Of a stretch of 64,000 nt of DNA, positions 1-64,000 are shown in pieces. The position numbers and the translations under genes are program-made. The first letter of the stretch is position 1. Each line of letters begins with the position of its first letter. The stretch spans positions 124,001-188,000 of the forward strand of contig JAEUKH010000029.1 of NCBI GenBank assembly GCA_016792845.1. Direction: 5' to 3'. The notes below the pieces were generated by a model. The model was not told the DNA's origin, ran no database searches, and was given only the letters and a program-made list of their open reading frames with translations. The DNA is from Myxococcales bacterium. Lineage in GTDB: Bacteria > Myxococcota_A > Polyangia > Polyangiales > Ga0077539.

Positions 1-720
1 GCCGAGCTGCTGGTGAACGAGAGCGACGCCTCCGGGGCGCACTTCCGTCGGCCCGGGCGCAGCGCCACGGGGCTCGTGCCGCCGGTGAGCAATACCGATG
101 AGGGCATCCTCTCGAACGCGATGTTCGACTTTGATAACGACGGTCGCCTCGACGTCTGGGCCGGGGGCAGCGACTACCCCCGAATGCGCGGCTGGCTCTT
201 TCACCAGAATGAAGACGGGCGCTTCAGCGAAGTGAGCGCCGCCGCGGGCATCGTCCACGCGTGCCCTGTGGGCACCGCCATCGCAGACTTCGACCGCGAC
301 GGCGACCTCGACGTGGTGCTCGCCACGAGCCTCATGCGAACGTGCTCTGCCGAGTGGATGGGGCGCTCGTCGGTCAGGATCTACGAGAACCTCTCAGAAG
401 AGCAGAACTGGCTCCAGGTGCGCCTCGTGGGCCGCGGGGCCGGCGGCGCCAACCGCGCGGGGCTCGGGGCGCGGGTGCGCGTGACCGCCGGAGGTGTCAC
501 CCAAACCCGTGAGATTCAGGGCAATTGGGGCATCGCAGGGGTGGGCGCCGAGCTGGTCGCGCACTTCGGCTTGGGGTCACACTGCGACATCGAGCAGGTC
601 GAGGTGCGATGGCCCGACGCGCAGGGCACCGTCGAGACCTTTCGGGCCGTCAGGGCCAACCATGAGATCGAGCTTCGCCAGGGTGAGCGGCAGGTTCGTT
701 ACGTGACGCCGCGCCCGTGA
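1..720 (+). CDS. ASPIC/UnbV and FG-GAP repeat protein, C-terminal part (5' end outside window)
   Basis: The frame is open from base 1, so the gene begins upstream of the window and only about 239 residues are visible. Two FG-GAP/VCBS-type calcium-loop motifs (DFDNDGRLDV and DFDRDGDLDV) are followed by a C-terminal ASPIC/UnbV domain (about residues 130-235), with the typical GLGARVRV core and a late IEQVEVRWP strand. The family (CRTAC1-like) is usually secreted, forms a beta-propeller and probably takes part in surface or carbohydrate binding. The specific role here is unknown. The stop overlaps the GTG of the methyltransferase by 4 bases, so the two are probably translated from one message. 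Confidence 0.85.
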   Translation, partial: AELLVNESDASGAHFRRPGRSATGLVPPVSNTDEGILSNAMFDFDNDGRLDVWAGGSDYPRMRGWLFHQNEDGRFSEVSAAAGIVHACPVGTAIADFDRDGDLDVVLATSLMRTCSAEWMGRSSVRIYENLSEEQNWLQVRLVGRGAGGANRAGLGARVRVTAGGVTQTREIQGNWGIAGVGAELVAHFGLGSHCDIEQVEVRWPDAQGTVETFRAVRANHEIELRQGERQVRYVTPRP

Positions 721-2072
721 GCGTGCGCCTCGTCTGGGAGCCAGACGCCCCCACCGCAGCGTCGCGCGCGCCGTGGCGTGAAGAGGCGCGCCTCGCGGCG
801 GGCGACGCTTCAACCGAGAACCGATTGTACTTTGGAGACAACCTCTCGGCCCTCGGTGCCCTCGAAGCCGACCCTGGGCAGCGCTTTCGTCTCGTGTACC
901 TCGACCCGCCGTACAACACCGGCGCGGCCTTCGATCACTACGACGACCACCGGGCGCCCGAAGACTGGCTCTCGATGATGATGGCGGTGCTGCGCGCGGT
1001 GAAGCCCTTGCTGCGCGACGACGGCGTGCTGGTGTTGCAGACCGATCGGCACGAGTCGGCGTACGCCAAGGTGCTCTGTGACATGGTCTTCGGCCGCGCC
1101 GCCTATCAGACCACCCTGGCCGTGCGAATGAGCGCAACCAGCGGGTACAAAATCGGTCACAGCGTGTCGAGCGTCGTCAAGAACACCGAGTACCTGCATG
1201 TGTACGCGCCGGGGCGCTTCGTGCTCTGCGCGAGGGCCTTCGAGCTCGCGCCCTACGACGATCACTACAACCTCTTTGTCGAAGGGCTCGGGAGCCTCGG
1301 GGCGCGGGTGGTGCCGCTCCTTGAGGTCGATGATGTTCGCGCGACCTTCGAGGCCGAGGGGCTCCCGCGGCAGAGCCGGAACCTCGCGAAGCTCTATGAA
1401 ACAAAGGCGTTTCGTCGCTGGGTGGCGGCCCACGCGGGGCAGGTCGTGCGGGCGCACACGGCGCCGCTCCCGGCCCAGGCCGAGCACCGCGCGGGGCAGC
1501 TCTTCGCGACCGACGACCCGGCCGACAGGGTGCTCGAACGGCGCTACCGGGGGCAGGGGTACCTCTTGCGTCGCCGCGGGCGTCAGCTCGAACAGCTGAT
1601 CCCCATTGGGTTGAAGCTCAACCCCATCGACGACGACCGTTTCGAGGGCGCCCCGGTGATGACCAACGTCCTCGGCGACTGGTGGGATGGCTTCCACCTC
1701 GACATGGGCAACGTCTCGAAGGAGGGCGAGACGCCCTTCAAGAATGGCAAAAAGCCCGAGCGCTTGCTCTACCGCTTGATGCGCATGTTCACCGACGAGG
1801 GCGACGCCGTGCTCGACCCCTTCGGCGGCTCGGGCACCACCGCCGCGGTGGCCCTCAAAGCCCGACGGCGCTTCGTCTTGATCGAGCAAGGGGCGCAGCT
1901 TGAGACCCACATCGTGCCGCGGCTCGCGCGGGTGGTGGCCGGCGACGACCGCTCGGGGGTCTCGACCCTCGTCGCGGGCCCTCCGGGTGACGGCTTTCGG
2001 GTCTTTGTGCAGGGCCTCGCGCGGGGCGAAAACTGTGCTACAGAGCCCGCCGTTTCGGGGCCATCGCGGTGA
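717..2072 (+). CDS. Site-specific DNA methyltransferase, beta class (N6-adenine/N4-cytosine), orphan
   Basis: The 451-residue protein has the catalytic motif DPPYNTG (about residues 63-69) ahead of the AdoMet-binding motif DPFGGSGTT (about 366-374). That order defines beta-class amino-methyltransferases. The NRLYFGDNL lead-in resembles type III Mod and CcrM-like enzymes. The region between the motifs (about 130-330) would hold the target-recognition domain. It should methylate adenine N6 (or cytosine N4) in a short DNA target. The GTG start lies within the stop of the preceding ASPIC gene (GTGA overlap). No restriction subunit is next to it, so it is either a solitary epigenetic methylase or a remnant of a type III system. 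Confidence 0.88.
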   Translation: MSVRLVWEPDAPTAASRAPWREEARLAAGDASTENRLYFGDNLSALGALEADPGQRFRLVYLDPPYNTGAAFDHYDDHRAPEDWLSMMMAVLRAVKPLLRDDGVLVLQTDRHESAYAKVLCDMVFGRAAYQTTLAVRMSATSGYKIGHSVSSVVKNTEYLHVYAPGRFVLCARAFELAPYDDHYNLFVEGLGSLGARVVPLLEVDDVRATFEAEGLPRQSRNLAKLYETKAFRRWVAAHAGQVVRAHTAPLPAQAEHRAGQLFATDDPADRVLERRYRGQGYLLRRRGRQLEQLIPIGLKLNPIDDDRFEGAPVMTNVLGDWWDGFHLDMGNVSKEGETPFKNGKKPERLLYRLMRMFTDEGDAVLDPFGGSGTTAAVALKARRRFVLIEQGAQLETHIVPRLARVVAGDDRSGVSTLVAGPPGDGFRVFVQGLARGENCATEPAVSGPSR

Positions 2073-2181
2073 TCGTGAGGGCCCGCCGGCTGACTGCCTC
2101 ACGCTGCCCTGAGGGTGCGCTCGACGCGCTATAAACGCAGGCTTTGCTGCCGCACCTGAGGGCCGAAGGTGCCTTCTGATC

Positions 2182-3162
2182 ATGCAAGACGACCAATCCA
2201 ATCTCGCGCGGAGCTTCACCGTCGAAGCCCGCCACGCCCAACAACGCCTCGACAAGGTGCTCGTCGAGCTGATGCCCGAGCTCTCTCGCGCGCGGGTCAA
2301 GGCCCTGCTCGACGAGGGGCAGGTGCGGGTCGACGGGCGACGCTTTCGTAAGGGTGACACGCTGAGCGAGGGGGCGGTGATCACGGTGTCGGGGGCGCTC
2401 CCGCCGCGTGATTTTAGCCCTGAGGGTGCCGACCCGGCGCAGGCCGCGGCGCTCCTCTGCCGCTACCTCGACGCCTCGCTCGCGGTGGTCGAGAAGCCCG
2501 CGGCGATGCCGTGCCACCCGCTGCGCCCCGACGAGCAGGGCACCTTGGCCAACCTGCTCGTGACGCGCTTCCCCGAGTGTCGCACGGTGGGCTTTCACCA
2601 GCGCGAGCCGGGGCTCTTGCACCGCCTCGACACTGACACCTCGGGCCTCGTGGTGGTGGCCCGCACCGCCGCGGCCTTCGAGGCGCTCCGGGCCGCGAGC
2701 ACCGCGGGCAAGGTTCACAAGCGTTACCTCGCGCTGGTCGAGGGCCGGGTGAGCGGCGAGGGCTCGGTCGACCTGCCCCTCGTGCCGCACCGCAAAGACC
2801 CCAAGCGTGTCGAGGTGGTGAGCGAGCATGTGCGCCTCAGGGCCGGCACCAAGACGCACCCCGCGCTCACCCAGTACCGCGTGGCCCGGGCCCTCGGCGA
2901 TTTCACCTTGCTCGAAGTCGAGGTCGAGCGGGCCTTTCGGCACCAGGTGCGGGCCCACCTCGCCCACATCGGCCACGCCCTCGTCGGCGATACGCTCTAC
3001 CGCGGGCCCTCGCTCCCCGCGGGGCTCGGGGTGAGCCTCGAACGGCACTTTCTCCACGCGAGCGAGGTCATGCTCCCTCACCCCGAGACCGGCGTCGAGG
3101 TGCGCGTGACCTCGCCCTTGCCCGACGACCTCGCGGCGGTGGTCGCGGCGCTGAAGAAGTAG
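2182..3162 (+). CDS. RluA/RluD-family RNA pseudouridine synthase
   Basis: The 326-residue protein has an N-terminal S4 RNA-binding domain (about residues 15-75) and a pseudouridine synthase domain with the family signature HRLDTDTSG. The catalytic Asp is residue 150. It isomerises uridine to pseudouridine in rRNA or tRNA. The length and the S4 domain fit RluD/RluC better than the short RluA, but the exact target cannot be assigned. The first ATG after a 109-base gap was chosen. It stands alone in orientation between the methyltransferase and the histidine kinase. Confidence 0.92.
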   Translation: MQDDQSNLARSFTVEARHAQQRLDKVLVELMPELSRARVKALLDEGQVRVDGRRFRKGDTLSEGAVITVSGALPPRDFSPEGADPAQAAALLCRYLDASLAVVEKPAAMPCHPLRPDEQGTLANLLVTRFPECRTVGFHQREPGLLHRLDTDTSGLVVVARTAAAFEALRAASTAGKVHKRYLALVEGRVSGEGSVDLPLVPHRKDPKRVEVVSEHVRLRAGTKTHPALTQYRVARALGDFTLLEVEVERAFRHQVRAHLAHIGHALVGDTLYRGPSLPAGLGVSLERHFLHASEVMLPHPETGVEVRVTSPLPDDLAAVVAALKK

Positions 3163-3232
3163 GGCCGCATCGTGGGGCCTGCGCAATGTCTTGCTTGCAG
3201 TGGGGCCGCGTGATCGGTGACACTCCGGCTTG

Positions 3233-4285
3233 ATGGGTGCCATCGACCCCTCAGAGGCTCCTGACCCTGCGGTGTTACGCGGGGTCGACGGGGCCGTCCA
3301 TGAAGCGCAGAATGCCCTCGCGTGTGCGCGGGGCTGGGCCGACCTCGCGCGGCGTTCGGGCGACGCGTTGCTGCAACAGCGCGCCCTCGACGCGATCGCG
3401 CCGGCCCTGGCCCGGGCGGGTCGCATCCTCGGGGGGCTTGTGGCGCCGGTCGAGTCGACCACCTCGCGGGTCGACGTCTCGGCGGTGCTCGACGAGGTGG
3501 TGGCGCTGGTCGAGGCCATCGCGCACCGCCAAGGGGTGGCGGTCGAGCGCGAGGGCGACCACTTTCCGTGTCTGTGCGAGGGCGACCCTGACGCGGTGGC
3601 GCAGGTCTTGACCAACGTCACGTTGAACGCCGTGCAAGCGACGGTGAACGCCGCCCAACGCGGCGCGGGCGTGGGCGCCGTGGTGCTGGGGTTGAGCGTC
3701 CTCGACGAGGTGGCCGAGCTGAGCGTCCGTGACGCCGCGGGGGGCTTCGCGACGGCGCCGCGCCGAGAGGGTTCGCGCGACAGCGAGCCCGGGCAGGGTC
3801 GCGGTCTCGGCCTCGCCGTCAGCCGCGCCCTCGCCGCGCAGATGAACGCCGAGTTTCGCCTCCAAGAGGCCGCGCGCGGCGTCGTGGCGACCTTGACCCT
3901 TCAGCGCTCGACCTCGCTCCTCTCGACGCGCCCCACACAGAGCCTCAGCACCGGCGGCACCGTGCTCGTGGTCGACGACGACGCCGCCATCGCCGAGATG
4001 CTCTCGGTGGCCTTGCCGTTGCGCGGCCTCGCGGTGCGCGTCGCCACCGACATCGAAGACGCCGAGGCGGTGCTCTCGCGCGAGCTCGTACGCGCCGCGG
4101 TGGTCGACCTGAAGCTCGGCGCTCACGACGGCGCTTCGTTTGTGCGAGATTCGCGCGAGCGGTATCCGAATGTTCGCTGGGTGTTGGTGTCAGGGGCGGC
4201 GATCGAGGTCGAGGCTCAGGCCCTGGCCGATGCGGTGTTGCGCAAGCCCTTCGCGCTCGACGATCTGGTGCGGGCCCTCGGCTGA
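3233..4285 (+). CDS. Hybrid sensor histidine kinase with C-terminal receiver domain
   Basis: This is a soluble 350-residue protein with no membrane segment. A dimerisation/phosphoacceptor helix contains HEAQNAL (His about 23). The ATPase domain follows, with an N-box (LTNVTLNAVQA), a degenerate G1 box (RDAAGGF in place of D-x-G-x-G) and a G2 box GRGLGLAVSRAL. The C-terminal receiver (about 240-350) keeps the acidic pair in VVDDD, the phospho-acceptor Asp in VVDLKLG, the Ser in VLVSG and the Lys in LRKPF. It probably phosphorylates its own or another receiver. No input domain or DNA-binding output is visible. ATG at 3233 was preferred over the TTG one codon upstream. Confidence 0.87.
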   Translation: MGAIDPSEAPDPAVLRGVDGAVHEAQNALACARGWADLARRSGDALLQQRALDAIAPALARAGRILGGLVAPVESTTSRVDVSAVLDEVVALVEAIAHRQGVAVEREGDHFPCLCEGDPDAVAQVLTNVTLNAVQATVNAAQRGAGVGAVVLGLSVLDEVAELSVRDAAGGFATAPRREGSRDSEPGQGRGLGLAVSRALAAQMNAEFRLQEAARGVVATLTLQRSTSLLSTRPTQSLSTGGTVLVVDDDAAIAEMLSVALPLRGLAVRVATDIEDAEAVLSRELVRAAVVDLKLGAHDGASFVRDSRERYPNVRWVLVSGAAIEVEAQALADAVLRKPFALDDLVRALG

Positions 4286-4341
4286 GGGCGGGCGCGTCGG
4301 CCCTTCTCTCGCGAGGGGGTCTGGCTCTACTCTCGGCGGCC

Positions 4342-5586
4342 ATGAGCCACGCCTATGAGCCCGCACGCGTCGTCGCCCTCCTTCGCACCCTCGCCGAGCG
4401 CACAGGCGGCCCCGAAGGCAGCCGCCGCCTCGCGTGGACGCCCGAGTGGCTCAAGGCCCGCGCGCTCTTGCGCGAGAGCGTCGCGGGGCTCCCTGTGACC
4501 GTGAGCGAAGACGAGGCCGGCAACCTCTGGGTGGTGCTCGCGGGCGACTCGCCCCGCACCCTCGTCGTGGGGAGCCACCTCGACAGCGTGCCCAAAGGCG
4601 GTTGGCTCGACGGGGCCCTCGGGGTGATGGCCGGGGTCGAGCTCCTCAGGGCCTACGCGCAGGGCCCGCGCCCGCCGATCACCCTCGCGCTGGTCGATTG
4701 GGCCGACGAAGAGGGCGCCCGCTTCGGCCGCAGCTTGTTCGGCTCTGCCGCGTGCGTGGGCACCCTCGACCTCGACACCCTCCGCGGGCTCGCAGACAAA
4801 GAGGGCCAGAAGCTCCCCGAGGTGCTCAAGGGCTATGGGGTCGAGCTCGACCGGCTTGAGGGCGCGCGGGCTCGCATGAGAGACGTCGCGGCCTACGCCG
4901 AGGTTCACATCGAGCAGGGGCCCGTTCTAGAGTCGATGGGCAAGGGCATCTGCACCGTCACGGGCACCAAGGGCATCGAGCGCGAGCGGCTTGTGTTCCG
5001 CGGCCAGGCGGCCCACGCGGGCACGATGCCGATGCCCATGCGGCGCGACTCGTTTCGGGCGGCGGCCCGCTTCGCCCTCGAAGTGGCCGAAATCGGCGCG
5101 CGGCACGAGGGCGTCACCACCGTCGGGCACGCCCAGTGCTGGCCCGGAGTCGTGACCGCCGTCGCGGGCGAGACGCGCATCACCCTCGACATGCGCCACA
5201 TCGACGCAACACACCTCGCGGCCATGTTCGCCGAGGCCCAAGACGCCGCCGCCCGCGCCGCCGCCGCCGAGGGCTGCACGGTGACCTGGGAGCACATCTT
5301 TCGCATCCCGCCGATGCCTTTTCACCCTTTGCTCCTCGACGCGGCTCGGCAGAGCGTGCGCGAGGTCGAGGGGCACGACGTTGCGCTGCCGAGCGGCGCC
5401 TTGCACGACGCCAGCGAGATGGCGCGCCAGGTGCCTACGGTGATGATCTTCTCGTCGTCGATCGGCGGCCTCAGCCACACCCGAGAAGAAGACACCCCCG
5501 AGGCGCACCTCTGCATGGCCGCCGACGCGTTCTACCGCACCTGCGCGCGCATCGTGACCCTCGTCGCCGACGGCGCCCTCGCCTGA
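4342..5586 (+). CDS. M20-family amidohydrolase (allantoate amidohydrolase / N-carbamoyl-L-amino-acid hydrolase type)
   Basis: The 414-residue protein is a typical length for the AllC/HyuC subgroup of metal-dependent M20 hydrolases. Metal-site motifs appear in order: GSHLDSVPKGG (His 79), WLDGALGV (Asp 90), DEEGARFG (Glu pair near 124), HIEQGP (His 190) and LHDASEM (His 355). The lid domain has GQAAHAGTMPM, characteristic of carbamoylases. It hydrolyses an N-carbamoyl or ureido group, releasing ammonia and CO2. Whether the substrate is allantoate or a carbamoyl amino acid cannot be told, because no purine or hydantoin genes are nearby. It is probably cytoplasmic. Confidence 0.88.
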   Translation: MSHAYEPARVVALLRTLAERTGGPEGSRRLAWTPEWLKARALLRESVAGLPVTVSEDEAGNLWVVLAGDSPRTLVVGSHLDSVPKGGWLDGALGVMAGVELLRAYAQGPRPPITLALVDWADEEGARFGRSLFGSAACVGTLDLDTLRGLADKEGQKLPEVLKGYGVELDRLEGARARMRDVAAYAEVHIEQGPVLESMGKGICTVTGTKGIERERLVFRGQAAHAGTMPMPMRRDSFRAAARFALEVAEIGARHEGVTTVGHAQCWPGVVTAVAGETRITLDMRHIDATHLAAMFAEAQDAAARAAAAEGCTVTWEHIFRIPPMPFHPLLLDAARQSVREVEGHDVALPSGALHDASEMARQVPTVMIFSSSIGGLSHTREEDTPEAHLCMAADAFYRTCARIVTLVADGALA

Positions 5587-5608
5587 CGCGACGCGCGGGC
5601 CCTGAGCC

Positions 5609-7096
5609 TCAGTCGGGCACCGTCGCCAAGGCCGACTCGGCGGGCTCGGGGCGAGGGCCAGGGCCCTTCGAGGGCGGGCCGCTGCGGGGCTTGTAGAGCA
5701 TCGCCCAAAGGGTGGCCATCGCCAAGACGAAGAGGCCCAACGCGGCGAGGGCGCGGCGCTGGGCGCGGGCCTTGATGACCTCGTCTTGGGCCACCCGGGC
5801 GAGCTGGGCGCGGGCGCGGGTGTTGTTCGGGTCGACCCGCAAGACCGCGCGGTAGAGCTCGGGCTCGGCGACCCCGCGGGCCAGGGCGCGCTCGGCCTCG
5901 ATGTACAAGATCGCGCCGCGGATGGTCACCGCGTGGGGGCCCTCGGGCGCCACCCAAAGCGCGAGGCGCCACACCGACTCCGCGCGGGCGGCGTCGGTCT
6001 GTTCGAGCGATTGGGCGAAGCGCATGAGGGGCTCGACCATCTCGGCGCGGCGCGCGAAATCAGGGTGCCGCGCGAGCACCCAACGGAAGCCCGTCACCAT
6101 GTCGTCGCCGCGCCCCTCGCGGCCCGCGGTGACGCCCTGATCGAAGCGCGACAGCACCTCGGCCTCGCGGCGACGGTCGTACGCGGCGTAGAGCTCGCGG
6201 GCGACGCGCTCCCACCCCCAGCTCGGGTCGGCGTCGTGGCCCTCGTAGATCTCGTACGCCTCGCGGAGGGCGTGGATGGCGTCGCGGCCGTACTGCTGCA
6301 CCGCCTCGCGCGCGCCCTCACGCACCTGGGTGCGGTCGTTGTTGACGAAGCTGATCACCACCCGCATCGCGTCGGCCTGGCGCATCACGCCGTACGCGCG
6401 CAACACCTCGGCCAAGAGCGCGTTGTCTCGGAGCTGCACCGTCTGCCCAGGCGTCACCCGACGCAGCGCCTCGCGGAGCTGGGTCATGAAGATTCGCATG
6501 AGCTCGGTGGGCCGTCGGTACTCGATGATGCCGGGCAAGACGTAGTCGCGCGCGCTGCTCCGCACGATGCGCCCGACCTCTTGGCGAAAGAGCGCGTTGT
6601 GCGCGCCCGCGAAGACGATCAGCGCGCGCCCCGCGTCGGCCGAGGCGAGGGCGCCGAGCCCCCGCGCGAGCACCACCCGCTCGATGGCCCAATCGAGGTC
6701 GTGGCTCCGCGGCGCGTTCACCATCAGCGTCAAAAGGTCGTAGTCGGCGTTGGGGCGCGCGTCGGTGACCGTGCGGATGAGCCGAATGATCTTGAGCCTG
6801 AGCTGTTCGAGGTCGACCCGGGTGGGCGCCAGGAGGCGCTGCCGGGCCGCGGCGATGTCGCTCACTTCGAGCCCCGCGATGAGCTCGTCGGCCACGGCGC
6901 GGCGCGCCTCGGGGGTGCCGTCGGTGAGGCGACCCAAGAGCCCGTCGAGCTCGCGGTCGTCGCGGGCCTCTGCCGCAGCGGTGGGCTGCGCCGCGGCCGC
7001 GCGGGGCGCCCCGAGGGAGAGCCCGAACGCGAGCAAAGAGCTTGAAATTACTCGGTAATTCGGAAGTCGGTAAAGTCGCCGGTGTACGATCGCCAT
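5609..7096 (-). CDS. Exported, C-terminally membrane-anchored helical-repeat protein, function unknown
   Basis: The 495-residue protein starts at an ATG inside the 3' end of acyP (49-base overlap). That start is chosen because GGAGA lies 5 bases upstream and because it gives a proper signal peptide: a basic n-region (HRRLYR), a hydrophobic stretch (about residues 16-29) and an Ala-rich cleavage region. The mature part is alpha-helical, Arg/Ala-rich and looks HEAT/TPR-like. One transmembrane helix (ALGLFVLAMATLWAMLY) near the C-terminus is followed by a Pro-rich tail. The fold would place the repeats in the periplasm. The family is not recognised and may be lineage-specific. Confidence 0.7.
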   Translation of the reverse strand: MAIVHRRLYRLPNYRVISSSLLAFGLSLGAPRAAAAQPTAAAEARDDRELDGLLGRLTDGTPEARRAVADELIAGLEVSDIAAARQRLLAPTRVDLEQLRLKIIRLIRTVTDARPNADYDLLTLMVNAPRSHDLDWAIERVVLARGLGALASADAGRALIVFAGAHNALFRQEVGRIVRSSARDYVLPGIIEYRRPTELMRIFMTQLREALRRVTPGQTVQLRDNALLAEVLRAYGVMRQADAMRVVISFVNNDRTQVREGAREAVQQYGRDAIHALREAYEIYEGHDADPSWGWERVARELYAAYDRRREAEVLSRFDQGVTAGREGRGDDMVTGFRWVLARHPDFARRAEMVEPLMRFAQSLEQTDAARAESVWRLALWVAPEGPHAVTIRGAILYIEAERALARGVAEPELYRAVLRVDPNNTRARAQLARVAQDEVIKARAQRRALAALGLFVLAMATLWAMLYKPRSGPPSKGPGPRPEPAESALATVPD

Positions 7097-7320
7097 CGGG
7101 TCTCCACTCGATCGACGCGGGCCGAGCTTGGGCCTCGCTGCACCCACCCCACAAAGTCTCGCAGGGTGTCATCGTCGCCCTCGGCGACCACCTCGACGCT
7201 GCCATCTGGGCGATTGCGGACCCACCCGGTCAACGCCAGCCTGCGCGCCTCGCGCTGCGTGGTGGCCCGAAAGAACACCCCTTGCACGCGACCCATGACC
7301 ACACAATGCACCTGCTTCAC
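7048..7320 (-). CDS. acyP: Acylphosphatase
   Basis: The 90-residue protein is the full length for the family. The phosphate-binding loop GRVQGVFFRATT holds the catalytic Arg, and GWVRNRPDGSVEV carries the catalytic Asn. It hydrolyses acyl phosphates such as acetyl phosphate or carbamoyl phosphate in the cytoplasm. Its 3' end overlaps the start of the downstream anchored repeat protein, so the two are probably cotranscribed. A 68-base gap separates it from the amine oxidase gene upstream. Confidence 0.93.
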   Translation of the reverse strand: MKQVHCVVMGRVQGVFFRATTQREARRLALTGWVRNRPDGSVEVVAEGDDDTLRDFVGWVQRGPSSARVDRVETRWRSYTGDFTDFRITE

Positions 7321-7388
7321 GGCTCGATCACCCTGCTGGGCCGGTCGCTAGCACCCTCGCGCCGAGGTGGCAAATTTCTGTCAACCGC

Positions 7389-8999
7389 TCAGCGCGGGCC
7401 CGCGACGCCGAGGCTCTCAAGCGCCTCTCGCGCCGCGCGCTCGCCCGACTCGACGGCCCCGTTGAGGTAGCCCGGAGACACCGTACTCGTGTGCTCTCCG
7501 GCGAAGAAGAGGCCCCCCACCGGCGCCGCTTCGAGGCCCCCGAGGCGGCAGTAATCGCCCGGGCCGTAGCACGCGTAGCTGCCCTCGAACCAACGCGCGG
7601 TAGGCCAGTGCATCCGCGCGGCGCGGTTCAAGAAGGCCTCGGCGGTGCCTTCAAAGATCAGGTCGAGGGCGTCGGCGAAGCGGCGGCCTTGGGCCTCGGG
7701 GTTGCTCTCTCCGACCGCGACGCCGAGGCGCCCGCCCGAGAAGGCCGTCATGATGGCGGTGTCGCCGCCGAAGCCGCGCGAGGAGTCCCAGCTCTCGTGG
7801 TAGACGCCGCTGTCTGAGAAGGTGGTGCCCGAGGCGTTGCGCTGCTGCCAGGGGCGGTTGCGCACGGCGATCATCACCTTGGCGTTGGTGCCATAGCTGA
7901 GCTCGTCGATGACCCGGCGCTTGAGCGGCGGCAGCGCGACCCCGAGGCGACACCGACGCAGCTGGTGAAAGGGCAGCGCGACGATGACCCGGTCGAACTG
8001 CCGCGCCACGCCGCTGCCCGAGCGATCGAAGCTGAGGGTGTACCGGGCGCCGTCGTGGTCGAGGGCGACCAGGGCGTGGTCGAGCGAGACCCGCGGCCCG
8101 AGGCGCTCGGCGATGCGACGGGCGATGGCGTCGCTGCCCTCGCGCACCACGAAGCGCTCGTCGCTGTCGCCGTAGAGCCGCAGGTGTCGGGTGTCGCGGC
8201 CGATGGTGTAGAGAAACCCGAGGGCGCTCTGGGCGTTCAAATCGCGGCCGAGCTCGCTCGTGAACGCGACGTCGAGGAGCGCGCGGAGCGGCCCCGTGCG
8301 GAGCCCGTTTCGGTCGAGCCAGGCCGCGGTCGAGAGGGCGTCGAGCGACTCGGCCGCGGGGTTGTGATGGCGCTGGCTCACGAGCCCCGGGCCGAGGCGC
8401 TCGAGGTCGCGGTCGATCAGCGCGGCGATGGGCCGAAACTGCTCGATGATCTGCGCCTCGGTGTAGTGAACGCCGCCCATGAAATAGCGCTCGGGCTCGC
8501 GCCCCGCGGTGGCCGCGTGCACGTCGACGAGGTTCAGGCCCAACGCGTTGATCACACGCTGAATTTCGACGTGCCGCGTGTCGATGAGCTCGCCCCCGAG
8601 CTCGCACTTCAGCGGAAAGTGCTGGTGCAGCGTGAACGCCCGCCCCCCGACGCGGCTGTTGGCGTCAAAGAGCTCGACCCGCACCCCCGCCGACTGGAGC
8701 CGCCAAGCCGCCACCGAGCCCGCGAGCCCGGCCCCCACCACCGCCACCCTCGGGCCCCCGCGGCCCTCGTTGGGCGCCGCGTTGGAGACCGTGTCGGCGC
8801 CCCCGCGAGGGCCCACGCCGCAGGCCCCGAGGCCCGCCCCGAGGGCGCCCTGCAAGACCGCGCGACGGCTGAGCGACGACGCCGCGCGAGGCTCCCCCGA
8901 GGCGCGACCGCGCGCGGGGCGCGGGGCAGACCCGGCGGGCGAAGGGGCGGCGCGACGGAGGGCGCCGACGAGGCGTGCGAAGAGGGGGCTCCGAGCCAT
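7389..8999 (-). CDS. Tat-exported flavin-dependent amine oxidase, probable lipoprotein
   Basis: The 536-residue protein begins with a long basic leader and a twin-arginine motif (SRRAVLQ) followed by a hydrophobic stretch ending in GLGAC, which suggests Tat export and possibly lipidation. An FAD-binding Rossmann motif VAVVGAGLAG is followed by the amine-oxidase signature with RVGGRA. The C-terminal FAD site GGLFFAGEHTS and GYLNGAVESG are both present. The family oxidises amines or L-amino acids to imines, releasing H2O2. Export after cofactor loading fits the Tat signal. It starts 7 bases after the VanY-like gene, so the two are probably in one operon. Confidence 0.88.
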   Translation of the reverse strand: MARSPLFARLVGALRRAAPSPAGSAPRPARGRASGEPRAASSLSRRAVLQGALGAGLGACGVGPRGGADTVSNAAPNEGRGGPRVAVVGAGLAGSVAAWRLQSAGVRVELFDANSRVGGRAFTLHQHFPLKCELGGELIDTRHVEIQRVINALGLNLVDVHAATAGREPERYFMGGVHYTEAQIIEQFRPIAALIDRDLERLGPGLVSQRHHNPAAESLDALSTAAWLDRNGLRTGPLRALLDVAFTSELGRDLNAQSALGFLYTIGRDTRHLRLYGDSDERFVVREGSDAIARRIAERLGPRVSLDHALVALDHDGARYTLSFDRSGSGVARQFDRVIVALPFHQLRRCRLGVALPPLKRRVIDELSYGTNAKVMIAVRNRPWQQRNASGTTFSDSGVYHESWDSSRGFGGDTAIMTAFSGGRLGVAVGESNPEAQGRRFADALDLIFEGTAEAFLNRAARMHWPTARWFEGSYACYGPGDYCRLGGLEAAPVGGLFFAGEHTSTVSPGYLNGAVESGERAAREALESLGVAGPR

Positions 9000-9006
9000 C
9001 AGCGCG

Positions 9007-10065
9007 TCACCACCACTCCCAGTGCCAGGCCTCGGTGGGCACGGTGCGGCGAAAGCCGAAGCGGCGCCCGTTGCGGTCGAGCCAGCGCAGCACCCCGGGC
9101 GTCGAGGTGTTGAGGTCGACCGCGTGACCGCTCTGGTGGTTCGAATGCCCCGGGAGCGCCGCGAGGTTGCCCTGCCCGCGGCGGTACGCGCGGTAGAGGG
9201 CTTGCTGGTGCTCCATCGTGCGAAAGCCCGAGACGATGCGCAGACGCACGCCGTCGTGCAGGGCGGCGTCGTACATGCGTCGGTACGCGCTCGCGGTGTG
9301 CACCTCGACGGGCTTGTTGTCGATGCGGGTCACGGTGATACGGTTCGGGTGCCCTTCGACGTATCCGAGCGCGGGCCCCTCGGGCACGGCGTCGCTGTTG
9401 ACCACCCGCGAGCGCCCCGTGGCGCCGTTGGGGGGGGCCGCGGCGGCGGCCGCGGGGGGCGTGGCGGCGGCCGCGGCGGCGGCGACCGGGGCCGTGATCG
9501 CGGCGGCGGCCATGGCGGCCATGGCGGTCGAGCTCGGGCGCGCGGGCGAAGGGGCGGGGCTCGGCGCGGCGGGGGCGGGCTCGTCGAGGTCGTCCATCAC
9601 GCCGTCGCCGGCGGTTTCGGGGTTGGCCTCCTGGCCTGTGCCGACGACACCGGGGGCCGTCGCAGCGGCGGCCGCGGGGGGCGTCGCGGGCCCTGGCAAA
9701 AGCCCCGAGAGCGCCGCGGCGACCGCCCCCGGGGGGCTCTCGGCGGGGCCCGTCGCGGCCGCCCTCGGCGCCGGAATCATGAACGGATTCGGCGCGTTGT
9801 CGGCCTCCATCACCCCGAGCGCGCTGCCCGCGAGCATGGCCCCGAGGAGCGTGCCCACGAGGCTCACCGACAACAACGTCGCCGTGGCCGATCGCCTCGG
9901 AGCCTCGCGCCGCGGCGTCTCGACCTGCAACGGCGGGATCGAGGCCATCGCCCGGGCTGAAGCGGTATCGACCGTGGCGGGCACGGGCTCGGCGCCCTCG
10001 ACGAGGGCCGCTGGGGCAGACGACGGTGAAGCCACGGCAGAGCCTCGAAGGGTGACGATTTTCAC
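9007..10065 (-). CDS. D-alanyl-D-alanine carboxypeptidase, VanY/M15B type, membrane-anchored
   Basis: The 352-residue protein uses a GTG start. A membrane helix (about residues 60-85) is followed by a long Ala/Pro low-complexity linker and a C-terminal LAS/M15B zinc peptidase domain. The zinc-site motifs SNHQSGHAVDL and EAWHWEWW are both intact, the latter at the extreme C-terminus. The enzyme should trim D-Ala-D-Ala or related peptide ends of peptidoglycan in the periplasm. The linker probably lets the enzyme reach the wall from the inner membrane. It lies 33 bases after the HicB-like gene and 7 bases before the amine oxidase. Confidence 0.87.
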   Translation of the reverse strand: MKIVTLRGSAVASPSSAPAALVEGAEPVPATVDTASARAMASIPPLQVETPRREAPRRSATATLLSVSLVGTLLGAMLAGSALGVMEADNAPNPFMIPAPRAAATGPAESPPGAVAAALSGLLPGPATPPAAAAATAPGVVGTGQEANPETAGDGVMDDLDEPAPAAPSPAPSPARPSSTAMAAMAAAAITAPVAAAAAAATPPAAAAAAPPNGATGRSRVVNSDAVPEGPALGYVEGHPNRITVTRIDNKPVEVHTASAYRRMYDAALHDGVRLRIVSGFRTMEHQQALYRAYRRGQGNLAALPGHSNHQSGHAVDLNTSTPGVLRWLDRNGRRFGFRRTVPTEAWHWEWW

Positions 10066-10098
10066 GCACCCGTCAAGCAGAGAGCAACGATTGCGCCC

Positions 10099-10437
10099 TC
10101 AGTCGAAGCGCTCGTGGGGCTGCACATACCGCACCTCGACGGGCCCGACGTCGGTCTCGACGGTCTGCCAGGTCACCACCGGGGCGCTCTCGGCCACCGT
10201 CCACAGGGCGGTATTGGGCGAGGCCTGGCGGGGCGAGAACATCGCGTCGATGGCGAGGTGCGCCGCGATGCTGGTGGCCACCCTGACCTTCACCGCGCTC
10301 ATGGTCTGGGCCGAGACGCCCATGTCAAGGTCGAGGCAATGGGCGCTCCAGCGGCGCGAACGACCCGGCGTACGGAGCGGCGCGCGCAAGATCACGGTGT
10401 ACCGCGGGAGGGCCGAAGTCGTGTGGGAGTTTCGCAT
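10099..10437 (-). CDS. Small protein with HicB-like fold signature
   Basis: The 112-residue protein contains the strand-helix pattern SAHCLDLDMGVSAQTMSAVKVR, shown here only as a short match to the HicB antitoxin/RNase-H-like core (usual form: AHCLELD..GDT.EEA). No HicA toxin (small double-stranded-RNA-binding-like protein) lies on either side. No clear ribosome binding site is seen before the ATG. It sits 41 bases after the EEP hydrolase gene on the same strand. It could be a HicB-derived regulator or a free-standing domain. Function is uncertain. Confidence 0.6.
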   Translation of the reverse strand: MRNSHTTSALPRYTVILRAPLRTPGRSRRWSAHCLDLDMGVSAQTMSAVKVRVATSIAAHLAIDAMFSPRQASPNTALWTVAESAPVVTWQTVETDVGPVEVRYVQPHERFD

Positions 10438-10478
10438 GACCAGAGGCGCGGCGCCCTACCATGAGCCCGACCAGGGCA

Positions 10479-11474
10479 TCAAGGCCCCCCGCCGTCAGAT
10501 CGTGGGGCGGGGTTCAAAAACTCGAATTCTGCGGTGATCGCTGCGTGATCAGAGCCAGCGAAGCCCTCTCGCGCGAAGCGCTGCCAGTGGGCGCTGACGC
10601 TCTCGGGCACGAGCCGCGCGGGGGCCCCGGCCACGAACCACACATGGTCGATGGCGCGGGTCACCCCGTCGAACACATAGGTGTGGGCCCGCTCGGGGGC
10701 GCGCGGGTCGACGGCCCGCACGAGGCGCCCTCCGCGGCCGAGCGCTTCGAGCGGCGCCGACTCGGGCACGTCGTTGAGGTCGCCGGCGAGCACCACGATG
10801 CGCTCGGGCGCGGCCTCGGCGTAGCGCAAGATGATCTCTCGGGCCCCTTCGGCCTCGGCGAGGCGTCGCCCGGGGTCGTCGTTGCGCTGCGAGCGAAAAT
10901 GCGCACAAAACACGGTGACGCCCGCGGCCTCGCGGTCGAGGTCGAGGTCGAGGTCGACCTGAAGAAACTCGCGGGCGAAGACGGTGCTCGACCCGTCGGG
11001 GCGCCGCAGCATGGCCTCGCGGTGTCGCTGCACGGCCCGCGCGGGCCAGCGGGCCACCAGGGCGACGTCGACGCTCGCGGCGAAGCCGGTCTCGCCCAAG
11101 ACGGCCGTCGGGTACCCCGGCAGCGCGCGGGTGATGGCGTCGAGGGCGGGCTGGTTCTCGACCTCTTCGAGGCACACGAGGTCGGCGTCGAGTTGGGCGA
11201 TGCCGCGGGCGATTTCGAGGCTCCGCGCCGCGAAGGCTTCGGGCGAGGGCTGGGCCTCGAAGTCGCCGGGCCCGCAGCGGCCTGAGTCGCAGACGGGGTC
11301 GAAGTGCCTGCGAACGTTGAAGTTTGCGACGCGCAGGGTGCGCCGCGGCGGGGGCGACGCGTCGCGTGGTGCGCGGGTGACGTCGTCGAAGACCGGGGCG
11401 AGAGGTAAGGGCTCGCGGCAAGCGCCGAGCGCCGCGGCGAGGCCCAGTGCGAGCGTGCGTGACCCGGGGCGCAT
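10479..11474 (-). CDS. Secreted lipoprotein of the endonuclease/exonuclease/phosphatase (EEP) fold
   Basis: The 331-residue protein starts at an ATG that gives a short lipoprotein signal (MRPGSRTLALGLAAALGAC). The EEP fold is shown by RVANFNVRRHF (Asn of motif 1), LVCLEEVEN (metal-binding Glu), VVLAGDLNDVPES (Asp-x-Asn) and the final GSDHAAI (catalytic His/Asp). Extracellular members cleave DNA, phosphodiesters or phospholipids. It could be a surface nuclease or a sphingomyelinase-like enzyme, and the exact substrate is unknown. A longer upstream start is possible but would destroy the signal peptide. Confidence 0.85.
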   Translation of the reverse strand: MRPGSRTLALGLAAALGACREPLPLAPVFDDVTRAPRDASPPPRRTLRVANFNVRRHFDPVCDSGRCGPGDFEAQPSPEAFAARSLEIARGIAQLDADLVCLEEVENQPALDAITRALPGYPTAVLGETGFAASVDVALVARWPARAVQRHREAMLRRPDGSSTVFAREFLQVDLDLDLDREAAGVTVFCAHFRSQRNDDPGRRLAEAEGAREIILRYAEAAPERIVVLAGDLNDVPESAPLEALGRGGRLVRAVDPRAPERAHTYVFDGVTRAIDHVWFVAGAPARLVPESVSAHWQRFAREGFAGSDHAAITAEFEFLNPAPRSDGGGP

Positions 11475-11616
11475 CGCAGCGAGACAGAGCACACCGAGGG
11501 GCTCGGGGGCAAACGGCGATTGTCGGCGCCCGAGACGGCGCCCAGATACCCCACGGGGCGGCGGTCTTGTGCTAGAGGCCACCGGCCAACGACCCCTCTC
11601 TGGAGTTATTGCTGAA

Positions 11617-14600
11617 ATGCAGATTGCCTTCAACGCGACCTTGTCTGACCGCGCACCTTCGGCCGAGGGTGCGGCGCCGCGTACGCCGACCGCGACCCTG
11701 ACCCCCGGGGTCGAGGGGTTTACCTATTCGCAGTTGCGTGACCCGACCTCGCTGGCGCGGCTCTTGTCAGCGTTTGACGCTTTCGCGGCGGCCCAGGTCG
11801 CGCCCGAGCTGTGGGCGAAATACCTCGAATACCGCGACACCCAGGGGGCCGCGATGGGGCCCGAGGCGGTGTCTGAGGTGCTCATCGCGGTGGCCCCGGT
11901 GCTGGGCGATTTCATCGCGAAGCTCTTCAACGTTGAAGACCAGCGCGGGGCCCTCAAGGCCGAGATCGTCGGCGAGTCGGTGATCTTTGAGTTCAAGCGC
12001 GAGTTCTTGAAGAAGCGCACGCTGAAGCGCAAGCGGGCCGAGATCGAGGCGCTCTCGACCGAGGCGCGGGCGAGCCTCGACGCCGCCGCCCGGGGCATCC
12101 TCTCGGCCGCCACCGGCCTCGCCAATCATTGGAACGACGAGCGCGAGGTCGCCGCCGCGGTGATGGCCCTCTTGCGCGCCGAAGACACCTTCCGCAAGGC
12201 CCTCGCGCGTGGCGGCGTGGTGAGCACCGAAGACGACCTCGCGCGGGCCGCCGCGCTGGCCCTGGCCTTCGCCGCCGCCCCCGCGGTGCGCGGGCAGCTC
12301 GGGGCTGAGTTTCGCGCTGAAGCGGGCGACGACGCCGCGGCGGCCCAGGTGTACGGCGCGGCCCTCGACGTCATCGACCGCTGGTGCCTCCTGCGCATGG
12401 TCGACCCCGGGTACGACCACCACTGGGTCTCGCTGCGCCTGCCCAAGACCCTCGATTTTCAGAACCTCGTGCCCTTGCGTCGGCCCAACAAAGACGTGCC
12501 CGAGATGATGGTCGGGGCGCACCACCTTCGCGAGCGCGACGGCTTCGCGCTCACCGACCGCCGGGCCTCGCTGCGCGAATCGCTCAACGAGGTCGATTAC
12601 TGCATCTATTGCCACGACCGTAACAAAGACTCATGCAGCAAGGGCCTGCGCGAGAAGACCGGCGCGATCAAGCCCAACGCCCTCGGCATCGCCCTCAACG
12701 GCTGCCCCCTCGACGAGAAGATCTCTGAGGCCCACTACCTCAAAGGCCGCGGCGACAGCCTCGCGGCCCTCGCGGTGGTGATGGTCGACAACCCCATGCT
12801 GCCCGGCACCGGTCATCGCATCTGCAATGACTGCATGAAGGCTTGCATCTATCAGAAGCAAGAGCCGGTCAACATCCCCCAGATCGAGACCAGCATCTTG
12901 ACCGACGTGGTCAACGGGCGATGGGGCTTCGAGATCTACGACCTTCTGACCCGCTTCAACCCGCTCCGCGCGGTGCGGCCGGTGGCGCTCCCGCACAACG
13001 GCAAGCGCGTGCTGGTGGTGGGCATGGGCCCGGCGGGGTACACCCTCTCGGCCTGGCTGCTCAATGAAGGCTTCGGGGTCGTGGGCATCGACGGTCTGAA
13101 GATCGAGCCGCTGCCGAGCTACCTTCTTGATTCACCGATCGAAGATTTCGCGTCGCACTACGTCGAGCTCGACGAGCGCGTGCTCTTGGGCTTCGGCGGC
13201 GTCAGCGAGTACGGCATCACCGTGCGGTGGGATAAAAACTTTCTCACCATGGTGTATCTCACCCTCGCGCGCCGGGCGACCTTCGCGGTGCACGGCGGCG
13301 TTCGCTTCGGCGGCACCCTCGACGTCGACGACGCGTGGGCCCTCGGCTTCGACCATGTGGCCATCGCGGCGGGCGCGGGCAAGCCGACCCTCGTCGACAT
13401 CCCCAATGGGCTCGCGCGCGGCATCCGCCAGGCCTCAGACTTCTTGATGGCCCTTCAGCTCTCGGGGGCCTACAAAGAGACCTCGCTGGCCAACCTCCCG
13501 GTGCGGCTGCCGGCCTTGGTCATTGGCGGCGGCCTCACCGCCATCGACACGGCCACCGAGCTGCGGGCGTACTACATCGGCCAGGCCGAGAAGACCCTCG
13601 CCCGGTACGAGGTGCTGGTCGCCGAGCTCGGCGAAGCGGCGGTGCTGCGCGGGTTCACCGCCGAAGAGCGCGAGGTGCTGAGCGAGCTCCTTGAGCACGG
13701 CGCGGCCGTTCGGGCCGAGCGGGCCGCCGCGGCGCTTGAGGGGCGGGCGCCGCGATTCAACGCCCTGCTCGACGCGTGGGGCGGCGTCACCATCGCGTAC
13801 CGCCGCACCCTGGCCGACTCACCGGCCTATCGGCTCAACCATGAAGAGGTCGAGAAGTGCTTCGAAGAGGGCGTACGGATCGCCGAGAAGCTCTCGCCCA
13901 AGGCCGCCCTGGTCGACGAGCACGGCGCCGTCAAGGCCCTGCAATTCGACCGAATGAACATCGTCGAGGGCAAGCTCGTGGCCACCGGCGAGGTGGTCGA
14001 GCTGCCCGCGCGCACGGTCTGCATCGCCGCGGGCACGGCCCCGAACGTGACCTACGAGCGCGAGCTCCCCGGGAGCTTCGTGATGAACCCGAAGACCAAG
14101 GCCTTCGAGCAACACCGGGCGGTGCGCGACGCCGCGGGCGCGCTCTCGCTGGTGCCCGACGCCAAGGGCTTCTTCACCTCGCACATGGGCCCCGCGGGGC
14201 AGCTCGTGAGCTTCTACGGTGACAACCACCCGGTGTATGCGGGCTCGGTGGTGAAGGCCATGGCCAGCGGCAAAGACGGGTACCGCGCCGTGGCCGAGCT
14301 CTTCGCGCACCTGGAGTTGACCGCCGAGACGCAGCCCGGCCGCGACGCGGGCTGGCAGGTCTTCAAAGACCATGTGGCCGAGCAGCTCTCGGCGACGGTG
14401 CACGAGGTCAAGCGTTTGACGCCCACCATCGTCGAGGTGGTGGTGAAGGCCCCGCTGGCTTCAAAGAAGTTTCACCCGGGGCAGTTCTACAGGCTTCAAA
14501 ACTTTGAAATGTTGTCGAGAGTGGTCGACAACACCCGCCTCGCGATGGAGGGCCTCGCCCTCACCGGCGCGTGGACCGACCCCGAAGCGGGCCTCCTCTC

Positions 14601-15360
14601 GATGATCGCCCTTGAGATGGGGGCGAGCTCGAAGCTCATGGCCACGCTCAGGGTGGGCGAGCCGGTGGTGGTGATGGGGCCCACCGGGGCGCCGACCGAG
14701 ATCCCGAAGAACGAGAAGGTGATCTTGGTGGGCGGCGGCCTCGGCAACGCCGTGCTCTTCTCAATCGGCAAGGCGCTCCGGGCGAACGGCTGCGAGGTGG
14801 TGTACTTCGCGGGCTACCGCAACCCGCAAGACGTCTTCAGGATGGGCGACATCGAGGCCAGCGCCGACCAGGTGATCTGGGCCACCGATGTGGGGCCCGC
14901 GATCGCGCCGCGGCGGCTCCAAGACGTGGGCTTTGTGGGCAACATCGTGCAAGCGATGGTGGCCTACGCCAACGGCACCCTCGGGGTGAAGAAGGTCGAG
15001 CTCGCGGCCTGCGAGCGCCTCCTCTGCATCGGCAGCGACCGCATGATGGACGCCGTGCGCCGCGCGCGGCACGAGATCCTCAAGGCGCACCTGAAGCCCG
15101 GTCACGTCGCCCTCGGGAGCATCAACTCGCCCATGCAATGCATGATGAAAGAGATCTGCGCCCAGTGCCTCCAGCGCCACGTCGACCCGGTGACGGGCAA
15201 GGTGAGCGTGGTGTTTACGTGCTTCAATCAAGATCAAGAGCTCGACCGGGTCGACTTCCCGTTCTTGAATGAGCGATTGAAGCAGGGCGGCATGGCCGAG
15301 AAGCTGTCGAACCTCTGGCTTGAGCGTCTCTTGAAGGTGGGCGACATCGCCCGCATCTGA
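11617..15360 (+). CDS. Large multidomain flavoprotein: helical N-domain, GltD-like NAD(P)/FAD oxidoreductase and PyrK-like reductase
   Basis: The 1247-residue protein starts at an ATG with GGAG 11 bases upstream. Residues 1-320 are helical and unrecognised. Cys motifs CIYC-x7-C (329-340), NGCPLDEK, and CNDCMKAC (403-410) match the Fe-S region of the glutamate synthase small subunit. Two dinucleotide folds follow (GMGPAGY near 469; IGGGLTAID near 637). From about 928 comes a ferredoxin-reductase/PyrK-type module with FHPGQFYRL, GGGLGNAV and a terminal CMMKEICAQC plus a later Cys (near 1172-1196), a likely [2Fe-2S] site. It probably moves electrons between NAD(P)H and an unknown acceptor. No gltB, pyrD or preA is adjacent. 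Confidence 0.86.
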   Translation: MQIAFNATLSDRAPSAEGAAPRTPTATLTPGVEGFTYSQLRDPTSLARLLSAFDAFAAAQVAPELWAKYLEYRDTQGAAMGPEAVSEVLIAVAPVLGDFIAKLFNVEDQRGALKAEIVGESVIFEFKREFLKKRTLKRKRAEIEALSTEARASLDAAARGILSAATGLANHWNDEREVAAAVMALLRAEDTFRKALARGGVVSTEDDLARAAALALAFAAAPAVRGQLGAEFRAEAGDDAAAAQVYGAALDVIDRWCLLRMVDPGYDHHWVSLRLPKTLDFQNLVPLRRPNKDVPEMMVGAHHLRERDGFALTDRRASLRESLNEVDYCIYCHDRNKDSCSKGLREKTGAIKPNALGIALNGCPLDEKISEAHYLKGRGDSLAALAVVMVDNPMLPGTGHRICNDCMKACIYQKQEPVNIPQIETSILTDVVNGRWGFEIYDLLTRFNPLRAVRPVALPHNGKRVLVVGMGPAGYTLSAWLLNEGFGVVGIDGLKIEPLPSYLLDSPIEDFASHYVELDERVLLGFGGVSEYGITVRWDKNFLTMVYLTLARRATFAVHGGVRFGGTLDVDDAWALGFDHVAIAAGAGKPTLVDIPNGLARGIRQASDFLMALQLSGAYKETSLANLPVRLPALVIGGGLTAIDTATELRAYYIGQAEKTLARYEVLVAELGEAAVLRGFTAEEREVLSELLEHGAAVRAERAAAALEGRAPRFNALLDAWGGVTIAYRRTLADSPAYRLNHEEVEKCFEEGVRIAEKLSPKAALVDEHGAVKALQFDRMNIVEGKLVATGEVVELPARTVCIAAGTAPNVTYERELPGSFVMNPKTKAFEQHRAVRDAAGALSLVPDAKGFFTSHMGPAGQLVSFYGDNHPVYAGSVVKAMASGKDGYRAVAELFAHLELTAETQPGRDAGWQVFKDHVAEQLSATVHEVKRLTPTIVEVVVKAPLASKKFHPGQFYRLQNFEMLSRVVDNTRLAMEGLALTGAWTDPEAGLLSMIALEMGASSKLMATLRVGEPVVVMGPTGAPTEIPKNEKVILVGGGLGNAVLFSIGKALRANGCEVVYFAGYRNPQDVFRMGDIEASADQVIWATDVGPAIAPRRLQDVGFVGNIVQAMVAYANGTLGVKKVELAACERLLCIGSDRMMDAVRRARHEILKAHLKPGHVALGSINSPMQCMMKEICAQCLQRHVDPVTGKVSVVFTCFNQDQELDRVDFPFLNERLKQGGMAEKLSNLWLERLLKVGDIARI

Positions 15361-15399
15361 GTCACCGCGGTCGGGGCGATCATGCTAAGGCTCTCTGGC

Positions 15400-16284
15400 A
15401 TGATCGCGCGATCAACGGGTCTCTGGGCCTCGGCCGTGTGCGCGGCGCTCTCGGGCTGCCTCGACGAGGGGGCCCCGCTCTTCACCGAAGCGGGCGCTCA
15501 AGACGCCGGGGTCGACGCGGCGGCGCAGCCCTTCGACGGGGGCCTCAGCGCCGACGTTCCGCCGGTGGTGCGCCCCGACGCGGGCGCGCTCAACACCGAC
15601 AACGTGAAGGTCTACGCCCACACCGCGAACACGCTCTACGTGGTCGACCCGCGCCGCCTGAGCGTCACCCGGGTGAACGATTTTCAGTTCTCAGAAGACG
15701 GGCGCGATCACCGCATGACCGACATCGCGGTCAACAGCGCCGACGAGCTCTGGGGCATCACCTTCAACGCGATCTATCGCATCAACCCCAACACCGCGCG
15801 CTGCTTCTATGCGGCCAACTTCAACGGCGGCGATTTCAACGGGCTCTCGTTCGTGCCCGGCACCGAGTTCGACGGCACCCGCGAGGTGCTGATCGCCACG
15901 AGCCGCTCGGGGGGCGTGTTTCGCATCGACACGACCAACGGCCAGGCCACACAGCTCGGCGATTACGGCGCCAACCTCGGCTCAAGCGGCGACGTGGTGA
16001 GCATCGAGAGCGGCGGCACCTTCGCCACGGTGCTCGACGACGACGGCATCGAGCAGCTCGCGCGCATCAACGCCCTCACGGGCCGCGCGACGCTCATCGG
16101 CCCCACCGGGCAGGGCGACATCTGGGGCATCGGGTACTGGCGTCAACGCCTCTTCGGCTTCACCCGCAGCGGCAATTTCGTCACCCTAGACCTCAACAAC
16201 GGTCACGCCACGGTGCTGTCGCGCTCGAATGAGTCTTGGTGGGGCGCTGGGGTGACGACCCTCGCACCCACCGCGCCGCCGTGA
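15400..16284 (+). CDS. Predicted lipoprotein with beta-propeller-like domain
   Basis: The 294-residue protein starts at the ATG at 15400. An earlier in-frame ATG (15382) is less likely because AAGG lies 9 bases before the second and gives a compact signal ending in the lipobox ALSGC. The lipidated Cys is followed by an Asp/Ala/Gly-rich linker (to about residue 75) and a domain with repeated blades of the form YVVDP...VT, YRINP, FRIDTTNGQAT, ARINALTGRAT and VTLDLNNGHAT, as in short beta-propellers. It is probably a surface protein of unknown ligand. It follows the large flavoprotein by 39 bases. Confidence 0.78.
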   Translation: MIARSTGLWASAVCAALSGCLDEGAPLFTEAGAQDAGVDAAAQPFDGGLSADVPPVVRPDAGALNTDNVKVYAHTANTLYVVDPRRLSVTRVNDFQFSEDGRDHRMTDIAVNSADELWGITFNAIYRINPNTARCFYAANFNGGDFNGLSFVPGTEFDGTREVLIATSRSGGVFRIDTTNGQATQLGDYGANLGSSGDVVSIESGGTFATVLDDDGIEQLARINALTGRATLIGPTGQGDIWGIGYWRQRLFGFTRSGNFVTLDLNNGHATVLSRSNESWWGAGVTTLAPTAPP

Positions 16285-16382
16285 GGTGTGCTTCGCAGAA
16301 AAGTTGATGTCCGAAGAGGCGCAATCGGCTCGAAGCCAGAGGCCCGCGCTGCGAAGCTCCGCCCCCACTTGAGGGAGGAGCC

Positions 16383-16685
16383 ATGTACGCATGTCTTTCG
16401 TGTGAGATCGCCGTCGGCGCCGACGCCGTCGCGGCCGAGCTCGGCAAGGTGCTCAGCGGTCGCGAGGTGGTGATGCTGTTTCGAAACACCTTTCTGATCA
16501 CGCTGCCTGACGGTCAGGCGGGGCTGAACGCGCTCAGCCAGGCGATGCAGTCGATCACGGCCAAGCACCCCAAGCTCTTTCAATGGGCCTTGCTGTCGGC
16601 CACCGCGGCGCAGAGCACGCTGTATTGTCAGATCGAAGACAAGCGCCCGGCCACGAGGGCCTTCATCGAGGCCATCACCCAATGA
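16383..16685 (+). CDS. Small conserved-looking cytoplasmic protein, unknown function
   Basis: The 100-residue protein is preceded by a very strong ribosome binding site (GGGAGGAG, ending 3 bases before the ATG), which argues that it is real. It begins with CLSCEIAVG and has a Cys near residue 82. No signal peptide or membrane segment is present. The predicted pattern is an alternating alpha/beta fold. Its stop overlaps the start of the following beta-barrel gene (ATGA), so translation is coupled. The family is not recognised. Confidence 0.7.
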   Translation: MYACLSCEIAVGADAVAAELGKVLSGREVVMLFRNTFLITLPDGQAGLNALSQAMQSITAKHPKLFQWALLSATAAQSTLYCQIEDKRPATRAFIEAITQ

Positions 16686-17827
16686 AGCGCGCGCGCTGCG
16701 GGAGGCGCGCGTGGGCCGCGCTGCCGCTCATGTTGACGTCTCGCGCGCTGGCGCAGCCCGTGATTTCAGCGCCCGCCGAGGCCCCCGTCGCGGTGACCGT
16801 CACCGCGCGACCGGCGGCGCCCCGGGCGCGGTTGCACCCCGCCCACATCGACAGCCCCGACCCTTTCATCGAACAACCCGCGGCGCTCTTTCTTGAGCGC
16901 AATCGCATCTTTCAATCGTTGCCTCACCCGGGGCGCCCGGGCGCGAGGCCGACCTTGCTCTTTGAGGCCGAGGTCGCGCCCCATTTTTTTCTGCACGAGG
17001 GGCTGAGCGGCGCGCTCCGCAGCACGCCGATGGGGCGTTGGGGGTGGGCCTTCGCGGGCTCGCTCACCGTGGTGACGCGGCTCCGGATGGTCGACCCCGA
17101 GCGCTCGTCGCCGGTACGGATGCCCTCGTTTATGCCGCGGGCCCAGCTCCAGGTGTTCTTCTTTCAGATGCCGAACTTGCGCGGCCCGGCGCCGCGGTAC
17201 TGGCTGGTGTCGCCGTCGTTCGCGCTGGCCCATCACTCGAACGGTCAAGACGGATGCACCTTTGACAGCGCCCGCCGCGACGACGCCCTCTGTCAAATGA
17301 ACATCCCGGCCCGCGACCTGGCCGCTCAATTGAACCGCCAGAGCGGCGACTTTTCAACCAACTACCTTTGGGCCACGCTGCACGCCCAACGCGGCTGGGT
17401 CAACCCGCACTCGGGGGCGGTCGCCCGGAGCGTGACCGCGAGCGTCGAGCTTGAGCTGCACCCGCTCTCGATGGGCCCCGGCGGCATCAGCGTCGAGACG
17501 GCGCGGCGCTACGGTCAGACGCGGCTGCGCTTCGGGGCTGAGTACCTCGAAGAGTTCGGCACCCTCCGCGGGCGCGCGCAGCTCGGCGTCGAGCGGGCCT
17601 TCGGCGCTCACCCCGAGGTGAGGCCTTACCGCGTTTGGGCCGAGGTCGCGATCACCTCACACCGATGGCACGGCTTCGGAGGCTTCGCCCGGGTGCACCT
17701 CGGGCAAGACTATTACAACGCGTTCTATGTTGATCAGCTCAACACGCTACAGCTCGGCGTCTTGTGGGATCTCTCTCCGCGGTTGCGCTTCCACGACCCC
17801 GGCGGCGAACTCCCCTCCGAGGGCTGA
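16682..17827 (+). CDS. Outer-membrane beta-barrel protein, phospholipase A1 (OMPLA)-like
   Basis: The 381-residue protein has an N-terminal signal peptide (basic MKRARCGRRAW, then a hydrophobic run to ALAQP) and repeated amphipathic strands rich in Phe, Trp and Tyr, as in outer-membrane barrels. The segment ALAHHSNGQDGC contains the H-x-S-N-G arrangement that holds the catalytic His and Ser of OMPLA, followed by strands with Asn/Tyr (NRQSGDFSTNYLW). If catalytic, it would deacylate outer-membrane phospholipids. The match rests on this motif and the barrel pattern only. It is translationally coupled to the small upstream gene. Confidence 0.65.
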   Translation: MKRARCGRRAWAALPLMLTSRALAQPVISAPAEAPVAVTVTARPAAPRARLHPAHIDSPDPFIEQPAALFLERNRIFQSLPHPGRPGARPTLLFEAEVAPHFFLHEGLSGALRSTPMGRWGWAFAGSLTVVTRLRMVDPERSSPVRMPSFMPRAQLQVFFFQMPNLRGPAPRYWLVSPSFALAHHSNGQDGCTFDSARRDDALCQMNIPARDLAAQLNRQSGDFSTNYLWATLHAQRGWVNPHSGAVARSVTASVELELHPLSMGPGGISVETARRYGQTRLRFGAEYLEEFGTLRGRAQLGVERAFGAHPEVRPYRVWAEVAITSHRWHGFGGFARVHLGQDYYNAFYVDQLNTLQLGVLWDLSPRLRFHDPGGELPSEG

Positions 17828-18065
17828 CCCGGCGTTTGTGAGCGCTCTTCAGGTGCGTTCGATGACCCGCCGATGCGAGGGTCACGGTCGAGCGAGGCGA
17901 TGGCGTCTCAAAGGCTTGAACGAAGAGAACGCACACACGGCAACGAAACCATCAAGCGCGTAGTCGACGGCGCGCGCCGCGCTCTGAAGCGCCTCGCAGA
18001 GAGACGCAGCGTGACCAGCGCCTGCGGGCTCGATCGGGCCCGCGTTCGGAGCCTGATCGAGAGGC

Positions 18066-19529
18066 TCAGCGAAACTCCATCACCCCGTCGTCGACCCGGG
18101 TGTGACGCAGGGTGAAGCGATCGAGGATGTAGTTCTGATACAGCTTCCACGGGGCCTCGGAGCCTTGGTGGGGCACATGATCGAGCGCCCGCTGGACATA
18201 CCCCGATGAGAAATCGATCAGCGGCTCTTCGCGAATGTTAGGGTCGTTCTGCCGCGGGACGCACACGTCATAGCGGTGCGATTTCATGTGGTTGAGCAGC
18301 CGACAGACGTACTCGCTGGTGAGGTCACATTTGAGCGTCCACGAGGCGTTGGTGTAGCCGACGGCGAAGGCCATGTTGGGCACATCGCTGCACATCATGC
18401 CTTTATAGACCATCAGCTTCGAGAGGTCGGCGGGCTTGCCATCGACGCTGGCCCGGGCGCCGCCCAGAAACTGAACGATCAAGCCCGTGGCCGTGACGAT
18501 CACGTCGGCGTCGAGGTGCGCGCCCGAGCTGAGCGCGATGCCGGTCTCGGTGAAGGTCTCGATGGTGTCGGTCACCACCCGGGCGTTGCCGCCCTTGAGG
18601 GCGTCAAAGAGGTCGCCATCGGGCACGAGACAGACGCGCTGATCCCATGGGTTGTAGCGGGGCGTAAAATGCGCCTCGACGCTCGCGGGGTCGCGCACCT
18701 CGCGCTTCACCAGGCTCAGCAAGAACTGCTTCGTCTGCACCGGGAAGCGCCGGCTCATCTTGTAAAACGCCAGGCCCCCGAGCACGTTCTTCCATCGGGT
18801 GATGGCGTAGGCGGTCTCGGGGCCGAGGTGCGCCCGCAGCGTGTTGGCCAGGCGGTCTTCTTCAGGGCGCGACAAAACGTACGTCGGCGACCGTTGAAGC
18901 ATGGTCACCTCGGCGGCCTTCTTCGCCAAGGCCGGAACCAACGTCACCGCCGTGGCGCCGCTGCCGATCACCACGATCTTCTTGCCTGAATAATCAAAGT
19001 CTTCAGGCCACAACTGCGGGTGGATCACCGTGCCCTTGAAGCGCTCACGCCCCGCAAACTCAGGCGTATACCCCTTGTCGTAGCGGTAATACCCGGCGCA
19101 CAAGAACAAGAAGCCGCAGGTGTACCGCTCAAGCGCCCCGGTCGCGGTGTCGCGCACCTCAAGCGCCCAATGCCGCGCCTCGCTCACCCAGTCGACCGAC
19201 TCGACGCGGCGCTGATAGCGAATCTTCTTGTCGAGGCCGTAGGCCTCGGCGGTGTCTCTGACGTAAGCCAGAATGCTCGGCCCGTCGGCGATGGCCTTCG
19301 GGTTCGTCCACGGGCGAAACGAGTACCCGAGGGTGTACATGTCTGAGTCTGAGCGAATGCCCGGGTACTTGAAGAGGCTCCACGTGCCCCCGAGGGTCTC
19401 GCGCGCCTCAAGAATGGCGAAGCTCCGGTCAGGGCAGTCGCGCTGAAGGTGAAACCCCGCGCTAATACCCGAGAGCCCAGCGCCCACAATCAGTACGTCA
19501 AAGTGCTTCGTTGATGCGTCAGTCGACAT
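18066..19529 (-). CDS. Flavin-containing monooxygenase, Baeyer-Villiger (class B) type
   Basis: The 487-residue protein starts at ATG 19529 with GGAG 9 bases upstream. It has the FAD motif GAGLSG (residues 16-21), a GGTWSLFKYPGIRSDSDM segment typical of BVMOs, the fingerprint FKGTVIHPQLWP (F-x-G-x3-H-x3-W-P) and a second NADPH motif VVIGSGATAV. It should insert oxygen next to a ketone or oxidise a soft heteroatom using NADPH and O2. It is transcribed alone. The region just upstream is unusually A+T-rich and probably holds its promoter. The substrate is unknown. Confidence 0.9.
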   Translation of the reverse strand: MSTDASTKHFDVLIVGAGLSGISAGFHLQRDCPDRSFAILEARETLGGTWSLFKYPGIRSDSDMYTLGYSFRPWTNPKAIADGPSILAYVRDTAEAYGLDKKIRYQRRVESVDWVSEARHWALEVRDTATGALERYTCGFLFLCAGYYRYDKGYTPEFAGRERFKGTVIHPQLWPEDFDYSGKKIVVIGSGATAVTLVPALAKKAAEVTMLQRSPTYVLSRPEEDRLANTLRAHLGPETAYAITRWKNVLGGLAFYKMSRRFPVQTKQFLLSLVKREVRDPASVEAHFTPRYNPWDQRVCLVPDGDLFDALKGGNARVVTDTIETFTETGIALSSGAHLDADVIVTATGLIVQFLGGARASVDGKPADLSKLMVYKGMMCSDVPNMAFAVGYTNASWTLKCDLTSEYVCRLLNHMKSHRYDVCVPRQNDPNIREEPLIDFSSGYVQRALDHVPHQGSEAPWKLYQNYILDRFTLRHTRVDDGVMEFR

Positions 19530-19665
19530 GCCAGCGCGCTCCGTTCGCCCGCATCGGCCCTCTTGCCACGCGATGCCCAAGGCGAGCGCGAACACTACAT
19601 CAGCCGATGGTACAATGGCACCCTCAGCGATATTTTGTTTTGATTTCGTCTGAAAGGCTTAAATT

Positions 19666-19689
19666 CAGCACGTTTGCGGGTGCGTGCTG
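19666..19689 (-). terminator. Possible transcription terminator hairpin after the Stig1-repeat gene
   Basis: A 7-bp perfect inverted repeat (CAGCACG / CGTGCTG) with a 10-base loop is followed, on the minus strand, by an AATTTAAG stretch. It starts 26 bases past the stop of the Cys-repeat gene. The T-run is poor, so intrinsic termination is only a possibility. Confidence 0.35.
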
Positions 19690-19714
19690 CGCCTTTGTGG
19701 GCGAGGCGAGGCGT

Positions 19715-22700
19715 TCAGGGGTGAACGTAGACGAAGAAGTACCTGCTGCCGCTGATGTTCTGCCCGAAGCAGTTGGCGACATCGAAGGTGCAGAAGTTGT
19801 TGATGGTGATGCTCGGCGAGCTCTCGCTGCACCCGGCCCCGTTGACCCACCACGAGCGGTTGGTGTTGGGGTTCATGCCTTCGGCGTAGATGTCGTTTTG
19901 ACCGCCGAGCGAGAAGTTCGAGTTGAAGATGAGGTTCTGCTCTGGGTACGACACCAGGGGCGACGAGAAGAGGTTGCGCGACACGTCGATGTAGCGCACC
20001 GAGCTCGTGCTGGCGCCGCACGCGAGGCGCAGCTGGCGGTACCCCGTGCCGATGCAGGGGTTGGCCCAGTTGGTGGCGGGCAGGTCGTCGATGTTCTCGC
20101 GGTCGAGGATGCCCACACACTGGATCCACCCTGACGACGAGTAATCGGGCCCCGCGACGCCGTTGAAGCCGGGCACCGTGCTGGTCGAGCAGACGCCGTT
20201 GGCGCAGCTGCGCCCGCTGCCGCACACCACGCCGCAGGCGCCGCAGTTGTTGGCGTCGCCCGCGAGGTTGGTCTCGCAGCCGTTCGAGACGTTGTTGTCG
20301 CAGTTGCCGAAGCCCGTCGAGCACGCGATGCGGCAGGTGCCGCTGCTGCACGACGCGGTGCCGTTGGTGGCGTTGCAGACCGCGCCGCAGCTGCCGCAAT
20401 TGCTCGGGTCGTTCTGCGCGTCGCGGCAGGTGCCTGAGCACACCAGCTGGCCCGAGGGGCAGGCCGAGACGCAGCTGCCGGCCGAGCACACCAGGCCCGT
20501 GCCGCAGGCGCGCCCGCAGGCCCCGCAGTTGGCGCGGTCGGTGAGCAGGTCGCGGCAGGCGCCGTTGCATTCGGTGAGCCCCGCCGTGCAGGCGCAGGCC
20601 CCGCCCGTGCACGACTGGTCGCTTCGGCAGACGGTGCCGCAGCCGCCGCAGTTGGCGCGGTCGACGGTGATGTCGCGGCAGGTGCCGTTGCAGTTGGTGA
20701 GGCCCGGGGGGCAGCTCACCACACACTGGCCGCCCATGCAGACGCGGCCGGCCGCGCAGACCGTGCCGCACATGCCGCAGTGGGTGCTGTCAGTCTGGAG
20801 GTCGACGCAGCGGCCGCTGCACCCCGTTTGACCGCTCGGACAGGTCAGCGAGCACGACCCGTTGCCGCAGATCTGCCCGCTCGGACACGCGGTGCCGCAC
20901 ACGCCGCAGTTGGCGTTGTCGCCGCGGAGGTTGACCTCGCAGCCGTTGGCCGGGTTGCGGTCGCAGTCGGCGAAGCCCGTGGCGCAGCTGCCCATCACGC
21001 ACGCCCCGTTGGCGCAGGCGGCCGCGGCGTTGGCGAAGGCGCAGCGCAACCCGCACCCGCCGCAGTTGCTCACGTCGTTGCTGGCGATGGCGGTCTCGCA
21101 GCCGTTGCCGGGCGTGCCGTCACAGTTGGCGAAGCCCGGGTTGCACCCGCCGATGATGCACGCCGAGCCCGTGCACGCCTGGACGCTCACGTTCGAGAGC
21201 GAGCAGGTGTTGCCGCAGGCGCCGCAGTTCGACGGGTCGGTGGCCGTGTTGACGCAGGCGTTGCCGCAGGTGCTGAGGCCCGTGCCGCAGGTGCTCGTGC
21301 AGCTCCCGTTCGAGCAAACCTGCCCCGCTTGACAGACGACGTTGCATCCGCCGCAGTTTCGGTTGTCGCTGAGGGTGTTGACCTCGCATCCGTTGGTGGC
21401 GCTTCGGTCGCAGTCGGCGAAGCCCGCCCCGCAGGCGCCCATCACGCACGCGCCGCTCGAACACGTCGCCGCGGCGTTGGCGAAGGCGCAGCGCACCCCG
21501 CATCCGCCGCAGTTGTTCACGTTCGTCGAGCGGATCGCCGTCTCGCAGCCGTTGCTCGCGTCGCTGTCGCAGTCTGCGAAGCCCGTGGCGCAGCTGCCGA
21601 TCACGCAGCGCCCGCCCGCGCACGCGTTGATCGCCGCGTTGGCGAGGTTGCAGCGGTTGGCGCAGGCGCCGCAGTTGTTGAGGTCTGAGAGCACGTTCGC
21701 GCAGGTGCCCGAGCAGTTGGTGGTGCCGGTGCCGCACGAGGTGCTGCACGCGCCGTTGGTGCAGACCTGGCCGCCCATGCACGCGCGGCCGCTCAGCATC
21801 GTCGTGCACGCGCCGCAGTTGGCGTTGTCGGCGGTGATGTTGACCTCGCAGCCGTTGGCGGGGTTGCCGTCGCAGTCGGCGAAGCCCGCGGCGCAGGCGC
21901 CCATCATGCAGGCCCCGCTCGCGCAGGCCGACGCGGCGTTGGCGAAGGCGCAGCGCACCCCGCATCCGCCGCAGTTGTTGACGTCGTTGCCGTTCACCGT
22001 GGTCTCGCAGCCGTTGGCCGCGTTGCGGTCGCAGTCGGCGAAGCCCTGGGCGCAGCCGCCCACCACGCACTGCCCCGCCGCGCAGGCGCTCACGCTCGCG
22101 TTCGCGAGCGCGCAGCGCACGCCGCAGCCGCCGCAGTTGTTCGAGTCGACGCGCACGTTCACACAGTCGCCCGCGCAGTTGCTCGTGCCCGCGGCGCAGT
22201 TGGCGGCGCAGGCGCCGGCCGAGCACACTTGCCCTGCCGCGCAGGCGCGGCTGTTCATGCTGCTCGAACAGGCTCCGCAGTTGGCGCTGTCGGTGTTGAC
22301 GTTGACCTCGCAGCCGTTGGCCGCGTTGCCGTCGCAGTCGGCGAAGCCCGCGCCGCAGGCGCCCATGGTGCAGGCGCCCATCGCGCAGGTGCCCGCGGCG
22401 TTGGCGAAGCTACAGCTGCGGCCGCAGGCGCCGCAGTTGTTGGCGTCGTCGGCGCGCACGTTGACCTCGCAGCCGTTGGCGGGGTTGCCGTCGCAGTCGG
22501 CGAAGCCCGCGTTGCAGGTGCCCACCGCGCAGGCGCCCGCCGCGCAGAGGGCCGTGCCGACGTTGGGGAGGGCGCAGCCCGTGCCGCAGGCGCCGCAATG
22601 GCGCGGGTCGTTCTGCGTGTTCACACAGTCGCCGCTGCAATTCGTCGTGCTGCCGCCGCAGGTGGTGGCGCAGCTGCCGCTCGAACACACCTGCCCCGCC

Positions 22701-23368
22701 GGGCACGCGTTGCCGCACGCGCCGCAGTTGGCCCGGTCGCTCTGGACGTCACGGCACGCCCCGCCGCACTCGACGGTGCCGTTGCCGCAGTTGGCGCGGC
22801 AGACCCCCGCCACGCACGCGAAGCCCGCGTTGCAGGCGTTGCCGCAGGCGCCGCAGTTGCCGGGGTCGATCTGCGCGTTGGCGCAGTACCGCGACGTGCC
22901 GCTCGTCGAGGCGTCAAGCCCCGCGTCGCCGCCGCGGTCACAGGTCACCAAGGGGGGCGCGCACGCGACGTCGCAGCGGCCCATGTTGCACACGAGACCC
23001 GTGCTACAGCTGCGCCCGCATGCGCCGCAGTGGGTCGTGGCCGTGCTCGTGTCGACGCAGCGCCCGTCACAGAGCGTCAGCCCCGCCGGGCACCGCAGCT
23101 CGCAGCGACCCGTCACGCACACCTGCCCCGACGCGCACGCCGTGCCGCAGCCGCCGCAGTGGGTCGGGTCGCTCTGCGGGTCAACACACGCGTTGCCGCA
23201 CAAGGTCTGGGTGCCAGGGCAACGCACCGTCGCGTCGCTCGCACCGCCGCCATCGCCGCCCACCACGGTCGAGCCTGTACAGCTCACCAGAACGCTTGCG
23301 ACAAACAGCGTCGCGAGCGACCAGCTCCGTGGTGCGACGGCCCTTTGAAATAGGCTCATCCACCGCAT
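19715..23368 (-). CDS. Giant Stig1-like cysteine-repeat lipoprotein
   Basis: The 1217-residue protein starts at an ATG with AGGAGG 6 bases upstream. A lipoprotein signal ends at LVSC (Cys about 30), followed by a short Gly/Asp linker. Residues about 48-1010 consist of 21 units, each centred on an NCGACG- or HCGGCG-like core. Two alternating styles occur: CVD...D..HCG.CG..C..G.VC, and GFADCDGN.ANGCEVN...NCG.CG.RC.FANA. Spacings between Cys are regular. A distinct C-terminal domain (about 1030-1217) lacks the repeat and is rich in Asn, Ser and aromatic residues, which suggests a ligand-binding or lectin-like fold. It is probably a rigid disulfide-bonded stalk that displays this domain on the surface. 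Confidence 0.85.
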   Translation of the reverse strand: MRWMSLFQRAVAPRSWSLATLFVASVLVSCTGSTVVGGDGGGASDATVRCPGTQTLCGNACVDPQSDPTHCGGCGTACASGQVCVTGRCELRCPAGLTLCDGRCVDTSTATTHCGACGRSCSTGLVCNMGRCDVACAPPLVTCDRGGDAGLDASTSGTSRYCANAQIDPGNCGACGNACNAGFACVAGVCRANCGNGTVECGGACRDVQSDRANCGACGNACPAGQVCSSGSCATTCGGSTTNCSGDCVNTQNDPRHCGACGTGCALPNVGTALCAAGACAVGTCNAGFADCDGNPANGCEVNVRADDANNCGACGRSCSFANAAGTCAMGACTMGACGAGFADCDGNAANGCEVNVNTDSANCGACSSSMNSRACAAGQVCSAGACAANCAAGTSNCAGDCVNVRVDSNNCGGCGVRCALANASVSACAAGQCVVGGCAQGFADCDRNAANGCETTVNGNDVNNCGGCGVRCAFANAASACASGACMMGACAAGFADCDGNPANGCEVNITADNANCGACTTMLSGRACMGGQVCTNGACSTSCGTGTTNCSGTCANVLSDLNNCGACANRCNLANAAINACAGGRCVIGSCATGFADCDSDASNGCETAIRSTNVNNCGGCGVRCAFANAAATCSSGACVMGACGAGFADCDRSATNGCEVNTLSDNRNCGGCNVVCQAGQVCSNGSCTSTCGTGLSTCGNACVNTATDPSNCGACGNTCSLSNVSVQACTGSACIIGGCNPGFANCDGTPGNGCETAIASNDVSNCGGCGLRCAFANAAAACANGACVMGSCATGFADCDRNPANGCEVNLRGDNANCGVCGTACPSGQICGNGSCSLTCPSGQTGCSGRCVDLQTDSTHCGMCGTVCAAGRVCMGGQCVVSCPPGLTNCNGTCRDITVDRANCGGCGTVCRSDQSCTGGACACTAGLTECNGACRDLLTDRANCGACGRACGTGLVCSAGSCVSACPSGQLVCSGTCRDAQNDPSNCGSCGAVCNATNGTASCSSGTCRIACSTGFGNCDNNVSNGCETNLAGDANNCGACGVVCGSGRSCANGVCSTSTVPGFNGVAGPDYSSSGWIQCVGILDRENIDDLPATNWANPCIGTGYRQLRLACGASTSSVRYIDVSRNLFSSPLVSYPEQNLIFNSNFSLGGQNDIYAEGMNPNTNRSWWVNGAGCSESSPSITINNFCTFDVANCFGQNISGSRYFFVYVHP
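20180..23235 (-). repeat. 21 diverged tandem Cys-rich units (Stig1-like), protein-coding
   Basis: The stretch encodes 21 tandem units of roughly 35-55 residues, each with an [N/H]CGxC core. Neighbouring units are similar but not identical at DNA level. The array is compositionally biased (Gly, Cys, Asn, Ala), which also makes long open frames on the opposite strand. Confidence 0.8.
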
Positions 23369-23524
23369 CGGGTGCCTCCTGTGCGAGGGGTACCCCGCCC
23401 GTCTGAGTCGGGCCTCGCAGCGACACCACTCTCACCGATGTCAGCCGCCATTCTCAATCGGCAACTCGTGAATCGAAGGGCCACCCGTGCGGGGGCGTCT
23501 CCGCACACGCTCCGCGCGACGGGC

Positions 23525-24022
23525 TCAGCGCGTCGGCAGCGGGAGGCTCCCTGCGTGACAGACCGCGACCCCGAGCGCGTCGGCGGCGTCTTCGGGGGGC
23601 AGCGCGTCGAGCCCGAGGATCGAGCGAATCATCGCCGCCACCTGGGCCTTGTCTGCGCGGCCCGTGCCCACCACCGCGCGCTTCACCACCGTGGGCGGAT
23701 ACTCGAACACCGTCTTGCCCGCCCGGGCCGTGAGAAACATCGCTACGCCGCGGGCGTGGCCGATCACCAGCGCGGCGTGCGGGTCGAGGTGCACAAAGGC
23801 CTGCTCGATGGCCACCACCGTCGGGTCGACGTCGGCGATCACCCGCTCAAGGCCGTCTCCCAAGATACGCAGCCGCTCGGGGAGCTCGGCCCGCGCAGGG
23901 GCCCGCAAGACGCCGTGCGCGACGTGGTGGTACTTCGATCCGCGGCGAAAGACGACGCCCCAGCCCAGGCGGTGCGTCCCTGGGTCGATGCCGAGCACGA
24001 TCGGTGGAGGAGTGGCAGCCAT
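23525..24022 (-). CDS. ruvC: Holliday junction resolvase RuvC
   Basis: The 165-residue protein is the normal length for RuvC. Catalytic acidic residues are visible in GIDPGTHRLGWGV (Asp 13), AIEQAFV (Glu 73) and DAADALGVAVCH (Asp 145/148, followed by the conserved His). The dimeric nuclease cuts four-way junctions symmetrically during recombinational repair, working with RuvAB. No ruvA or ruvB is next to it. ATG 24022 was chosen over an upstream in-frame start because the conserved region begins a few residues later. Confidence 0.95.
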   Translation of the reverse strand: MAATPPPIVLGIDPGTHRLGWGVVFRRGSKYHHVAHGVLRAPARAELPERLRILGDGLERVIADVDPTVVAIEQAFVHLDPHAALVIGHARGVAMFLTARAGKTVFEYPPTVVKRAVVGTGRADKAQVAAMIRSILGLDALPPEDAADALGVAVCHAGSLPLPTR

Positions 24023-24108
24023 CAGCGTCGCCCTCGCGTCTAGCGCGCGATGCCAGCCTCTCGCAACGCCCGCCCCGCCTTCGCGCGAACGGTGGCGCCC
24101 TTCGGTGC

Positions 24109-24131
24109 TTTGATTGTGATGTAAAATCAAA
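24109..24131. promoter_or_regulatory. A+T-rich inverted repeat between ruvC and the Trp-repeat gene
   Basis: A perfect 7-bp inverted repeat, TTTGATT and AATCAAA, spaced by 9 bases, lies in a 237-base divergent intergenic region. The spot is A+T-rich against a G+C-rich background and overlaps TAAAAT, a fair -10 sequence for the rightward gene. It could be an operator, but no factor is known. Confidence 0.35.
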
Positions 24132-24259
24132 ACGTTGCGACCATCTTGGCGCCTCTCTCGGGGGGGCCGACGGCGCGAGGGGCTTCGATTCGTGGCAGGC
24201 GTGTGCTACGTCGGCGTGAACGGGGCCGCGGGCGGCGCGCTCCCACACGAGGTGCGAAG

Positions 24260-24742
24260 ATGATCCGACTGACGGGCAATGGCGTGCGTGCGTTTGGGCT
24301 CTCGATGGCGCTGCTCGGGGGTGTCGGCGCGGCGACCTTCGGCGGCGCCGCCAGCGCGTACGCGCAGAGCCCTGCGCAGAACGTGGTGGCCAACGCGATG
24401 GTGCGCTTCGAGGCGGCGATCACCTGGGCGTCGGTGTCTCCGACCTGGCGCGCGCGCCGCCAGAGTTGGGTCGCGGGGGTGCTCGACAGCCGTACGCCGT
24501 CGACCCTGGCGATGCAACTCGCCGTGCTCGAAGGCGCGATGGGGTGGTCGTCGGTGCAGCCCTCGTGGCGTCGTCAGCGCCCGTCTTGGCTCGCGCGGCT
24601 CCGTCGGGTGTCGCGCTCAGACCAGCTCGCGCCCTTGCTCCTTGAGCTTGAGACCGCCACGCGTTGGGAGGCCGTCACCCCTGCATGGCGCGGCGCCCGG
24701 GGCCCGTGGGTGGCCCAGGTGTCGTCGGTGCGAGGGTACTGA
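24260..24742 (+). CDS. Exported protein made of three exact 40-residue Trp repeats
   Basis: The 160-residue protein has GAGG 8 bases before its ATG and a clear signal peptide (to about residue 36, SAYAQ). The mature part contains three tandem units of exactly 40 residues: W-x-x-V-x-P-x-W-R-x-x-R-x-x-W-[VL]-A starts at Trp 56, 96 and 136. Each is preceded by a helix such as LAMQLAVLEGAM. Trp residues recur at 56/63/70, 96/103/110 and 136/143/150. The regular Trp spacing suggests a small helical solenoid with an exposed aromatic face. No known family is recognised. Confidence 0.72.
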   Translation: MIRLTGNGVRAFGLSMALLGGVGAATFGGAASAYAQSPAQNVVANAMVRFEAAITWASVSPTWRARRQSWVAGVLDSRTPSTLAMQLAVLEGAMGWSSVQPSWRRQRPSWLARLRRVSRSDQLAPLLLELETATRWEAVTPAWRGARGPWVAQVSSVRGY

Positions 24743-24755
24743 GCGCTTCGCGGTC

Positions 24756-25169
24756 TCAGGGCTCGGGGGGCAACGGGGGCACGTCGACGCCGCCCGAGGT
24801 GCCCGGAGGGCAGGGGGCCCGCAACACCACGGCGTTGCACCGGGCGACCCGGTGGGCTTCGAAATGCGCGCGCACCCTCGCCCTCGCGCGCCCCAGCGCC
24901 ACCGCCCGGGTTGTGACCGTCACCCCCGGCGGGGCGTCGAAGCGGTAGCGCGCCTCGAAGGTCGCGTTGGCCGCGTCGGCGGCGGCAAGGGCGGGGCTCC
25001 CGTCGGCCGAGACCTCGCCCACCGACACCAAAGTACAGGGGCCTGAATAGCTCTGGTTTTCGCAGCCCCCAGGGGCCGGAGCGGGAGGCCCCGAGGCCGC
25101 CGCGGCCGGAGGCTGGGTGCGCTGACACCCCACCAGAAGCACCCACAAGGCAATACACACAGTACGCAT
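24756..25169 (-). CDS. Small predicted lipoprotein
   Basis: The 137-residue protein has a textbook short lipoprotein signal (MRTVCIALWVLLVGC, Cys 15) followed by a Pro/Ala linker and a small domain with Cys residues near 36, 45, 111 and 120 that may form two disulfides. The stop lies 13 bases from the convergent Trp-repeat gene. Function is unknown. An in-frame extension to about 26147 would run antisense through the neighbouring SDR gene and has no support. Confidence 0.68.
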   Translation of the reverse strand: MRTVCIALWVLLVGCQRTQPPAAAASGPPAPAPGGCENQSYSGPCTLVSVGEVSADGSPALAAADAANATFEARYRFDAPPGVTVTTRAVALGRARARVRAHFEAHRVARCNAVVLRAPCPPGTSGGVDVPPLPPEP

Positions 25170-25262
25170 GGCGTGGGCCCGAGCGTACCGAACATCGCGG
25201 CCCTTTGGGGCGCGCGCGCGGAGATGCGACCGGAGCGCCCGCCGACAGGGTATACACCGCCC

Positions 25263-25922
25263 ATGACAAGCACCCTGTGGATGGCCGGAGCGAGCGGGCT
25301 GGTAGGCCAGTCGGTGATGGCGAGCCTCTTGGCCGAAGGGGCGCCGTGGCGGGTCGAGAGCTTCGGGCGTCGCGCGCTCGGGCAGACCCACCCGCGCCTG
25401 CGCGAACACACCGTCGATTTTGCTCGCTTCGACTCCGGCGACGCCGCCGAGCCCGCGGTGGCCCTCTGCACCCTCGGCACCACCCTCGCGCGGGCCGGGA
25501 GCCGCGAAGCCTTTCGGGCCGTCGATTTCAGCGCCGTGCTCGAGTTCGCCACCGCGGCCTACGCCCACGGGGCCTCGCGCTTCGTGCTGTGCAGCGCCCA
25601 CGGCGCCGACCCGAGCAGCGCGCTGTTCTACAACCGCGTGAAGGGCGAGGTCGAGCGGGCGGTCGAAGACATCGGCTTCGAGGCCGTGGCCGTGGTGCGG
25701 CCGTCGTTGCTCCTCGGTGACCGCAGCGAGACGCGCGGGGTCGAGCGGCTGGCCATCGTGGTGAGCCGCGCCCTCAAGTCTGCCCTCGGGTGGCTGCCGA
25801 GCCGCCCCATCGAGGCCGCCACCGTGGCCCGGGCCATGGTCAAGCTGGCCGCCGAAGCGCAGCCCGGGGTGCGCGTCTGGTCGAACGACGAATTGCACAC
25901 CCTCGGGGCCGCGCCGCTGTGA
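25263..25922 (+). CDS. NAD(P)-binding atypical short-chain dehydrogenase (HTATIP2/TIP30-like)
   Basis: The 219-residue protein begins directly with a nucleotide-binding motif, MAGASGLVGQSV, and carries FYNRVKGEVE, matching the Y-x3-K of atypical SDRs of the NmrA/HTATIP2 type. VVRPSLLLGD follows, as in this subgroup. It may reduce a small molecule or act as a redox sensor. The start was placed at the ATG 7 residues before the dinucleotide motif. It is monocistronic. Confidence 0.82.
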   Translation: MTSTLWMAGASGLVGQSVMASLLAEGAPWRVESFGRRALGQTHPRLREHTVDFARFDSGDAAEPAVALCTLGTTLARAGSREAFRAVDFSAVLEFATAAYAHGASRFVLCSAHGADPSSALFYNRVKGEVERAVEDIGFEAVAVVRPSLLLGDRSETRGVERLAIVVSRALKSALGWLPSRPIEAATVARAMVKLAAEAQPGVRVWSNDELHTLGAAPL

Positions 25923-26016
25923 AGCCCGGGCACGCCCGTGGCACAACCTGGCACGTTGTAAGAGCTTGAAATAACAGAATAAAGTGTTGGCACAAGGCTT
26001 GTAAGCTCGGGTGAGC

Positions 26017-26793
26017 ATGATGCAACGACGCGCGTTCCTTGGGGTGCTTGGGGTGTTCTTGGCGCACTGTGGTGCTGGCACGGCCACCTCTGAGCCGCCG
26101 GTGGGCATGGTGGTGACGGCGAGCTTCCTCTCGGCGACGCTGGCCAACGATTGCCCGAACCGCGGCGAGGCCGGGGCTGCGCGCGACTGCGCTGACGAGG
26201 CTCCGAGGCCCGACGCTGGGTCGGCCGATCGGGCGCCGCCGCAAGACGCTGCGCAGTCCTCTGATGCGTCGAATTTTGCGCCTCCGCCTTCGGATGGGGG
26301 GGCGGGCGTGCCGGTTCAGCCGCGCGATGCGGGCGGGGCCGAGCCGCCCGAAGACGGCGGTGGGGCGCCTCCGCCGGCCGATGCGGGCACGGGGCTCGTG
26401 GGCAACTGCGGCACGGGGTACTGCCAGCAGAGCGCGATGCGGCTCCAGTTTGTGGCGGGCGAGGGGCTCAGCCCGGCCACCGTCGAGGTGGTGTCGGTGC
26501 GGCTCCTCGACGCCGCGACGGGGGCCTTGCTCGACAACCTCACGGCCCGCGAGCCGAGCGCCTGGTCAGACGCGTCGAGCAGCTACCAAAGCTGGGATCG
26601 CGCCGTGGCCCCCCGCAGCACCGTGCGCGCCCAATGGAAGCTCTCGGCTCCCAACTGGTCGGCCCTCTCGGCCATCGACGTGCGCTACGGCTACGCGCGC
26701 CGGGTGCGGCTTGAGATCACCGTTCGCATCGACGGCGCGGTGCAGACCGTGCGCTCGGGTGAGCTCTTCCGCGAGCCCGAGGTCGTGACCTGA
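26017..26793 (+). CDS. Predicted lipoprotein with DAG-type linker, paired with di-heme cytochrome
   Basis: The 258-residue protein has a leader with twin Arg (QRRAFLGVLGVFLAHC) that ends in a lipobox-like AHC. Tat or Sec export is possible. Residues 50-125 are an Asp/Ala/Pro/Gly linker. The C-terminal domain (about 130-258) begins with a Cys pair (NCGTGYC) and is mostly beta. The stop codon overlaps the ATG of the di-heme cytochrome by one base (TGATG), so they are translated together. It is probably a surface partner of that cytochrome. A GTG two codons upstream is an alternative start. Confidence 0.72.
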   Translation: MMQRRAFLGVLGVFLAHCGAGTATSEPPVGMVVTASFLSATLANDCPNRGEAGAARDCADEAPRPDAGSADRAPPQDAAQSSDASNFAPPPSDGGAGVPVQPRDAGGAEPPEDGGGAPPPADAGTGLVGNCGTGYCQQSAMRLQFVAGEGLSPATVEVVSVRLLDAATGALLDNLTAREPSAWSDASSSYQSWDRAVAPRSTVRAQWKLSAPNWSALSAIDVRYGYARRVRLEITVRIDGAVQTVRSGELFREPEVVT

Positions 26794-28154
26794 TGCGAGT
26801 TGGGGCGGCTGCGCTAGCGCTTTGGGCCCTCGTCGGGTGTCAACGCGCGGCCCCCTCGCAGCCCCGCCGAGCGCCCGCCCCGCCCACCACAGCGCCCGCC
26901 CCGCCCGCCACAACGCCCGCGCCCGCGCCGTGGAGCGAAGCGTGGCTCCTCGCCGAGGGGGCGCGGTACCTCGACGACCCCGGGTATCGCCGCAGCGCGC
27001 TCGAAGCCTCGCTGACCGAACACCGCAACAACTACGCCCAATTGCGGCTCTCTCACTACGGCCTCGGCGCCTCGGGGTGGGACAACCTCCCCGCCTGGTC
27101 GCCCCGGGTCGCGCCCGTCACCGTCGCGTTCAGCGCCCCCGACGCGGCGCCCCTCGCGCCCCTCTGGGATCGCCGCCGCCCCAGCACCCTCGCCGAATGG
27201 ATCGCCCTCGGACACAAGGTCTTCACGCTCTACCCCATGCGCGCCGAGCGCTTCATCGAGTGGGGCCTCGGGCGCCGCGACGCGCTCAGCGCCCACGGGG
27301 TCGTGCCCGACGCCCAGGGCGCCTACCCCGGCCTCGTGGCCTTTCGCGATCTCGAAGACCGCCCGAGGGTCGGCATCACCTGCGCCCTCTGCCACTCCGC
27401 GCCGCACGCGGGGGGCTGGGTCATGGGCCGCGCACGCCGCCGCTTCGACTACGGCGCCCTGCGCCTCGCGTATCACCGCGACACCGGCACGCCGGTTGAG
27501 CCCTCGCTCGCCGCGCGGATGGCCACCTGGGGCCCCGGCCGCGCAGACGTCACCGAAGACGAAGCCGAAGACCCGGTGGCCATCCCCGACCTCTTCGGCC
27601 TGCGCCACCAACGCTATCTGAACCAGGCCGGCACCCTGCGCCACCTCGGGCCGGTGACCCTCGCCCTGCGCCAGGAGACCCAGCTCCTTGACAGCAACCA
27701 CCAGGCCGTCAGGCCCCCCCGTGAGCTCGCCTGGGCTTTGGCGATGTACTTGTATAGCCTCACGTTTTCGCCGGTGAGCGCGCCCGCGACGCCCGCCTCC
27801 CAGCGCGGCGAGGCGGTCTTCTCGGCGGCGTGCCGGTCGTGCCACGAGAGCCCCATCCTGGGCGGCGACGCCATCGCCGTCGCGCGGGTGGGCACCGACC
27901 CCGCCCTGGCCATGGGCTCGGCCCGAGGCACCGGGCGCTACCGCGTCGCGGCGCTGCGCGGGGTGCGCGAGGCGGGGCCCTGGCTCCACGACGGGAGCCT
28001 CGCGCGTCTCGAAGACCTCTTCTCAGAGGCCCGCTTCGCCCCTGATTTTGCGCGCCGCGTCGGCCGCCCGGGGCCCGTCGTCGGGCATCGCTTCGGCCTC
28101 GACCTCAGCGCCCGCGACAAGGCCGACCTCTTGGCCTACCTCGCGACGCGCTAG
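26793..28154 (+). CDS. Di-heme c-type cytochrome lipoprotein (cytochrome c peroxidase/MauG-like)
   Basis: The 453-residue lipoprotein signal ends at LVGC (Cys 16), followed by a Pro/Ala linker. Two heme-attachment motifs are present: CALCH (Cys 197/200) and CRSCH (Cys 347/350). The second is followed by a typical C-terminal half with RYRVAALRGVREAGPWLHDGS, as in di-heme peroxidases. The di-heme peroxidase family reduces H2O2 or oxidises organic or protein substrates in the periplasm. It starts within the stop of the upstream lipoprotein gene, so the two form a unit. Confidence 0.85.
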   Translation: MRVGAAALALWALVGCQRAAPSQPRRAPAPPTTAPAPPATTPAPAPWSEAWLLAEGARYLDDPGYRRSALEASLTEHRNNYAQLRLSHYGLGASGWDNLPAWSPRVAPVTVAFSAPDAAPLAPLWDRRRPSTLAEWIALGHKVFTLYPMRAERFIEWGLGRRDALSAHGVVPDAQGAYPGLVAFRDLEDRPRVGITCALCHSAPHAGGWVMGRARRRFDYGALRLAYHRDTGTPVEPSLAARMATWGPGRADVTEDEAEDPVAIPDLFGLRHQRYLNQAGTLRHLGPVTLALRQETQLLDSNHQAVRPPRELAWALAMYLYSLTFSPVSAPATPASQRGEAVFSAACRSCHESPILGGDAIAVARVGTDPALAMGSARGTGRYRVAALRGVREAGPWLHDGSLARLEDLFSEARFAPDFARRVGRPGPVVGHRFGLDLSARDKADLLAYLATR

Positions 28155-28157
28155 GGC

Positions 28158-28661
28158 TCACTCGCCGCCGAAGAGCTTGCGCCACGGCGGAGGCAGCGGC
28201 GCGTTGAGGTAGCGCTCGGCCTTCTCGACCTCGGGCAGCATGTAGCTCACGGTGCTCATCATCGCGTTGCGGCCGCTCTGGCGCAGCACCACGTCGAGGG
28301 TGGCGATGTTGCCCTTGTGCGACACGAGCCTCGCCCGGGCCTCGACCTCGACCTCGATCAAGATGGGCCGGATGTACCGGCACTGGAGCGAGGTCGTGAA
28401 GCCCATGCGCCCGACGAGCCCCACCAGGCCCCACCCCGCCACCTCGTCGGCCAGGGTCGCCTGAAGGCCGCCGTGAAAGACCCCCGGAGGGCCCTCCATG
28501 CCCTGGGGCGGCACGAAGCGGGTCACCACGGAGTCGCCCTCGCGCGCGAAGGTGAGGCGCATCCCCAGCGGGTTCTGCGGCCCGCACCCGAAGCAACGCT
28601 GGGTCGAGCCGAAGGTCAAAGGGTCGAGAGGAGTCTCTGACGGCGGGTGAGGGTCTGACAT
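28158..28661 (-). CDS. PaaI/hotdog-fold thioesterase
   Basis: The 167-residue single-hotdog protein has CFGCGPQNPLGM near the N-terminus, then GVFHGGLQATLADEVAGW, where HGG and the Asp of ADE form the usual active-site region. The family cleaves acyl-CoA thioesters. The CFGCG motif is common in one PaaI subgroup and may bind metal or serve structure. It converges with the cytochrome gene, 3 bases apart. Confidence 0.88.
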   Translation of the reverse strand: MSDPHPPSETPLDPLTFGSTQRCFGCGPQNPLGMRLTFAREGDSVVTRFVPPQGMEGPPGVFHGGLQATLADEVAGWGLVGLVGRMGFTTSLQCRYIRPILIEVEVEARARLVSHKGNIATLDVVLRQSGRNAMMSTVSYMLPEVEKAERYLNAPLPPPWRKLFGGE

Positions 28662-28815
28662 CCATCGCCCAATCGCCCCGTGACACCGAGCGCGTCAAGG
28701 CGATCGCCGCAAACGATCAATTTGATCGCCCCGGCCGCGGTCTCACGCGAAACATAGGGCTTTGCGGTATTGGCATGTCGACTGCTCAATCACCCGCCGA
28801 GAGGAGCCTCACCCA

Positions 28816-29514
28816 ATGATCACCCTTCGACCTGCACACGCCCGCGGGCACGTCGACCACGGCTGGCTCGATTCGCATCACAGCTTCTCCTTCGCAGACT
28901 ATTACGACCCTGCGCACATGGGCTTTCGCGCGCTGCGGGTCATCAACGAAGACCGCGTGGCGCCTGGGCGCGGCTTCGGCACCCACGGGCATCGCGACAT
29001 GGAGATCATCTCGTATGTGCTCGACGGCGGCCTCGAGCACCGCGACAGCCTCGGCACGGGCTCGGTGATTCGGCCCGGAGACGTGCAGCGCATGACCGCG
29101 GGCACCGGGGTTCGGCACAGCGAGTTCAACGCCTCGAAGACAGACCCGGTTCACTTTCTTCAGATCTGGATCGTGCCCGAGGCGCGCGACCTCGAACCCT
29201 CGTACGAAGAGAAGCGCTTCAGCGAAGACGAGAAGCGCGGCCGCCTGCGGCTCGTGGCCTCGCGCGACGCCCGCGACGGCGCGGTGAAGGTGCACCAAGA
29301 CGTCTCGCTCTATGCCACGGTGCTGCGCGAGGGCGAGTCGGTGACGCACCCGCTGGCTCCTGGGCGTCACGCGTGGGTTCATGTGGCCCGGGGCGGCGCC
29401 GTGGTCAACGGTCAGCGCCTCGACGCCGGCGACGCGGCGGCGCTCAGCGACGAGGCCGCGGTGGTGATCACCGGGCGCGACGAGGGCGAGGTCTTGCTCT
29501 TCGACCTCGCCTGA
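28816..29514 (+). CDS. Pirin-family bicupin (YhaK/quercetinase-like)
   Basis: The 232-residue protein is the normal length for bacterial pirins. ATG 28816 is chosen because GAGGAG lies 9 bases upstream and the first residues ([18 protein letters not shown]) match the family start. Metal-binding cupin residues sit in [11 protein letters not shown] and TGVRHSEFN. The C-terminal cupin is regular but lacks an obvious metal site, as usual. Some members act as quercetin dioxygenase, others as redox-sensitive regulators. No partner gene identifies the role here. Confidence 0.88.
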
Positions 29515-29591
29515 GGGCCGCGCGGCCGAGAGACGAATTCTGCGGTCGCACCTTTGCAGACGGGCCCCAAAAGTCTACCCACTCGGGGGCT

Positions 29592-30401
29592 GTGAAGAGC
29601 TTTCGAGATCAACGGGTGGTGCTCACGGGCGCCTCGGCGGGCATCGGTGAAGCGTTGGCCTTGGCGATGGCGCGCGAGGGGGCCAGGCTGACCCTCGCGG
29701 CGCGCAACGGGGCGAGCCTTGAGGCCCTCGCGGCGCGCTGCGTGGCCCTCGGCGGCGAGGCCCTCGCGGTGCCCACCGACGTGAGCGATGAGGGGCAGTG
29801 CCGCGCCCTCATCGACGCCGCGGCGGCCCGTTGGGGGGGCGTCGACATCTTGATCAACAACGCAGGCATCAGCATGGTGACGACCTTCGGCGAGGTGCGC
29901 GACCTCGGCGTGTTCGAGCGGCTCATGCGGGTCAACTATCTGGGCGCGGTGTACTGCACGCACCACGCGCTCAAGCACCTCGAAGCGAGCCGCGGCCTCG
30001 TGGTGGCGGTGAGCTCGCTCACGGGCAAGACCGGCGTGCCGTTTCGTACGGGCTATGCCGCGAGCAAGCACGCGATGCAGGGGTTCTTCGACTCGCTCCG
30101 CATCGAGGTCGCGCCCGCGGGGGTGGCGGTGTGCGTGATCTCTCCGGGCTTTGTCGCGACCGACATCCGGGCCCACGCGCTGGGGCCCGACGGGGCGCCG
30201 CTCGGGGCCTCGCCGCGCGACGAATCAGCGCGCGAGAACATGCCCCTCGATGAGTGCGTCTCGTTGATGATGGCCGCGATCCGCGGGCGCAAGCGCGAGC
30301 TCGTGATGACCCGCCGCGCCCGCCTCGGGCTGTGGCTCAAGCTCGTCGCGCCGGGCCTGGTCGACAAGATCGCCGCGTACACGGCCCGCAAGAAAGAGTA
30401 G
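29592..30401 (+). CDS. Classical short-chain dehydrogenase/reductase
   Basis: The 269-residue protein uses a GTG start after GGGG. It carries the classical cofactor motif TGASAGIG, the NNAG motif in INNAGIS, the catalytic Ser in VVAVSSLTGK and Y-A-A-S-K. The C-terminal hydrophobic stretch (ARLGLWLKLVAPGLVDKI) could anchor it to a membrane, as in retinol/steroid dehydrogenase-like members. It oxidises or reduces an alcohol/ketone with NAD(P)(H). It lies 77 bases after the pirin gene and may be cotranscribed with it. Confidence 0.9.
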   Translation: MKSFRDQRVVLTGASAGIGEALALAMAREGARLTLAARNGASLEALAARCVALGGEALAVPTDVSDEGQCRALIDAAAARWGGVDILINNAGISMVTTFGEVRDLGVFERLMRVNYLGAVYCTHHALKHLEASRGLVVAVSSLTGKTGVPFRTGYAASKHAMQGFFDSLRIEVAPAGVAVCVISPGFVATDIRAHALGPDGAPLGASPRDESARENMPLDECVSLMMAAIRGRKRELVMTRRARLGLWLKLVAPGLVDKIAAYTARKKE

Positions 30402-30409
30402 CGCCCCGC

Positions 30410-31714
30410 TCAAGACAGTACGTAATGTCTCAGTTGGGCCATCTCTTGTCTCAATGAAGCACGAAAGTCAGGGTGGGCGATCGAGATGAGCGCCTCGGCC
30501 CGCGCGCGCAGGGTCAGCCCGTGAAGGTTCACGGCGCCATATTCTGTCACGACCCAGTGGACGTGCCCGCGCGTCGTGACCACCCCCGCGCCGGGCTTCA
30601 GCGTCGCGGTGATGCGCGACACCGCGCCGCGGGCCGCCGTCGAGGGCAGCGCGATGACGGCCCGACCGCCCTCGCTGAGCGCCGCCCCGCGGATGAAATC
30701 CATCTGGCCTCCGATGCCCGAGAAGATAGTGTGGCCGATCGAGTCGGCGCACACCTGCCCCGAGAGGTCGACCTCGAGGGCCGAGTTGATCGCGGTGACC
30801 TTTGGGTTTTTGCGAATCAGCGCGGTGTCGTTGGTGCGATCACAAGGGTGAAACTCGACCAGCGCGTTGTCATCAATGAAGTCGAAGAGCTTGCGCGAGC
30901 CCATCGCGAAGCTGGTGACCGTGCGGCCGGGGTGCACGGCCTTGAGCCGGTTGGTAATGACACCCTGTTCGATGAGCGGCAAGAGCCCGTCAGAGAACAT
31001 CTCTGTGTGGACGCCGAGGTCGCGCTTGTCGCCGAGACGCGCGAGCACCGCATCGGGGATGGCGCCGATGCCCATCTGGAGCGTCGCGCCGTCGTCGACG
31101 AGGTCTGCGACGTGCTGCCCGATGGCCGCTTCGACGGCGCCCGACGGCGCCGCGGGCGCTTCGATGAGCGGGCGATCGGTCACCGTGAACGCGTCGACCC
31201 GCTTCAGCGGCACCACCGTACAGCCGTGGGTGCGCGGCATCTGAAGGTTGATCTCGGCCAGCACCAGACGCGCAGAATCAACCGCCGCCCGGGTCGCGTC
31301 GACGCTCGGCCCCAAGGTACAATGACCCTGCGCGTCAGGCGGCGAGAGCTGCACCAGCGCCGCGTCGAGGTCGATCGCGCGCCGCTGAAACAACGCCGGG
31401 ATGTCAGACAGAAAGACCGGCACGAACTCGCCCCGCCCCGCCGCCACGGCGTCTCGGGCGTTGGGCCCCGTGAAGAACGACACCGAGCGGAGTCGACCCT
31501 CCTGAGAGGCCGCCGTCACCACAGGCGGCCCCGCGAGGTGAAGGTGGTACAGCCACAGCGACGCGAGGTCAGACCGCGCGGCCAGGGCCTCAAGGAGCGG
31601 CATCGGCGTCGCCGCTGCGCCGTGCACAAACACCCGCTGATTGTTGCTCAGCCGCTGAACGACCTCAGCCGCTGACACGGCCCCGTCACGCCACCCTGCC
31701 AATGTTCGCGCCAC
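30410..31714 (-). CDS. Acetyl-CoA hydrolase/CoA-transferase family (4-hydroxybutyrate CoA-transferase-like)
   Basis: The 434-residue protein matches the Cat1/AbfT family. It shows the catalytic Glu in GVHTEMFSDG, the GIGAIPDAV motif, the substrate loop SGIGGQMDFIRGA and EYGAVNLHGLT near the C-terminus. The reaction moves CoA between acetyl-CoA and another carboxylic acid such as butyrate, 4-hydroxybutyrate or succinate. Two families share these motifs, so the exact acceptor is open. It converges with the SDR gene, 8 bases apart. Confidence 0.88.
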   Translation of the reverse strand: MARTLAGWRDGAVSAAEVVQRLSNNQRVFVHGAAATPMPLLEALAARSDLASLWLYHLHLAGPPVVTAASQEGRLRSVSFFTGPNARDAVAAGRGEFVPVFLSDIPALFQRRAIDLDAALVQLSPPDAQGHCTLGPSVDATRAAVDSARLVLAEINLQMPRTHGCTVVPLKRVDAFTVTDRPLIEAPAAPSGAVEAAIGQHVADLVDDGATLQMGIGAIPDAVLARLGDKRDLGVHTEMFSDGLLPLIEQGVITNRLKAVHPGRTVTSFAMGSRKLFDFIDDNALVEFHPCDRTNDTALIRKNPKVTAINSALEVDLSGQVCADSIGHTIFSGIGGQMDFIRGAALSEGGRAVIALPSTAARGAVSRITATLKPGAGVVTTRGHVHWVVTEYGAVNLHGLTLRARAEALISIAHPDFRASLRQEMAQLRHYVLS

Positions 31715-31755
31715 AGCCTCGCTGTCTCACACACCGGCCCGCGTCGGCGCAACCC

Positions 31756-33240
31756 TCAGAACCGGCCGCCGACCCCCAACACCGCACCCCCGGGCACCCA
31801 CAGCGCCGTCGGCCGCGCCGTCGCGTGCGACGCCCCGCGGCTCAGCCCCCACCCGAGCCCCACCGCGGTCAGCACGACCCCGAGACCGCCCGTCACCGCG
31901 GCGCCGATCGTGTAAGTGCTCGCACGGTCGCGCGACGAGGCCGCGCGCTGGGTGGCGTCGTCGTTCGGACACACCAGCGCGCCATCGCTCCCCGGAGGGC
32001 AGGCAGACTCGGCGTCACCCAAGGCCGACTGCCTCAGGCCGAAGAACAAGCCCGCGGTGACGAGCAAGACACCCCCCGCGCCCGCGACGACCCACGGGGC
32101 GGCGCTGCGCGGGGCCGGCGAGGGGGCGGGCGCTACCCCCAGCGGTTGAACACCCTGCGGGGCGCTGTTGGGCCCGCCAGGGCGCGCCACGAGGCCGCTC
32201 GCCGGTGCGCGGAGGGCCGCACCGAGCTCGGCACGAAAGCCTGGGCTCTCGACCGCGAGGGCCGCGCTCGGCGCGCCGCCCCCGACGGGCACCACCACGG
32301 CCGACTCGCGCGAGACGAAGACCACCCGGCTCGCCCCGAGGGCCTCGCCGAGCATCGCCGCGTCGCTGGGGCCGAGGCTCTGAAGCTCGGCCGTCGAGGC
32401 GTAGGTGAGCCCCACCCGCGGCGTGAGCCGCACTGCTGCGTCGAGCCTGGGGTCGATGGTCACCGTGCTGCGGGCCCCCGTACGGAGCCGCACCACCCGC
32501 ACCCGGCTCTGCTCGCCGCCGCACGCGACCGAGAGGCGGTGGTCGCCCACCGGGCGCATCATCGTCGCCACCGCCGCGGTGCCCGGGAGCGCCTGCCCGT
32601 CGAGCTGCACCGAGCACCCCTCGCGGGGCATCCGAATCTCGAGCTCGGCGCTCTCGTGCGACGCGCCCTCTTGCGAGAACAGCCCCACCACCGCGGGCGG
32701 AAAGTCATCGCTCGACGGCGCCCACTCGGGCGCGAAGGCCCGCGCCTTCTGCACCCACCGCGCGACGTCGGCGTCGCTGCGGGCCTCGCTGTCGATACGG
32801 GCGAGCATCGCCAAGGCGTGCAGGTACGCGCTGCGGTTGCTCTCGACCAGCTCGAGCGCCTCGGGGGCCGCCTCCATCGCGGTCACCGCGGCGAGCAGGG
32901 CGCGGCGCGACTCTTGCGCCGCGGTGCCGTTCAGCCCTTGGCGCTGCAAGGTGCGGCGGTCGGCGAAGAAGAGGTTGACCCCGTTCTGCACCGCCGTACG
33001 CTGCGCCGCGAGGCCGTCATCGCGCGGCGCGTACCGACCCACCACCGTACGGAGCGCCGCCGCGAGGCGATCGCCCGCGAGGGCCTCTGGCCCCACGGCC
33101 TCGGTCACCGCCGCGAGGGCCTCGGCGCTCGGGCCGGGGTCGCGCACGTTCGCGGGTACCACCACCACCGGGTCGGCGAGGGCCGACGAAGCGCCCAACA
33201 CCGCAGCCAAACCGAGAGAAAAACGCGCCCTGCCACTCAT
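31756..33240 (-). CDS. PEGA-domain membrane protein
   Basis: The 494-residue protein has an N-terminal signal peptide (MSGRARFSLGLAAVLGASSALA). A helical region (about 25-200) is followed by a PEGA-like beta domain (CSVQLDGQALPG...). The C-terminal third is a Pro/Ala linker and two transmembrane helices near residues 390-412 and 448-470. Such PEGA proteins in myxobacteria are thought to be surface or envelope components of unknown role. It begins 15 bases after the zinc-ribbon gene, and the two are probably one operon. A GTG four codons upstream is an alternative start. Confidence 0.72.
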   Translation of the reverse strand: MSGRARFSLGLAAVLGASSALADPVVVVPANVRDPGPSAEALAAVTEAVGPEALAGDRLAAALRTVVGRYAPRDDGLAAQRTAVQNGVNLFFADRRTLQRQGLNGTAAQESRRALLAAVTAMEAAPEALELVESNRSAYLHALAMLARIDSEARSDADVARWVQKARAFAPEWAPSSDDFPPAVVGLFSQEGASHESAELEIRMPREGCSVQLDGQALPGTAAVATMMRPVGDHRLSVACGGEQSRVRVVRLRTGARSTVTIDPRLDAAVRLTPRVGLTYASTAELQSLGPSDAAMLGEALGASRVVFVSRESAVVVPVGGGAPSAALAVESPGFRAELGAALRAPASGLVARPGGPNSAPQGVQPLGVAPAPSPAPRSAAPWVVAGAGGVLLVTAGLFFGLRQSALGDAESACPPGSDGALVCPNDDATQRAASSRDRASTYTIGAAVTGGLGVVLTAVGLGWGLSRGASHATARPTALWVPGGAVLGVGGRF

Positions 33241-33255
33241 CGCTCGCCACACCCT

Positions 33256-33984
33256 CTAGGCTCGGAGCCGCGCAGCTTCGGCTTCGAGCTCTCGCCTCTG
33301 AATGTCGAGTTCTTTCAATGCTCGTGAGGTGCCAATGAAAGAACGTAAGATCGCAAACACCAGCGCCAGGCCCACGCTGTCGACGAGATATGCCACAAAC
33401 CCGTGCACGATGTAAGGCTGAAGGCTGTCATTCTGTCGGCTCACGTCGAGCCAGGTCGCGCGGTCGACATCGAAGTTTGGGTTGTGGCACACCAGGGCGG
33501 TGCCCATCCGGCCCTTGTTGGAGTGCCATGGGCCGCGGTATCTCCACATAAAAATGTGACCTGGGCCGTGACACTCGGGGCACTGCAAGGGGCACCAGAC
33601 GAGCCCCGCCGGGGTGCTCCCCGCGGTGGCGCTCAAGAGCAAGCGCGCGGGGATCACCACCCCTACCGCGAACAGAAAGAACATCGCGAGGAAGGTGTTT
33701 CGCCCGCGTCGCCACGCGAGCCCGAAGAAGCTCCTGGGGCTCTCTTGGTTCAGCTGCAATCGCAGCCGCACCGTATCGGCCTGGCGCTTTCGATCTTGCC
33801 GCGCCTTGGCCTCGGCCTCTTCGGCTTTGGCCTCGTGCAGCGCCTTCTTGACCGACCGCTGAACCTTCCGGTCGAGGTCATCGGGGAGCCCGTTTCCGTC
33901 GGCATCGACGGCCCGACCGCACCGCGGACACTGGGCCTCAGAGGCCGACACCGGGCCCGAACATCCGACACACTGGAGTTGCAT
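33256..33984 (-). CDS. Zinc-ribbon and calcium-loop membrane protein
   Basis: The 242-residue protein has GGGAGG 7 bases before the ATG. It has an N-terminal zinc ribbon (CVGC...CPRC), a thrombospondin-3-like calcium loop (DADGNGLPDD), and a charged helix likely to be a coiled coil (about 45-80). Two transmembrane helices lie near residues 95-120 and 195-218, and a second C-terminal coiled coil follows. Between the helices, CPLQCPECH sits on the external or luminal side and could bind metal. It includes CxxCH by chance or by design. The role is unknown. It is cotranscribed with the PEGA-domain gene. Confidence 0.68.
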   Translation of the reverse strand: MQLQCVGCSGPVSASEAQCPRCGRAVDADGNGLPDDLDRKVQRSVKKALHEAKAEEAEAKARQDRKRQADTVRLRLQLNQESPRSFFGLAWRRGRNTFLAMFFLFAVGVVIPARLLLSATAGSTPAGLVWCPLQCPECHGPGHIFMWRYRGPWHSNKGRMGTALVCHNPNFDVDRATWLDVSRQNDSLQPYIVHGFVAYLVDSVGLALVFAILRSFIGTSRALKELDIQRRELEAEAARLRA

Positions 33985-34021
33985 CGTTCGCCTCCCTTAC
34001 ACCCCTTCAGCGGCGCCGAGC

Positions 34022-35020
34022 CTACGGCATCGCGGCGGCCAAAATCGACGGGTCGTCGGCCCGGTGGCACGCGACCCGGTGCCCCGGCGCGAGCTCTCGG
34101 AGCGCGGGCACTTCGGTGTCACAGCGGCCCCGCTCGGCGATGGGGCACCGCGGATGAAACGCGCACCCGGCGGGCGGATTGAGCGGCGAGGGCACGTCGC
34201 CTTCGAGGGCGAGCCGACGCCGCTTGCGGGTGGGGTCGGGCTCGGGCACCGCGCGCAAGAGGGCGCGCGCGTACGGGTGCCGCGGCAGCGCGTAGAGGGC
34301 CTTCGAGGGGGCCTCCTCGACCACGCGGCCGAGGTACATCACCGCGACCCGGTGTGAGATCCACTGGACGATCTTGAGGTCGTGGGCCACGAAGAGGTAC
34401 GCGATGCCGAGCTCGTCTTGCAGGTCGCGCAAGAGGTTGACAATCTGCGCCTGGATCGAGACGTCGAGGGCGCTGATGGGCTCGTCGGCGACGATGAGCC
34501 GCGGCGACACCGCGAGGGCGCGGGCGATGCCCACCCGCTGCCGCTGCCCGCCCGAGAATTCGTGCGGGTACCGCGACGCCTGGTCGGGCCTGAGCCCCAC
34601 CCGGGTGAGCAGGGCCATCACCCGCTCGTCGCGCTCGCGTCGGTTGGCCGCGAGCTGGTGAATGTCGAGGGCCTCGCCCACGATGTCGCTCACGCGCATG
34701 CGCGGGTTGAGCGAGGCGTAGGGGTCTTGAAAGATCATCTGCATCTGCCGACGCAGCGGGCGCAGCGCCGCGGCGGGCAGCCGGGTGATGTCGCGGCCCT
34801 CGAAGCGCAGCACCCCTGCGGTGGGCTCGATCAAGCGCAGGAGGCTCCGCCCGAGGGTGCTCTTGCCGCAGCCCGATTCGCCCACGAGCCCGAGGGTCTC
34901 GCCGGGGTCGATGTGCAGCGACACCTCGTTCACCGCGCGCACCGTGGCCCGTTCGCCGAAGGCGCCGCGCGTCACGTCGAAGTGGGTTGAGATCTTCTCG
35001 GCCTCAAGGAGGTGCGCCAT
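34022..35020 (-). CDS. Oligopeptide/dipeptide-type ABC transporter ATPase (OppF/DppF-like), orphan
   Basis: The 332-residue protein shows Walker [10 protein letters not shown] (47-55), the Q-loop, signature [15 protein letters not shown] and Walker B LIVADEP. The C-terminal oligopeptide extension has [13 protein letters not shown]. Normally it pairs with OppD and two permeases, but none is nearby. Instead it begins 18 bases after an outer-membrane barrel gene in a run that also contains a cytochrome and a Ser/Thr kinase. The transport role in this location is unproven. Confidence 0.9.
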
Positions 35021-35038
35021 GGTGTCTCTCGGGTGACC

Positions 35039-36205
35039 CTAGAAGGTGGCCACGACCCCGAGGTGCGCCGCGATTTCTTGTGAGTTCTGCTCGCGGAGAC
35101 CCCAGATCGTGTAGTGCTCGACGGCGGCCTTGACGCGAAACCCGCGGCTCACCGTCAGGTGGGTGCCGAGGGTCAGGCGCGAGATCCCGGCCTCGCTGTC
35201 GAGGGGCGAATTGGGGCGAACGTTGCCGCTGCGGCGGAGCCCATCCCATCGGACGATGAGGTCGAGGTTTCGGAGCACGGGCTGCTCCCACTCGATGTAC
35301 CAGCCGTCGCGGTGTTGGGCCACGCTGGCGGGCAGCGCGGCGCCCATGGGCCCGAGGGGCTGCTCGAAGCGGGCCTGATCGCCCGCGGCCATGTCGGTGC
35401 GACGATACAGGTACTCTGCGCGGATGTTGCTGCGCCCGATGCGCAGCCAGAGGTCGGTGCCCGCGACGAGGTACTGAAGGTTGGCGTTGTTGTCGTAGGG
35501 GCCGTAAAGCGTCGAGGCGCCGACGGTGAGGTCGGTGCGCGGTGCGATGCGAAACTGCAACCCGACGCGGCCCCCCACCGAGGGGCGGGCGTTGTTGTCG
35601 ATGTACGGCAGCTGCCGGCTCTGGGTGAACTCGATGTCGTACGGGGCCTCGCTGCGGGCCCGGAGCCCCGTCACCGCGTGGGCCGCCCAGTCGAGGGTCA
35701 CCGCGCGGCCGAGGCTGTGATGGCCCAAGACCTCGACGCCGTTGTCGACGTACGGCGCGGGCAGCACCGAGCGGTCGAACTCGAGCAGGTGCAGCATGCG
35801 GCCCATGTCGTAGGGCAGCGGCTTGTCGGGCAGGCGATGGTTGCCCGGGTCGTGGCGGAGGCCGAACTCACCGAAGCTCGGCGAAAAGCGCCCCGCGCGG
35901 AAGGTCACCCCGCCCCCCAAGCGGTAATCGACGTAGGCCATCCCGACCTCGAACCCGTGGCAGCCGTAGCAGACCTTCACGTTCGCCGTGACGTGCTCGC
36001 TCAAGTCGGCCGCGACCTTCAACGAAAGCTCTTGGGTGAAGCCATCGAAGGGCCGACGACCGAGCGGCGGGCGGTCGAGCGAGAGCGGCGTAAAGAGGTA
36101 GTCGAGCTGGAGCGTGCCGGCGAAGTTGAAGTCAACCGCGCGGGCCGCGAAGGGCAGAAACACCCCCGCGGTGAAGACCATCGCCGCGAGTCTCGGGCCT
36201 CTCAT
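35039..36205 (-). CDS. Outer-membrane beta-barrel (porin-like) protein with an internal CxxCH motif
   Basis: The 388-residue protein starts at an ATG preceded by an AGAGGA site. A signal peptide (MRGPRLAAMVFTAG...) is followed by alternating amphipathic strands ending in an aromatic C-terminus (VVATF), typical of a barrel. CYGCH (Cys 79/82, His 83) lies early in the barrel and could attach a c-type heme. The start overlaps the stop of the monoheme cytochrome lipoprotein gene (ATGA). This pairing resembles porin-cytochrome modules for electron transfer across the outer membrane, but that is inference. The next gene is an ABC ATPase. Confidence 0.75.
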   Translation of the reverse strand: MRGPRLAAMVFTAGVFLPFAARAVDFNFAGTLQLDYLFTPLSLDRPPLGRRPFDGFTQELSLKVAADLSEHVTANVKVCYGCHGFEVGMAYVDYRLGGGVTFRAGRFSPSFGEFGLRHDPGNHRLPDKPLPYDMGRMLHLLEFDRSVLPAPYVDNGVEVLGHHSLGRAVTLDWAAHAVTGLRARSEAPYDIEFTQSRQLPYIDNNARPSVGGRVGLQFRIAPRTDLTVGASTLYGPYDNNANLQYLVAGTDLWLRIGRSNIRAEYLYRRTDMAAGDQARFEQPLGPMGAALPASVAQHRDGWYIEWEQPVLRNLDLIVRWDGLRRSGNVRPNSPLDSEAGISRLTLGTHLTVSRGFRVKAAVEHYTIWGLREQNSQEIAAHLGVVATF

Positions 36206-36519
36206 CGTACATCCTCTCGGTGGCGGTTCGCGGAGTACCATGCCAGAAACCGAAGAATGCCGGGCTGGTCGTCGGGGCTGATGCCTGAGCCGGGCTGGCG
36301 CTGCATCCGCGTGACGTAGGCCTGCCAATGCGCGGCCGAGGAGACTCGAGCCCCCAACGGCCGGGCCAGCGAGTGACAGCGCGAACAGCGCGACGCGAAG
36401 AGCTCGTAGTCAGCCTGGAGCTCGGGCGGGATCACGCTCGGCGAGAGACCGTCGCCGCGCTGGTATGCGGCGCAACCCGTTGCGGCGATCGCACACGCCA
36501 GCGCGAGGGCCCGGAGCAT
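36202..36519 (-). CDS. Monoheme c-type cytochrome lipoprotein
   Basis: The 105-residue protein has a lipoprotein signal ending at AATGC (Cys 16). A single CSRCH (Cys 45/48, His 49) attaches one heme. A Met in VTRMQRQPGSGIS is a candidate sixth ligand. It lies 2 bases after the kinase gene and shares a 4-base overlap with the porin-like gene. It probably delivers or receives electrons at the membrane next to that barrel. Confidence 0.82.
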   Translation of the reverse strand: MLRALALACAIAATGCAAYQRGDGLSPSVIPPELQADYELFASRCSRCHSLARPLGARVSSAAHWQAYVTRMQRQPGSGISPDDQPGILRFLAWYSANRHREDVR

Positions 36520-36521
36520 CG

Positions 36522-37727
<1,206 letters not shown>

Positions 37728-37854
37728 GGCGGGAGAGTGCCCGCTTCTCGCTTCGCAATCAACAATCTCTGCACACGAACGCCGTCTCTTACGTCGCTTC
37801 TGACGCGAAAGTTGACCCCGCGGCGCCGCCCGGGCTCTCTCGTCGCCCGAAGCG

Positions 37855-38997
37855 GTGCGTGAACTCCCGACGTTTCTAAAGCGCCTCCCCGCGATGCGCC
37901 GTCACGAGGCGGCCCTGTCGCGCGCCTGGGCGGCCGCGCTCGGGGCTTGGACCTTCGCGCCTCAGGTTGCTGCGCCCGAGCCGTGGGTGCGCGTCTTCGG
38001 CGGGCCGCCTGCGCTGCGCTGCGAGGGCCACGCGGTGCTTCACGCGGGCCCGTGGCTGCGCGACCTCGACGACGCCTGGCGGGGCGCGGTGTTCGCCACC
38101 GAGGGCGGGCGGGTGTGGGTGGCGCTGGTCGAGCGAGACTGGTTCGACGGGGTGCTGTCGCGGCTCCTTCCGGGTGATGGGGCGGCGCGCGGCGACGGGC
38201 TCGACGCGGTGGCCGAGGGCGCGCTCACGGCCCTGGCGCTTGAGGGCGCCCGGTGGGTCGCCTCGCCGGCGCCTGCGCCGCGGTTTCGCGCGGTGACAGA
38301 CAGCGCCGCGGTGGCCCTCGACGCCTTGGGTGTGACGCCGCGCCTGTCGCGTCAGCTGGTGGTCTCGACCTGGCAGGTGGCCTTGGGCGACCTGGTGGGG
38401 CGGGTCAAGCTCTGCGCCCTCGCCGACGAGGCGTTGCCGCACGCGGTGCCGCGGAAGGTCGCCCCCGATGCGCGGTTTTCGCGTACGGCGGTGCGGGTTC
38501 GCCTTGAGGCGGGGCGCGCGTGCTGGCCCGCTTCGGCGCTCGCGGAGCTCGGCGTGGGGCGCTGCCTTCGGCTCGACCGTTGGCGCCTCGACGGGGGCCA
38601 GTTGAGCGGGCCGGTGAGCCTGTGGCTTGGGGCTTCGGCGCTGCCGAGGGTCGCGCTCGCGGGGCGCGTCGACGCGGGGTGGCGGGTGACGGTGACGGGG
38701 GTCGAGACGGTGGGAGGGATGATGGGTTCAGACAAAGCGCACGACGACGCGACGCTGCTCGACGGCGAGGCGCTCGGTGCGGTGGGCGTCGAGGTGAGCG
38801 TCGAGCTGGCCTCGCAGAGCTTCTCTTTGGCCGAAGTGGCCGCCTGGCGGGTGGGCTCGGTGCTCGAATGGGACGCGCTGATCTCCGCGCAGGTGACGCT
38901 CCGGGCGGGCGGGGTGGCCATCGCCGAGGGCGCGCTGGTCGACGTCGAGGGGCGGGTCGGGGTTCAGCTCACGCGGGTGTTCGGGACTCGCGGGTGA
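37855..38997 (+). CDS. Type III secretion C-ring-like protein (SctQ/YscQ, SpoA domain), orphan
   Basis: The 380-residue protein uses a GTG start. The C-terminal domain (about 310-378; GVEVSVELASQSFSLAEVAAWRVGS..., then LRAGGVAIAEGALVDVEGRVGVQLTRVF) fits the SpoA/FliN fold, in the usual place for SctQ. The N-terminal part is poorly conserved, Ala/Trp/Arg-rich, as is common for SctQ. In injectisomes it forms cytoplasmic pods that sort substrates. No other type III genes are in the window. The divergent kinase gene may share its promoter region. Confidence 0.72.
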   Translation: MRELPTFLKRLPAMRRHEAALSRAWAAALGAWTFAPQVAAPEPWVRVFGGPPALRCEGHAVLHAGPWLRDLDDAWRGAVFATEGGRVWVALVERDWFDGVLSRLLPGDGAARGDGLDAVAEGALTALALEGARWVASPAPAPRFRAVTDSAAVALDALGVTPRLSRQLVVSTWQVALGDLVGRVKLCALADEALPHAVPRKVAPDARFSRTAVRVRLEAGRACWPASALAELGVGRCLRLDRWRLDGGQLSGPVSLWLGASALPRVALAGRVDAGWRVTVTGVETVGGMMGSDKAHDDATLLDGEALGAVGVEVSVELASQSFSLAEVAAWRVGSVLEWDALISAQVTLRAGGVAIAEGALVDVEGRVGVQLTRVFGTRG

Positions 38998-39012
38998 GCC
39001 CAGGGCTCGCGC

Positions 39013-40047
39013 TCAGCCGAGCTCGTAGACGATGGGCTCGCGCTTTGAGACGTAGCGGTCGATGAGGCCCCAGGCGTCGGCGGTGGCGTGGGTGATCTCG
39101 ACGCCGATGCCAGGGGTCGAAGAGGCGCTGACGTCGCGCCGCCACCGCACCAGCCCGCGCACCTCGGCCGCGAGCTGCCCGGGGAAGGTGAGCGCCACCT
39201 CGCACTCGGTGCCGAGCTGAAGGGTGCTGTACGTCGCCACGAAGATGCCGCCGCGGTTGCGCACATCGCCCACGAAGTCGCCGAAAAAGTTGGTCTCAGA
39301 GTAGGCGTCGAGCTCGGCCTCAAGCCGCGGCAACCCGTTGGCGCCCACAGGCACCTTCGCCGCCGTATCGGGGAGGATCGACGGCTTGCCCGAGGGCTTC
39401 TGCGCGGTCGGTGCGGCCCGCGGCACGGTGCGGCCCGCGGCGGGCGCTGCCTGGCTCGCAGGGGCCGGCGCAGGGGCCGGCGCAGGCGACGATTGACGCA
39501 ACGGAATGGGCTGCGCTTGCGGCTGCACCAACGGAATGGGCTGCGCCTGGGGCTGCACCAACGGCACCGGCTGCGCTTGCGGCTGCACCAACGGCACCGG
39601 CGCTTGCTCGACCGCCGCGGTCTTGTCAAAGGGCGAAGCCGTCAGCGCGACGGGCGCTGCGACGGGCGCTGCGACGGGCGCGGGGGCGGGCGCGGGCGCT
39701 GCGACGGGCGCGGGCGCGTCGGTGATGTTGTGTTCTTTGATGGTCGCGAAGAGCAGGCCGAGCGATTGGGCGATGGCCGCGGTGGCTTCGCCCACACCCT
39801 GGAGGCTCTGGTCGACCGACTGCATCTTGCCGAGGGTCTCTTGGAGCACGCTCCGCGCTTGCAGCAGGAGCTGCGGTGCGCCGGTGCCGCGCTCGACCTG
39901 AAACAACGGGCCCATCGCGCGGGCGAGACCGGCGATGATGTCCATCACGGCGCTGGGCACGTTGGGATCTTGTTGCAGGTTCGCCAGAGGGCCTGCGAGA
40001 CATTGCCGCGCCTTGCCAGCCGCTTCACCGATGGAAGATGTGCTCAT
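39013..40047 (-). CDS. PilZ-type domain protein with helical N-terminus and Pro/Gln linker
   Basis: The 344-residue protein has a helical N-terminal part (to about 110), then a long Pro/Ala/Gln linker with three near-perfect 10-residue repeats of the type PLVQPQAQP, and a C-terminal PilZ-like beta-barrel (about 235-344) with NRGGIFVATY and the stretch VRGLVRWRRDVSASS. Such domains in myxobacteria bind c-di-GMP or are degenerate. The full R-x3-R/D-x-S-x2-G signature is not clearly complete here. Possible role: c-di-GMP output. It converges with the SctQ-like gene. Confidence 0.78.
   Translation of the reverse strand: MSTSSIGEAAGKARQCLAGPLANLQQDPNVPSAVMDIIAGLARAMGPLFQVERGTGAPQLLLQARSVLQETLGKMQSVDQSLQGVGEATAAIAQSLGLLFATIKEHNITDAPAPVAAPAPAPAPVAAPVAAPVALTASPFDKTAAVEQAPVPLVQPQAQPVPLVQPQAQPIPLVQPQAQPIPLRQSSPAPAPAPAPASQAAPAAGRTVPRAAPTAQKPSGKPSILPDTAAKVPVGANGLPRLEAELDAYSETNFFGDFVGDVRNRGGIFVATYSTLQLGTECEVALTFPGQLAAEVRGLVRWRRDVSASSTPGIGVEITHATADAWGLIDRYVSKREPIVYELG
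39511..39600 (-). repeat. Three 30-bp direct repeats in the PilZ protein linker
   Basis: Three consecutive 30-bp units encode the 10-residue repeat PLVQPQAQP with Val or Ile before Pro. The units differ at only a few positions. They lie in the coding linker of the PilZ gene. Confidence 0.8.
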
Positions 40048-40082
40048 CGCTGCCGACGGTATCACACCGCCTCAGCGGGTCA

Positions 40083-40553
40083 TCATCCACCTGCGGGGTC
40101 AACCAGCGCGGCCGCGTCGATGGCCCGGGTGAAGACGTACCGGGCGCGCCCAGGGCCGGCGTAATCTTCAACGAAATCAACGGTATAGCCGTTGGCTTTG
40201 TGAAAGTCGAGGCTCCCTTGGTTGCCCGGGGTGGTGATGGCCTTGAGGGCCACGGCGCCCTCGACCCGAGCCTGCCGCGCGAACTGCTCGTAGAGCCGCC
40301 GCCCGACGCCCCGACGGCGAACCTCGGGGTCGATGCCGACCAGGTGGATGTACCCCACCCGTGGCGCGCGGTCGGTCACAAAGCCTAAGAGGAAGCCCAC
40401 CATGCGCTCGCTCTCTTCGACGATGAGAGCGTGATGGCCGTACTCGTGAAAAAACATCGGATGCGCCAGCGCCGAGGTGGGCCCGCCCCACCAATAGTCA
40501 ATCACTGACACGATCTGGTGAAAGTCTGCCTGGGTGATCCCCCGAGTTCGCAT
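40083..40553 (-). CDS. GNAT-family N-acetyltransferase
   Basis: The 156-residue protein has the acetyl-CoA-binding motif with RRRGVGRRLYEQF (motif A, R/Q-x-x-G-x-G/A), followed by a final beta strand segment DFHKANGYTV typical of GNATs. It transfers an acetyl group from acetyl-CoA to an unknown amine. It starts at ATG 40553 and may be cotranscribed with the downstream PilZ gene (35-base gap). Confidence 0.9.
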   Translation of the reverse strand: MRTRGITQADFHQIVSVIDYWWGGPTSALAHPMFFHEYGHHALIVEESERMVGFLLGFVTDRAPRVGYIHLVGIDPEVRRRGVGRRLYEQFARQARVEGAVALKAITTPGNQGSLDFHKANGYTVDFVEDYAGPGRARYVFTRAIDAAALVDPAGG

Positions 40554-40619
40554 CGCGGCCCCCCGAGTGCCCCATCCGGGCCGCCCCGTCAACCACAGGA
40601 ATTCACTTGTTACACCGCG

Positions 40620-43067
40620 TCAACGCGCCCGAGGCACCGCGTCAGCCCCGCGCACGGGGTTTGTGAGCGACATGGGGGTCATCTCGGGGGCGCCGTAGAG
40701 CGTCGCGATGGCCCCGCGCCCGCGCACCCGAAAGAGCGACAAGCCTCGCGGTGCGGCGACCACGGTCTCGCCTCGGTACACCCCCTCGGAGAGGGTGAAC
40801 TGCATCGCGACGGGCGTCGCCGCGATCTGCGCGTCGAGGCGTTCGAGGCGCTCGGGAGGCAGCCACTCGGGTGAGGTGACCTGAACCCTGAGGGGGGTGC
40901 CCGTGCGTACGATTTGCCCAATGGCCGAGGCGCCGGTGGGCGTCAGCACGCGAATGAAGAAGCCGCCGTCGATGATCACATCGCGGGTCTGTCGGAGCGC
41001 GGCCACCACCTCGTCGGGGCGCGCGGTGTCGACGGTGTCGTGGGCGACCGCCACGCAGGTGCGGGGCCAGCCGGCCTCTTGGGTGACCACGGCGTGTGAG
41101 TCGCTGTTGCCCGTGAGGGTGATGGCGGCCCCTTGGCGGGTGAGCGCGGCCCAGTCGCGGAGCACGGGCTCGACGGCGCTCTGGTAGCGCCCGTTCCACA
41201 CCTCGATGGCGTCGAAATGGGGCTGAAATTCGGGGTCGGCGCGCCCCGTCGCGGGGTCAAGATGGACGGCCTCGAACATCCCGATGGCCCCCGGCGCGCG
41301 GGGGTGATTCACCTGGATCACCGCGCCCGGCGCCCAGCTCCGCGCCTCGTCGAAGAAGCGCGCGAGGGGCCGCTCGATGAAGTCAGGCACCCCCCCGCGG
41401 AGCGCCTCGGGCTGCACCTCCACGGGAAACAGATTCACATGCCCCCACGGGCGCGCCGCGATGTCGGTGCTGACCTCGACCCCCGCGAGGGTCAAGAGCT
41501 GCCCCTCAAGGTGCTCTGCGACGAGGGCGTCGCGCAGATCGACCGCGGCGTTGTGATCGGTCGATGCGGCGACCTCGAGGCCCTCGGCCACGTCGGCCCT
41601 GACGCGCTCGCGGAGGGTCAACGGCGCGTCGAGGCTCGGCGCCTGGTGCTGATGAAAATCGCCGCAGAGATAGCCCCTCGTGTCGACCACCCGTGCGAGC
41701 GCGAGGGTCACCGTTTGAGCGCGCCCCGGCGCCATCTCGACCCGCTGCGCCGCGAGGTTGTACGAAGGGCCGCGGGTCGCGGTCACCTCGTAGCGCCCCG
41801 CCCCGAGCGGCACCTCGACACGCCCCGAGGCGTCGACGACCACGCTGTTGCGCGCCCCTGCGGCTCGACCGATGGGGCCAAAACTGGGCGCGGGGCCCTC
41901 GTCGAGGCGCCTGAAGATCACCCGCGCCGCCCCGGGGTGACCCTCGATCTCGACCCGCACGCCGAGGCTGAGCGCGTCGCTGAGCGTCACCCGCAGCGGG
42001 GCCCGGGAGGGCACCGTGAGCGTCGCCTCGGGGCCTTGCGCCGCGCGCCCCGGCGCCTCGACGACGACCCGGTACTGGCCAGGCTCGACGTGGAATTCGA
42101 CCTCGCCCCGCGCGTCGCTCGCGCTCACCCTGAGCGGGCGCCCCGCGGCGTCGACGAGGGTGACCCGGGCCGCTTCGACAGGGCGCCCCGCGGCGTCGAC
42201 GAGCTGAACGGCGCCCGCGCGGGAGGCGTCTTCGCAGCCTCCGAGGTCGCACCGCGCGGCTTCGAGGCGTCGCCCCGAGCGCACCGCGATGCGGCGAAGG
42301 TACGTGCGGGCGCTGTGCGGCGCGAGCGAGGTGACGGCCTGAATGGGGTCGCTCCAGTTGCCGCCGTGGGGGCCTTCGAGGGGCTCCGGGGCGCTGAGCG
42401 CGTAGGCCGTCTCGACCCCCACCGCGCCGAGCCAGTCGAAGCGCGCACGACGCGGGAGGTCGAAGCCCACCCCGGGCCCAAAATGCTCCGCGCCGCCCCA
42501 CTGGATCGCGTCGCCGAGCCACACCGTGACCGCCGTGTCGCCGGTGTTTTCGAGCCGCGTCTCGATGCTCAAGAAGCGATCGTCGCCGCCGAGGCGGTAC
42601 GTCGTCTCGCCGCGGAGCTGGGCCACCCGGGCGTCGTGCCCCGTCACGATCACCGCCGCGCTGCCGTCGGGGCGCGCGTGCAGCGCCATCGTCTCGTGCA
42701 CGATCTGCCGCGGAAATTCACCCGTCATGGCGAACACCTGCCCGAGCTCGTCGCTCCCCACCCGCCCCGCGTCGACGGGCGCGAGGTCGATCAGCGCGCC
42801 CCCCGAGAGCGCGAACCCGGCGCCCCCCGGGAGCTTCTCGATCACCGCACGAAGAAAGCGATTCTCGAGCACCGCGTCGCCGAGGTGACCGCTCGCATTG
42901 GGCCCCCCGCACAGCGCCTCGGGGCGCTCGGCGAAGCCCACCGCGGCCCGCTGTGACGCCGACGGCGGCGCGATCACCGCCCCGGGGCCCCGACGCACGC
43001 CCGCGCCGCCCCGCGCCGTCTGACACCCGAGACACAGGCCGACCCCAAGCCATCGCTTCAAAATCAC
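40620..43067 (-). CDS. CehA/McbA-family metallohydrolase (PHP domain) lipoprotein
   Basis: The 815-residue protein has a short signal ending in CLGC, suggesting lipidation. The N-terminal two thirds (to about 480) are beta-rich with carboxypeptidase-regulatory-like segments (VTLVDAAGRPL...). The C-terminal PHP domain carries metal-site motifs GDFHQHQ, STDHNAAVD, QVNHPR and GNSDSH. The family includes enzymes that hydrolyse phosphoesters or carbamates. A GTG start at 43067 was chosen because it puts the basic/hydrophobic signal at the N-terminus. An ATG at 43115 is also in frame and would overlap the ATG of the divergent transporter gene. Confidence 0.82.
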   Translation of the reverse strand: MILKRWLGVGLCLGCQTARGGAGVRRGPGAVIAPPSASQRAAVGFAERPEALCGGPNASGHLGDAVLENRFLRAVIEKLPGGAGFALSGGALIDLAPVDAGRVGSDELGQVFAMTGEFPRQIVHETMALHARPDGSAAVIVTGHDARVAQLRGETTYRLGGDDRFLSIETRLENTGDTAVTVWLGDAIQWGGAEHFGPGVGFDLPRRARFDWLGAVGVETAYALSAPEPLEGPHGGNWSDPIQAVTSLAPHSARTYLRRIAVRSGRRLEAARCDLGGCEDASRAGAVQLVDAAGRPVEAARVTLVDAAGRPLRVSASDARGEVEFHVEPGQYRVVVEAPGRAAQGPEATLTVPSRAPLRVTLSDALSLGVRVEIEGHPGAARVIFRRLDEGPAPSFGPIGRAAGARNSVVVDASGRVEVPLGAGRYEVTATRGPSYNLAAQRVEMAPGRAQTVTLALARVVDTRGYLCGDFHQHQAPSLDAPLTLRERVRADVAEGLEVAASTDHNAAVDLRDALVAEHLEGQLLTLAGVEVSTDIAARPWGHVNLFPVEVQPEALRGGVPDFIERPLARFFDEARSWAPGAVIQVNHPRAPGAIGMFEAVHLDPATGRADPEFQPHFDAIEVWNGRYQSAVEPVLRDWAALTRQGAAITLTGNSDSHAVVTQEAGWPRTCVAVAHDTVDTARPDEVVAALRQTRDVIIDGGFFIRVLTPTGASAIGQIVRTGTPLRVQVTSPEWLPPERLERLDAQIAATPVAMQFTLSEGVYRGETVVAAPRGLSLFRVRGRGAIATLYGAPEMTPMSLTNPVRGADAVPRAR

Positions 43068-43113
43068 GCGCCAGACCGTACCATCGCGACCTCGCCCCGC
43101 ATCGGGTGACACC

Positions 43114-43806
43114 ATGTCGCCAATTCGTGTTACTGCCCTGCGCGCGATGTTGGCGGCGTTGGCGATGTTGTTCGGGCAGGGGCTCTTGCACGGGGTGGGG
43201 CCTGACCACTGCCTCGCGATCGGCGCCCTGGCGTCGCGCGGGGGGCTCGGCGAGGCGCTTCGGGTGAGCGTGCGCTTCGGCGTGGGTCACACGGCGGTGT
43301 TGGGGCTTCTGGCCTTCTTGGCGGCGCTGGCGGGGCTGGCCATCCCCGAGGCGTGGGAGTCTCGGCTTGAGGTGCTCGGGGGCTTGTCGCTGATGGCCCT
43401 TGGGGTGTCGACCCTGGTGTCGCGCGACCACCAGATCGCGCACCTTCACGCCGACGGTTCGATGCACGTCCACGCGTCGCCCGACGGCGAAGCGGTGCCG
43501 CCTCGGGCTGCGCAGCCTGGGTGGGTCTCGGGCCTGGTGGGCGCGGTGTTCGGCCTCTCGGGCGTGCGGGCCCTCGTGCTGGTGCTGCCGCTGACGGTGC
43601 GACAGCGGGGGCTCTCGTTGGCCCTCGGCGTGCTGCTCTTCGGCCTGGGCGTGGTGGTCTCGATGACGGCGGTGGGGTGGCTCACCCAAAGGGTCGCCAA
43701 GGCGGCCGAGCGCCGCGCGCGGTGGGAGTGGGTCTTGCGCGCCCTCGTGGGCCTCGCGTCGGTGCTCTGCGGCGCGTACTGGGTGGTCGATCACCTCGGG
43801 CCCTGA
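43114..43806 (+). CDS. NicO/UreH-like membrane transporter with His-rich loop
   Basis: The 230-residue protein has about six hydrophobic helices. LLHGVGPDHCLAIGAL resembles the H-x4-D metal motif of the NicO/RcnA/UreH families, and GHTAVLGLL matches the second helix motif. The loop HLHADGSMHVHASPDGEA is His-rich, in the position of the metal-binding loop of these transporters. It probably moves Ni2+, Co2+ or a related ion. The ATG almost coincides with a candidate start of the divergent PHP gene. Confidence 0.78.
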   Translation: MSPIRVTALRAMLAALAMLFGQGLLHGVGPDHCLAIGALASRGGLGEALRVSVRFGVGHTAVLGLLAFLAALAGLAIPEAWESRLEVLGGLSLMALGVSTLVSRDHQIAHLHADGSMHVHASPDGEAVPPRAAQPGWVSGLVGAVFGLSGVRALVLVLPLTVRQRGLSLALGVLLFGLGVVVSMTAVGWLTQRVAKAAERRARWEWVLRALVGLASVLCGAYWVVDHLGP

Positions 43807-43852
43807 GTCGCGGGGCGGCGCCTCCGCGTCGTTGGTGTGGTATGGGTCGAGG

Positions 43853-44284
43853 GTGTCGAACGACTCGAACGATGATCCGTATGCGCAGACGCTGCTCTCA
43901 CGGCCTGCCTTTTCGAGCGAGCCCGAGGCCCCCGCGGCCACCGCGAGTTACAGCGCGTCGGCGTTGCAGGCGCAGCACGACGCCGACCCGAGCGCCTTGA
44001 CGCAGCTCGCGACGCCGCGGTTCGCGCCGGCCGATGACGCGGGTCAGACCGTGGTGGTGCCTGGGGTCACCCGCGCCTCGTACGCCGCACCGGCGGCGAT
44101 GTCGCACCCGTCGGCGGGGGCCCAGCCGTTGCCGCAAACGCCTGTTATTCAAGCCGTTTCGCAGACTCCCGCGCAGGCCCCGGTGCAGCGGCCTGGGGGC
44201 GCGTCGCGGCTCCCGCTGGTGGTGATGATGGCGGTGGGCGTGCTGCTCGGGTGCGGGGTCGCGGCGCTGATCTTGGCGCGATGA
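43853..44284 (+). CDS. Small tail-anchored membrane protein
   Basis: The protein has about 143 residues, is Pro/Ala/Gln-rich and ends in one transmembrane helix (PLVVMMAVGVLLGCGVAALILAR). The composition resembles the tail of the Ser/Thr kinase in this window (Pro-rich linker plus anchor) but has no kinase domain. The GTG start is uncertain, since no good ribosome binding site is visible. It lies between two genes on the same strand (46-base and 36-base gaps). Confidence 0.5.
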   Translation: MSNDSNDDPYAQTLLSRPAFSSEPEAPAATASYSASALQAQHDADPSALTQLATPRFAPADDAGQTVVVPGVTRASYAAPAAMSHPSAGAQPLPQTPVIQAVSQTPAQAPVQRPGGASRLPLVVMMAVGVLLGCGVAALILAR

Positions 44285-44320
44285 CCCACAGGGCGGGGCA
44301 GATGGGGTACAACCCCTGCC

Positions 44321-45964
44321 ATGCGATTCGGAAGGTCGATTCTTGCCTCGCTCTGGCTCGCTTCGGGTGCCGCGGGGTGTTCTGAAGAACCGCCGCGCTT
44401 TGTGGCGACGCGCGATGCGGGGCCCGAGGTGATGCTGAGCGCCGACGTGCCGCCGCTCGACGCGGGGCAGGCCTTCGACGCGGGCCCTGCGGTCGATCGC
44501 CCCGCGGTTCGTACGTTTCGTGACTTCGTGTTGCCGGGCACGGTGGCCGACGCGCCCATGCGCTTCGGCGGCGCAGAGAGCGCCGAGGGCGAGGTGCCGA
44601 CGCTGCTCTACCCTGAAGATCGCACGATCATTCCGCCGAATTTGCCGCTCTTTGAGGTGCACTTCCGGCCCGGCGCTGGCAACGATCTGTTCGAGGTCTC
44701 GTTCGCGGGTGACGTGACCACGGTGCGGTACTTTACGCGCTGCTCGCGGGTCGCCGACGGGTGCATCGTGACCCTCACGGGGGCGCAGCTCGCCGACGTG
44801 GCGATGGCCAGCGCGGGCGGCAGCGGCGTGCGGATCGCGGTGCGCGGCACGGCGAGCGGGCAGCAGGGCGGGGCGGTGCGTCGCTCGGCGGCGCGCTTCC
44901 TCGGGATCACCCAGTCGAGTTTGCGCGGCGGGGTGTACTGGTGGGCCACCAATGGCAACATTCTGCGCTACGAGTTCGGCCGTGAAGAGGCGCGGGCCGA
45001 GGTGTTCTTGCGCGGCGACCCGGCCTTCAATTGCGTCGGGTGCCACTCGCTCTCGCGCGACGGGCGGCGCATCACGGCGGGGCGGGGCATCCCCGGGCCC
45101 GCGGTGGCGAACATCACCGAGGTGGCCACGCGTACGAACAACGGCGGCGCCTTCGGGTCGAACTTTGGCACGTATTCGCCCGACAACACGCGCTACCTGA
45201 GCAGCGACGGGATGCGCCTCACGCTCTTGAATGCCGACACCGCGATGCCCGCCACGGGGCTCGCGCCGAACACCGCGGGCACTCACCCCGATTGGTCTCC
45301 GAACGGCGACCGCGTGGTCTTCGCGCGCCCCCAACAGACCGTGCCCATCGCCATCGGGACGCCTGGGCACAGCGGCCCCACCGACTTGATGATGCTCCCG
45401 TGGGACGGCTCGGCCTTCGGGCAGGCCCAGATGTTTCTTCCGAGCACGGGTGACAACCAGTACTACCCGAGCTTCTCGCCGAACGGGCAGTGGGTGGTCT
45501 TCAACCGCAGCGGGCAAAACTCGAACGATGCGCCCGACGCGGCGCTGTGGGTGATGCGCGCCGACGGCACCGGGCAGCCCGTCCGGCTCGCCGCCGCAGA
45601 CGCCCAGGGCGGCAACTCCTGGCCGAAATGGACGCCCTTCATCGAGCGCTACGTGGGCGAGCTCGACGAGCCCCTCATGTGGGTCACCTTCACCTCGCGC
45701 CGCGACTACGGTCTCCGGCTCCAGCAGTCGACGCGGCCCCGCGAGAATCAGCGCGCCCAACTCTGGATGGCCGCCTTCAGGCCCGGCGTCCAAGGCGTCG
45801 ACCCGAGCGCGCCCGCGTTCTGGGTGCCGTTTCAGAACCTCAACGACGGCAACCACATCGCGCAGTGGGTCGAAGAGGTGCGCCGCCAGGAGTGCGGCGA
45901 CGCCGGGGTCTGCGCCGCGGGCGAGACCTGCATCCGCGGGCGCTGCATCGGGGCGCCTCCGTGA
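44321..45964 (+). CDS. WD40-like (PD40) propeller lipoprotein with a c-type heme motif
   Basis: The 547-residue protein has a lipoprotein signal ending in GAAGC, followed by a DAG-type linker (VPPLDAG). Blade repeats such as YSPDNTRYL, DWSPNGDRVVF and SFSPNGQWVVF are TolB/PD40-like. CVGCH (Cys 238/241, His 242) sits just before the propeller blades, a good c-type heme site. Three more Cys pairs lie at the C-terminus (CGDAGVCAAGETCIRGRC). It may be a redox or sensor protein on the outer surface. Its stop overlaps the GTG of the DUF455 gene (GTGA). Confidence 0.8.
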   Translation: MRFGRSILASLWLASGAAGCSEEPPRFVATRDAGPEVMLSADVPPLDAGQAFDAGPAVDRPAVRTFRDFVLPGTVADAPMRFGGAESAEGEVPTLLYPEDRTIIPPNLPLFEVHFRPGAGNDLFEVSFAGDVTTVRYFTRCSRVADGCIVTLTGAQLADVAMASAGGSGVRIAVRGTASGQQGGAVRRSAARFLGITQSSLRGGVYWWATNGNILRYEFGREEARAEVFLRGDPAFNCVGCHSLSRDGRRITAGRGIPGPAVANITEVATRTNNGGAFGSNFGTYSPDNTRYLSSDGMRLTLLNADTAMPATGLAPNTAGTHPDWSPNGDRVVFARPQQTVPIAIGTPGHSGPTDLMMLPWDGSAFGQAQMFLPSTGDNQYYPSFSPNGQWVVFNRSGQNSNDAPDAALWVMRADGTGQPVRLAAADAQGGNSWPKWTPFIERYVGELDEPLMWVTFTSRRDYGLRLQQSTRPRENQRAQLWMAAFRPGVQGVDPSAPAFWVPFQNLNDGNHIAQWVEEVRRQECGDAGVCAAGETCIRGRCIGAPP

Positions 45965-46815
45965 GCGGGCCTTGCCCGCCGCGCGACACCCTTGAGGGCT
46001 GGGCCTGGGCCTTTCTCTCGTGCCCTCCATTGGCGCGCTTCACCCTGCCCGAGGTGCCCGATGTCGCGGCGCCCTCGGCCGAGTGGTCGCTCCCTGAGGG
46101 GCCGCTGCGCGAGGGCCTCGCGGTGGTCGATCGCTCTGAGAAGAGCATGAAGCCCGGGGCGTTGCGCGACCCCTCGCAGCGGGCGAAGCTCTTGCACACG
46201 TTCTTGCACCACGAGATGCAAGCGGCCGAACTCATGGCCTGGGCCATTCTGCGCTGGCCCGAGATGCCCTGGGCGTTTCGGCGCGGCCTCGCGACGGTGC
46301 TCGTCGACGAGGTGCGGCACATGAACATGTACGCCGAACACATGGCCGCCCTCGGGCGCCGTTACGGCGAGCTGCCGGTGCGCGACTGGTTCTGGCAGCG
46401 TGTGCCGCGGGCGGCCTCTCCCGCAGCGTTTTGCGCCGTGATGGGTATGGGCCTCGAAGCGGCCAACCTCGACCACACCGCGCGCTTCGCGGCCCGCTTT
46501 CGCGCCGCGGGCGACGAGGCGGGGGCGCGGCTCCAAGAGCACGTCGCCGAAGAGGAGCTGCCCCACGTTCGCTTTGGTTTACACTGGTTTCGACGCGAGA
46601 CGCAGCGCGACGATTTTGTGCACTGGGCCTCGCTCTTGCCGCCGCCGATGTCGCCCATCTTGATGCGCGGCGAGCCCATCGACCGCAGCGCCCGGGCCCG
46701 GGCTGGCTTCTCTGAGGCCTTCACCGAGGCCCTCTCAGAGGCCCTCCCATGTCGCCCATTTCATGGGTCTTCAACCTCGACGCCGAAGACGAACTCGCCC
46801 GCCCCGGGAGCATGA
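45961..46815 (+). CDS. DUF455 family protein (ferritin-like helical fold)
   Basis: The 284-residue protein has a GTG start inside the preceding stop. Motifs HHEMQAAELMAWAIL, VDEVRHMNMYAEHM and HVAEEELPHVRF place Glu and His residues as in a ferritin-like four-helix metal centre. DUF455 members are linked to tRNA/wobble or oxygenase-type roles in other phyla, but the exact function is not settled. Its C-terminus overlaps the next gene by 67 bases. Confidence 0.85.
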   Translation: MSGPCPPRDTLEGWAWAFLSCPPLARFTLPEVPDVAAPSAEWSLPEGPLREGLAVVDRSEKSMKPGALRDPSQRAKLLHTFLHHEMQAAELMAWAILRWPEMPWAFRRGLATVLVDEVRHMNMYAEHMAALGRRYGELPVRDWFWQRVPRAASPAAFCAVMGMGLEAANLDHTARFAARFRAAGDEAGARLQEHVAEEELPHVRFGLHWFRRETQRDDFVHWASLLPPPMSPILMRGEPIDRSARARAGFSEAFTEALSEALPCRPFHGSSTSTPKTNSPAPGA

Positions 46816-47621
46816 CCCCGCCGCAGCGGCTCCGCGCGCGGGTGGCCCTCCTCACGCCGCAGCTCGGGGCCTTCGTGGGCCCGGGCGACCGTGTCATCGA
46901 CGAGTTTGCGCTGGTGCGTGACAGCCACAAGGGCACCCGCGGCGTGGCCTGGTGTGCGACGCCGCGCGCGCGCAGGGCCCTCGCCACGGCGGGAGCGCGC
47001 TTGGGCCCCGCGGTGCCAGACCCAGTGCTGCGACGGGTCAACAGCCGCGCCTTCTCGGCGGCGATCCTTCAGGGCCTCCCCGGCGCCGTCTTCGCGCGCT
47101 CGACCCGCGAGGTGCGCGCCATGGTCGAGGCCCTGGGCGGCGCCCCGGCGCTCTGCAAGCGGGCCTTGAGCCACAACGCCCGGGGGCGTCGCAGGGTGCG
47201 GGCGCCGCTGGCCGAGGCCGACCTCTACTGGATTGAAAAATCGCTTCAGGAGAGTGAAGGTCTTCAGTGCGAGCCCGAGGTCGAGCGGGTCGACGATTGG
47301 GGCCTTCACGGCTGGCTCTCGCCCGCGGGGCAGCTCACCCGGGGCGCCCTCACGCGGCAGCGCATCGACCCCCTCGGGCAGTGGCAGGCGAGCGCCCAAG
47401 AGTCCGCGCCGGAGCTCGAAGCGGCCCTCTCGGCGACGCTCTCTTCTGTGGCCGAGGCCCTCGTCCGTGAGGGCTACCACGGGCCCTTCGGCATCGATGC
47501 GTTTCGGTATCGCGGGCCCCAAGGGGTGGCGCTCCAGCCGCTCTCGGAGGTCAACGCGCGCTTCAGCATGGGCTTCGCCGCGGGCTTCGGCGATCGACTG
47601 AAATCGCTTCTAGAAGAGTGA
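46749..47621 (+). CDS. ATP-grasp-like protein, unknown ligase
   Basis: The 290-residue protein overlaps the DUF455 gene by 67 bases in another frame. The C-terminal part has FGIDAFRYRG...LQPLSEVNARFSMG, consistent with the metal-binding E-x-N of an ATP-grasp enzyme. The upstream part is less clear. Such enzymes form carboxylate-amine bonds using ATP. Coupling to a ferritin-like protein suggests they act on the same substrate. It converges with the MBL hydrolase gene (12-base overlap). Confidence 0.7.
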   Translation: MSPISWVFNLDAEDELARPGSMTPPQRLRARVALLTPQLGAFVGPGDRVIDEFALVRDSHKGTRGVAWCATPRARRALATAGARLGPAVPDPVLRRVNSRAFSAAILQGLPGAVFARSTREVRAMVEALGGAPALCKRALSHNARGRRRVRAPLAEADLYWIEKSLQESEGLQCEPEVERVDDWGLHGWLSPAGQLTRGALTRQRIDPLGQWQASAQESAPELEAALSATLSSVAEALVREGYHGPFGIDAFRYRGPQGVALQPLSEVNARFSMGFAAGFGDRLKSLLEE

Positions 47622-48386
47622 AAGCTGCCGCGGGGTGACGGTCTCGGTGCGGGTCACCCCCCATTGGCGCGCGGCGACGAGCTGCGCGGCGTGATCGCCC
47701 AAGGCCTCTGCGGCGACGTGGAGCGCGATCTCAGGGCGATTGTTGACCTCTGAGAGGTGCATCAGCACGACCGTGCGCACCTCGCGGGGGAGGCGACGCA
47801 AGAACGCCGCGGTCTGCACGTTCGAGAGGTGGCCGTGCCCCGAGGCGACGCGGCGCTTGAGGAAGTGTGTGTACGGCCCGTGCCAGAGCATGTCGACGTC
47901 GTGGTTCGACTCGATCAGCACCACGTCGGCGCCGGCGCAGTGGCGCACGAGCGCGGGCTCGACCTCGCCGAGGTCTGTGGCGATCACCGCGCTGCGCCCG
48001 GCGTGCGAGAACCGCAGCGAGACCTGCGGCGCGTCGTGGGGGATGGGCAGCGCCCCCACCTCAAGCTCGCCCAGGCGAAAGCCGTCGCTCTTGCCGAAGA
48101 CCCGCACCGTCGGCGCCGCGTCGAGGCGCACCATCTTCTTGGTGGCCTCGGTGACGTACACCGGCAGGCGCCAGCGCCCCGCGATGAGGTTTGCAAAGCG
48201 GCTGTGATCGCCGTGGGCGTGGGTGAGCACGATGGCCGTGGGGCGGGCGTCGTAACCCGCTGCGGCGAGCTGTTTGAGGAGGGTGTCAGGGTCGAGCCCC
48301 GCGTCGACCAGGAGGCGCGTGTGCGCGTCTGCCTCGACCAGCATGGCGTTGCCTTTTGAACCGCTGGCGAGCACCGTCACACGCAT
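47610..48386 (-). CDS. MBL-fold metallohydrolase (YycJ-like)
   Basis: The 258-residue protein starts at ATG 48386. It has the metallo-beta-lactamase fold motif THAHGDHSRF, the second metal region ATDLGEVEP, and later HLSNVQ and LMHLSEVNN with further ligands. MRVTVLASGSKGNAMLVE matches the YycJ/WalJ start. Such proteins are exonuclease-like hydrolases of unclear substrate. No walRK two-component genes are near. Confidence 0.87.
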   Translation of the reverse strand: MRVTVLASGSKGNAMLVEADAHTRLLVDAGLDPDTLLKQLAAAGYDARPTAIVLTHAHGDHSRFANLIAGRWRLPVYVTEATKKMVRLDAAPTVRVFGKSDGFRLGELEVGALPIPHDAPQVSLRFSHAGRSAVIATDLGEVEPALVRHCAGADVVLIESNHDVDMLWHGPYTHFLKRRVASGHGHLSNVQTAAFLRRLPREVRTVVLMHLSEVNNRPEIALHVAAEALGDHAAQLVAARQWGVTRTETVTPRQLSLF

Positions 48387-48399
48387 CGGCGCGAGACTC

Positions 48400-48612
48400 T
48401 CACGAGCCGCAGTGGTCGGGCGAGACGCAGGTGCCGTTCTGGGTGGCGCACTGCGATGCTGCGCTCCAGCTGTATTGCCAGCCGCGGGCCCAGGTGCGAC
48501 AGCAGCAGAGGCCCCCCGACGGGGGCGTAGGCGGCCGCTGGGCGGGGGCCGAGGCCCCAAAGACAAGCGCGGCCAAGGCGGCGAGAAGACCCAAGCGCGT
48601 GGCACGAAACAT
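48400..48612 (-). CDS. Small secreted Cys-rich protein
   Basis: The 70-residue protein has a GAGG site 4 bases upstream of the ATG and a clear signal peptide (MFRATRLGLLAALAALVFGASAPAQ). The mature 45 residues contain six Cys (CCC, then single Cys near 55, 62 and 67), suited to two or three disulfides. It is unrecognised, and its own ribosome binding site supports it being real. It lies 13 bases before the MBL gene on the same strand. Confidence 0.62.
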   Translation of the reverse strand: MFRATRLGLLAALAALVFGASAPAQRPPTPPSGGLCCCRTWARGWQYSWSAASQCATQNGTCVSPDHCGS

Positions 48613-48792
48613 AAGACCTCACTTTCGAAGCTCGCCCTGAGCCCCTTGCGGGTGCCTCGACGGCGCGCCCTGGCAAGATAGTCACCCGGGGCGCCCGGTG
48701 CACGTCGCGCCCCGTCGCTTTCGGGCGTACGCGACGTTGCGGCGGTGGGGGCGTCGAATGCGCGTCACCGGCGCGCGGCTGGGGTATAGCCC

Positions 48793-49302
48793 GTGACGGT
48801 GAAGCGCGCGTACGAGACGCCAGTGCCCGCGGCGGCCAGCCCTGAGGTTGATCTCGGGTGGATGCGAGTGTGCCTCGAAGAAGCGGCCCTCGCGGCGTGG
48901 CGGGGCGAGGTGCCGGTCGGGGCCGTGGTGGTCGACCCCGCGGGGCAAAAGATCGGGCGCGGGCACAACCTCCGAGAGCTGCTCGAAGACCCCACCGCAC
49001 ACGCCGAGGTGCTGGCCATGCGCGAGGCCGCGCGGCACCTTGATTCGTGGCGCCTCGAAGGGTGCACCCTCTACGTGACGCTGGAGCCGTGCCCGATGTG
49101 CGCGGGAGCCATCGTCAACGGCCGCGTGGCGCGGGTCGTCTATGGCTGCCAAGACCCCAAAGCCGGCGCCGCAGGCTCGTTGTGGAACCTCCTCGCAGAC
49201 CCGAGGCTCAACCACCGGGCCGCGGTCGAAGGGGGCCTCCTGGCAGACGAGAGCGCCGCGCTCTTGAAGGCGTTCTTCAAAATGCGACGCGGGCGAAGAT
49301 GA
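48793..49302 (+). CDS. tadA: tRNA-specific adenosine deaminase
   Basis: The 169-residue protein shows zinc-site residues His 70 and catalytic Glu 72 in TAHAEV, and Cys 100/103 in PCPMC. The rest matches TadA. It converts adenosine 34 of tRNA-Arg to inosine. The GTG at 48793 gives an N-terminal extension; ATG 48862 (MRVCLEEAALAAW) is an equally plausible start. Two tRNA-Ser genes follow. Confidence 0.92.
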   Translation: MTVKRAYETPVPAAASPEVDLGWMRVCLEEAALAAWRGEVPVGAVVVDPAGQKIGRGHNLRELLEDPTAHAEVLAMREAARHLDSWRLEGCTLYVTLEPCPMCAGAIVNGRVARVVYGCQDPKAGAAGSLWNLLADPRLNHRAAVEGGLLADESAALLKAFFKMRRGRR

Positions 49303-49306
49303 AGTG

Positions 49307-49335
49307 TTGACACCTGGGGCAGAGGCTGGCACATA
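49307..49335 (+). promoter_or_regulatory. Probable sigma-70-type promoter of the tRNA-Ser(CGA) gene
   Basis: A perfect -35 box TTGACA is followed after 17 bases by CACATA, a weak -10 box. Transcription would begin just before the tRNA. The -35 overlaps the region right after the tadA stop. Confidence 0.55.
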
Positions 49336-49342
49336 CCGCCGC

Positions 49343-49432
49343 GGAGAGCTGTCCGAGCGGTCGAAGGAGCCTGATTCGAAATCAGGTGTGCCCTTACGGG
49401 TACCAAGGGTTCGAATCCCTTGCTCTCCGCCA
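49343..49432 (+). tRNA. tRNA-Ser (anticodon CGA)
   Basis: The acceptor stem pairs GGAGAGC with GCTCTCC, followed by G and an encoded CCA. The anticodon stem CCTGA/TCAGG closes the loop TTCGAAA, giving anticodon CGA. The long variable arm and GGTTCGAATCC T-arm are as in Ser tRNAs. The length is 90 bases. Confidence 0.97.
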
Positions 49433-49452
49433 ACACTGTGGTCACGTTGCAC

Positions 49453-49482
49453 GAGCCCGAAGCATTTCGGGCTTTGTTGTTT
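49453..49482 (+). terminator. Rho-independent terminator after tRNA-Ser(CGA)
   Basis: An 8-bp perfect stem AGCCCGAA/TTCGGGCT with loop GCAT is followed by TTGTTGTTT. It lies between the two tRNA genes, so they are probably separate transcripts or partly attenuated. Confidence 0.8.
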
Positions 49483-49507
49483 CGGGGCCAATCAAGTGTG
49501 CGCCTTT

Positions 49508-49594
49508 GGAGAGGTGACCGAGTGGTCGAAGGTGCATGACTGGAAATCATGTGTACGGGCAACCGTACCGGGGGTTCGAATCCCTTCCTCTCCG
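49508..49594 (+). tRNA. tRNA-Ser (anticodon GGA)
   Basis: The acceptor stem pairs GGAGAGG with CCTCTCC, followed by G. The anticodon stem CATGA/TCATG closes the loop CTGGAAA, anticodon GGA. A long variable arm and a GGTTCGAATCC T-arm are present. No CCA is encoded, unlike the neighbouring tRNA. Confidence 0.96.
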
Positions 49595-49602
49595 CTCTTG
49601 TA

Positions 49603-49641
49603 TCGACCGCGGCGTCTCTCTCTGAGGGGCACCGCGGTCGA
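49603..49641 (+). terminator. Long inverted repeat after tRNA-Ser(GGA)
   Basis: A perfect 10-bp inverted repeat, TCGACCGCGG and CCGCGGTCGA, with a 19-base loop lies 8 bases past the tRNA. No T-run follows, so it may be a processing signal or a Rho-type pause rather than an intrinsic terminator. Confidence 0.4.
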
Positions 49642-49989
49642 ACCCATTTGGGCCCCCGCGACACCCGCCGCCAGAGACCGCGGCCTCGCCCCGTAGCTCC
49701 CGCGCCGCGCGGCGCACGGTGATACACAGGTTGTCATTCTTGGCAAGACCCCTGCCGTCGCCATCGCAGCCGCGTCGGTCGAGGTGACGATCGCACCTAC
49801 ATCGCCATGGTGATCGGCACTTCGGCCTACGCAATTTCAATGAAGTAGGATGTAGGTCAATGCGCTCACGGGTGGTGTGACCGGTGTAGAAAGCCCTACG
49901 TTTGCCGAGGTTTCGGCTTGTCGAAAAGTTGCTTGGTCACAAAAGACCCACTTGCAACGGGGGGTCGACTTCGAGTTTTGTGCCCGGCC
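49642..49989. other. 348-base intergenic region without a recognised gene
   Basis: This is the only gap longer than 300 bases without a gene. It has lower G+C than the genes around it in its right half and a short hairpin GCCGA/TCGGC near 49905-49918. No open frame with a ribosome binding site, no riboswitch and no tRNA was seen. It probably contains the promoter and leader of the pectate lyase gene. Confidence 0.6.
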
Positions 49990-51888
49990 ATGTTGTCGAT
50001 GAAGCCCGGTCTTTTGCTCCTGTGTGGTACCGTACTTACATTGGGTGTTGCGTGTGCGCCTGTTGAAGACAACGGCGCCGAGTCATCGATTGAAGAGGCC
50101 GCGGCGCGGATGTGTCCTGAGCCGGTTCGGCGTGACGCGCGGGGCGAGCCCCGCAACGCTGCGGGCAACATCCGCTGGTGCTGGCCGGGCGAGGCGCGCT
50201 GCTACTGCGATCGCGACAACGACTGTTACCGTCTGTCGGGGTATGTCGCGTGTACGCCCTATGTGGCCGACGCGGGGGTTCGCGACTCGGGCGTCCGCGA
50301 CACGGGCGCTGTTGATTCGGGCGTTCGCGACACGGGCGTTGTTGATTCGGGCGTTCGCGACACGGGCGTTGTTGATTCGGGCGTTCGCGACACGGGCTTT
50401 GTTGATTCGGGCGTTCGCGACACGGGCGTTGTTGATTCGGGCGTTCGCGACACGGGCGTTGTTGATTCGGGCGTTGTTGACAGCGGCACCGACGCGGGGG
50501 TTGTGACGCCGCCGCCTTCGGGCTTGCGGGCCTTCCCCGAGGCTGAGGGCTTTGGCGCGGGGGCCACCGGGGGCCGCGGGGGCCGCGTGATCTATGTGAC
50601 GAACCTCAACACCTCGGGCGCGGGTTCGTTGCAGGCGGCGCTCAACGAGACCGGGCCGCGGTACATCGTGTTTCGCACCAGCGGCCTCATCAACGGTTCG
50701 ATTCACATCACGAACGGCAACTTCACGCTGGCCGGGCAGACCTCGCCCGGGGGCGTGATCGTGCGCGGCATCGACACCACCGAGGAGCCGTACTGCGATC
50801 AAAACTGCGGGGCCAACGCGCGGGGTGTTGAGAACTTCGTGATCCGTCACCTGCGGTCGCGCCCGGCGGGGGGTGACTTCCCCGATGGGCTGCGGCTCCG
50901 GTACGCCCGCAACGCGGTGGTCGACCACGTCTCGGTGGGCAACGCGGCCGACGAGGCGGTCGAGATTTCGTACGCCAACAACATCACCATTCAAGAGAGC
51001 ATCATCGCCGAGACGGTGGGCAGCCACGCCAACTACGGCGGCATCTTGATGAATTACACCAACCCCCAAGCGGGCTACGCGCTCGACCGCATCGCGCTCT
51101 TGCGCAACTCGTTGAACCGTCTCATGGGCCGCTACCCCGAGCTCTCGCGCGAGAGCGGGGCCAACGCGGCGGGCACCACCATGCAGATCGAGATGACCAA
51201 CAACCTGCTGTGGGATCAGGGGTACTTCATTGATGTGAACCCCACCAACATCTCAGGCACCAACTCTGGCTCGGCCATCTATTATCAGATGAACTGGGTC
51301 GGCAACATGTCGGTCTCGCGCGCCGGTAACCGCTTCGGCACCATGTACATTCAGAACCCCGGCGGCCGCACCAGCGCGTACTTCGCTGACAACCGCTCGA
51401 ACCTCTGGCCCGCCCGCAGCGACTGGGATCTCAACTATTGCTGCAATGATTACAACGGCCAGGCGGGCACCCGGCCGAGCTGGGCGCTCTCGGCGCGGCA
51501 CCCCTTCCCCGCGGTGACCACCATGGCGGCGAGCCAGGTGCGCGATTACGCGGTGGCCAACCACGGGGCCTTCCCCCGCGACCCGATGGATCGTCGTCTG
51601 ATGGGCTTTGTGGCGCAGAACACCATCGACACCCGGGCGGCCAACACCAACCCCGCCAACGACGCCCACGCGCTCTCGTTCTCGATCTCAGTGCCCCCGG
51701 CCTACCCGGCCGACACCGACAACGACGGCATGCCCGACAGCTTTGAGACCTCGAACGGGCTGAACCCCAACGTGCAAGACCACAACGGCACCCAGCTCTC
51801 GCTGGCCCGCACCGGCGTCAACGGGTACACCAACCTTGAAGTGTACCTCAATGAGCTCTCAAACAGCATGGTGCGCACGGGCCGCTGA
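49990..51888 (+). CDS. Pectate lyase family 1-like lipoprotein with repetitive linker
   Basis: The 632-residue protein has an N-terminal signal with LLLLCGTVLTLGVAC as a likely lipidation site. A Cys-containing segment follows (four Cys in CWPGEARCYCDRDNDC), then a 10-residue repeat linker (DSGVRDTGVV). From about 180 comes a right-handed parallel beta-helix: GFGAGATGGRGG, GSLQAALNETGPRYIVF, VVDHVSVGN and so on match PL1 pectate lyases. A calcium loop (DTDNDGMPDSFE) lies at the C-terminus. It would cleave polygalacturonate. The start could also be ATG 49999. Confidence 0.86.
   Translation: MLSMKPGLLLLCGTVLTLGVACAPVEDNGAESSIEEAAARMCPEPVRRDARGEPRNAAGNIRWCWPGEARCYCDRDNDCYRLSGYVACTPYVADAGVRDSGVRDTGAVDSGVRDTGVVDSGVRDTGVVDSGVRDTGFVDSGVRDTGVVDSGVRDTGVVDSGVVDSGTDAGVVTPPPSGLRAFPEAEGFGAGATGGRGGRVIYVTNLNTSGAGSLQAALNETGPRYIVFRTSGLINGSIHITNGNFTLAGQTSPGGVIVRGIDTTEEPYCDQNCGANARGVENFVIRHLRSRPAGGDFPDGLRLRYARNAVVDHVSVGNAADEAVEISYANNITIQESIIAETVGSHANYGGILMNYTNPQAGYALDRIALLRNSLNRLMGRYPELSRESGANAAGTTMQIEMTNNLLWDQGYFIDVNPTNISGTNSGSAIYYQMNWVGNMSVSRAGNRFGTMYIQNPGGRTSAYFADNRSNLWPARSDWDLNYCCNDYNGQAGTRPSWALSARHPFPAVTTMAASQVRDYAVANHGAFPRDPMDRRLMGFVAQNTIDTRAANTNPANDAHALSFSISVPPAYPADTDNDGMPDSFETSNGLNPNVQDHNGTQLSLARTGVNGYTNLEVYLNELSNSMVRTGR
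50311..50475 (+). repeat. 30-bp minisatellite (five full copies plus a partial) in the pectate lyase linker
   Basis: Units begin at 50311, 50341, 50371, 50401 and 50431, with a partial copy from 50461, exactly 30 bp apart and nearly identical. Each encodes the repeat VDSGVRDTGV. The in-frame unit length means copy-number change would lengthen the linker without frameshift. Confidence 0.92.
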
Positions 51889-51926
51889 GCCCTATGACCA
51901 CCCGCGACCGTCACGGGTCTTGAGCC

Positions 51927-51961
51927 GAGAGGGCCGTCTAACGATGGCCCTCTCTGTTTTT
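51927..51961 (+). terminator. Rho-independent terminator after the pectate lyase gene
   Basis: A 9-bp perfect stem GAGAGGGCC/GGCCCTCTC with a 10-base loop is followed by TG and five T. The TAG stop of the convergent lipase gene lies in this loop. The minus-strand side lacks a T-run, so it acts mainly on the rightward transcript. Confidence 0.88.
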
Positions 51962-52549
51962 GTGAAGAAGCCCCGCGACGTGGTCGAGCACCGCGGGGTC
52001 GCGCACCATGAATCGATGCATCTTGACCTCGAAGCGACGGTCGCTCGCTGCGCCGACGAGCTGCCCCGAGCGACCCGGGACGATCATCAGGTCGTAGGGC
52101 GTCCACAGGGTGTGGAGGGCGATGGTGTCGAAGGGTGAGGGCTCGGCCTCGAGCGCGCGCAAGAGGGCGCTGCCCGGGCGCATCTCGCGCACCCCCGCCA
52201 GCGGGAGCCCGTACGCCGTGAGGGTGCCATGGTGCGGGCCCGAGATCGAAACAAAGCACCCGATCTCTGCATCTTCTCGAAGTCTGTGAAGATAGTATCG
52301 GGTGACCAGGGCGCCCATCGAGAAGCCCACACACTGGAATCGCACCTTCGGGGTCATGCGACGGTGGTGGCGCACCCGTTCGGCCACCTGGGCGGCGAGT
52401 GCCGCGATGGGCGCGGCGCCGCTGTTGGGGCGTAGGTCGAGGGCGTCGACCCCCGTGACGCCCCGGGCTTCGAGGCCGCGACAGAGGGGCTCCATGCGGG
52501 CGGCGGAGTCCCAGATGCCGTGCACGACGATGACCACCCAGGGGCTCAT
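51938..52549 (-). CDS. Alpha/beta-hydrolase, lipase/esterase-like
   Basis: The 203-residue protein has the oxyanion motif VVHGIWDS, the nucleophile elbow GFSMGALVTRYY and a late His in LDHVAGLL or nearby as the third triad residue. It has no signal peptide. ATG 52549 overlaps the stop of the metallo-beta-lactamase gene by 4 bases. It probably hydrolyses an ester or a lipid; substrate unknown. Confidence 0.83.
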   Translation of the reverse strand: MSPWVVIVVHGIWDSAARMEPLCRGLEARGVTGVDALDLRPNSGAAPIAALAAQVAERVRHHRRMTPKVRFQCVGFSMGALVTRYYLHRLREDAEIGCFVSISGPHHGTLTAYGLPLAGVREMRPGSALLRALEAEPSPFDTIALHTLWTPYDLMIVPGRSGQLVGAASDRRFEVKMHRFMVRDPAVLDHVAGLLHKNREGHR

Positions 52550-53310
52550 GGTGCGGCGTTGACGAGGTCGAGGGTGTGGGCGATGAGCGCCGCGTCGCCG
52601 ACGGGGCCGTGCCCGGGGATGACCCAGCGCGGGTGCGGGTAGCGGGCTCGCAGCCGCGCGAGGCTCTCAGGCCAGCGGGTGAGGTCGGCGTCGGCGAGGT
52701 TGCCCAATGAGGTCGCGTCGCGTTCTTTGATGAAACACCCTCCAAAGAGGGCGCCATCAGGGGTCATCACGACGAGGTTGTCTGGGCTGTGCCCGGGGCC
52801 GGGGGCGAACCAGGTGAGGGGGGCGAGCGCGTCGGGCGTGAGGGTGACATTGGGGCGCGCCGAGGGAGGTAACGCGCCGAGCCGGGCGAGGGTGTCGGGG
52901 CTCGCGAAGACCGCGATGTCGAGGGCCCTGAGCGCCGCCGCGCCGCCCACGCGGTCGCTGTGAAAGTGGGTCACCACGGCGCGGGTGACGGGCCAGCCGC
53001 GGGCGGCAGACCATCGCGCGATCGCGAGGGCGTCAGAGGGGCGCCACCCCGCGTCGACCATCACCGCGCCGCGCGGAGACTCGTACACGAGGCCGTTGGC
53101 GGGGTACCGCGGGAGCGCGAAATCATCAGGGGCGAGGGCTGTAAACACCCACGTTCCGCGGGTGAGACAGCGGGCTTCGACGGTGTCGCTCGGGCGGGCG
53201 AGGGCGCCCGCTTCGCAAGGGGTCGGTGCGCCCCCGGCGGGCTGCCGCGCGGCGCACCCCATAAGGGTGAGGGTGAGGGAGAGGGTGAGGGCGCGTGAGG
53301 TCAGGGCCAC
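52546..53310 (-). CDS. bla: Subclass B1 metallo-beta-lactamase, lipoprotein
   Basis: The 254-residue protein uses a GTG start, which gives a signal ending in TLMGC (Cys 19). All B1 zinc ligands are visible: His 115, His 117 and Asp 119 in THFHSDRVGG, His 174 in GPGHSPDNLV, Cys 192 in LFGGCFIK, and His 234 in IPGHGPVG. SLGNLADADLTRWPESL matches the B1 helix signature. It should hydrolyse beta-lactams, although myxobacterial members have not been tested here. It overlaps both neighbours (10 and 4 bases). A periplasmic or membrane-bound location is likely. Confidence 0.92.
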   Translation of the reverse strand: MALTSRALTLSLTLTLMGCAARQPAGGAPTPCEAGALARPSDTVEARCLTRGTWVFTALAPDDFALPRYPANGLVYESPRGAVMVDAGWRPSDALAIARWSAARGWPVTRAVVTHFHSDRVGGAAALRALDIAVFASPDTLARLGALPPSARPNVTLTPDALAPLTWFAPGPGHSPDNLVVMTPDGALFGGCFIKERDATSLGNLADADLTRWPESLARLRARYPHPRWVIPGHGPVGDAALIAHTLDLVNAAP

Positions 53311-54368
53311 GGCAGCACCGCAGCCTCGCCGTAGCGCGCGATCATGCGGCGGAGGTTCTCTAAGAGGGCCTGGCGCCTGAGCTCGTAGCCCTCCCAGGCG
53401 CCGTGAGCGACCAGGTGGACGTCGCGGGCCATGGGGTCTTGCGCGACCGACGCGCGCAGGCGCTCGGGGGTCACCGCTTCGATCGACGTGAAGAGGTAGC
53501 GCGGCACCCGGCGCACCACGTTGGGGGTCGTGAGGCGTGAGAGCACGCTCGGCAGCCAGCCCGCGTCGTTGTCGCGGAAGACGAGGTCGTTGTGCTCGTC
53601 GACGGTGATGTTGCAGCAGTTCCACCGGTCGTAGTTGGCGGCGAGGTAGTCGAAGACGAGCACCTCGCTGACTTGCCGCGCGCGCTCGCGTCGGTCTTCG
53701 GGGAGCGCGTTGGCAGGGTTCATCCAGCTAGACCACTCGCGCCGTGCGGGCAGCCGGTGCATCTCGGCGCTGCGCAAGACGGGCATCCAGACGCTGGCCG
53801 AGCCGAGCACCATGCCGTGCCGATCGACCACCAGGTTGACGCCCCGGGCGGCCGCGCCGAAGGCGCTCAAGGGCACGCGCTTGCCCACCGTGGGCGGCAC
53901 CCGGTTCTCGATGCCGAGGAGCCGCGCAAGATGGTACGACGTCACCTCGCGCCGCCAGAAGGTCTCTTGCCCAGGGCGCTCGGGCTGATAGCTGATCTCG
54001 ATGCCGTCACCGAGATCCATGTGAAAGACGTAGAGCGTGCTGTGAAAGCGCTCGATCACGCGGCGCACCGGGCGCTCTGACATCAACCTGAGCCACTCGT
54101 CTTCGCTGCGCCCGCGGAACATCCTCGGCCCCGCCGCGGGGGCGCTCGCCTCGGCCGCGACAGGGGGCTCAGCGGGCGTGACCAAGGGCGCCTCTGGCTG
54201 CGCGGTGACCTGGGGCGCCTCTGGCTGCGCGGTGACCGCGGGCGCTGCGACCGTGTCGGGCGTCGACGGCCGCACCGCCGGGGCGCTCGGACGCGGCGCC
54301 GGAGCGCGGCCAGCGCACGACAGCGCCGCAGCCGTCGCGCTGAGAGTCAAGACACGCTGAAGTCTCAT
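53301..54368 (-). CDS. FAM20/HipA-like kinase-fold lipoprotein, possible pseudokinase
   Basis: The 355-residue protein has a lipoprotein signal (TAAALSC, Cys 18), then a Pro/Ala linker (to 80). The rest resembles secreted FAM20/four-jointed kinases: HLARLLGIENRVPPTVGKRV (the usual LDR.LG..RVPPVVGR pattern), the catalytic-loop-like LVFDYLAANYDRWN (Asp/Asn), and DNDAGW as metal-binding Asp. No clear ATP-binding Lys is seen before 130, so activity is uncertain. It overlaps the metallo-beta-lactamase gene by 10 bases. Confidence 0.7.
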   Translation of the reverse strand: MRLQRVLTLSATAAALSCAGRAPAPRPSAPAVRPSTPDTVAAPAVTAQPEAPQVTAQPEAPLVTPAEPPVAAEASAPAAGPRMFRGRSEDEWLRLMSERPVRRVIERFHSTLYVFHMDLGDGIEISYQPERPGQETFWRREVTSYHLARLLGIENRVPPTVGKRVPLSAFGAAARGVNLVVDRHGMVLGSASVWMPVLRSAEMHRLPARREWSSWMNPANALPEDRRERARQVSEVLVFDYLAANYDRWNCCNITVDEHNDLVFRDNDAGWLPSVLSRLTTPNVVRRVPRYLFTSIEAVTPERLRASVAQDPMARDVHLVAHGAWEGYELRRQALLENLRRMIARYGEAAVLPWP

Positions 54369-54435
54369 CAAAGCCCCGAAGGCTATACCGCATTGCGGTT
54401 GAGGCCCGAGAGAAACTCGGTATCGTCGCCGTCGC

Positions 54436-55959
54436 GTGAGGCGGGCATTGAAGCAGACAACAATCGCAGCGTGGGTGATGGCGAGTCTGGTCGCGTGCAA
54501 GCGCGGGCCGAGTCAGTCGAACGAGGTGACCTTGGCCGCCGCGAGCGCGCAGCGGAGCGACACCGCCGCGGCGCCGCAGGGTGACGTGACGGCGCCTCAG
54601 GTGGCGCCTCAGGTGGCGCCCGCGGCGGTCAACGAGGTCGACCCGGGGGCGGTGAGCGGGCTCCTCGCGCAATGGCTCGCGGCGCAGAACCAAGGCCAGT
54701 TTGACGCTTACCAGCGGCTCTATGCGGCGCGCTTCTCGGGCGTGCGGCGCTCGGGGCCGCGGGTGGCGCGCTATGACCGCGCGGGCTGGCTCCGCGACCG
54801 CGAGACGATGTTTCGTACGGCGATGCAGGTGAGCGCGCGCGACGTGGCGGTGAGCACCGGGCCGCAGGGGGCGACGGTGCGCTTCGTTCAGGTGTTTACC
54901 CAAGGGCGCTACCATGATGAGGGGCCCAAGGAGCTGGTGCTGGTGCGCGCCGGGGCGGGGCTCGAGATCGCGCGCGAAGAGATGCTGTCGTCGCGCCTGG
55001 GCGACCCCGCGAGCACGCCCGCGGCGATCGAGCCCGCCATGCTCGGGCAGGTGCGGGTGGTCGAGGGCGTTCGCTATGTGCTCCTCGCCAAGGCGCCCGA
55101 CGACCGAAGTTGGAGCCAGGAGCCGGTGCGCTTGCTCGATCGTCGGAGCGCCGAGGTGAGCACCCTCGGGGCGGCCAATGGGGCGGCGATTCCTGAAGGG
55201 TTACGAGGGTTTGCGGGGCAGTCTGTGCGGGCCTATACCGCCGACGGTCGGCGCTGCGAGGCGCGCCTCGGGGCCTTGGCGGTGTTGGGCCAGGTCGACG
55301 TTCACTTCGGGGTCGAGGCGCGCTGGGCGGGGCAACAAGACGACGGCACGCCGGGGGCTCCGCTCGACGCGGCGACGGTGGGGCGCGAGGCCTGGGCTGA
55401 GAGCGACGGGGGCATGTTCTTGGTGGCGCCGCTCGAAGGCAGCGAAGGGTGTGCGGCGGAGCCGCGGGTGGTGCGGCTCGCGTCGCAGCCCGAGGTGAAG
55501 GTGTACCTCGGCACGGCGGCCGACGCGGCGCTCAGCGCGCAAGCCCTCGCGCAGGTGCGGGGCCTCGCGGCGTGGCGCCAGTTGCAAATCGCCTACCGCG
55601 CCCAAGCGCCGAACGCGGGCCCGTGGGATTCGCTCAACACCACCTCGCCGCCGCGGGTGACGGTGTGGCAGGCCGAGGGCGCGCCGCGACGCTTTGTCAC
55701 CGTGGTGATCTCGGCCGCGGGCGGCGGGTGCGCTGACTTCTCAGGCGAAATGACCGTGGTCTTCGAGCAGCGCGGGGCCGCGCTGACCCTGCACTCTGAC
55801 GCCGCAGACCCGGGCGCCTTCGTGCCCCTCACCGCGGTCGACGTCGACGGCGACGGGGTGCCCGAGTTCGTCACCGCCAACGGCTTCGCGCGCCGCACCG
55901 GCGCGGTGTTTCGCGTCGCGACGCCCTGGCAGGTGCCGTACCACGACTGCCCCTGCTGA
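54436..55959 (+). CDS. Lipoprotein with NTF2-like (Cds6-type) and FG-GAP-like regions
   Basis: The 507-residue protein starts at a GTG, with a signal ending in ASLVAC (Cys 21). Residues about 75-190 resemble the NTF2-like Cds6 domain seen in L,D-transpeptidases (WLAAQNQGQFDAYQRLYA... and VRFVQVF). The middle is unrecognised. The C-terminus has VDVDGDGVPEF, a calcium-loop/FG-GAP-like motif, and ends with Cys-rich HDCPC. It is divergent from the kinase-fold gene, 67 bases apart. Confidence 0.7.
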   Translation: MRRALKQTTIAAWVMASLVACKRGPSQSNEVTLAAASAQRSDTAAAPQGDVTAPQVAPQVAPAAVNEVDPGAVSGLLAQWLAAQNQGQFDAYQRLYAARFSGVRRSGPRVARYDRAGWLRDRETMFRTAMQVSARDVAVSTGPQGATVRFVQVFTQGRYHDEGPKELVLVRAGAGLEIAREEMLSSRLGDPASTPAAIEPAMLGQVRVVEGVRYVLLAKAPDDRSWSQEPVRLLDRRSAEVSTLGAANGAAIPEGLRGFAGQSVRAYTADGRRCEARLGALAVLGQVDVHFGVEARWAGQQDDGTPGAPLDAATVGREAWAESDGGMFLVAPLEGSEGCAAEPRVVRLASQPEVKVYLGTAADAALSAQALAQVRGLAAWRQLQIAYRAQAPNAGPWDSLNTTSPPRVTVWQAEGAPRRFVTVVISAAGGGCADFSGEMTVVFEQRGAALTLHSDAADPGAFVPLTAVDVDGDGVPEFVTANGFARRTGAVFRVATPWQVPYHDCPC

Positions 55960-56023
55960 GGGCCGCGCGACAGCGACCCTCCGCCTCCGGAGGCCGCCGC
56001 GTCGGTGCCAATGTTGACAGCGT

Positions 56024-56887
56024 TTACATCGCCCCGGCGAGGCGCAAGATGCGCGCCTTGACCGCGGCGAAATTGGCGGGCTGATCGAGCGAAAACTGCG
56101 TCAGGTCGACCACTTCGACCTGGCGGTTCTGCCCGTCGAGGAGCCACAGCTGTCGCACCGCGGCGCCCCACGAGGTGGTGACGTTGGCGGTCGAGCTGTC
56201 TTGGCAGTAGGGCAACGTGCGCCCCATCACAATCGAGGCATTGCCGGCCTCAGCGCCAGGGGCGTTGATCACCGCGATGCGTACAGCGGTGGGGGGCCGG
56301 GCAGCGTCAATCTCGCGCTGCATCGAGTCGAGGTAGCCAACCTGGCTACCGCAGAAGCCTCAAGTTGCGCTCGCGAAGTACCAGACCGACACCTGGTTCA
56401 GGTAGGCCCGGGGCGACACGTTGCGGCCCGTGGTGGGCGAGTTCGGGTTGAGGTCGGGGAGCGAGAAGTCAGGCACCACGAGCCCCGTCGCGTCGTTGTG
56501 CATGGCGACGTTGCCGACGTCAGTGCCGCCGCCGTCGGCGCTCATGGCGCTGTCGACGTTGCCGACGTCGAGGCTGCCCGCGTCGAGGACCGCGACGTCG
56601 TTGCCGGTGTCACCGCCGGTGTCGCTGCCGGTGTCGAGGACGGCGACGTCGTTGCCGGTGTCGCTGCCCGCGTCGAGGGCGGCGGCGTCGGTGCGGTTGC
56701 CGGTGTCGAGGGCGACGTCGAGGGCGACGCTGCCGGAGTCGTTGCCCGCATCGTTGCCGGAGTCGCGGGCGGCCACGTCGTTGCCGGTGTCGCGGGCGAG
56801 GGCGGCGTCGACGGCCGACGGCGCGGGGTCACTGCACGCTGAGAGCGCGAGGGTGACCCACAAAAAGGGGGCTGGAATTCTACGCAT
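56024..56887 (-). CDS. Selenocysteine-containing thioredoxin-fold lipoprotein (UGFC redox motif)
   Basis: This is one reading frame of 287 residues with an in-frame TGA at codon 176 (bases 56360-56362). The signal is a lipobox TLALSAC (Cys 18), followed by a long Asp/Gly/Asn linker with DTGNDV repeats. From about 145 comes a thioredoxin-like domain: VPDFSLPDLNPNSP, then VSVWYFASAT-U-GFC, where Sec 176 and Cys 179 form the UxxC active site, then LPYCQDSSTANV and WLLDGQNRQVEVVDL. A perfect hairpin just after the TGA fits a bacterial SECIS. Read as a stop, the TGA would leave a truncated lipoprotein with no redox site. It probably reduces disulfides or peroxides in the periplasm. The SelA/SelB/SelD machinery is not in the window. 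Confidence 0.88.
56332..56350 (-). promoter_or_regulatory. Bacterial SECIS element
   Basis: On the minus strand a perfect 7-bp stem GGTAGCC/GGCTACC closes a 5-base loop AGGTT. It starts 9 bases after the UGA. In E. coli fdhF the upper SECIS hairpin (GGUUGC, loop AGGUCU) lies at nearly the same distance and has a GG in the loop, the SelB contact. It is read inside the coding frame. Confidence 0.85.
56360..56362 (-). other. In-frame UGA selenocysteine codon
   Basis: TGA in frame with both flanking parts of the thioredoxin-fold gene. It sits at the first position of a C/U-x-x-C redox motif, where Cys would be expected in homologues. The frame continues 112 codons to the true TAA. Confidence 0.85.
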
Positions 56888-56930
56888 CAAGAGAGTGCTA
56901 CGAGACAACCGGGCACCCTCGCAAGGGCGA

Positions 56931-57545
56931 TCAGGGCTGAAGCGCCAGGGCTCGGGCGACGGCGGGGCGCGCGGCGATGCGGTCGAGCCATGCGCTCACC
57001 GCGGGGAGGGTGTCGCGTTGAAAGCCGAAGCGCCCGAGGTTCTTCACCCAGGCGAAGTTGAGGATGTCGGCGATCGAGAATTCGCCCGCGAGGTGGTGAC
57101 GCCCGGTGAGGTGCTTTTCGAGCACGTTCAAGATGCGTCGCACCTCGCTCTCGAAGCGTTGGGTGGCGTAGTCGATGGGCTCGGCGAGGCCCTTGAAGTG
57201 CCCGAGCTGGCCCATCATGGGGCCGACGCTGGCGATCTGAAACATCGACCATTGTAGGGCCTCGTAGCGATCGGGGCCCGAAGGGGCGAGCAAGCGTTGG
57301 GTCTTGTCGGCGAGATAGATCAGCATCGCGGCCGACTCGAAGACGGTGATCGGGGCGCCGCCAGGGCCCTCGCGGTCGATGAGGGCGGGGATCTTGTTGT
57401 TGGGGTTGATGGCGAGGAAGCGAGGGTCAAACTGTTCGCCCTTGCCGATGTTGACCCAGTGAACGGTGTACGCGAGGCCGAGCTCTTCGAGGGCGATGAG
57501 GGGCTTGATGCCGTTTGGGGTCGTCCATGTGTAGAGGTCGATCAT
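56931..57545 (-). CDS. Glutathione S-transferase-like protein
   Basis: The 204-residue protein has an N-terminal thioredoxin-like domain beginning MIDLYTWTTPNGIKP and the glutathione-binding FESAAMLIYLADK. The C-terminal helical domain has FSIADILNFAW (N-capping box). It resembles bacterial Ure2p-like/nu-class GSTs. It conjugates or reduces with glutathione. It ends 43 bases before the selenoprotein gene on the same strand, so a shared transcript is plausible. Confidence 0.9.
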   Translation of the reverse strand: MIDLYTWTTPNGIKPLIALEELGLAYTVHWVNIGKGEQFDPRFLAINPNNKIPALIDREGPGGAPITVFESAAMLIYLADKTQRLLAPSGPDRYEALQWSMFQIASVGPMMGQLGHFKGLAEPIDYATQRFESEVRRILNVLEKHLTGRHHLAGEFSIADILNFAWVKNLGRFGFQRDTLPAVSAWLDRIAARPAVARALALQP

Positions 57546-57592
57546 GAGGCCGTAGAGCGTAGCGGGCCTTCGCCGAGGCGTCTGCGGGGCGC

Positions 57593-58393
57593 TCAAGCAA
57601 CGTCGGGTTGCAACGTCGCGGCGAGCACCCTCGCGCGGTGGGCCATCACCGACTCGGCGAGGCGCGGCGCGTGGCTGATCACGCCCATGTGGCCGATCTC
57701 GTCGATGACCTCAAGGGTGGCGTGGGGCGTGAGGGCGGCGACACGGCGGGTCATCGCGCGCGACGAGGCAGTGCTGCGCGCGCCGAGCACCAGGGTCGTC
57801 ACCACCCGGGCCGGGGCCGCGGGGGCGAAGGCGCCGACGTCGTAGAAGACCGCGCGCACTTCTTGAAACATCTTCCACCCGACCGAGCGGGTGTAGGCTT
57901 GCATCGCCGGGGGCATGCGGGCGAAGGAGCCGGGGCGGTTCCAGTAGTCGATGAAGGCGGCGAGCCATGGGTCGGTGCCGCCGCGTGATAAGTCTTCAAG
58001 AAACCAAGAGTTTTCTTGAAAATATGCGAGCTCGTCGCGGGCCTCCGGGTGGGCCTCCGGCGCTCGGCTGAGCGCGCCGAAGAGCACGGGCTCATAGAGG
58101 TACAGGCCCCTGAGCCGAGGGCCGAGGGCTGCCACCAGTTCGAGCGCCACCGTGGCGCCGTACGAGTGACCGTAGAGGTCGATCGGGCCCTCGGGCGGGA
58201 GCTGCGCGAGCACATGCGCGACCTCGTCTGCGAGGCGCACCGTCTCACCCTGCGCGACGGGGGCGCCCGGCGGGTACCCGAGGTTGCAGGGCATCACCCG
58301 CACGTCGGGCGCGAGCGCCGAGGCTGAGACAAAGCTCCAGAGGCGCGGGCCCGTGCCCGTTGAGTGAAGAAACACCGACGCGGCTGTGTTCAT
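57593..58393 (-). CDS. Alpha/beta-hydrolase
   Basis: The 266-residue protein has LHSTGTGPRLW as oxyanion region, the nucleophile motif GHSYGA, and the catalytic His in IGHMGVISH. It is cytoplasmic (no signal). It is 47 bases before the GST gene on the same strand and may form an operon with it and the selenoprotein. The substrate cannot be told. Confidence 0.88.
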   Translation of the reverse strand: MNTAASVFLHSTGTGPRLWSFVSASALAPDVRVMPCNLGYPPGAPVAQGETVRLADEVAHVLAQLPPEGPIDLYGHSYGATVALELVAALGPRLRGLYLYEPVLFGALSRAPEAHPEARDELAYFQENSWFLEDLSRGGTDPWLAAFIDYWNRPGSFARMPPAMQAYTRSVGWKMFQEVRAVFYDVGAFAPAAPARVVTTLVLGARSTASSRAMTRRVAALTPHATLEVIDEIGHMGVISHAPRLAESVMAHRARVLAATLQPDVA

Positions 58394-58471
58394 GCGATGC
58401 GCGGGTGTACGGCCTCGCGACCCGGTCTCGCAAGCGGCGGCGTGACGCGGGCCAAGGTCGTCGCGGGGGCG

Positions 58472-59470
58472 TCAGGGCCTCATGCCGCCCATGCCGCCCA
58501 CCGAGCAGAGGGTGGTCGTGCTGTTGGCGCCGCGCACCACCAAGGTCTTCGACGCGAGCATCACGCCGTCGCTCATGCGCGCGACGTCAGCGATGTACGG
58601 GCTGCGGTCGGTGGCGCTCCCGACCACGTTGTCGGCGCTCAGGAGCGTGTCAGGCTGCCCGTGCGCGGCGTAGAGCGGCACCGTCGAGAACACCTCGCGC
58701 ACGAGCTCGTCAGAGAACACAAGCTGCGTGATCACCGTGGCCGCGGCGCTGTCTGCGGCGTTGTACTCGCCCACCATCACGCGCACATGAATGTGCACCG
58801 CGCGCCCCGAATACCACCCCGGGAAGCACGAGTTGAAGTCGACCCTGCCGTTCGCGTCGGTGCGCTGGTAGCCGCGAAAATACATCGCCGCGCGGTCGGC
58901 CGCCTCGCGGTTGCACATCGTGTTGATGTTGCCCGAATAGATGCCAAAGTGATTGGTCTGCCAGATCTCGACGATGGCGTTCGACACGGGCTGGCACTGC
59001 TCGTCGACCACCTTGAGCGCGAGGCGCATGGCGATGCCGTCGAGCCCGTCGCTGACGTCTTGCCGCAGCGGCGAGGTGGTGTGACACGGGCCGATGGTGG
59101 TCTGGCAGATCAACGAACAACTCGTGCCGCTGCCGCTCGTAAAGGGGTCGGGGTAGCTGCTCGCGATGCGCGCCGTGCCGCCCGTGATGAAGCGCCCCGC
59201 GCCCGCGTCGACCGCGCCCGCGTCGACCGCCGTCACGACGTCTTGGGCGGCGTCACCCGCGACGCCGAGGTCTGCCGCGAGGCCCGCGTCGCCCGCGCTC
59301 GAGACGTCGGCGCCGGCGTCACCCGCGGCCGCCGCATCGCCCGCCGCTGCGGCGTCGTCAGAGCAGCCCAACAGCTGTGAGACCGGCGCCGCGACGAGGG
59401 CGAGGCCGAGGGTGCGCAGCAGGCTGCGGCGCGAGAGCGTAGACAAGGGCGAGCAGGGCGCGTCTTTCAT
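58472..59470 (-). CDS. Tat-exported intradiol dioxygenase-like lipoprotein
   Basis: The 332-residue protein has a twin-arginine leader (SRRSLLRTLGLALVAAP) ending in QLLGC, followed by an Ala/Asp/Gly linker. The catalytic domain resembles intradiol ring-cleavage dioxygenases, with a Tyr in IYSGNIN, a Tyr in WYSGRAV and the ligand pair HIH. The family uses Fe(III) to split catechols. Export is unusual for this family but known in some myxobacteria and actinobacteria. Confidence 0.84.
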   Translation of the reverse strand: MKDAPCSPLSTLSRRSLLRTLGLALVAAPVSQLLGCSDDAAAAGDAAAAGDAGADVSSAGDAGLAADLGVAGDAAQDVVTAVDAGAVDAGAGRFITGGTARIASSYPDPFTSGSGTSCSLICQTTIGPCHTTSPLRQDVSDGLDGIAMRLALKVVDEQCQPVSNAIVEIWQTNHFGIYSGNINTMCNREAADRAAMYFRGYQRTDANGRVDFNSCFPGWYSGRAVHIHVRVMVGEYNAADSAAATVITQLVFSDELVREVFSTVPLYAAHGQPDTLLSADNVVGSATDRSPYIADVARMSDGVMLASKTLVVRGANSTTTLCSVGGMGGMRP

Positions 59471-59632
59471 CGAGAGGCTCCAATACGAGGCCCGAGGCGC
59501 TGTGGTTGCGAGGGTGAAGGCCGCAACACGACAGACGCGAACGCAGGGCGCATCGCGGTTTCAGGGTCGCTCGATGAATGGGCCGAACCCCAAGAGGCCT
59601 TCGTGAAAAGTGCAGACCGTGCGCCGATTGAG

Positions 59633-60952
59633 TCAGCGTGCGCGCTGTGCTGCGCCTTGCTCAGCGGGCGGCGCATCGACCGCGTCGACGCGGCGCCCTT
59701 CGGTGAGGTCGACGCTCGCGAGTTGGGCCACACGCTCGGTGCCGTCGAGGCCTTCGGCGATCTGCACCGTCGCCCCGGTGTCGCGCACGATGCGAACTGG
59801 CACGAGGTGAACCCGGCCGTCGGCGCTGACCGTGGCGACGCGCACGCCCGCGGCGTCGGTATAGACCGCGGTGGTGGGGAGCTCGAAGACCCTGAAGGGC
59901 GTCGTCAGGGTGAGCGCCGCTTCGGCGTACATGCCCGCGAGGAGCGCGCCGTCAGCGTTGTTCAACCGCACCTCGACGGGCAAGGTGCGCGTGCTCGGGT
60001 CGAGGGCGCCCGCGGTACGCGTCACCGCCCCGACGAACACCCTCGCCGGAAACTCTCGCACGCTCACCCGCGCCTCAAGCCCCGCCCGCATCGACGGCGC
60101 CACGTCTTGGGGGGCCTGCACCATCACCCGCAAGGTCTGCATCGCCCCGAGCCGAAACAGGGGCGTGCCCGCGCCGGCGCTCACGAGCGCCCCGCGCTCG
60201 GCCATGCGCGCGGTGATGGTGCCCGCGAAGGGCGCGACAACCCTTGAGAATTGGCGAAGCTGTGAGACCCGCTGGAGGTTCGCGCGTTGCGCGCTGACCG
60301 CCGCCTCGGCGACGCCGACGTTGGCCTCTGCCACCCGCGCCGCGGCGCTGCGCTGATCGAACTCTTGCTGCGAGATCGAGCCCTCGCGCTGCATCCGCGT
60401 GGCGCGCGCTTGTTCGAGCGCGGCGAGGGCCTGTGCGGCGCGCACCTGCGCGAGCGTCGCGGTCGCCTGGGCCAGGGTGGCGCGGGCCTGGTTCTGCTCC
60501 TGGTCGAGCTCGGGCGTCTCGATGTCGGCGAGGTGCTGACCTTCGGTGACGGCGTCGCCGAGGTCGACGTACCAGCGGTGCAGATAGCCGCTCGCGCGGG
60601 CCGCGATCACCGTCTCTTCGAGCGCGCGGAGGGTGCCCGGGAGCGTCACCGCGCGGGTGCTCGCCCCGACCCGCGGGCGCAACACCAGCACCCTGAGCTG
60701 CCCGGCCTCTTGGGCCCGGGCGACCCGTTCGCGCGCGGCCCGCTGGCGTGGGGCGTACCCCGCCCAGAAGGCTCCGGCGAGGGTGAGACCCAGCGCCGAG
60801 AGGCTCAACACCGTCGCGCGGCGAGACACCTTCGTCGGGGGCGGGAGCGCGAAGCCGAGGCCCTCGGCATCGGGCTCAGGGGCCGCCGCGGGGGCCGCGT
60901 AGGGGGGGGGCGTCTGGGGCGACGTCTGGGGCGGTTCGGGGCGCATGTTCAC
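59633..60952 (-). CDS. RND efflux periplasmic adaptor (membrane fusion protein)
   Basis: The 439-residue protein has one N-terminal membrane helix after a Pro-rich cytoplasmic tail. The barrel-sandwich hybrid starts at TLPGTLRALEETVIAARASGYL, an alpha-hairpin of about 90 residues follows (EQNQARATLAQATATLAQ...), then VVAPFAGTITARM. It is an AcrA/HlyD-type adaptor. Its GTG start lies in the stop of the RND pump gene (GTGA). No TolC is in the window. Confidence 0.93.
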   Translation of the reverse strand: MNMRPEPPQTSPQTPPPYAAPAAAPEPDAEGLGFALPPPTKVSRRATVLSLSALGLTLAGAFWAGYAPRQRAARERVARAQEAGQLRVLVLRPRVGASTRAVTLPGTLRALEETVIAARASGYLHRWYVDLGDAVTEGQHLADIETPELDQEQNQARATLAQATATLAQVRAAQALAALEQARATRMQREGSISQQEFDQRSAAARVAEANVGVAEAAVSAQRANLQRVSQLRQFSRVVAPFAGTITARMAERGALVSAGAGTPLFRLGAMQTLRVMVQAPQDVAPSMRAGLEARVSVREFPARVFVGAVTRTAGALDPSTRTLPVEVRLNNADGALLAGMYAEAALTLTTPFRVFELPTTAVYTDAAGVRVATVSADGRVHLVPVRIVRDTGATVQIAEGLDGTERVAQLASVDLTEGRRVDAVDAPPAEQGAAQRAR

Positions 60953-63900
60953 AAGGCCTCGTCGGTGAGCAAAGGGGCCGCCGGCGCGCGCCTCAGCACG
61001 CTATACATGACCGGAACGAAGAAGAGCGTCGTCACCGTGGCGAAGACCAACCCGCCGATGACGGCGCGCCCGAGCGGGGCGTTCTGCTCGGCACCTTCGC
61101 CGAGCCCGAGCGACATCGGGAGCATCCCGAGCACCATCGCCACGGCGGTCATGATGACCGGGCGGAGTCGGGTCATGCCCGCGGCCAACGCGGCCACGTC
61201 GGCGCTGCGCCCGAGGCGCCGCTGGTCGTTGGCGAAGGTCACCACCAAGACGCTGTTCGCGGTGGCCACGCCGACACACATGATCGCGCCCATCAGCGCG
61301 GGCACCGAGAGCGGCGTCTGGGTGACAAAGAGCATCCATGCGATGCCCGTCACCGCACCGGGGAGGGCCATCAAGATCACCAACGGGTCGACCCAGCTCT
61401 GAAAATTCACCACCAAGAGCAGGTAGACCAGCACCACCGCGAACAAGAGCCCGAAGCCCAACCCGCGGAACGAAGCGTTCATGCTCTCGACCTGCCCCTT
61501 GACCCGAAAGCTCGTGCCCCGCGGCAGCTGCGGTCGCATCTCGTCGAGGGTGCCCGCGACCGCGTCGGCCACCGTGCCGAGGTCGGCGCCGTCGACGTTG
61601 GCCTGCACGTCGTAGGTGCGCGCGACGTCGTAGTGAGTGATGTTGCCCGGCACCGAGGTGCGCTGCAACATCGCAACATTGCTTAGCATTTGGGGTGCCG
61701 AAGCGCCGCCCGTGGCCACCGGCGTCTGCCCGAGGGCGTCGAGCGAGCCGATGCGCCACGGCGGCGTCTGCACGGCCACGAGGTACTGGATGCCGCGTCG
61801 CGGGTCGAGCCAGTAGCCCGGTGAGACCTGGCTGCTCGACGAGAGCGAGACCAGGAGGTCGCTCGCGACGTCGCGCTGGGTCAGCCCGAACAGGCTCGCC
61901 ATGGTGCGGTCGACCTCGACCCTGAGCGCCGGCACCGCGGGCACCTGAAAGAGGTGAACGTCGACGGCGCCCGGCAAGCGCGCGACCCGCCTCATGAGCT
62001 CGCGGGCCACCCGCAGCGTCTCGGCCTCGGCGCCGTTGGGGCCGAGCACCTGAACGTTGATGGGCGCGGCGAGGCCGAAGTTCAACACCTGGGTCGAGAT
62101 GTCGGGCGCGAGGAAGAAGAAGGTCGTGTCGGGGTGCTCGCGGCGGAGGGCGCTCCGCAAAGCGCGAACATAGCCGACGGTGGGGTGATGGTGCGGGGCG
62201 AGCGAGACCATCACCTGGCCGTCGGCGGGCGAGATGAGCGCGCCCTCGCTCAGCGAGAGGTTGAGCCCGCTGGTCGGCACGCCGATGTTGTCGATGAGGG
62301 TGTTGAGCTCGTTCGGGGGGATGAGCCGCCGCACCGTCGCCGTGACCGCCGCGAGGCGCCGCTCGGTCTCTTCGATGCGCGTGCCCGGCGGGCATCGAAC
62401 GTGCAGCTTGATGAGCCCCGCATCGACCGAGGGGAAGAAGTCTCGGCCGAGGCGCGGCACGAGCGCGCCGAGCGAGCCGAGCACCAGCGCCGCGAAGGCC
62501 ACCATCACCGCCGGGCGTCGCGCGAGGCAGAGCGCCAAGAGCCCGCCGTACGCGTCTCGGAGCCGGTCGAAGCCGCGGTTGAAGGCCGCATGAAGCCGCG
62601 CGAACCAGCCCGTGTCGTGGCCGTGCGCGCCGCGGGCGAGGAGGCTCCGCATCATCGTCGGCACGAGGGTGCGCGAGAGGAGGTACGAGGTCATCATCGC
62701 GAAGACCACGGCCATCGCGAGGGGCACAAAGAGCGAGCGCGCGGCGCCCGAGATGAACACCACGGGCACGAACACGATGCAGATGCAGAGCGTCGAGACG
62801 AAGGCCGGCACCGCGATCTCGGCGGCCCCATCGAGGATGGCCTGCACGAGGGGCTTGTTCATCGCGAGGTTGCGGTGCACGTTCTCGATCTCGACGGTGG
62901 CGTCGTCGACGAGGATGCCCACCGCCAGGGCCATGCCCCCGAGGGTCATCACGTTGAGGGTCTGCCCGAGGGCCGAGAGCGCGATCACCGAGACCAGAAT
63001 CGACAGCGGGATCGACACGATCACGATCACCGTGCTGCGCCAGCTGCCGAGAAAGAGCATGAGCATCAGGGCCGTGAGCAGCGCCGCGATGGCGCCCTCT
63101 TTGAGCACGCCCTCGACCGCCGCGCGCACGAACACCGACTGGTCAAAGAGCAGCGCCACGCGCAGCGACGAGGGCAGCCGCGAGAGGGTGCGCGGCAGGG
63201 TCTCGCGGATGCGCGCGACCACGTCGAGGGTGCTCGCGGAGCCGTGCTTGAGCACTGTCATCAGCACAGATTTGCGGCCGTTGACGTGCACGATGCTCTG
63301 CTGCGGCGCGTACCCGTCGCGCACGTTCGCGACGTCGCGGAGGTACACCGTGGTGCCGTTCACTGTGCGGAGCGGCAAGGCCCCCATGGCGTCGAGGGCC
63401 TCGGGGCTGCTGTTGAGCACCACGGGGTACTCTTGGGCCCCCATGCGCGCGGTGCCCGTGGGCAACACCACGTTCTGAAGGCCCAAGGCCGCGCTGACAT
63501 CGCGGGGCGAGAGCCCCCAGGCGTGGAGCCGCTGCGGGTCGAGGTCGACCATCACCTGGCGTTGCCGACCTCCGTACGGCCACGGCACCTGCGCGCCGCG
63601 AATCGTCGCGATGTCAGCGCGGATGAAGTTCGTGCCGAGGTCAAAGAGCTGCTGCTCGCTCAGCGTGTCGCTCTGGAGCGCCGCTTGGACGATGGGCACG
63701 TTCGAGGCGCTGTAGCGAATGATGAAGGGCGGCGTCGCGCCGGGCGGCATCTGACGCACCGCCGACTGAGAGATCGCCGTGATCTGCGCGATGGCCGCGT
63801 CGACGCTCGCGCCAGGTTGAAAGAAGACCTTGATGATCGACTGGCCCTGGAGGGTCTGACTCTCGATGTGCTCGATGTCGTTGACCGTGGTGGTGAGGGC

Positions 63901-64000
63901 CCGCTCATACGGGTTGACGACCCGACGCTCCATCTCCTCGGGAGAGAGGCCCCCATAGTTCCAAATCACAGAGATGACCGGAATGTCGATGGAGGGGAAG
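60949..64000 (-). CDS. RND efflux pump, HAE1/AcrB-type permease (5' end outside window)
   Basis: About 1017 residues are visible and the N-terminus is missing beyond the right edge. Around IDIPVISVIWNYGGLSPEEME it matches the periplasmic porter start. It has the usual twelve-helix layout with two large loops (PFIIRYSASNVPIVQAAL...; APDISTQVLNFGLAAPINVQVLGP), and VLVDDATVEIENVHRN in helix 4, containing the proton-relay Asp pair. It exports drugs, solvents or lipids together with the adjacent adaptor. A few residues differ from CusA, so metal export is less likely. Confidence 0.93.
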   Translation of the reverse strand, partial: FPSIDIPVISVIWNYGGLSPEEMERRVVNPYERALTTTVNDIEHIESQTLQGQSIIKVFFQPGASVDAAIAQITAISQSAVRQMPPGATPPFIIRYSASNVPIVQAALQSDTLSEQQLFDLGTNFIRADIATIRGAQVPWPYGGRQRQVMVDLDPQRLHAWGLSPRDVSAALGLQNVVLPTGTARMGAQEYPVVLNSSPEALDAMGALPLRTVNGTTVYLRDVANVRDGYAPQQSIVHVNGRKSVLMTVLKHGSASTLDVVARIRETLPRTLSRLPSSLRVALLFDQSVFVRAAVEGVLKEGAIAALLTALMLMLFLGSWRSTVIVIVSIPLSILVSVIALSALGQTLNVMTLGGMALAVGILVDDATVEIENVHRNLAMNKPLVQAILDGAAEIAVPAFVSTLCICIVFVPVVFISGAARSLFVPLAMAVVFAMMTSYLLSRTLVPTMMRSLLARGAHGHDTGWFARLHAAFNRGFDRLRDAYGGLLALCLARRPAVMVAFAALVLGSLGALVPRLGRDFFPSVDAGLIKLHVRCPPGTRIEETERRLAAVTATVRRLIPPNELNTLIDNIGVPTSGLNLSLSEGALISPADGQVMVSLAPHHHPTVGYVRALRSALRREHPDTTFFFLAPDISTQVLNFGLAAPINVQVLGPNGAEAETLRVARELMRRVARLPGAVDVHLFQVPAVPALRVEVDRTMASLFGLTQRDVASDLLVSLSSSSQVSPGYWLDPRRGIQYLVAVQTPPWRIGSLDALGQTPVATGGASAPQMLSNVAMLQRTSVPGNITHYDVARTYDVQANVDGADLGTVADAVAGTLDEMRPQLPRGTSFRVKGQVESMNASFRGLGFGLLFAVVLVYLLLVVNFQSWVDPLVILMALPGAVTGIAWMLFVTQTPLSVPALMGAIMCVGVATANSVLVVTFANDQRRLGRSADVAALAAGMTRLRPVIMTAVAMVLGMLPMSLGLGEGAEQNAPLGRAVIGGLVFATVTTLFFVPVMYSVLRRAPAAPLLTDEAL

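Follow-up and report, generated by a model that had tools for sequence, protein, structure and literature searches.

The gene described here lies on the minus strand of the window (the whole stretch of DNA that was analysed, 64,000 nucleotides), a point the first-pass annotation leaves unstated, where it runs from 56887 to 56024 in one frame with a single TGA interruption. It opens with an ATG at 56887-56885, meets the in-frame TGA at 56362-56360 and ends with a stop codon at 56026-56024. Read through, the residues around the TGA are ASAT-U-GFCGSQ, and the sequence thus bears out the first-pass annotation, which had seen two parts in one frame joined across a TGA, with selenocysteine (Sec) in the first position of a redox motif. 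Without recoding, the list of open reading frames gives a 182-residue frame with an upstream TTG start and a separate 99-residue frame with an internal ATG. The codon-position bias in G+C carries on either side of the TGA, and none of the window's other in-frame TGA candidates has a U-x-x-C-like context. The features of the gene, each with the evidence for it, are as follows.

56024..56887, minus strand: entire coding sequence, 287 residues and then the stop when UGA is translated as Sec (sequence; profile match to NF053656)
56834..56887, minus strand: signal peptide with lipobox LSAC, MRRIPAPFLWVTLALSAC, Cys18 being the predicted lipidated residue (sequence; similar lipobox in many relatives)
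56477..56833, minus strand: low-complexity linker, about 119 residues long, with DTGNDV-type repeats and a high content of D, A, G, V, S and T (sequence; linkers of relatives)
56027..56476, minus strand: thioredoxin-fold domain, residues 138-287 (NF053656 profile; AlphaFold2; Foldseek)
56360..56362, minus strand: UGA codon, Sec176, position one of U-x-x-C (UGA or Cys at the same column in relatives)
56351..56353, minus strand: Cys179 (TGC), the resolving Cys (invariant in an alignment of 55 sequences)
56332..56350, minus strand: bacterial SECIS hairpin GGUAGCC-AGGUU-GGCUACC (folding; covariation in the family)

The protein matches the NCBIfam model NF053656 (redoxin_TUGYCR, titled 'TUGYCR motif thioredoxin fold (seleno)protein') at 178 bits (cut-off 100), over profile positions 1-144 of 146, as do all 55 of its aligned relatives. 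On sequence grounds it is a new member of a family that has already been named and whose title recognises Sec. The first-pass annotation knew of no named family for such a protein and expected ordinary annotation to split or discard the gene; NF053656 overturns the first statement, so that current NCBI models can recognise the protein. The domain match is full length, Sec occupies its place in U-x-x-C, and the NCBI name allows for Sec or Cys, but the window protein reads TUGFCG in place of the literal T-U-G-Y-C-R. Since this motif varies widely across members above the cut-off, TUGYCR serves as a label for the family and not as its definition. We found no published description of NF053656 or TUGYCR in the open-access literature, and nothing relevant there on selenoproteins or selenocysteine in Myxococcota or myxobacteria; a catalogue of prokaryotic selenoproteins dated May 2026 lists neither NF053656 nor SelP.

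NF053656 is a domain model and is silent on anchor or linker. Signal peptide, lipobox and Cys were recognised by inspection in the window protein and by pattern match in its relatives, in both cases without a dedicated predictor. A lipobox and a low-complexity linker occur in many relatives, the linker varying in composition and in length from <10 to nearly 300 residues, and a predicted lipoprotein anchor followed by such a linker is the usual architecture of NF053656 relatives. A scan of a collection of genome contigs for close homologues returned one match, in a Myxococcales record, which covers residues 3-140; as it spans signal and linker only, it is uninformative about the redox domain. 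A probable exported protein with a Pfam Dioxygenase_C domain, encoded on the minus strand at 58472-59470, has a similar D/A/G-rich linker, and such linkers therefore seem to be a general habit of the host organism.

The genome from which the window comes (6.7 Mb in 56 contigs, about 91% complete) carries the machinery for Sec insertion. We found tRNA-Sec (60 bits, with anticodon tca according to ARAGORN), SelA (E 3e-136), SelB (305 bits, with the C-terminal SelB winged helix present) and SelD (352 bits), each exceeding its curated cut-off, so that the sel genes proposed earlier as a check on the gene are present. Among 379 genomes of the phylum, SelA was found in 48 of the 51 that bear a UGA form above the family cut-off (Fisher p 7e-8, relatedness ignored), and the three without it are 78-83% complete. 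One genome that is 97% complete and in which SelA was not found (G049) carries a Cys form.

The homologues align across the UGA, and some have Cys at the site. In 71 domains collected from genomes of the same phylum, the active-site column holds UGA in 62, Cys in eight and neither in one (L060); the in-frame UGA thus falls within a single conserved domain and is aligned to UGA or Cys. Matches above the cut-off with a TGA at this site occur in 51 of the 379 genomes, and matches with no stop in nine, where eight proteins have Cys at the site and one, again L060, has neither. Were the TGA a real stop, the locus would either be a pseudogene or encode a shortened lipoprotein with a dead remnant behind it. 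That the hairpin beyond it is, taken singly, not significant against shuffled sequences would fit this reading, but 51 genomes have a TGA at this column and others have Cys, the SECIS element shows compensatory changes, coding bias is seen both before and after the TGA, and the Sec machinery is complete, all of which speaks against it and makes it very improbable. Still less probable is that the TGA stands, through a mistake in assembly or base calling, for a Cys codon (TGC or TGT). A single base would suffice, though this is a general possibility only; the TGA stands at this codon in independent genomes of many genera, dozens in all, and the Cys forms lack the hairpin that the window gene has.

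Sec and Cys have been exchanged repeatedly in the history of the family. Six changes are needed on the tree, at least five of them forced by well-supported branches, when L060, which has neither residue, is scored as Cys. Sec and Cys paralogues occur together in three genomes of the window's taxonomic family; the window genome itself has one copy, with Sec. The hairpin is missing from the Cys copies of these paralogues (Sec/Cys loci L059, L061 and L063 versus L065, L066 and L067), and in the Sec copies, where its significance is less clear, it lies slightly further downstream, by a few bases. L060 (positions 1992-2435, genome G118) scores above the family cut-off and lacks both Sec and Cys at its active site; it is possibly a non-catalytic paralogue.

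The hairpin itself, GGUAGCC-AGGUU-GGCUACC, lies at 56350-56332 as the first-pass annotation had described it, with a perfect stem of 7 bp that starts exactly 9 bases past the UGA; it may also be read as an 8-bp stem with the loop GGU. Taken alone it is weak (z = -0.89 for 50 nt against dinucleotide shuffles), and an equally stable hairpin stands in the same place after 10 of the 1575 TGA triplets in the window (0.6%). As the folding energy of the single sequence is not significant, the selenoprotein case does not rest on it. The comparison across the family is decisive: in the 62 UGA forms the best hairpin averages -9.0 kcal/mol versus -2.6 in synonymous-codon shuffles, which leave the protein sequence unchanged, with p < 0.05 in 84%. 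In the eight Cys forms the corresponding means are -0.65 versus -1.5 kcal/mol, and none is significant. Paired cells changed on both sides number 45; 500 shuffles gave no more than 18, and slid pairings no more than 19. These counts are not probabilities, because the rows are related and hence not independent of one another, but the same relatedness is built into the slid controls. The paired stems differ in sequence (GUAGCC/GGCUAC, GUGGCC/GGCCAC, GCGCCC/GGGCGC, GCGCUC/GAGCGC and others), and the conservation of the hairpin across the family is far beyond chance.

Bacterial SECIS elements carry a G in the first two loop bases. The window gene has such a G in a hairpin just 3' of the UGA, with compensatory changes in the family. 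The element resembles that of Escherichia coli fdhF, in which the hairpin likewise lies just past the UGA and GGU lies within the loop, and the similar distances noted at first reading stand: the fdhF loop, GGUC, begins 21 bases from the U of the UGA and the present one 20 (with the stem taken as 8 bp), while base 30 is the last of the stem in each. The fdhF sequence used for this comparison was matched in 5389 of 5426 E. coli genomes. The fdhF stem has one bulged U; unlike it, the stem here has none.

AlphaFold2 models the domain with high confidence (pLDDT 97.4) as a thioredoxin fold in which UxxC opens the first long helix, and the nearest solved structures found by Foldseek are of the ResA/DsbE/TlpA type (E about 1e-9). 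The two active-site positions (U/C44 and C47 of the domain) are invariant in the 55-sequence alignment. With ResA, TlpA and DsbE (CcmG) the protein shares the fold, the position of CxxC and, by prediction, an extracytoplasmic, membrane-anchored setting; it differs in that Sec replaces the first Cys, in an identity of only about 17%, and in the residue that aligns to the ResA proline ahead of the last central strand. There the conserved (cis) proline is replaced by Arg113 of the domain, an Arg in 49 of the 50 core members, which is followed by Gln in the window protein versus Asp in 48 of the 50. An Arg in place of this proline would be unusual for a plain disulfide reductase.

The Sec machinery, the conserved UGA/Cys column, the conservation of the SECIS element, the predicted fold and the lipobox, all computed here, support the earlier suggestion of a Sec-containing thioredoxin-fold lipoprotein. 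The gene almost certainly encodes a selenoprotein, and very probably it is in full an NF053656 selenoprotein with SelB-dependent Sec insertion, exported as a lipoprotein and acting as a Sec/Cys thiol oxidoreductase. SelB with Sec-tRNA would bind the hairpin just past the UGA, and Sec would be inserted at residue 176. The product would then be exported, lipidated at Cys18 and tethered through its flexible acidic linker; we infer a membrane location, most likely facing the periplasm or the outer surface. Sec176 would be the attacking nucleophile and Cys179 the resolving residue, via a selenenylsulfide. The likeliest role, judging from the modelled fold, is that of a thiol oxidoreductase with the ResA/TlpA fold, working outside the cytoplasm through Sec and Cys, for which we infer a reducing direction, with disulfides or related oxidised thiols as substrates and electrons plausibly drawn from a membrane protein of the DsbD/CcdA type. 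A DsbD_TM protein is encoded in the genome (145 bits).

The same selenoprotein may possibly have peroxidase activity. Were this its chief role, Sec176 would attack the peroxide, Arg113 would activate it and Cys179 would resolve the selenenic acid. The Arg, found where proline is usual, recalls the peroxiredoxin Arg; Trp, Gln and Asn are also conserved in the core members, and 35 of the 55 members match AhpC-TSA, with weak matches to GSHPx in a few. Against this, the nearest folds and profile matches are the reductases ResA, TlpA and DsbE, and a Pfam search with the window protein itself gave no match, so that a protein acting chiefly as a peroxidase seems rather unlikely.

No conserved gene neighbourhood was found over 20 loci, where nearly every cluster common to several unrelated loci consisted of the gene itself, and the surroundings thus give no pointer to the substrate of the oxidoreductase. 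Just upstream of the window gene, at 56931-58393 on the minus strand, lie a glutathione S-transferase gene and an alpha/beta hydrolase gene, an arrangement not seen in the relatives.

NF053656, recently modelled by NCBI, is thus widespread in the phylum, where its members are genuine selenoproteins whose SECIS element covaries, and repeated exchange between Sec and Cys goes with a missing hairpin in the Cys forms. The natural Sec/Cys pairs, some of them paralogues in the same genome, offer a test of what Sec buys an extracytoplasmic redox enzyme.

A more interesting lead than the window gene itself is a sister group of NF053656 in the same phylum that exceeds the cut-off of Pfam PF04592 (SelP_N, the model for the N-terminal domain of animal selenoprotein P) in 39 of the 379 genomes, with a TGA in 33 of the 49 matches listed; none of 14 control genomes gave a PF04592 match. 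In the sister-group sequences checked the TGA lies within U-x-x-C and is followed in nearly all by a hairpin with a GGC loop, which is absent from the two Cys forms checked. The window protein has no PF04592 match, nor is there one in its own genome at E 1e-5, and it differs from the sister group also in lacking the KDD segment. It does share with the N-terminal domain of animal selenoprotein P a thioredoxin fold with UxxC; Lobanov et al. (2008, PMC2397514) related that domain to TlpA and ResA and described the origin of selenoprotein P as unclear. The SelP_N match of the sister group supplies a concrete bacterial candidate for this origin, and its proteins are possible bacterial relatives of selenoprotein P. 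We tentatively suggest, while holding it somewhat doubtful, that NF053656 and the sister group together may be the bacterial proteins most closely related to the animal SelP N-terminal domain, with Sec already in place; the domain would then trace back to an extracytoplasmic selenoprotein of bacteria and not to a TlpA/ResA protein of the Cys type. Sister-group loci with a single TGA in U-x-x-C are L092-L096, L113-L117 and L120-L122.
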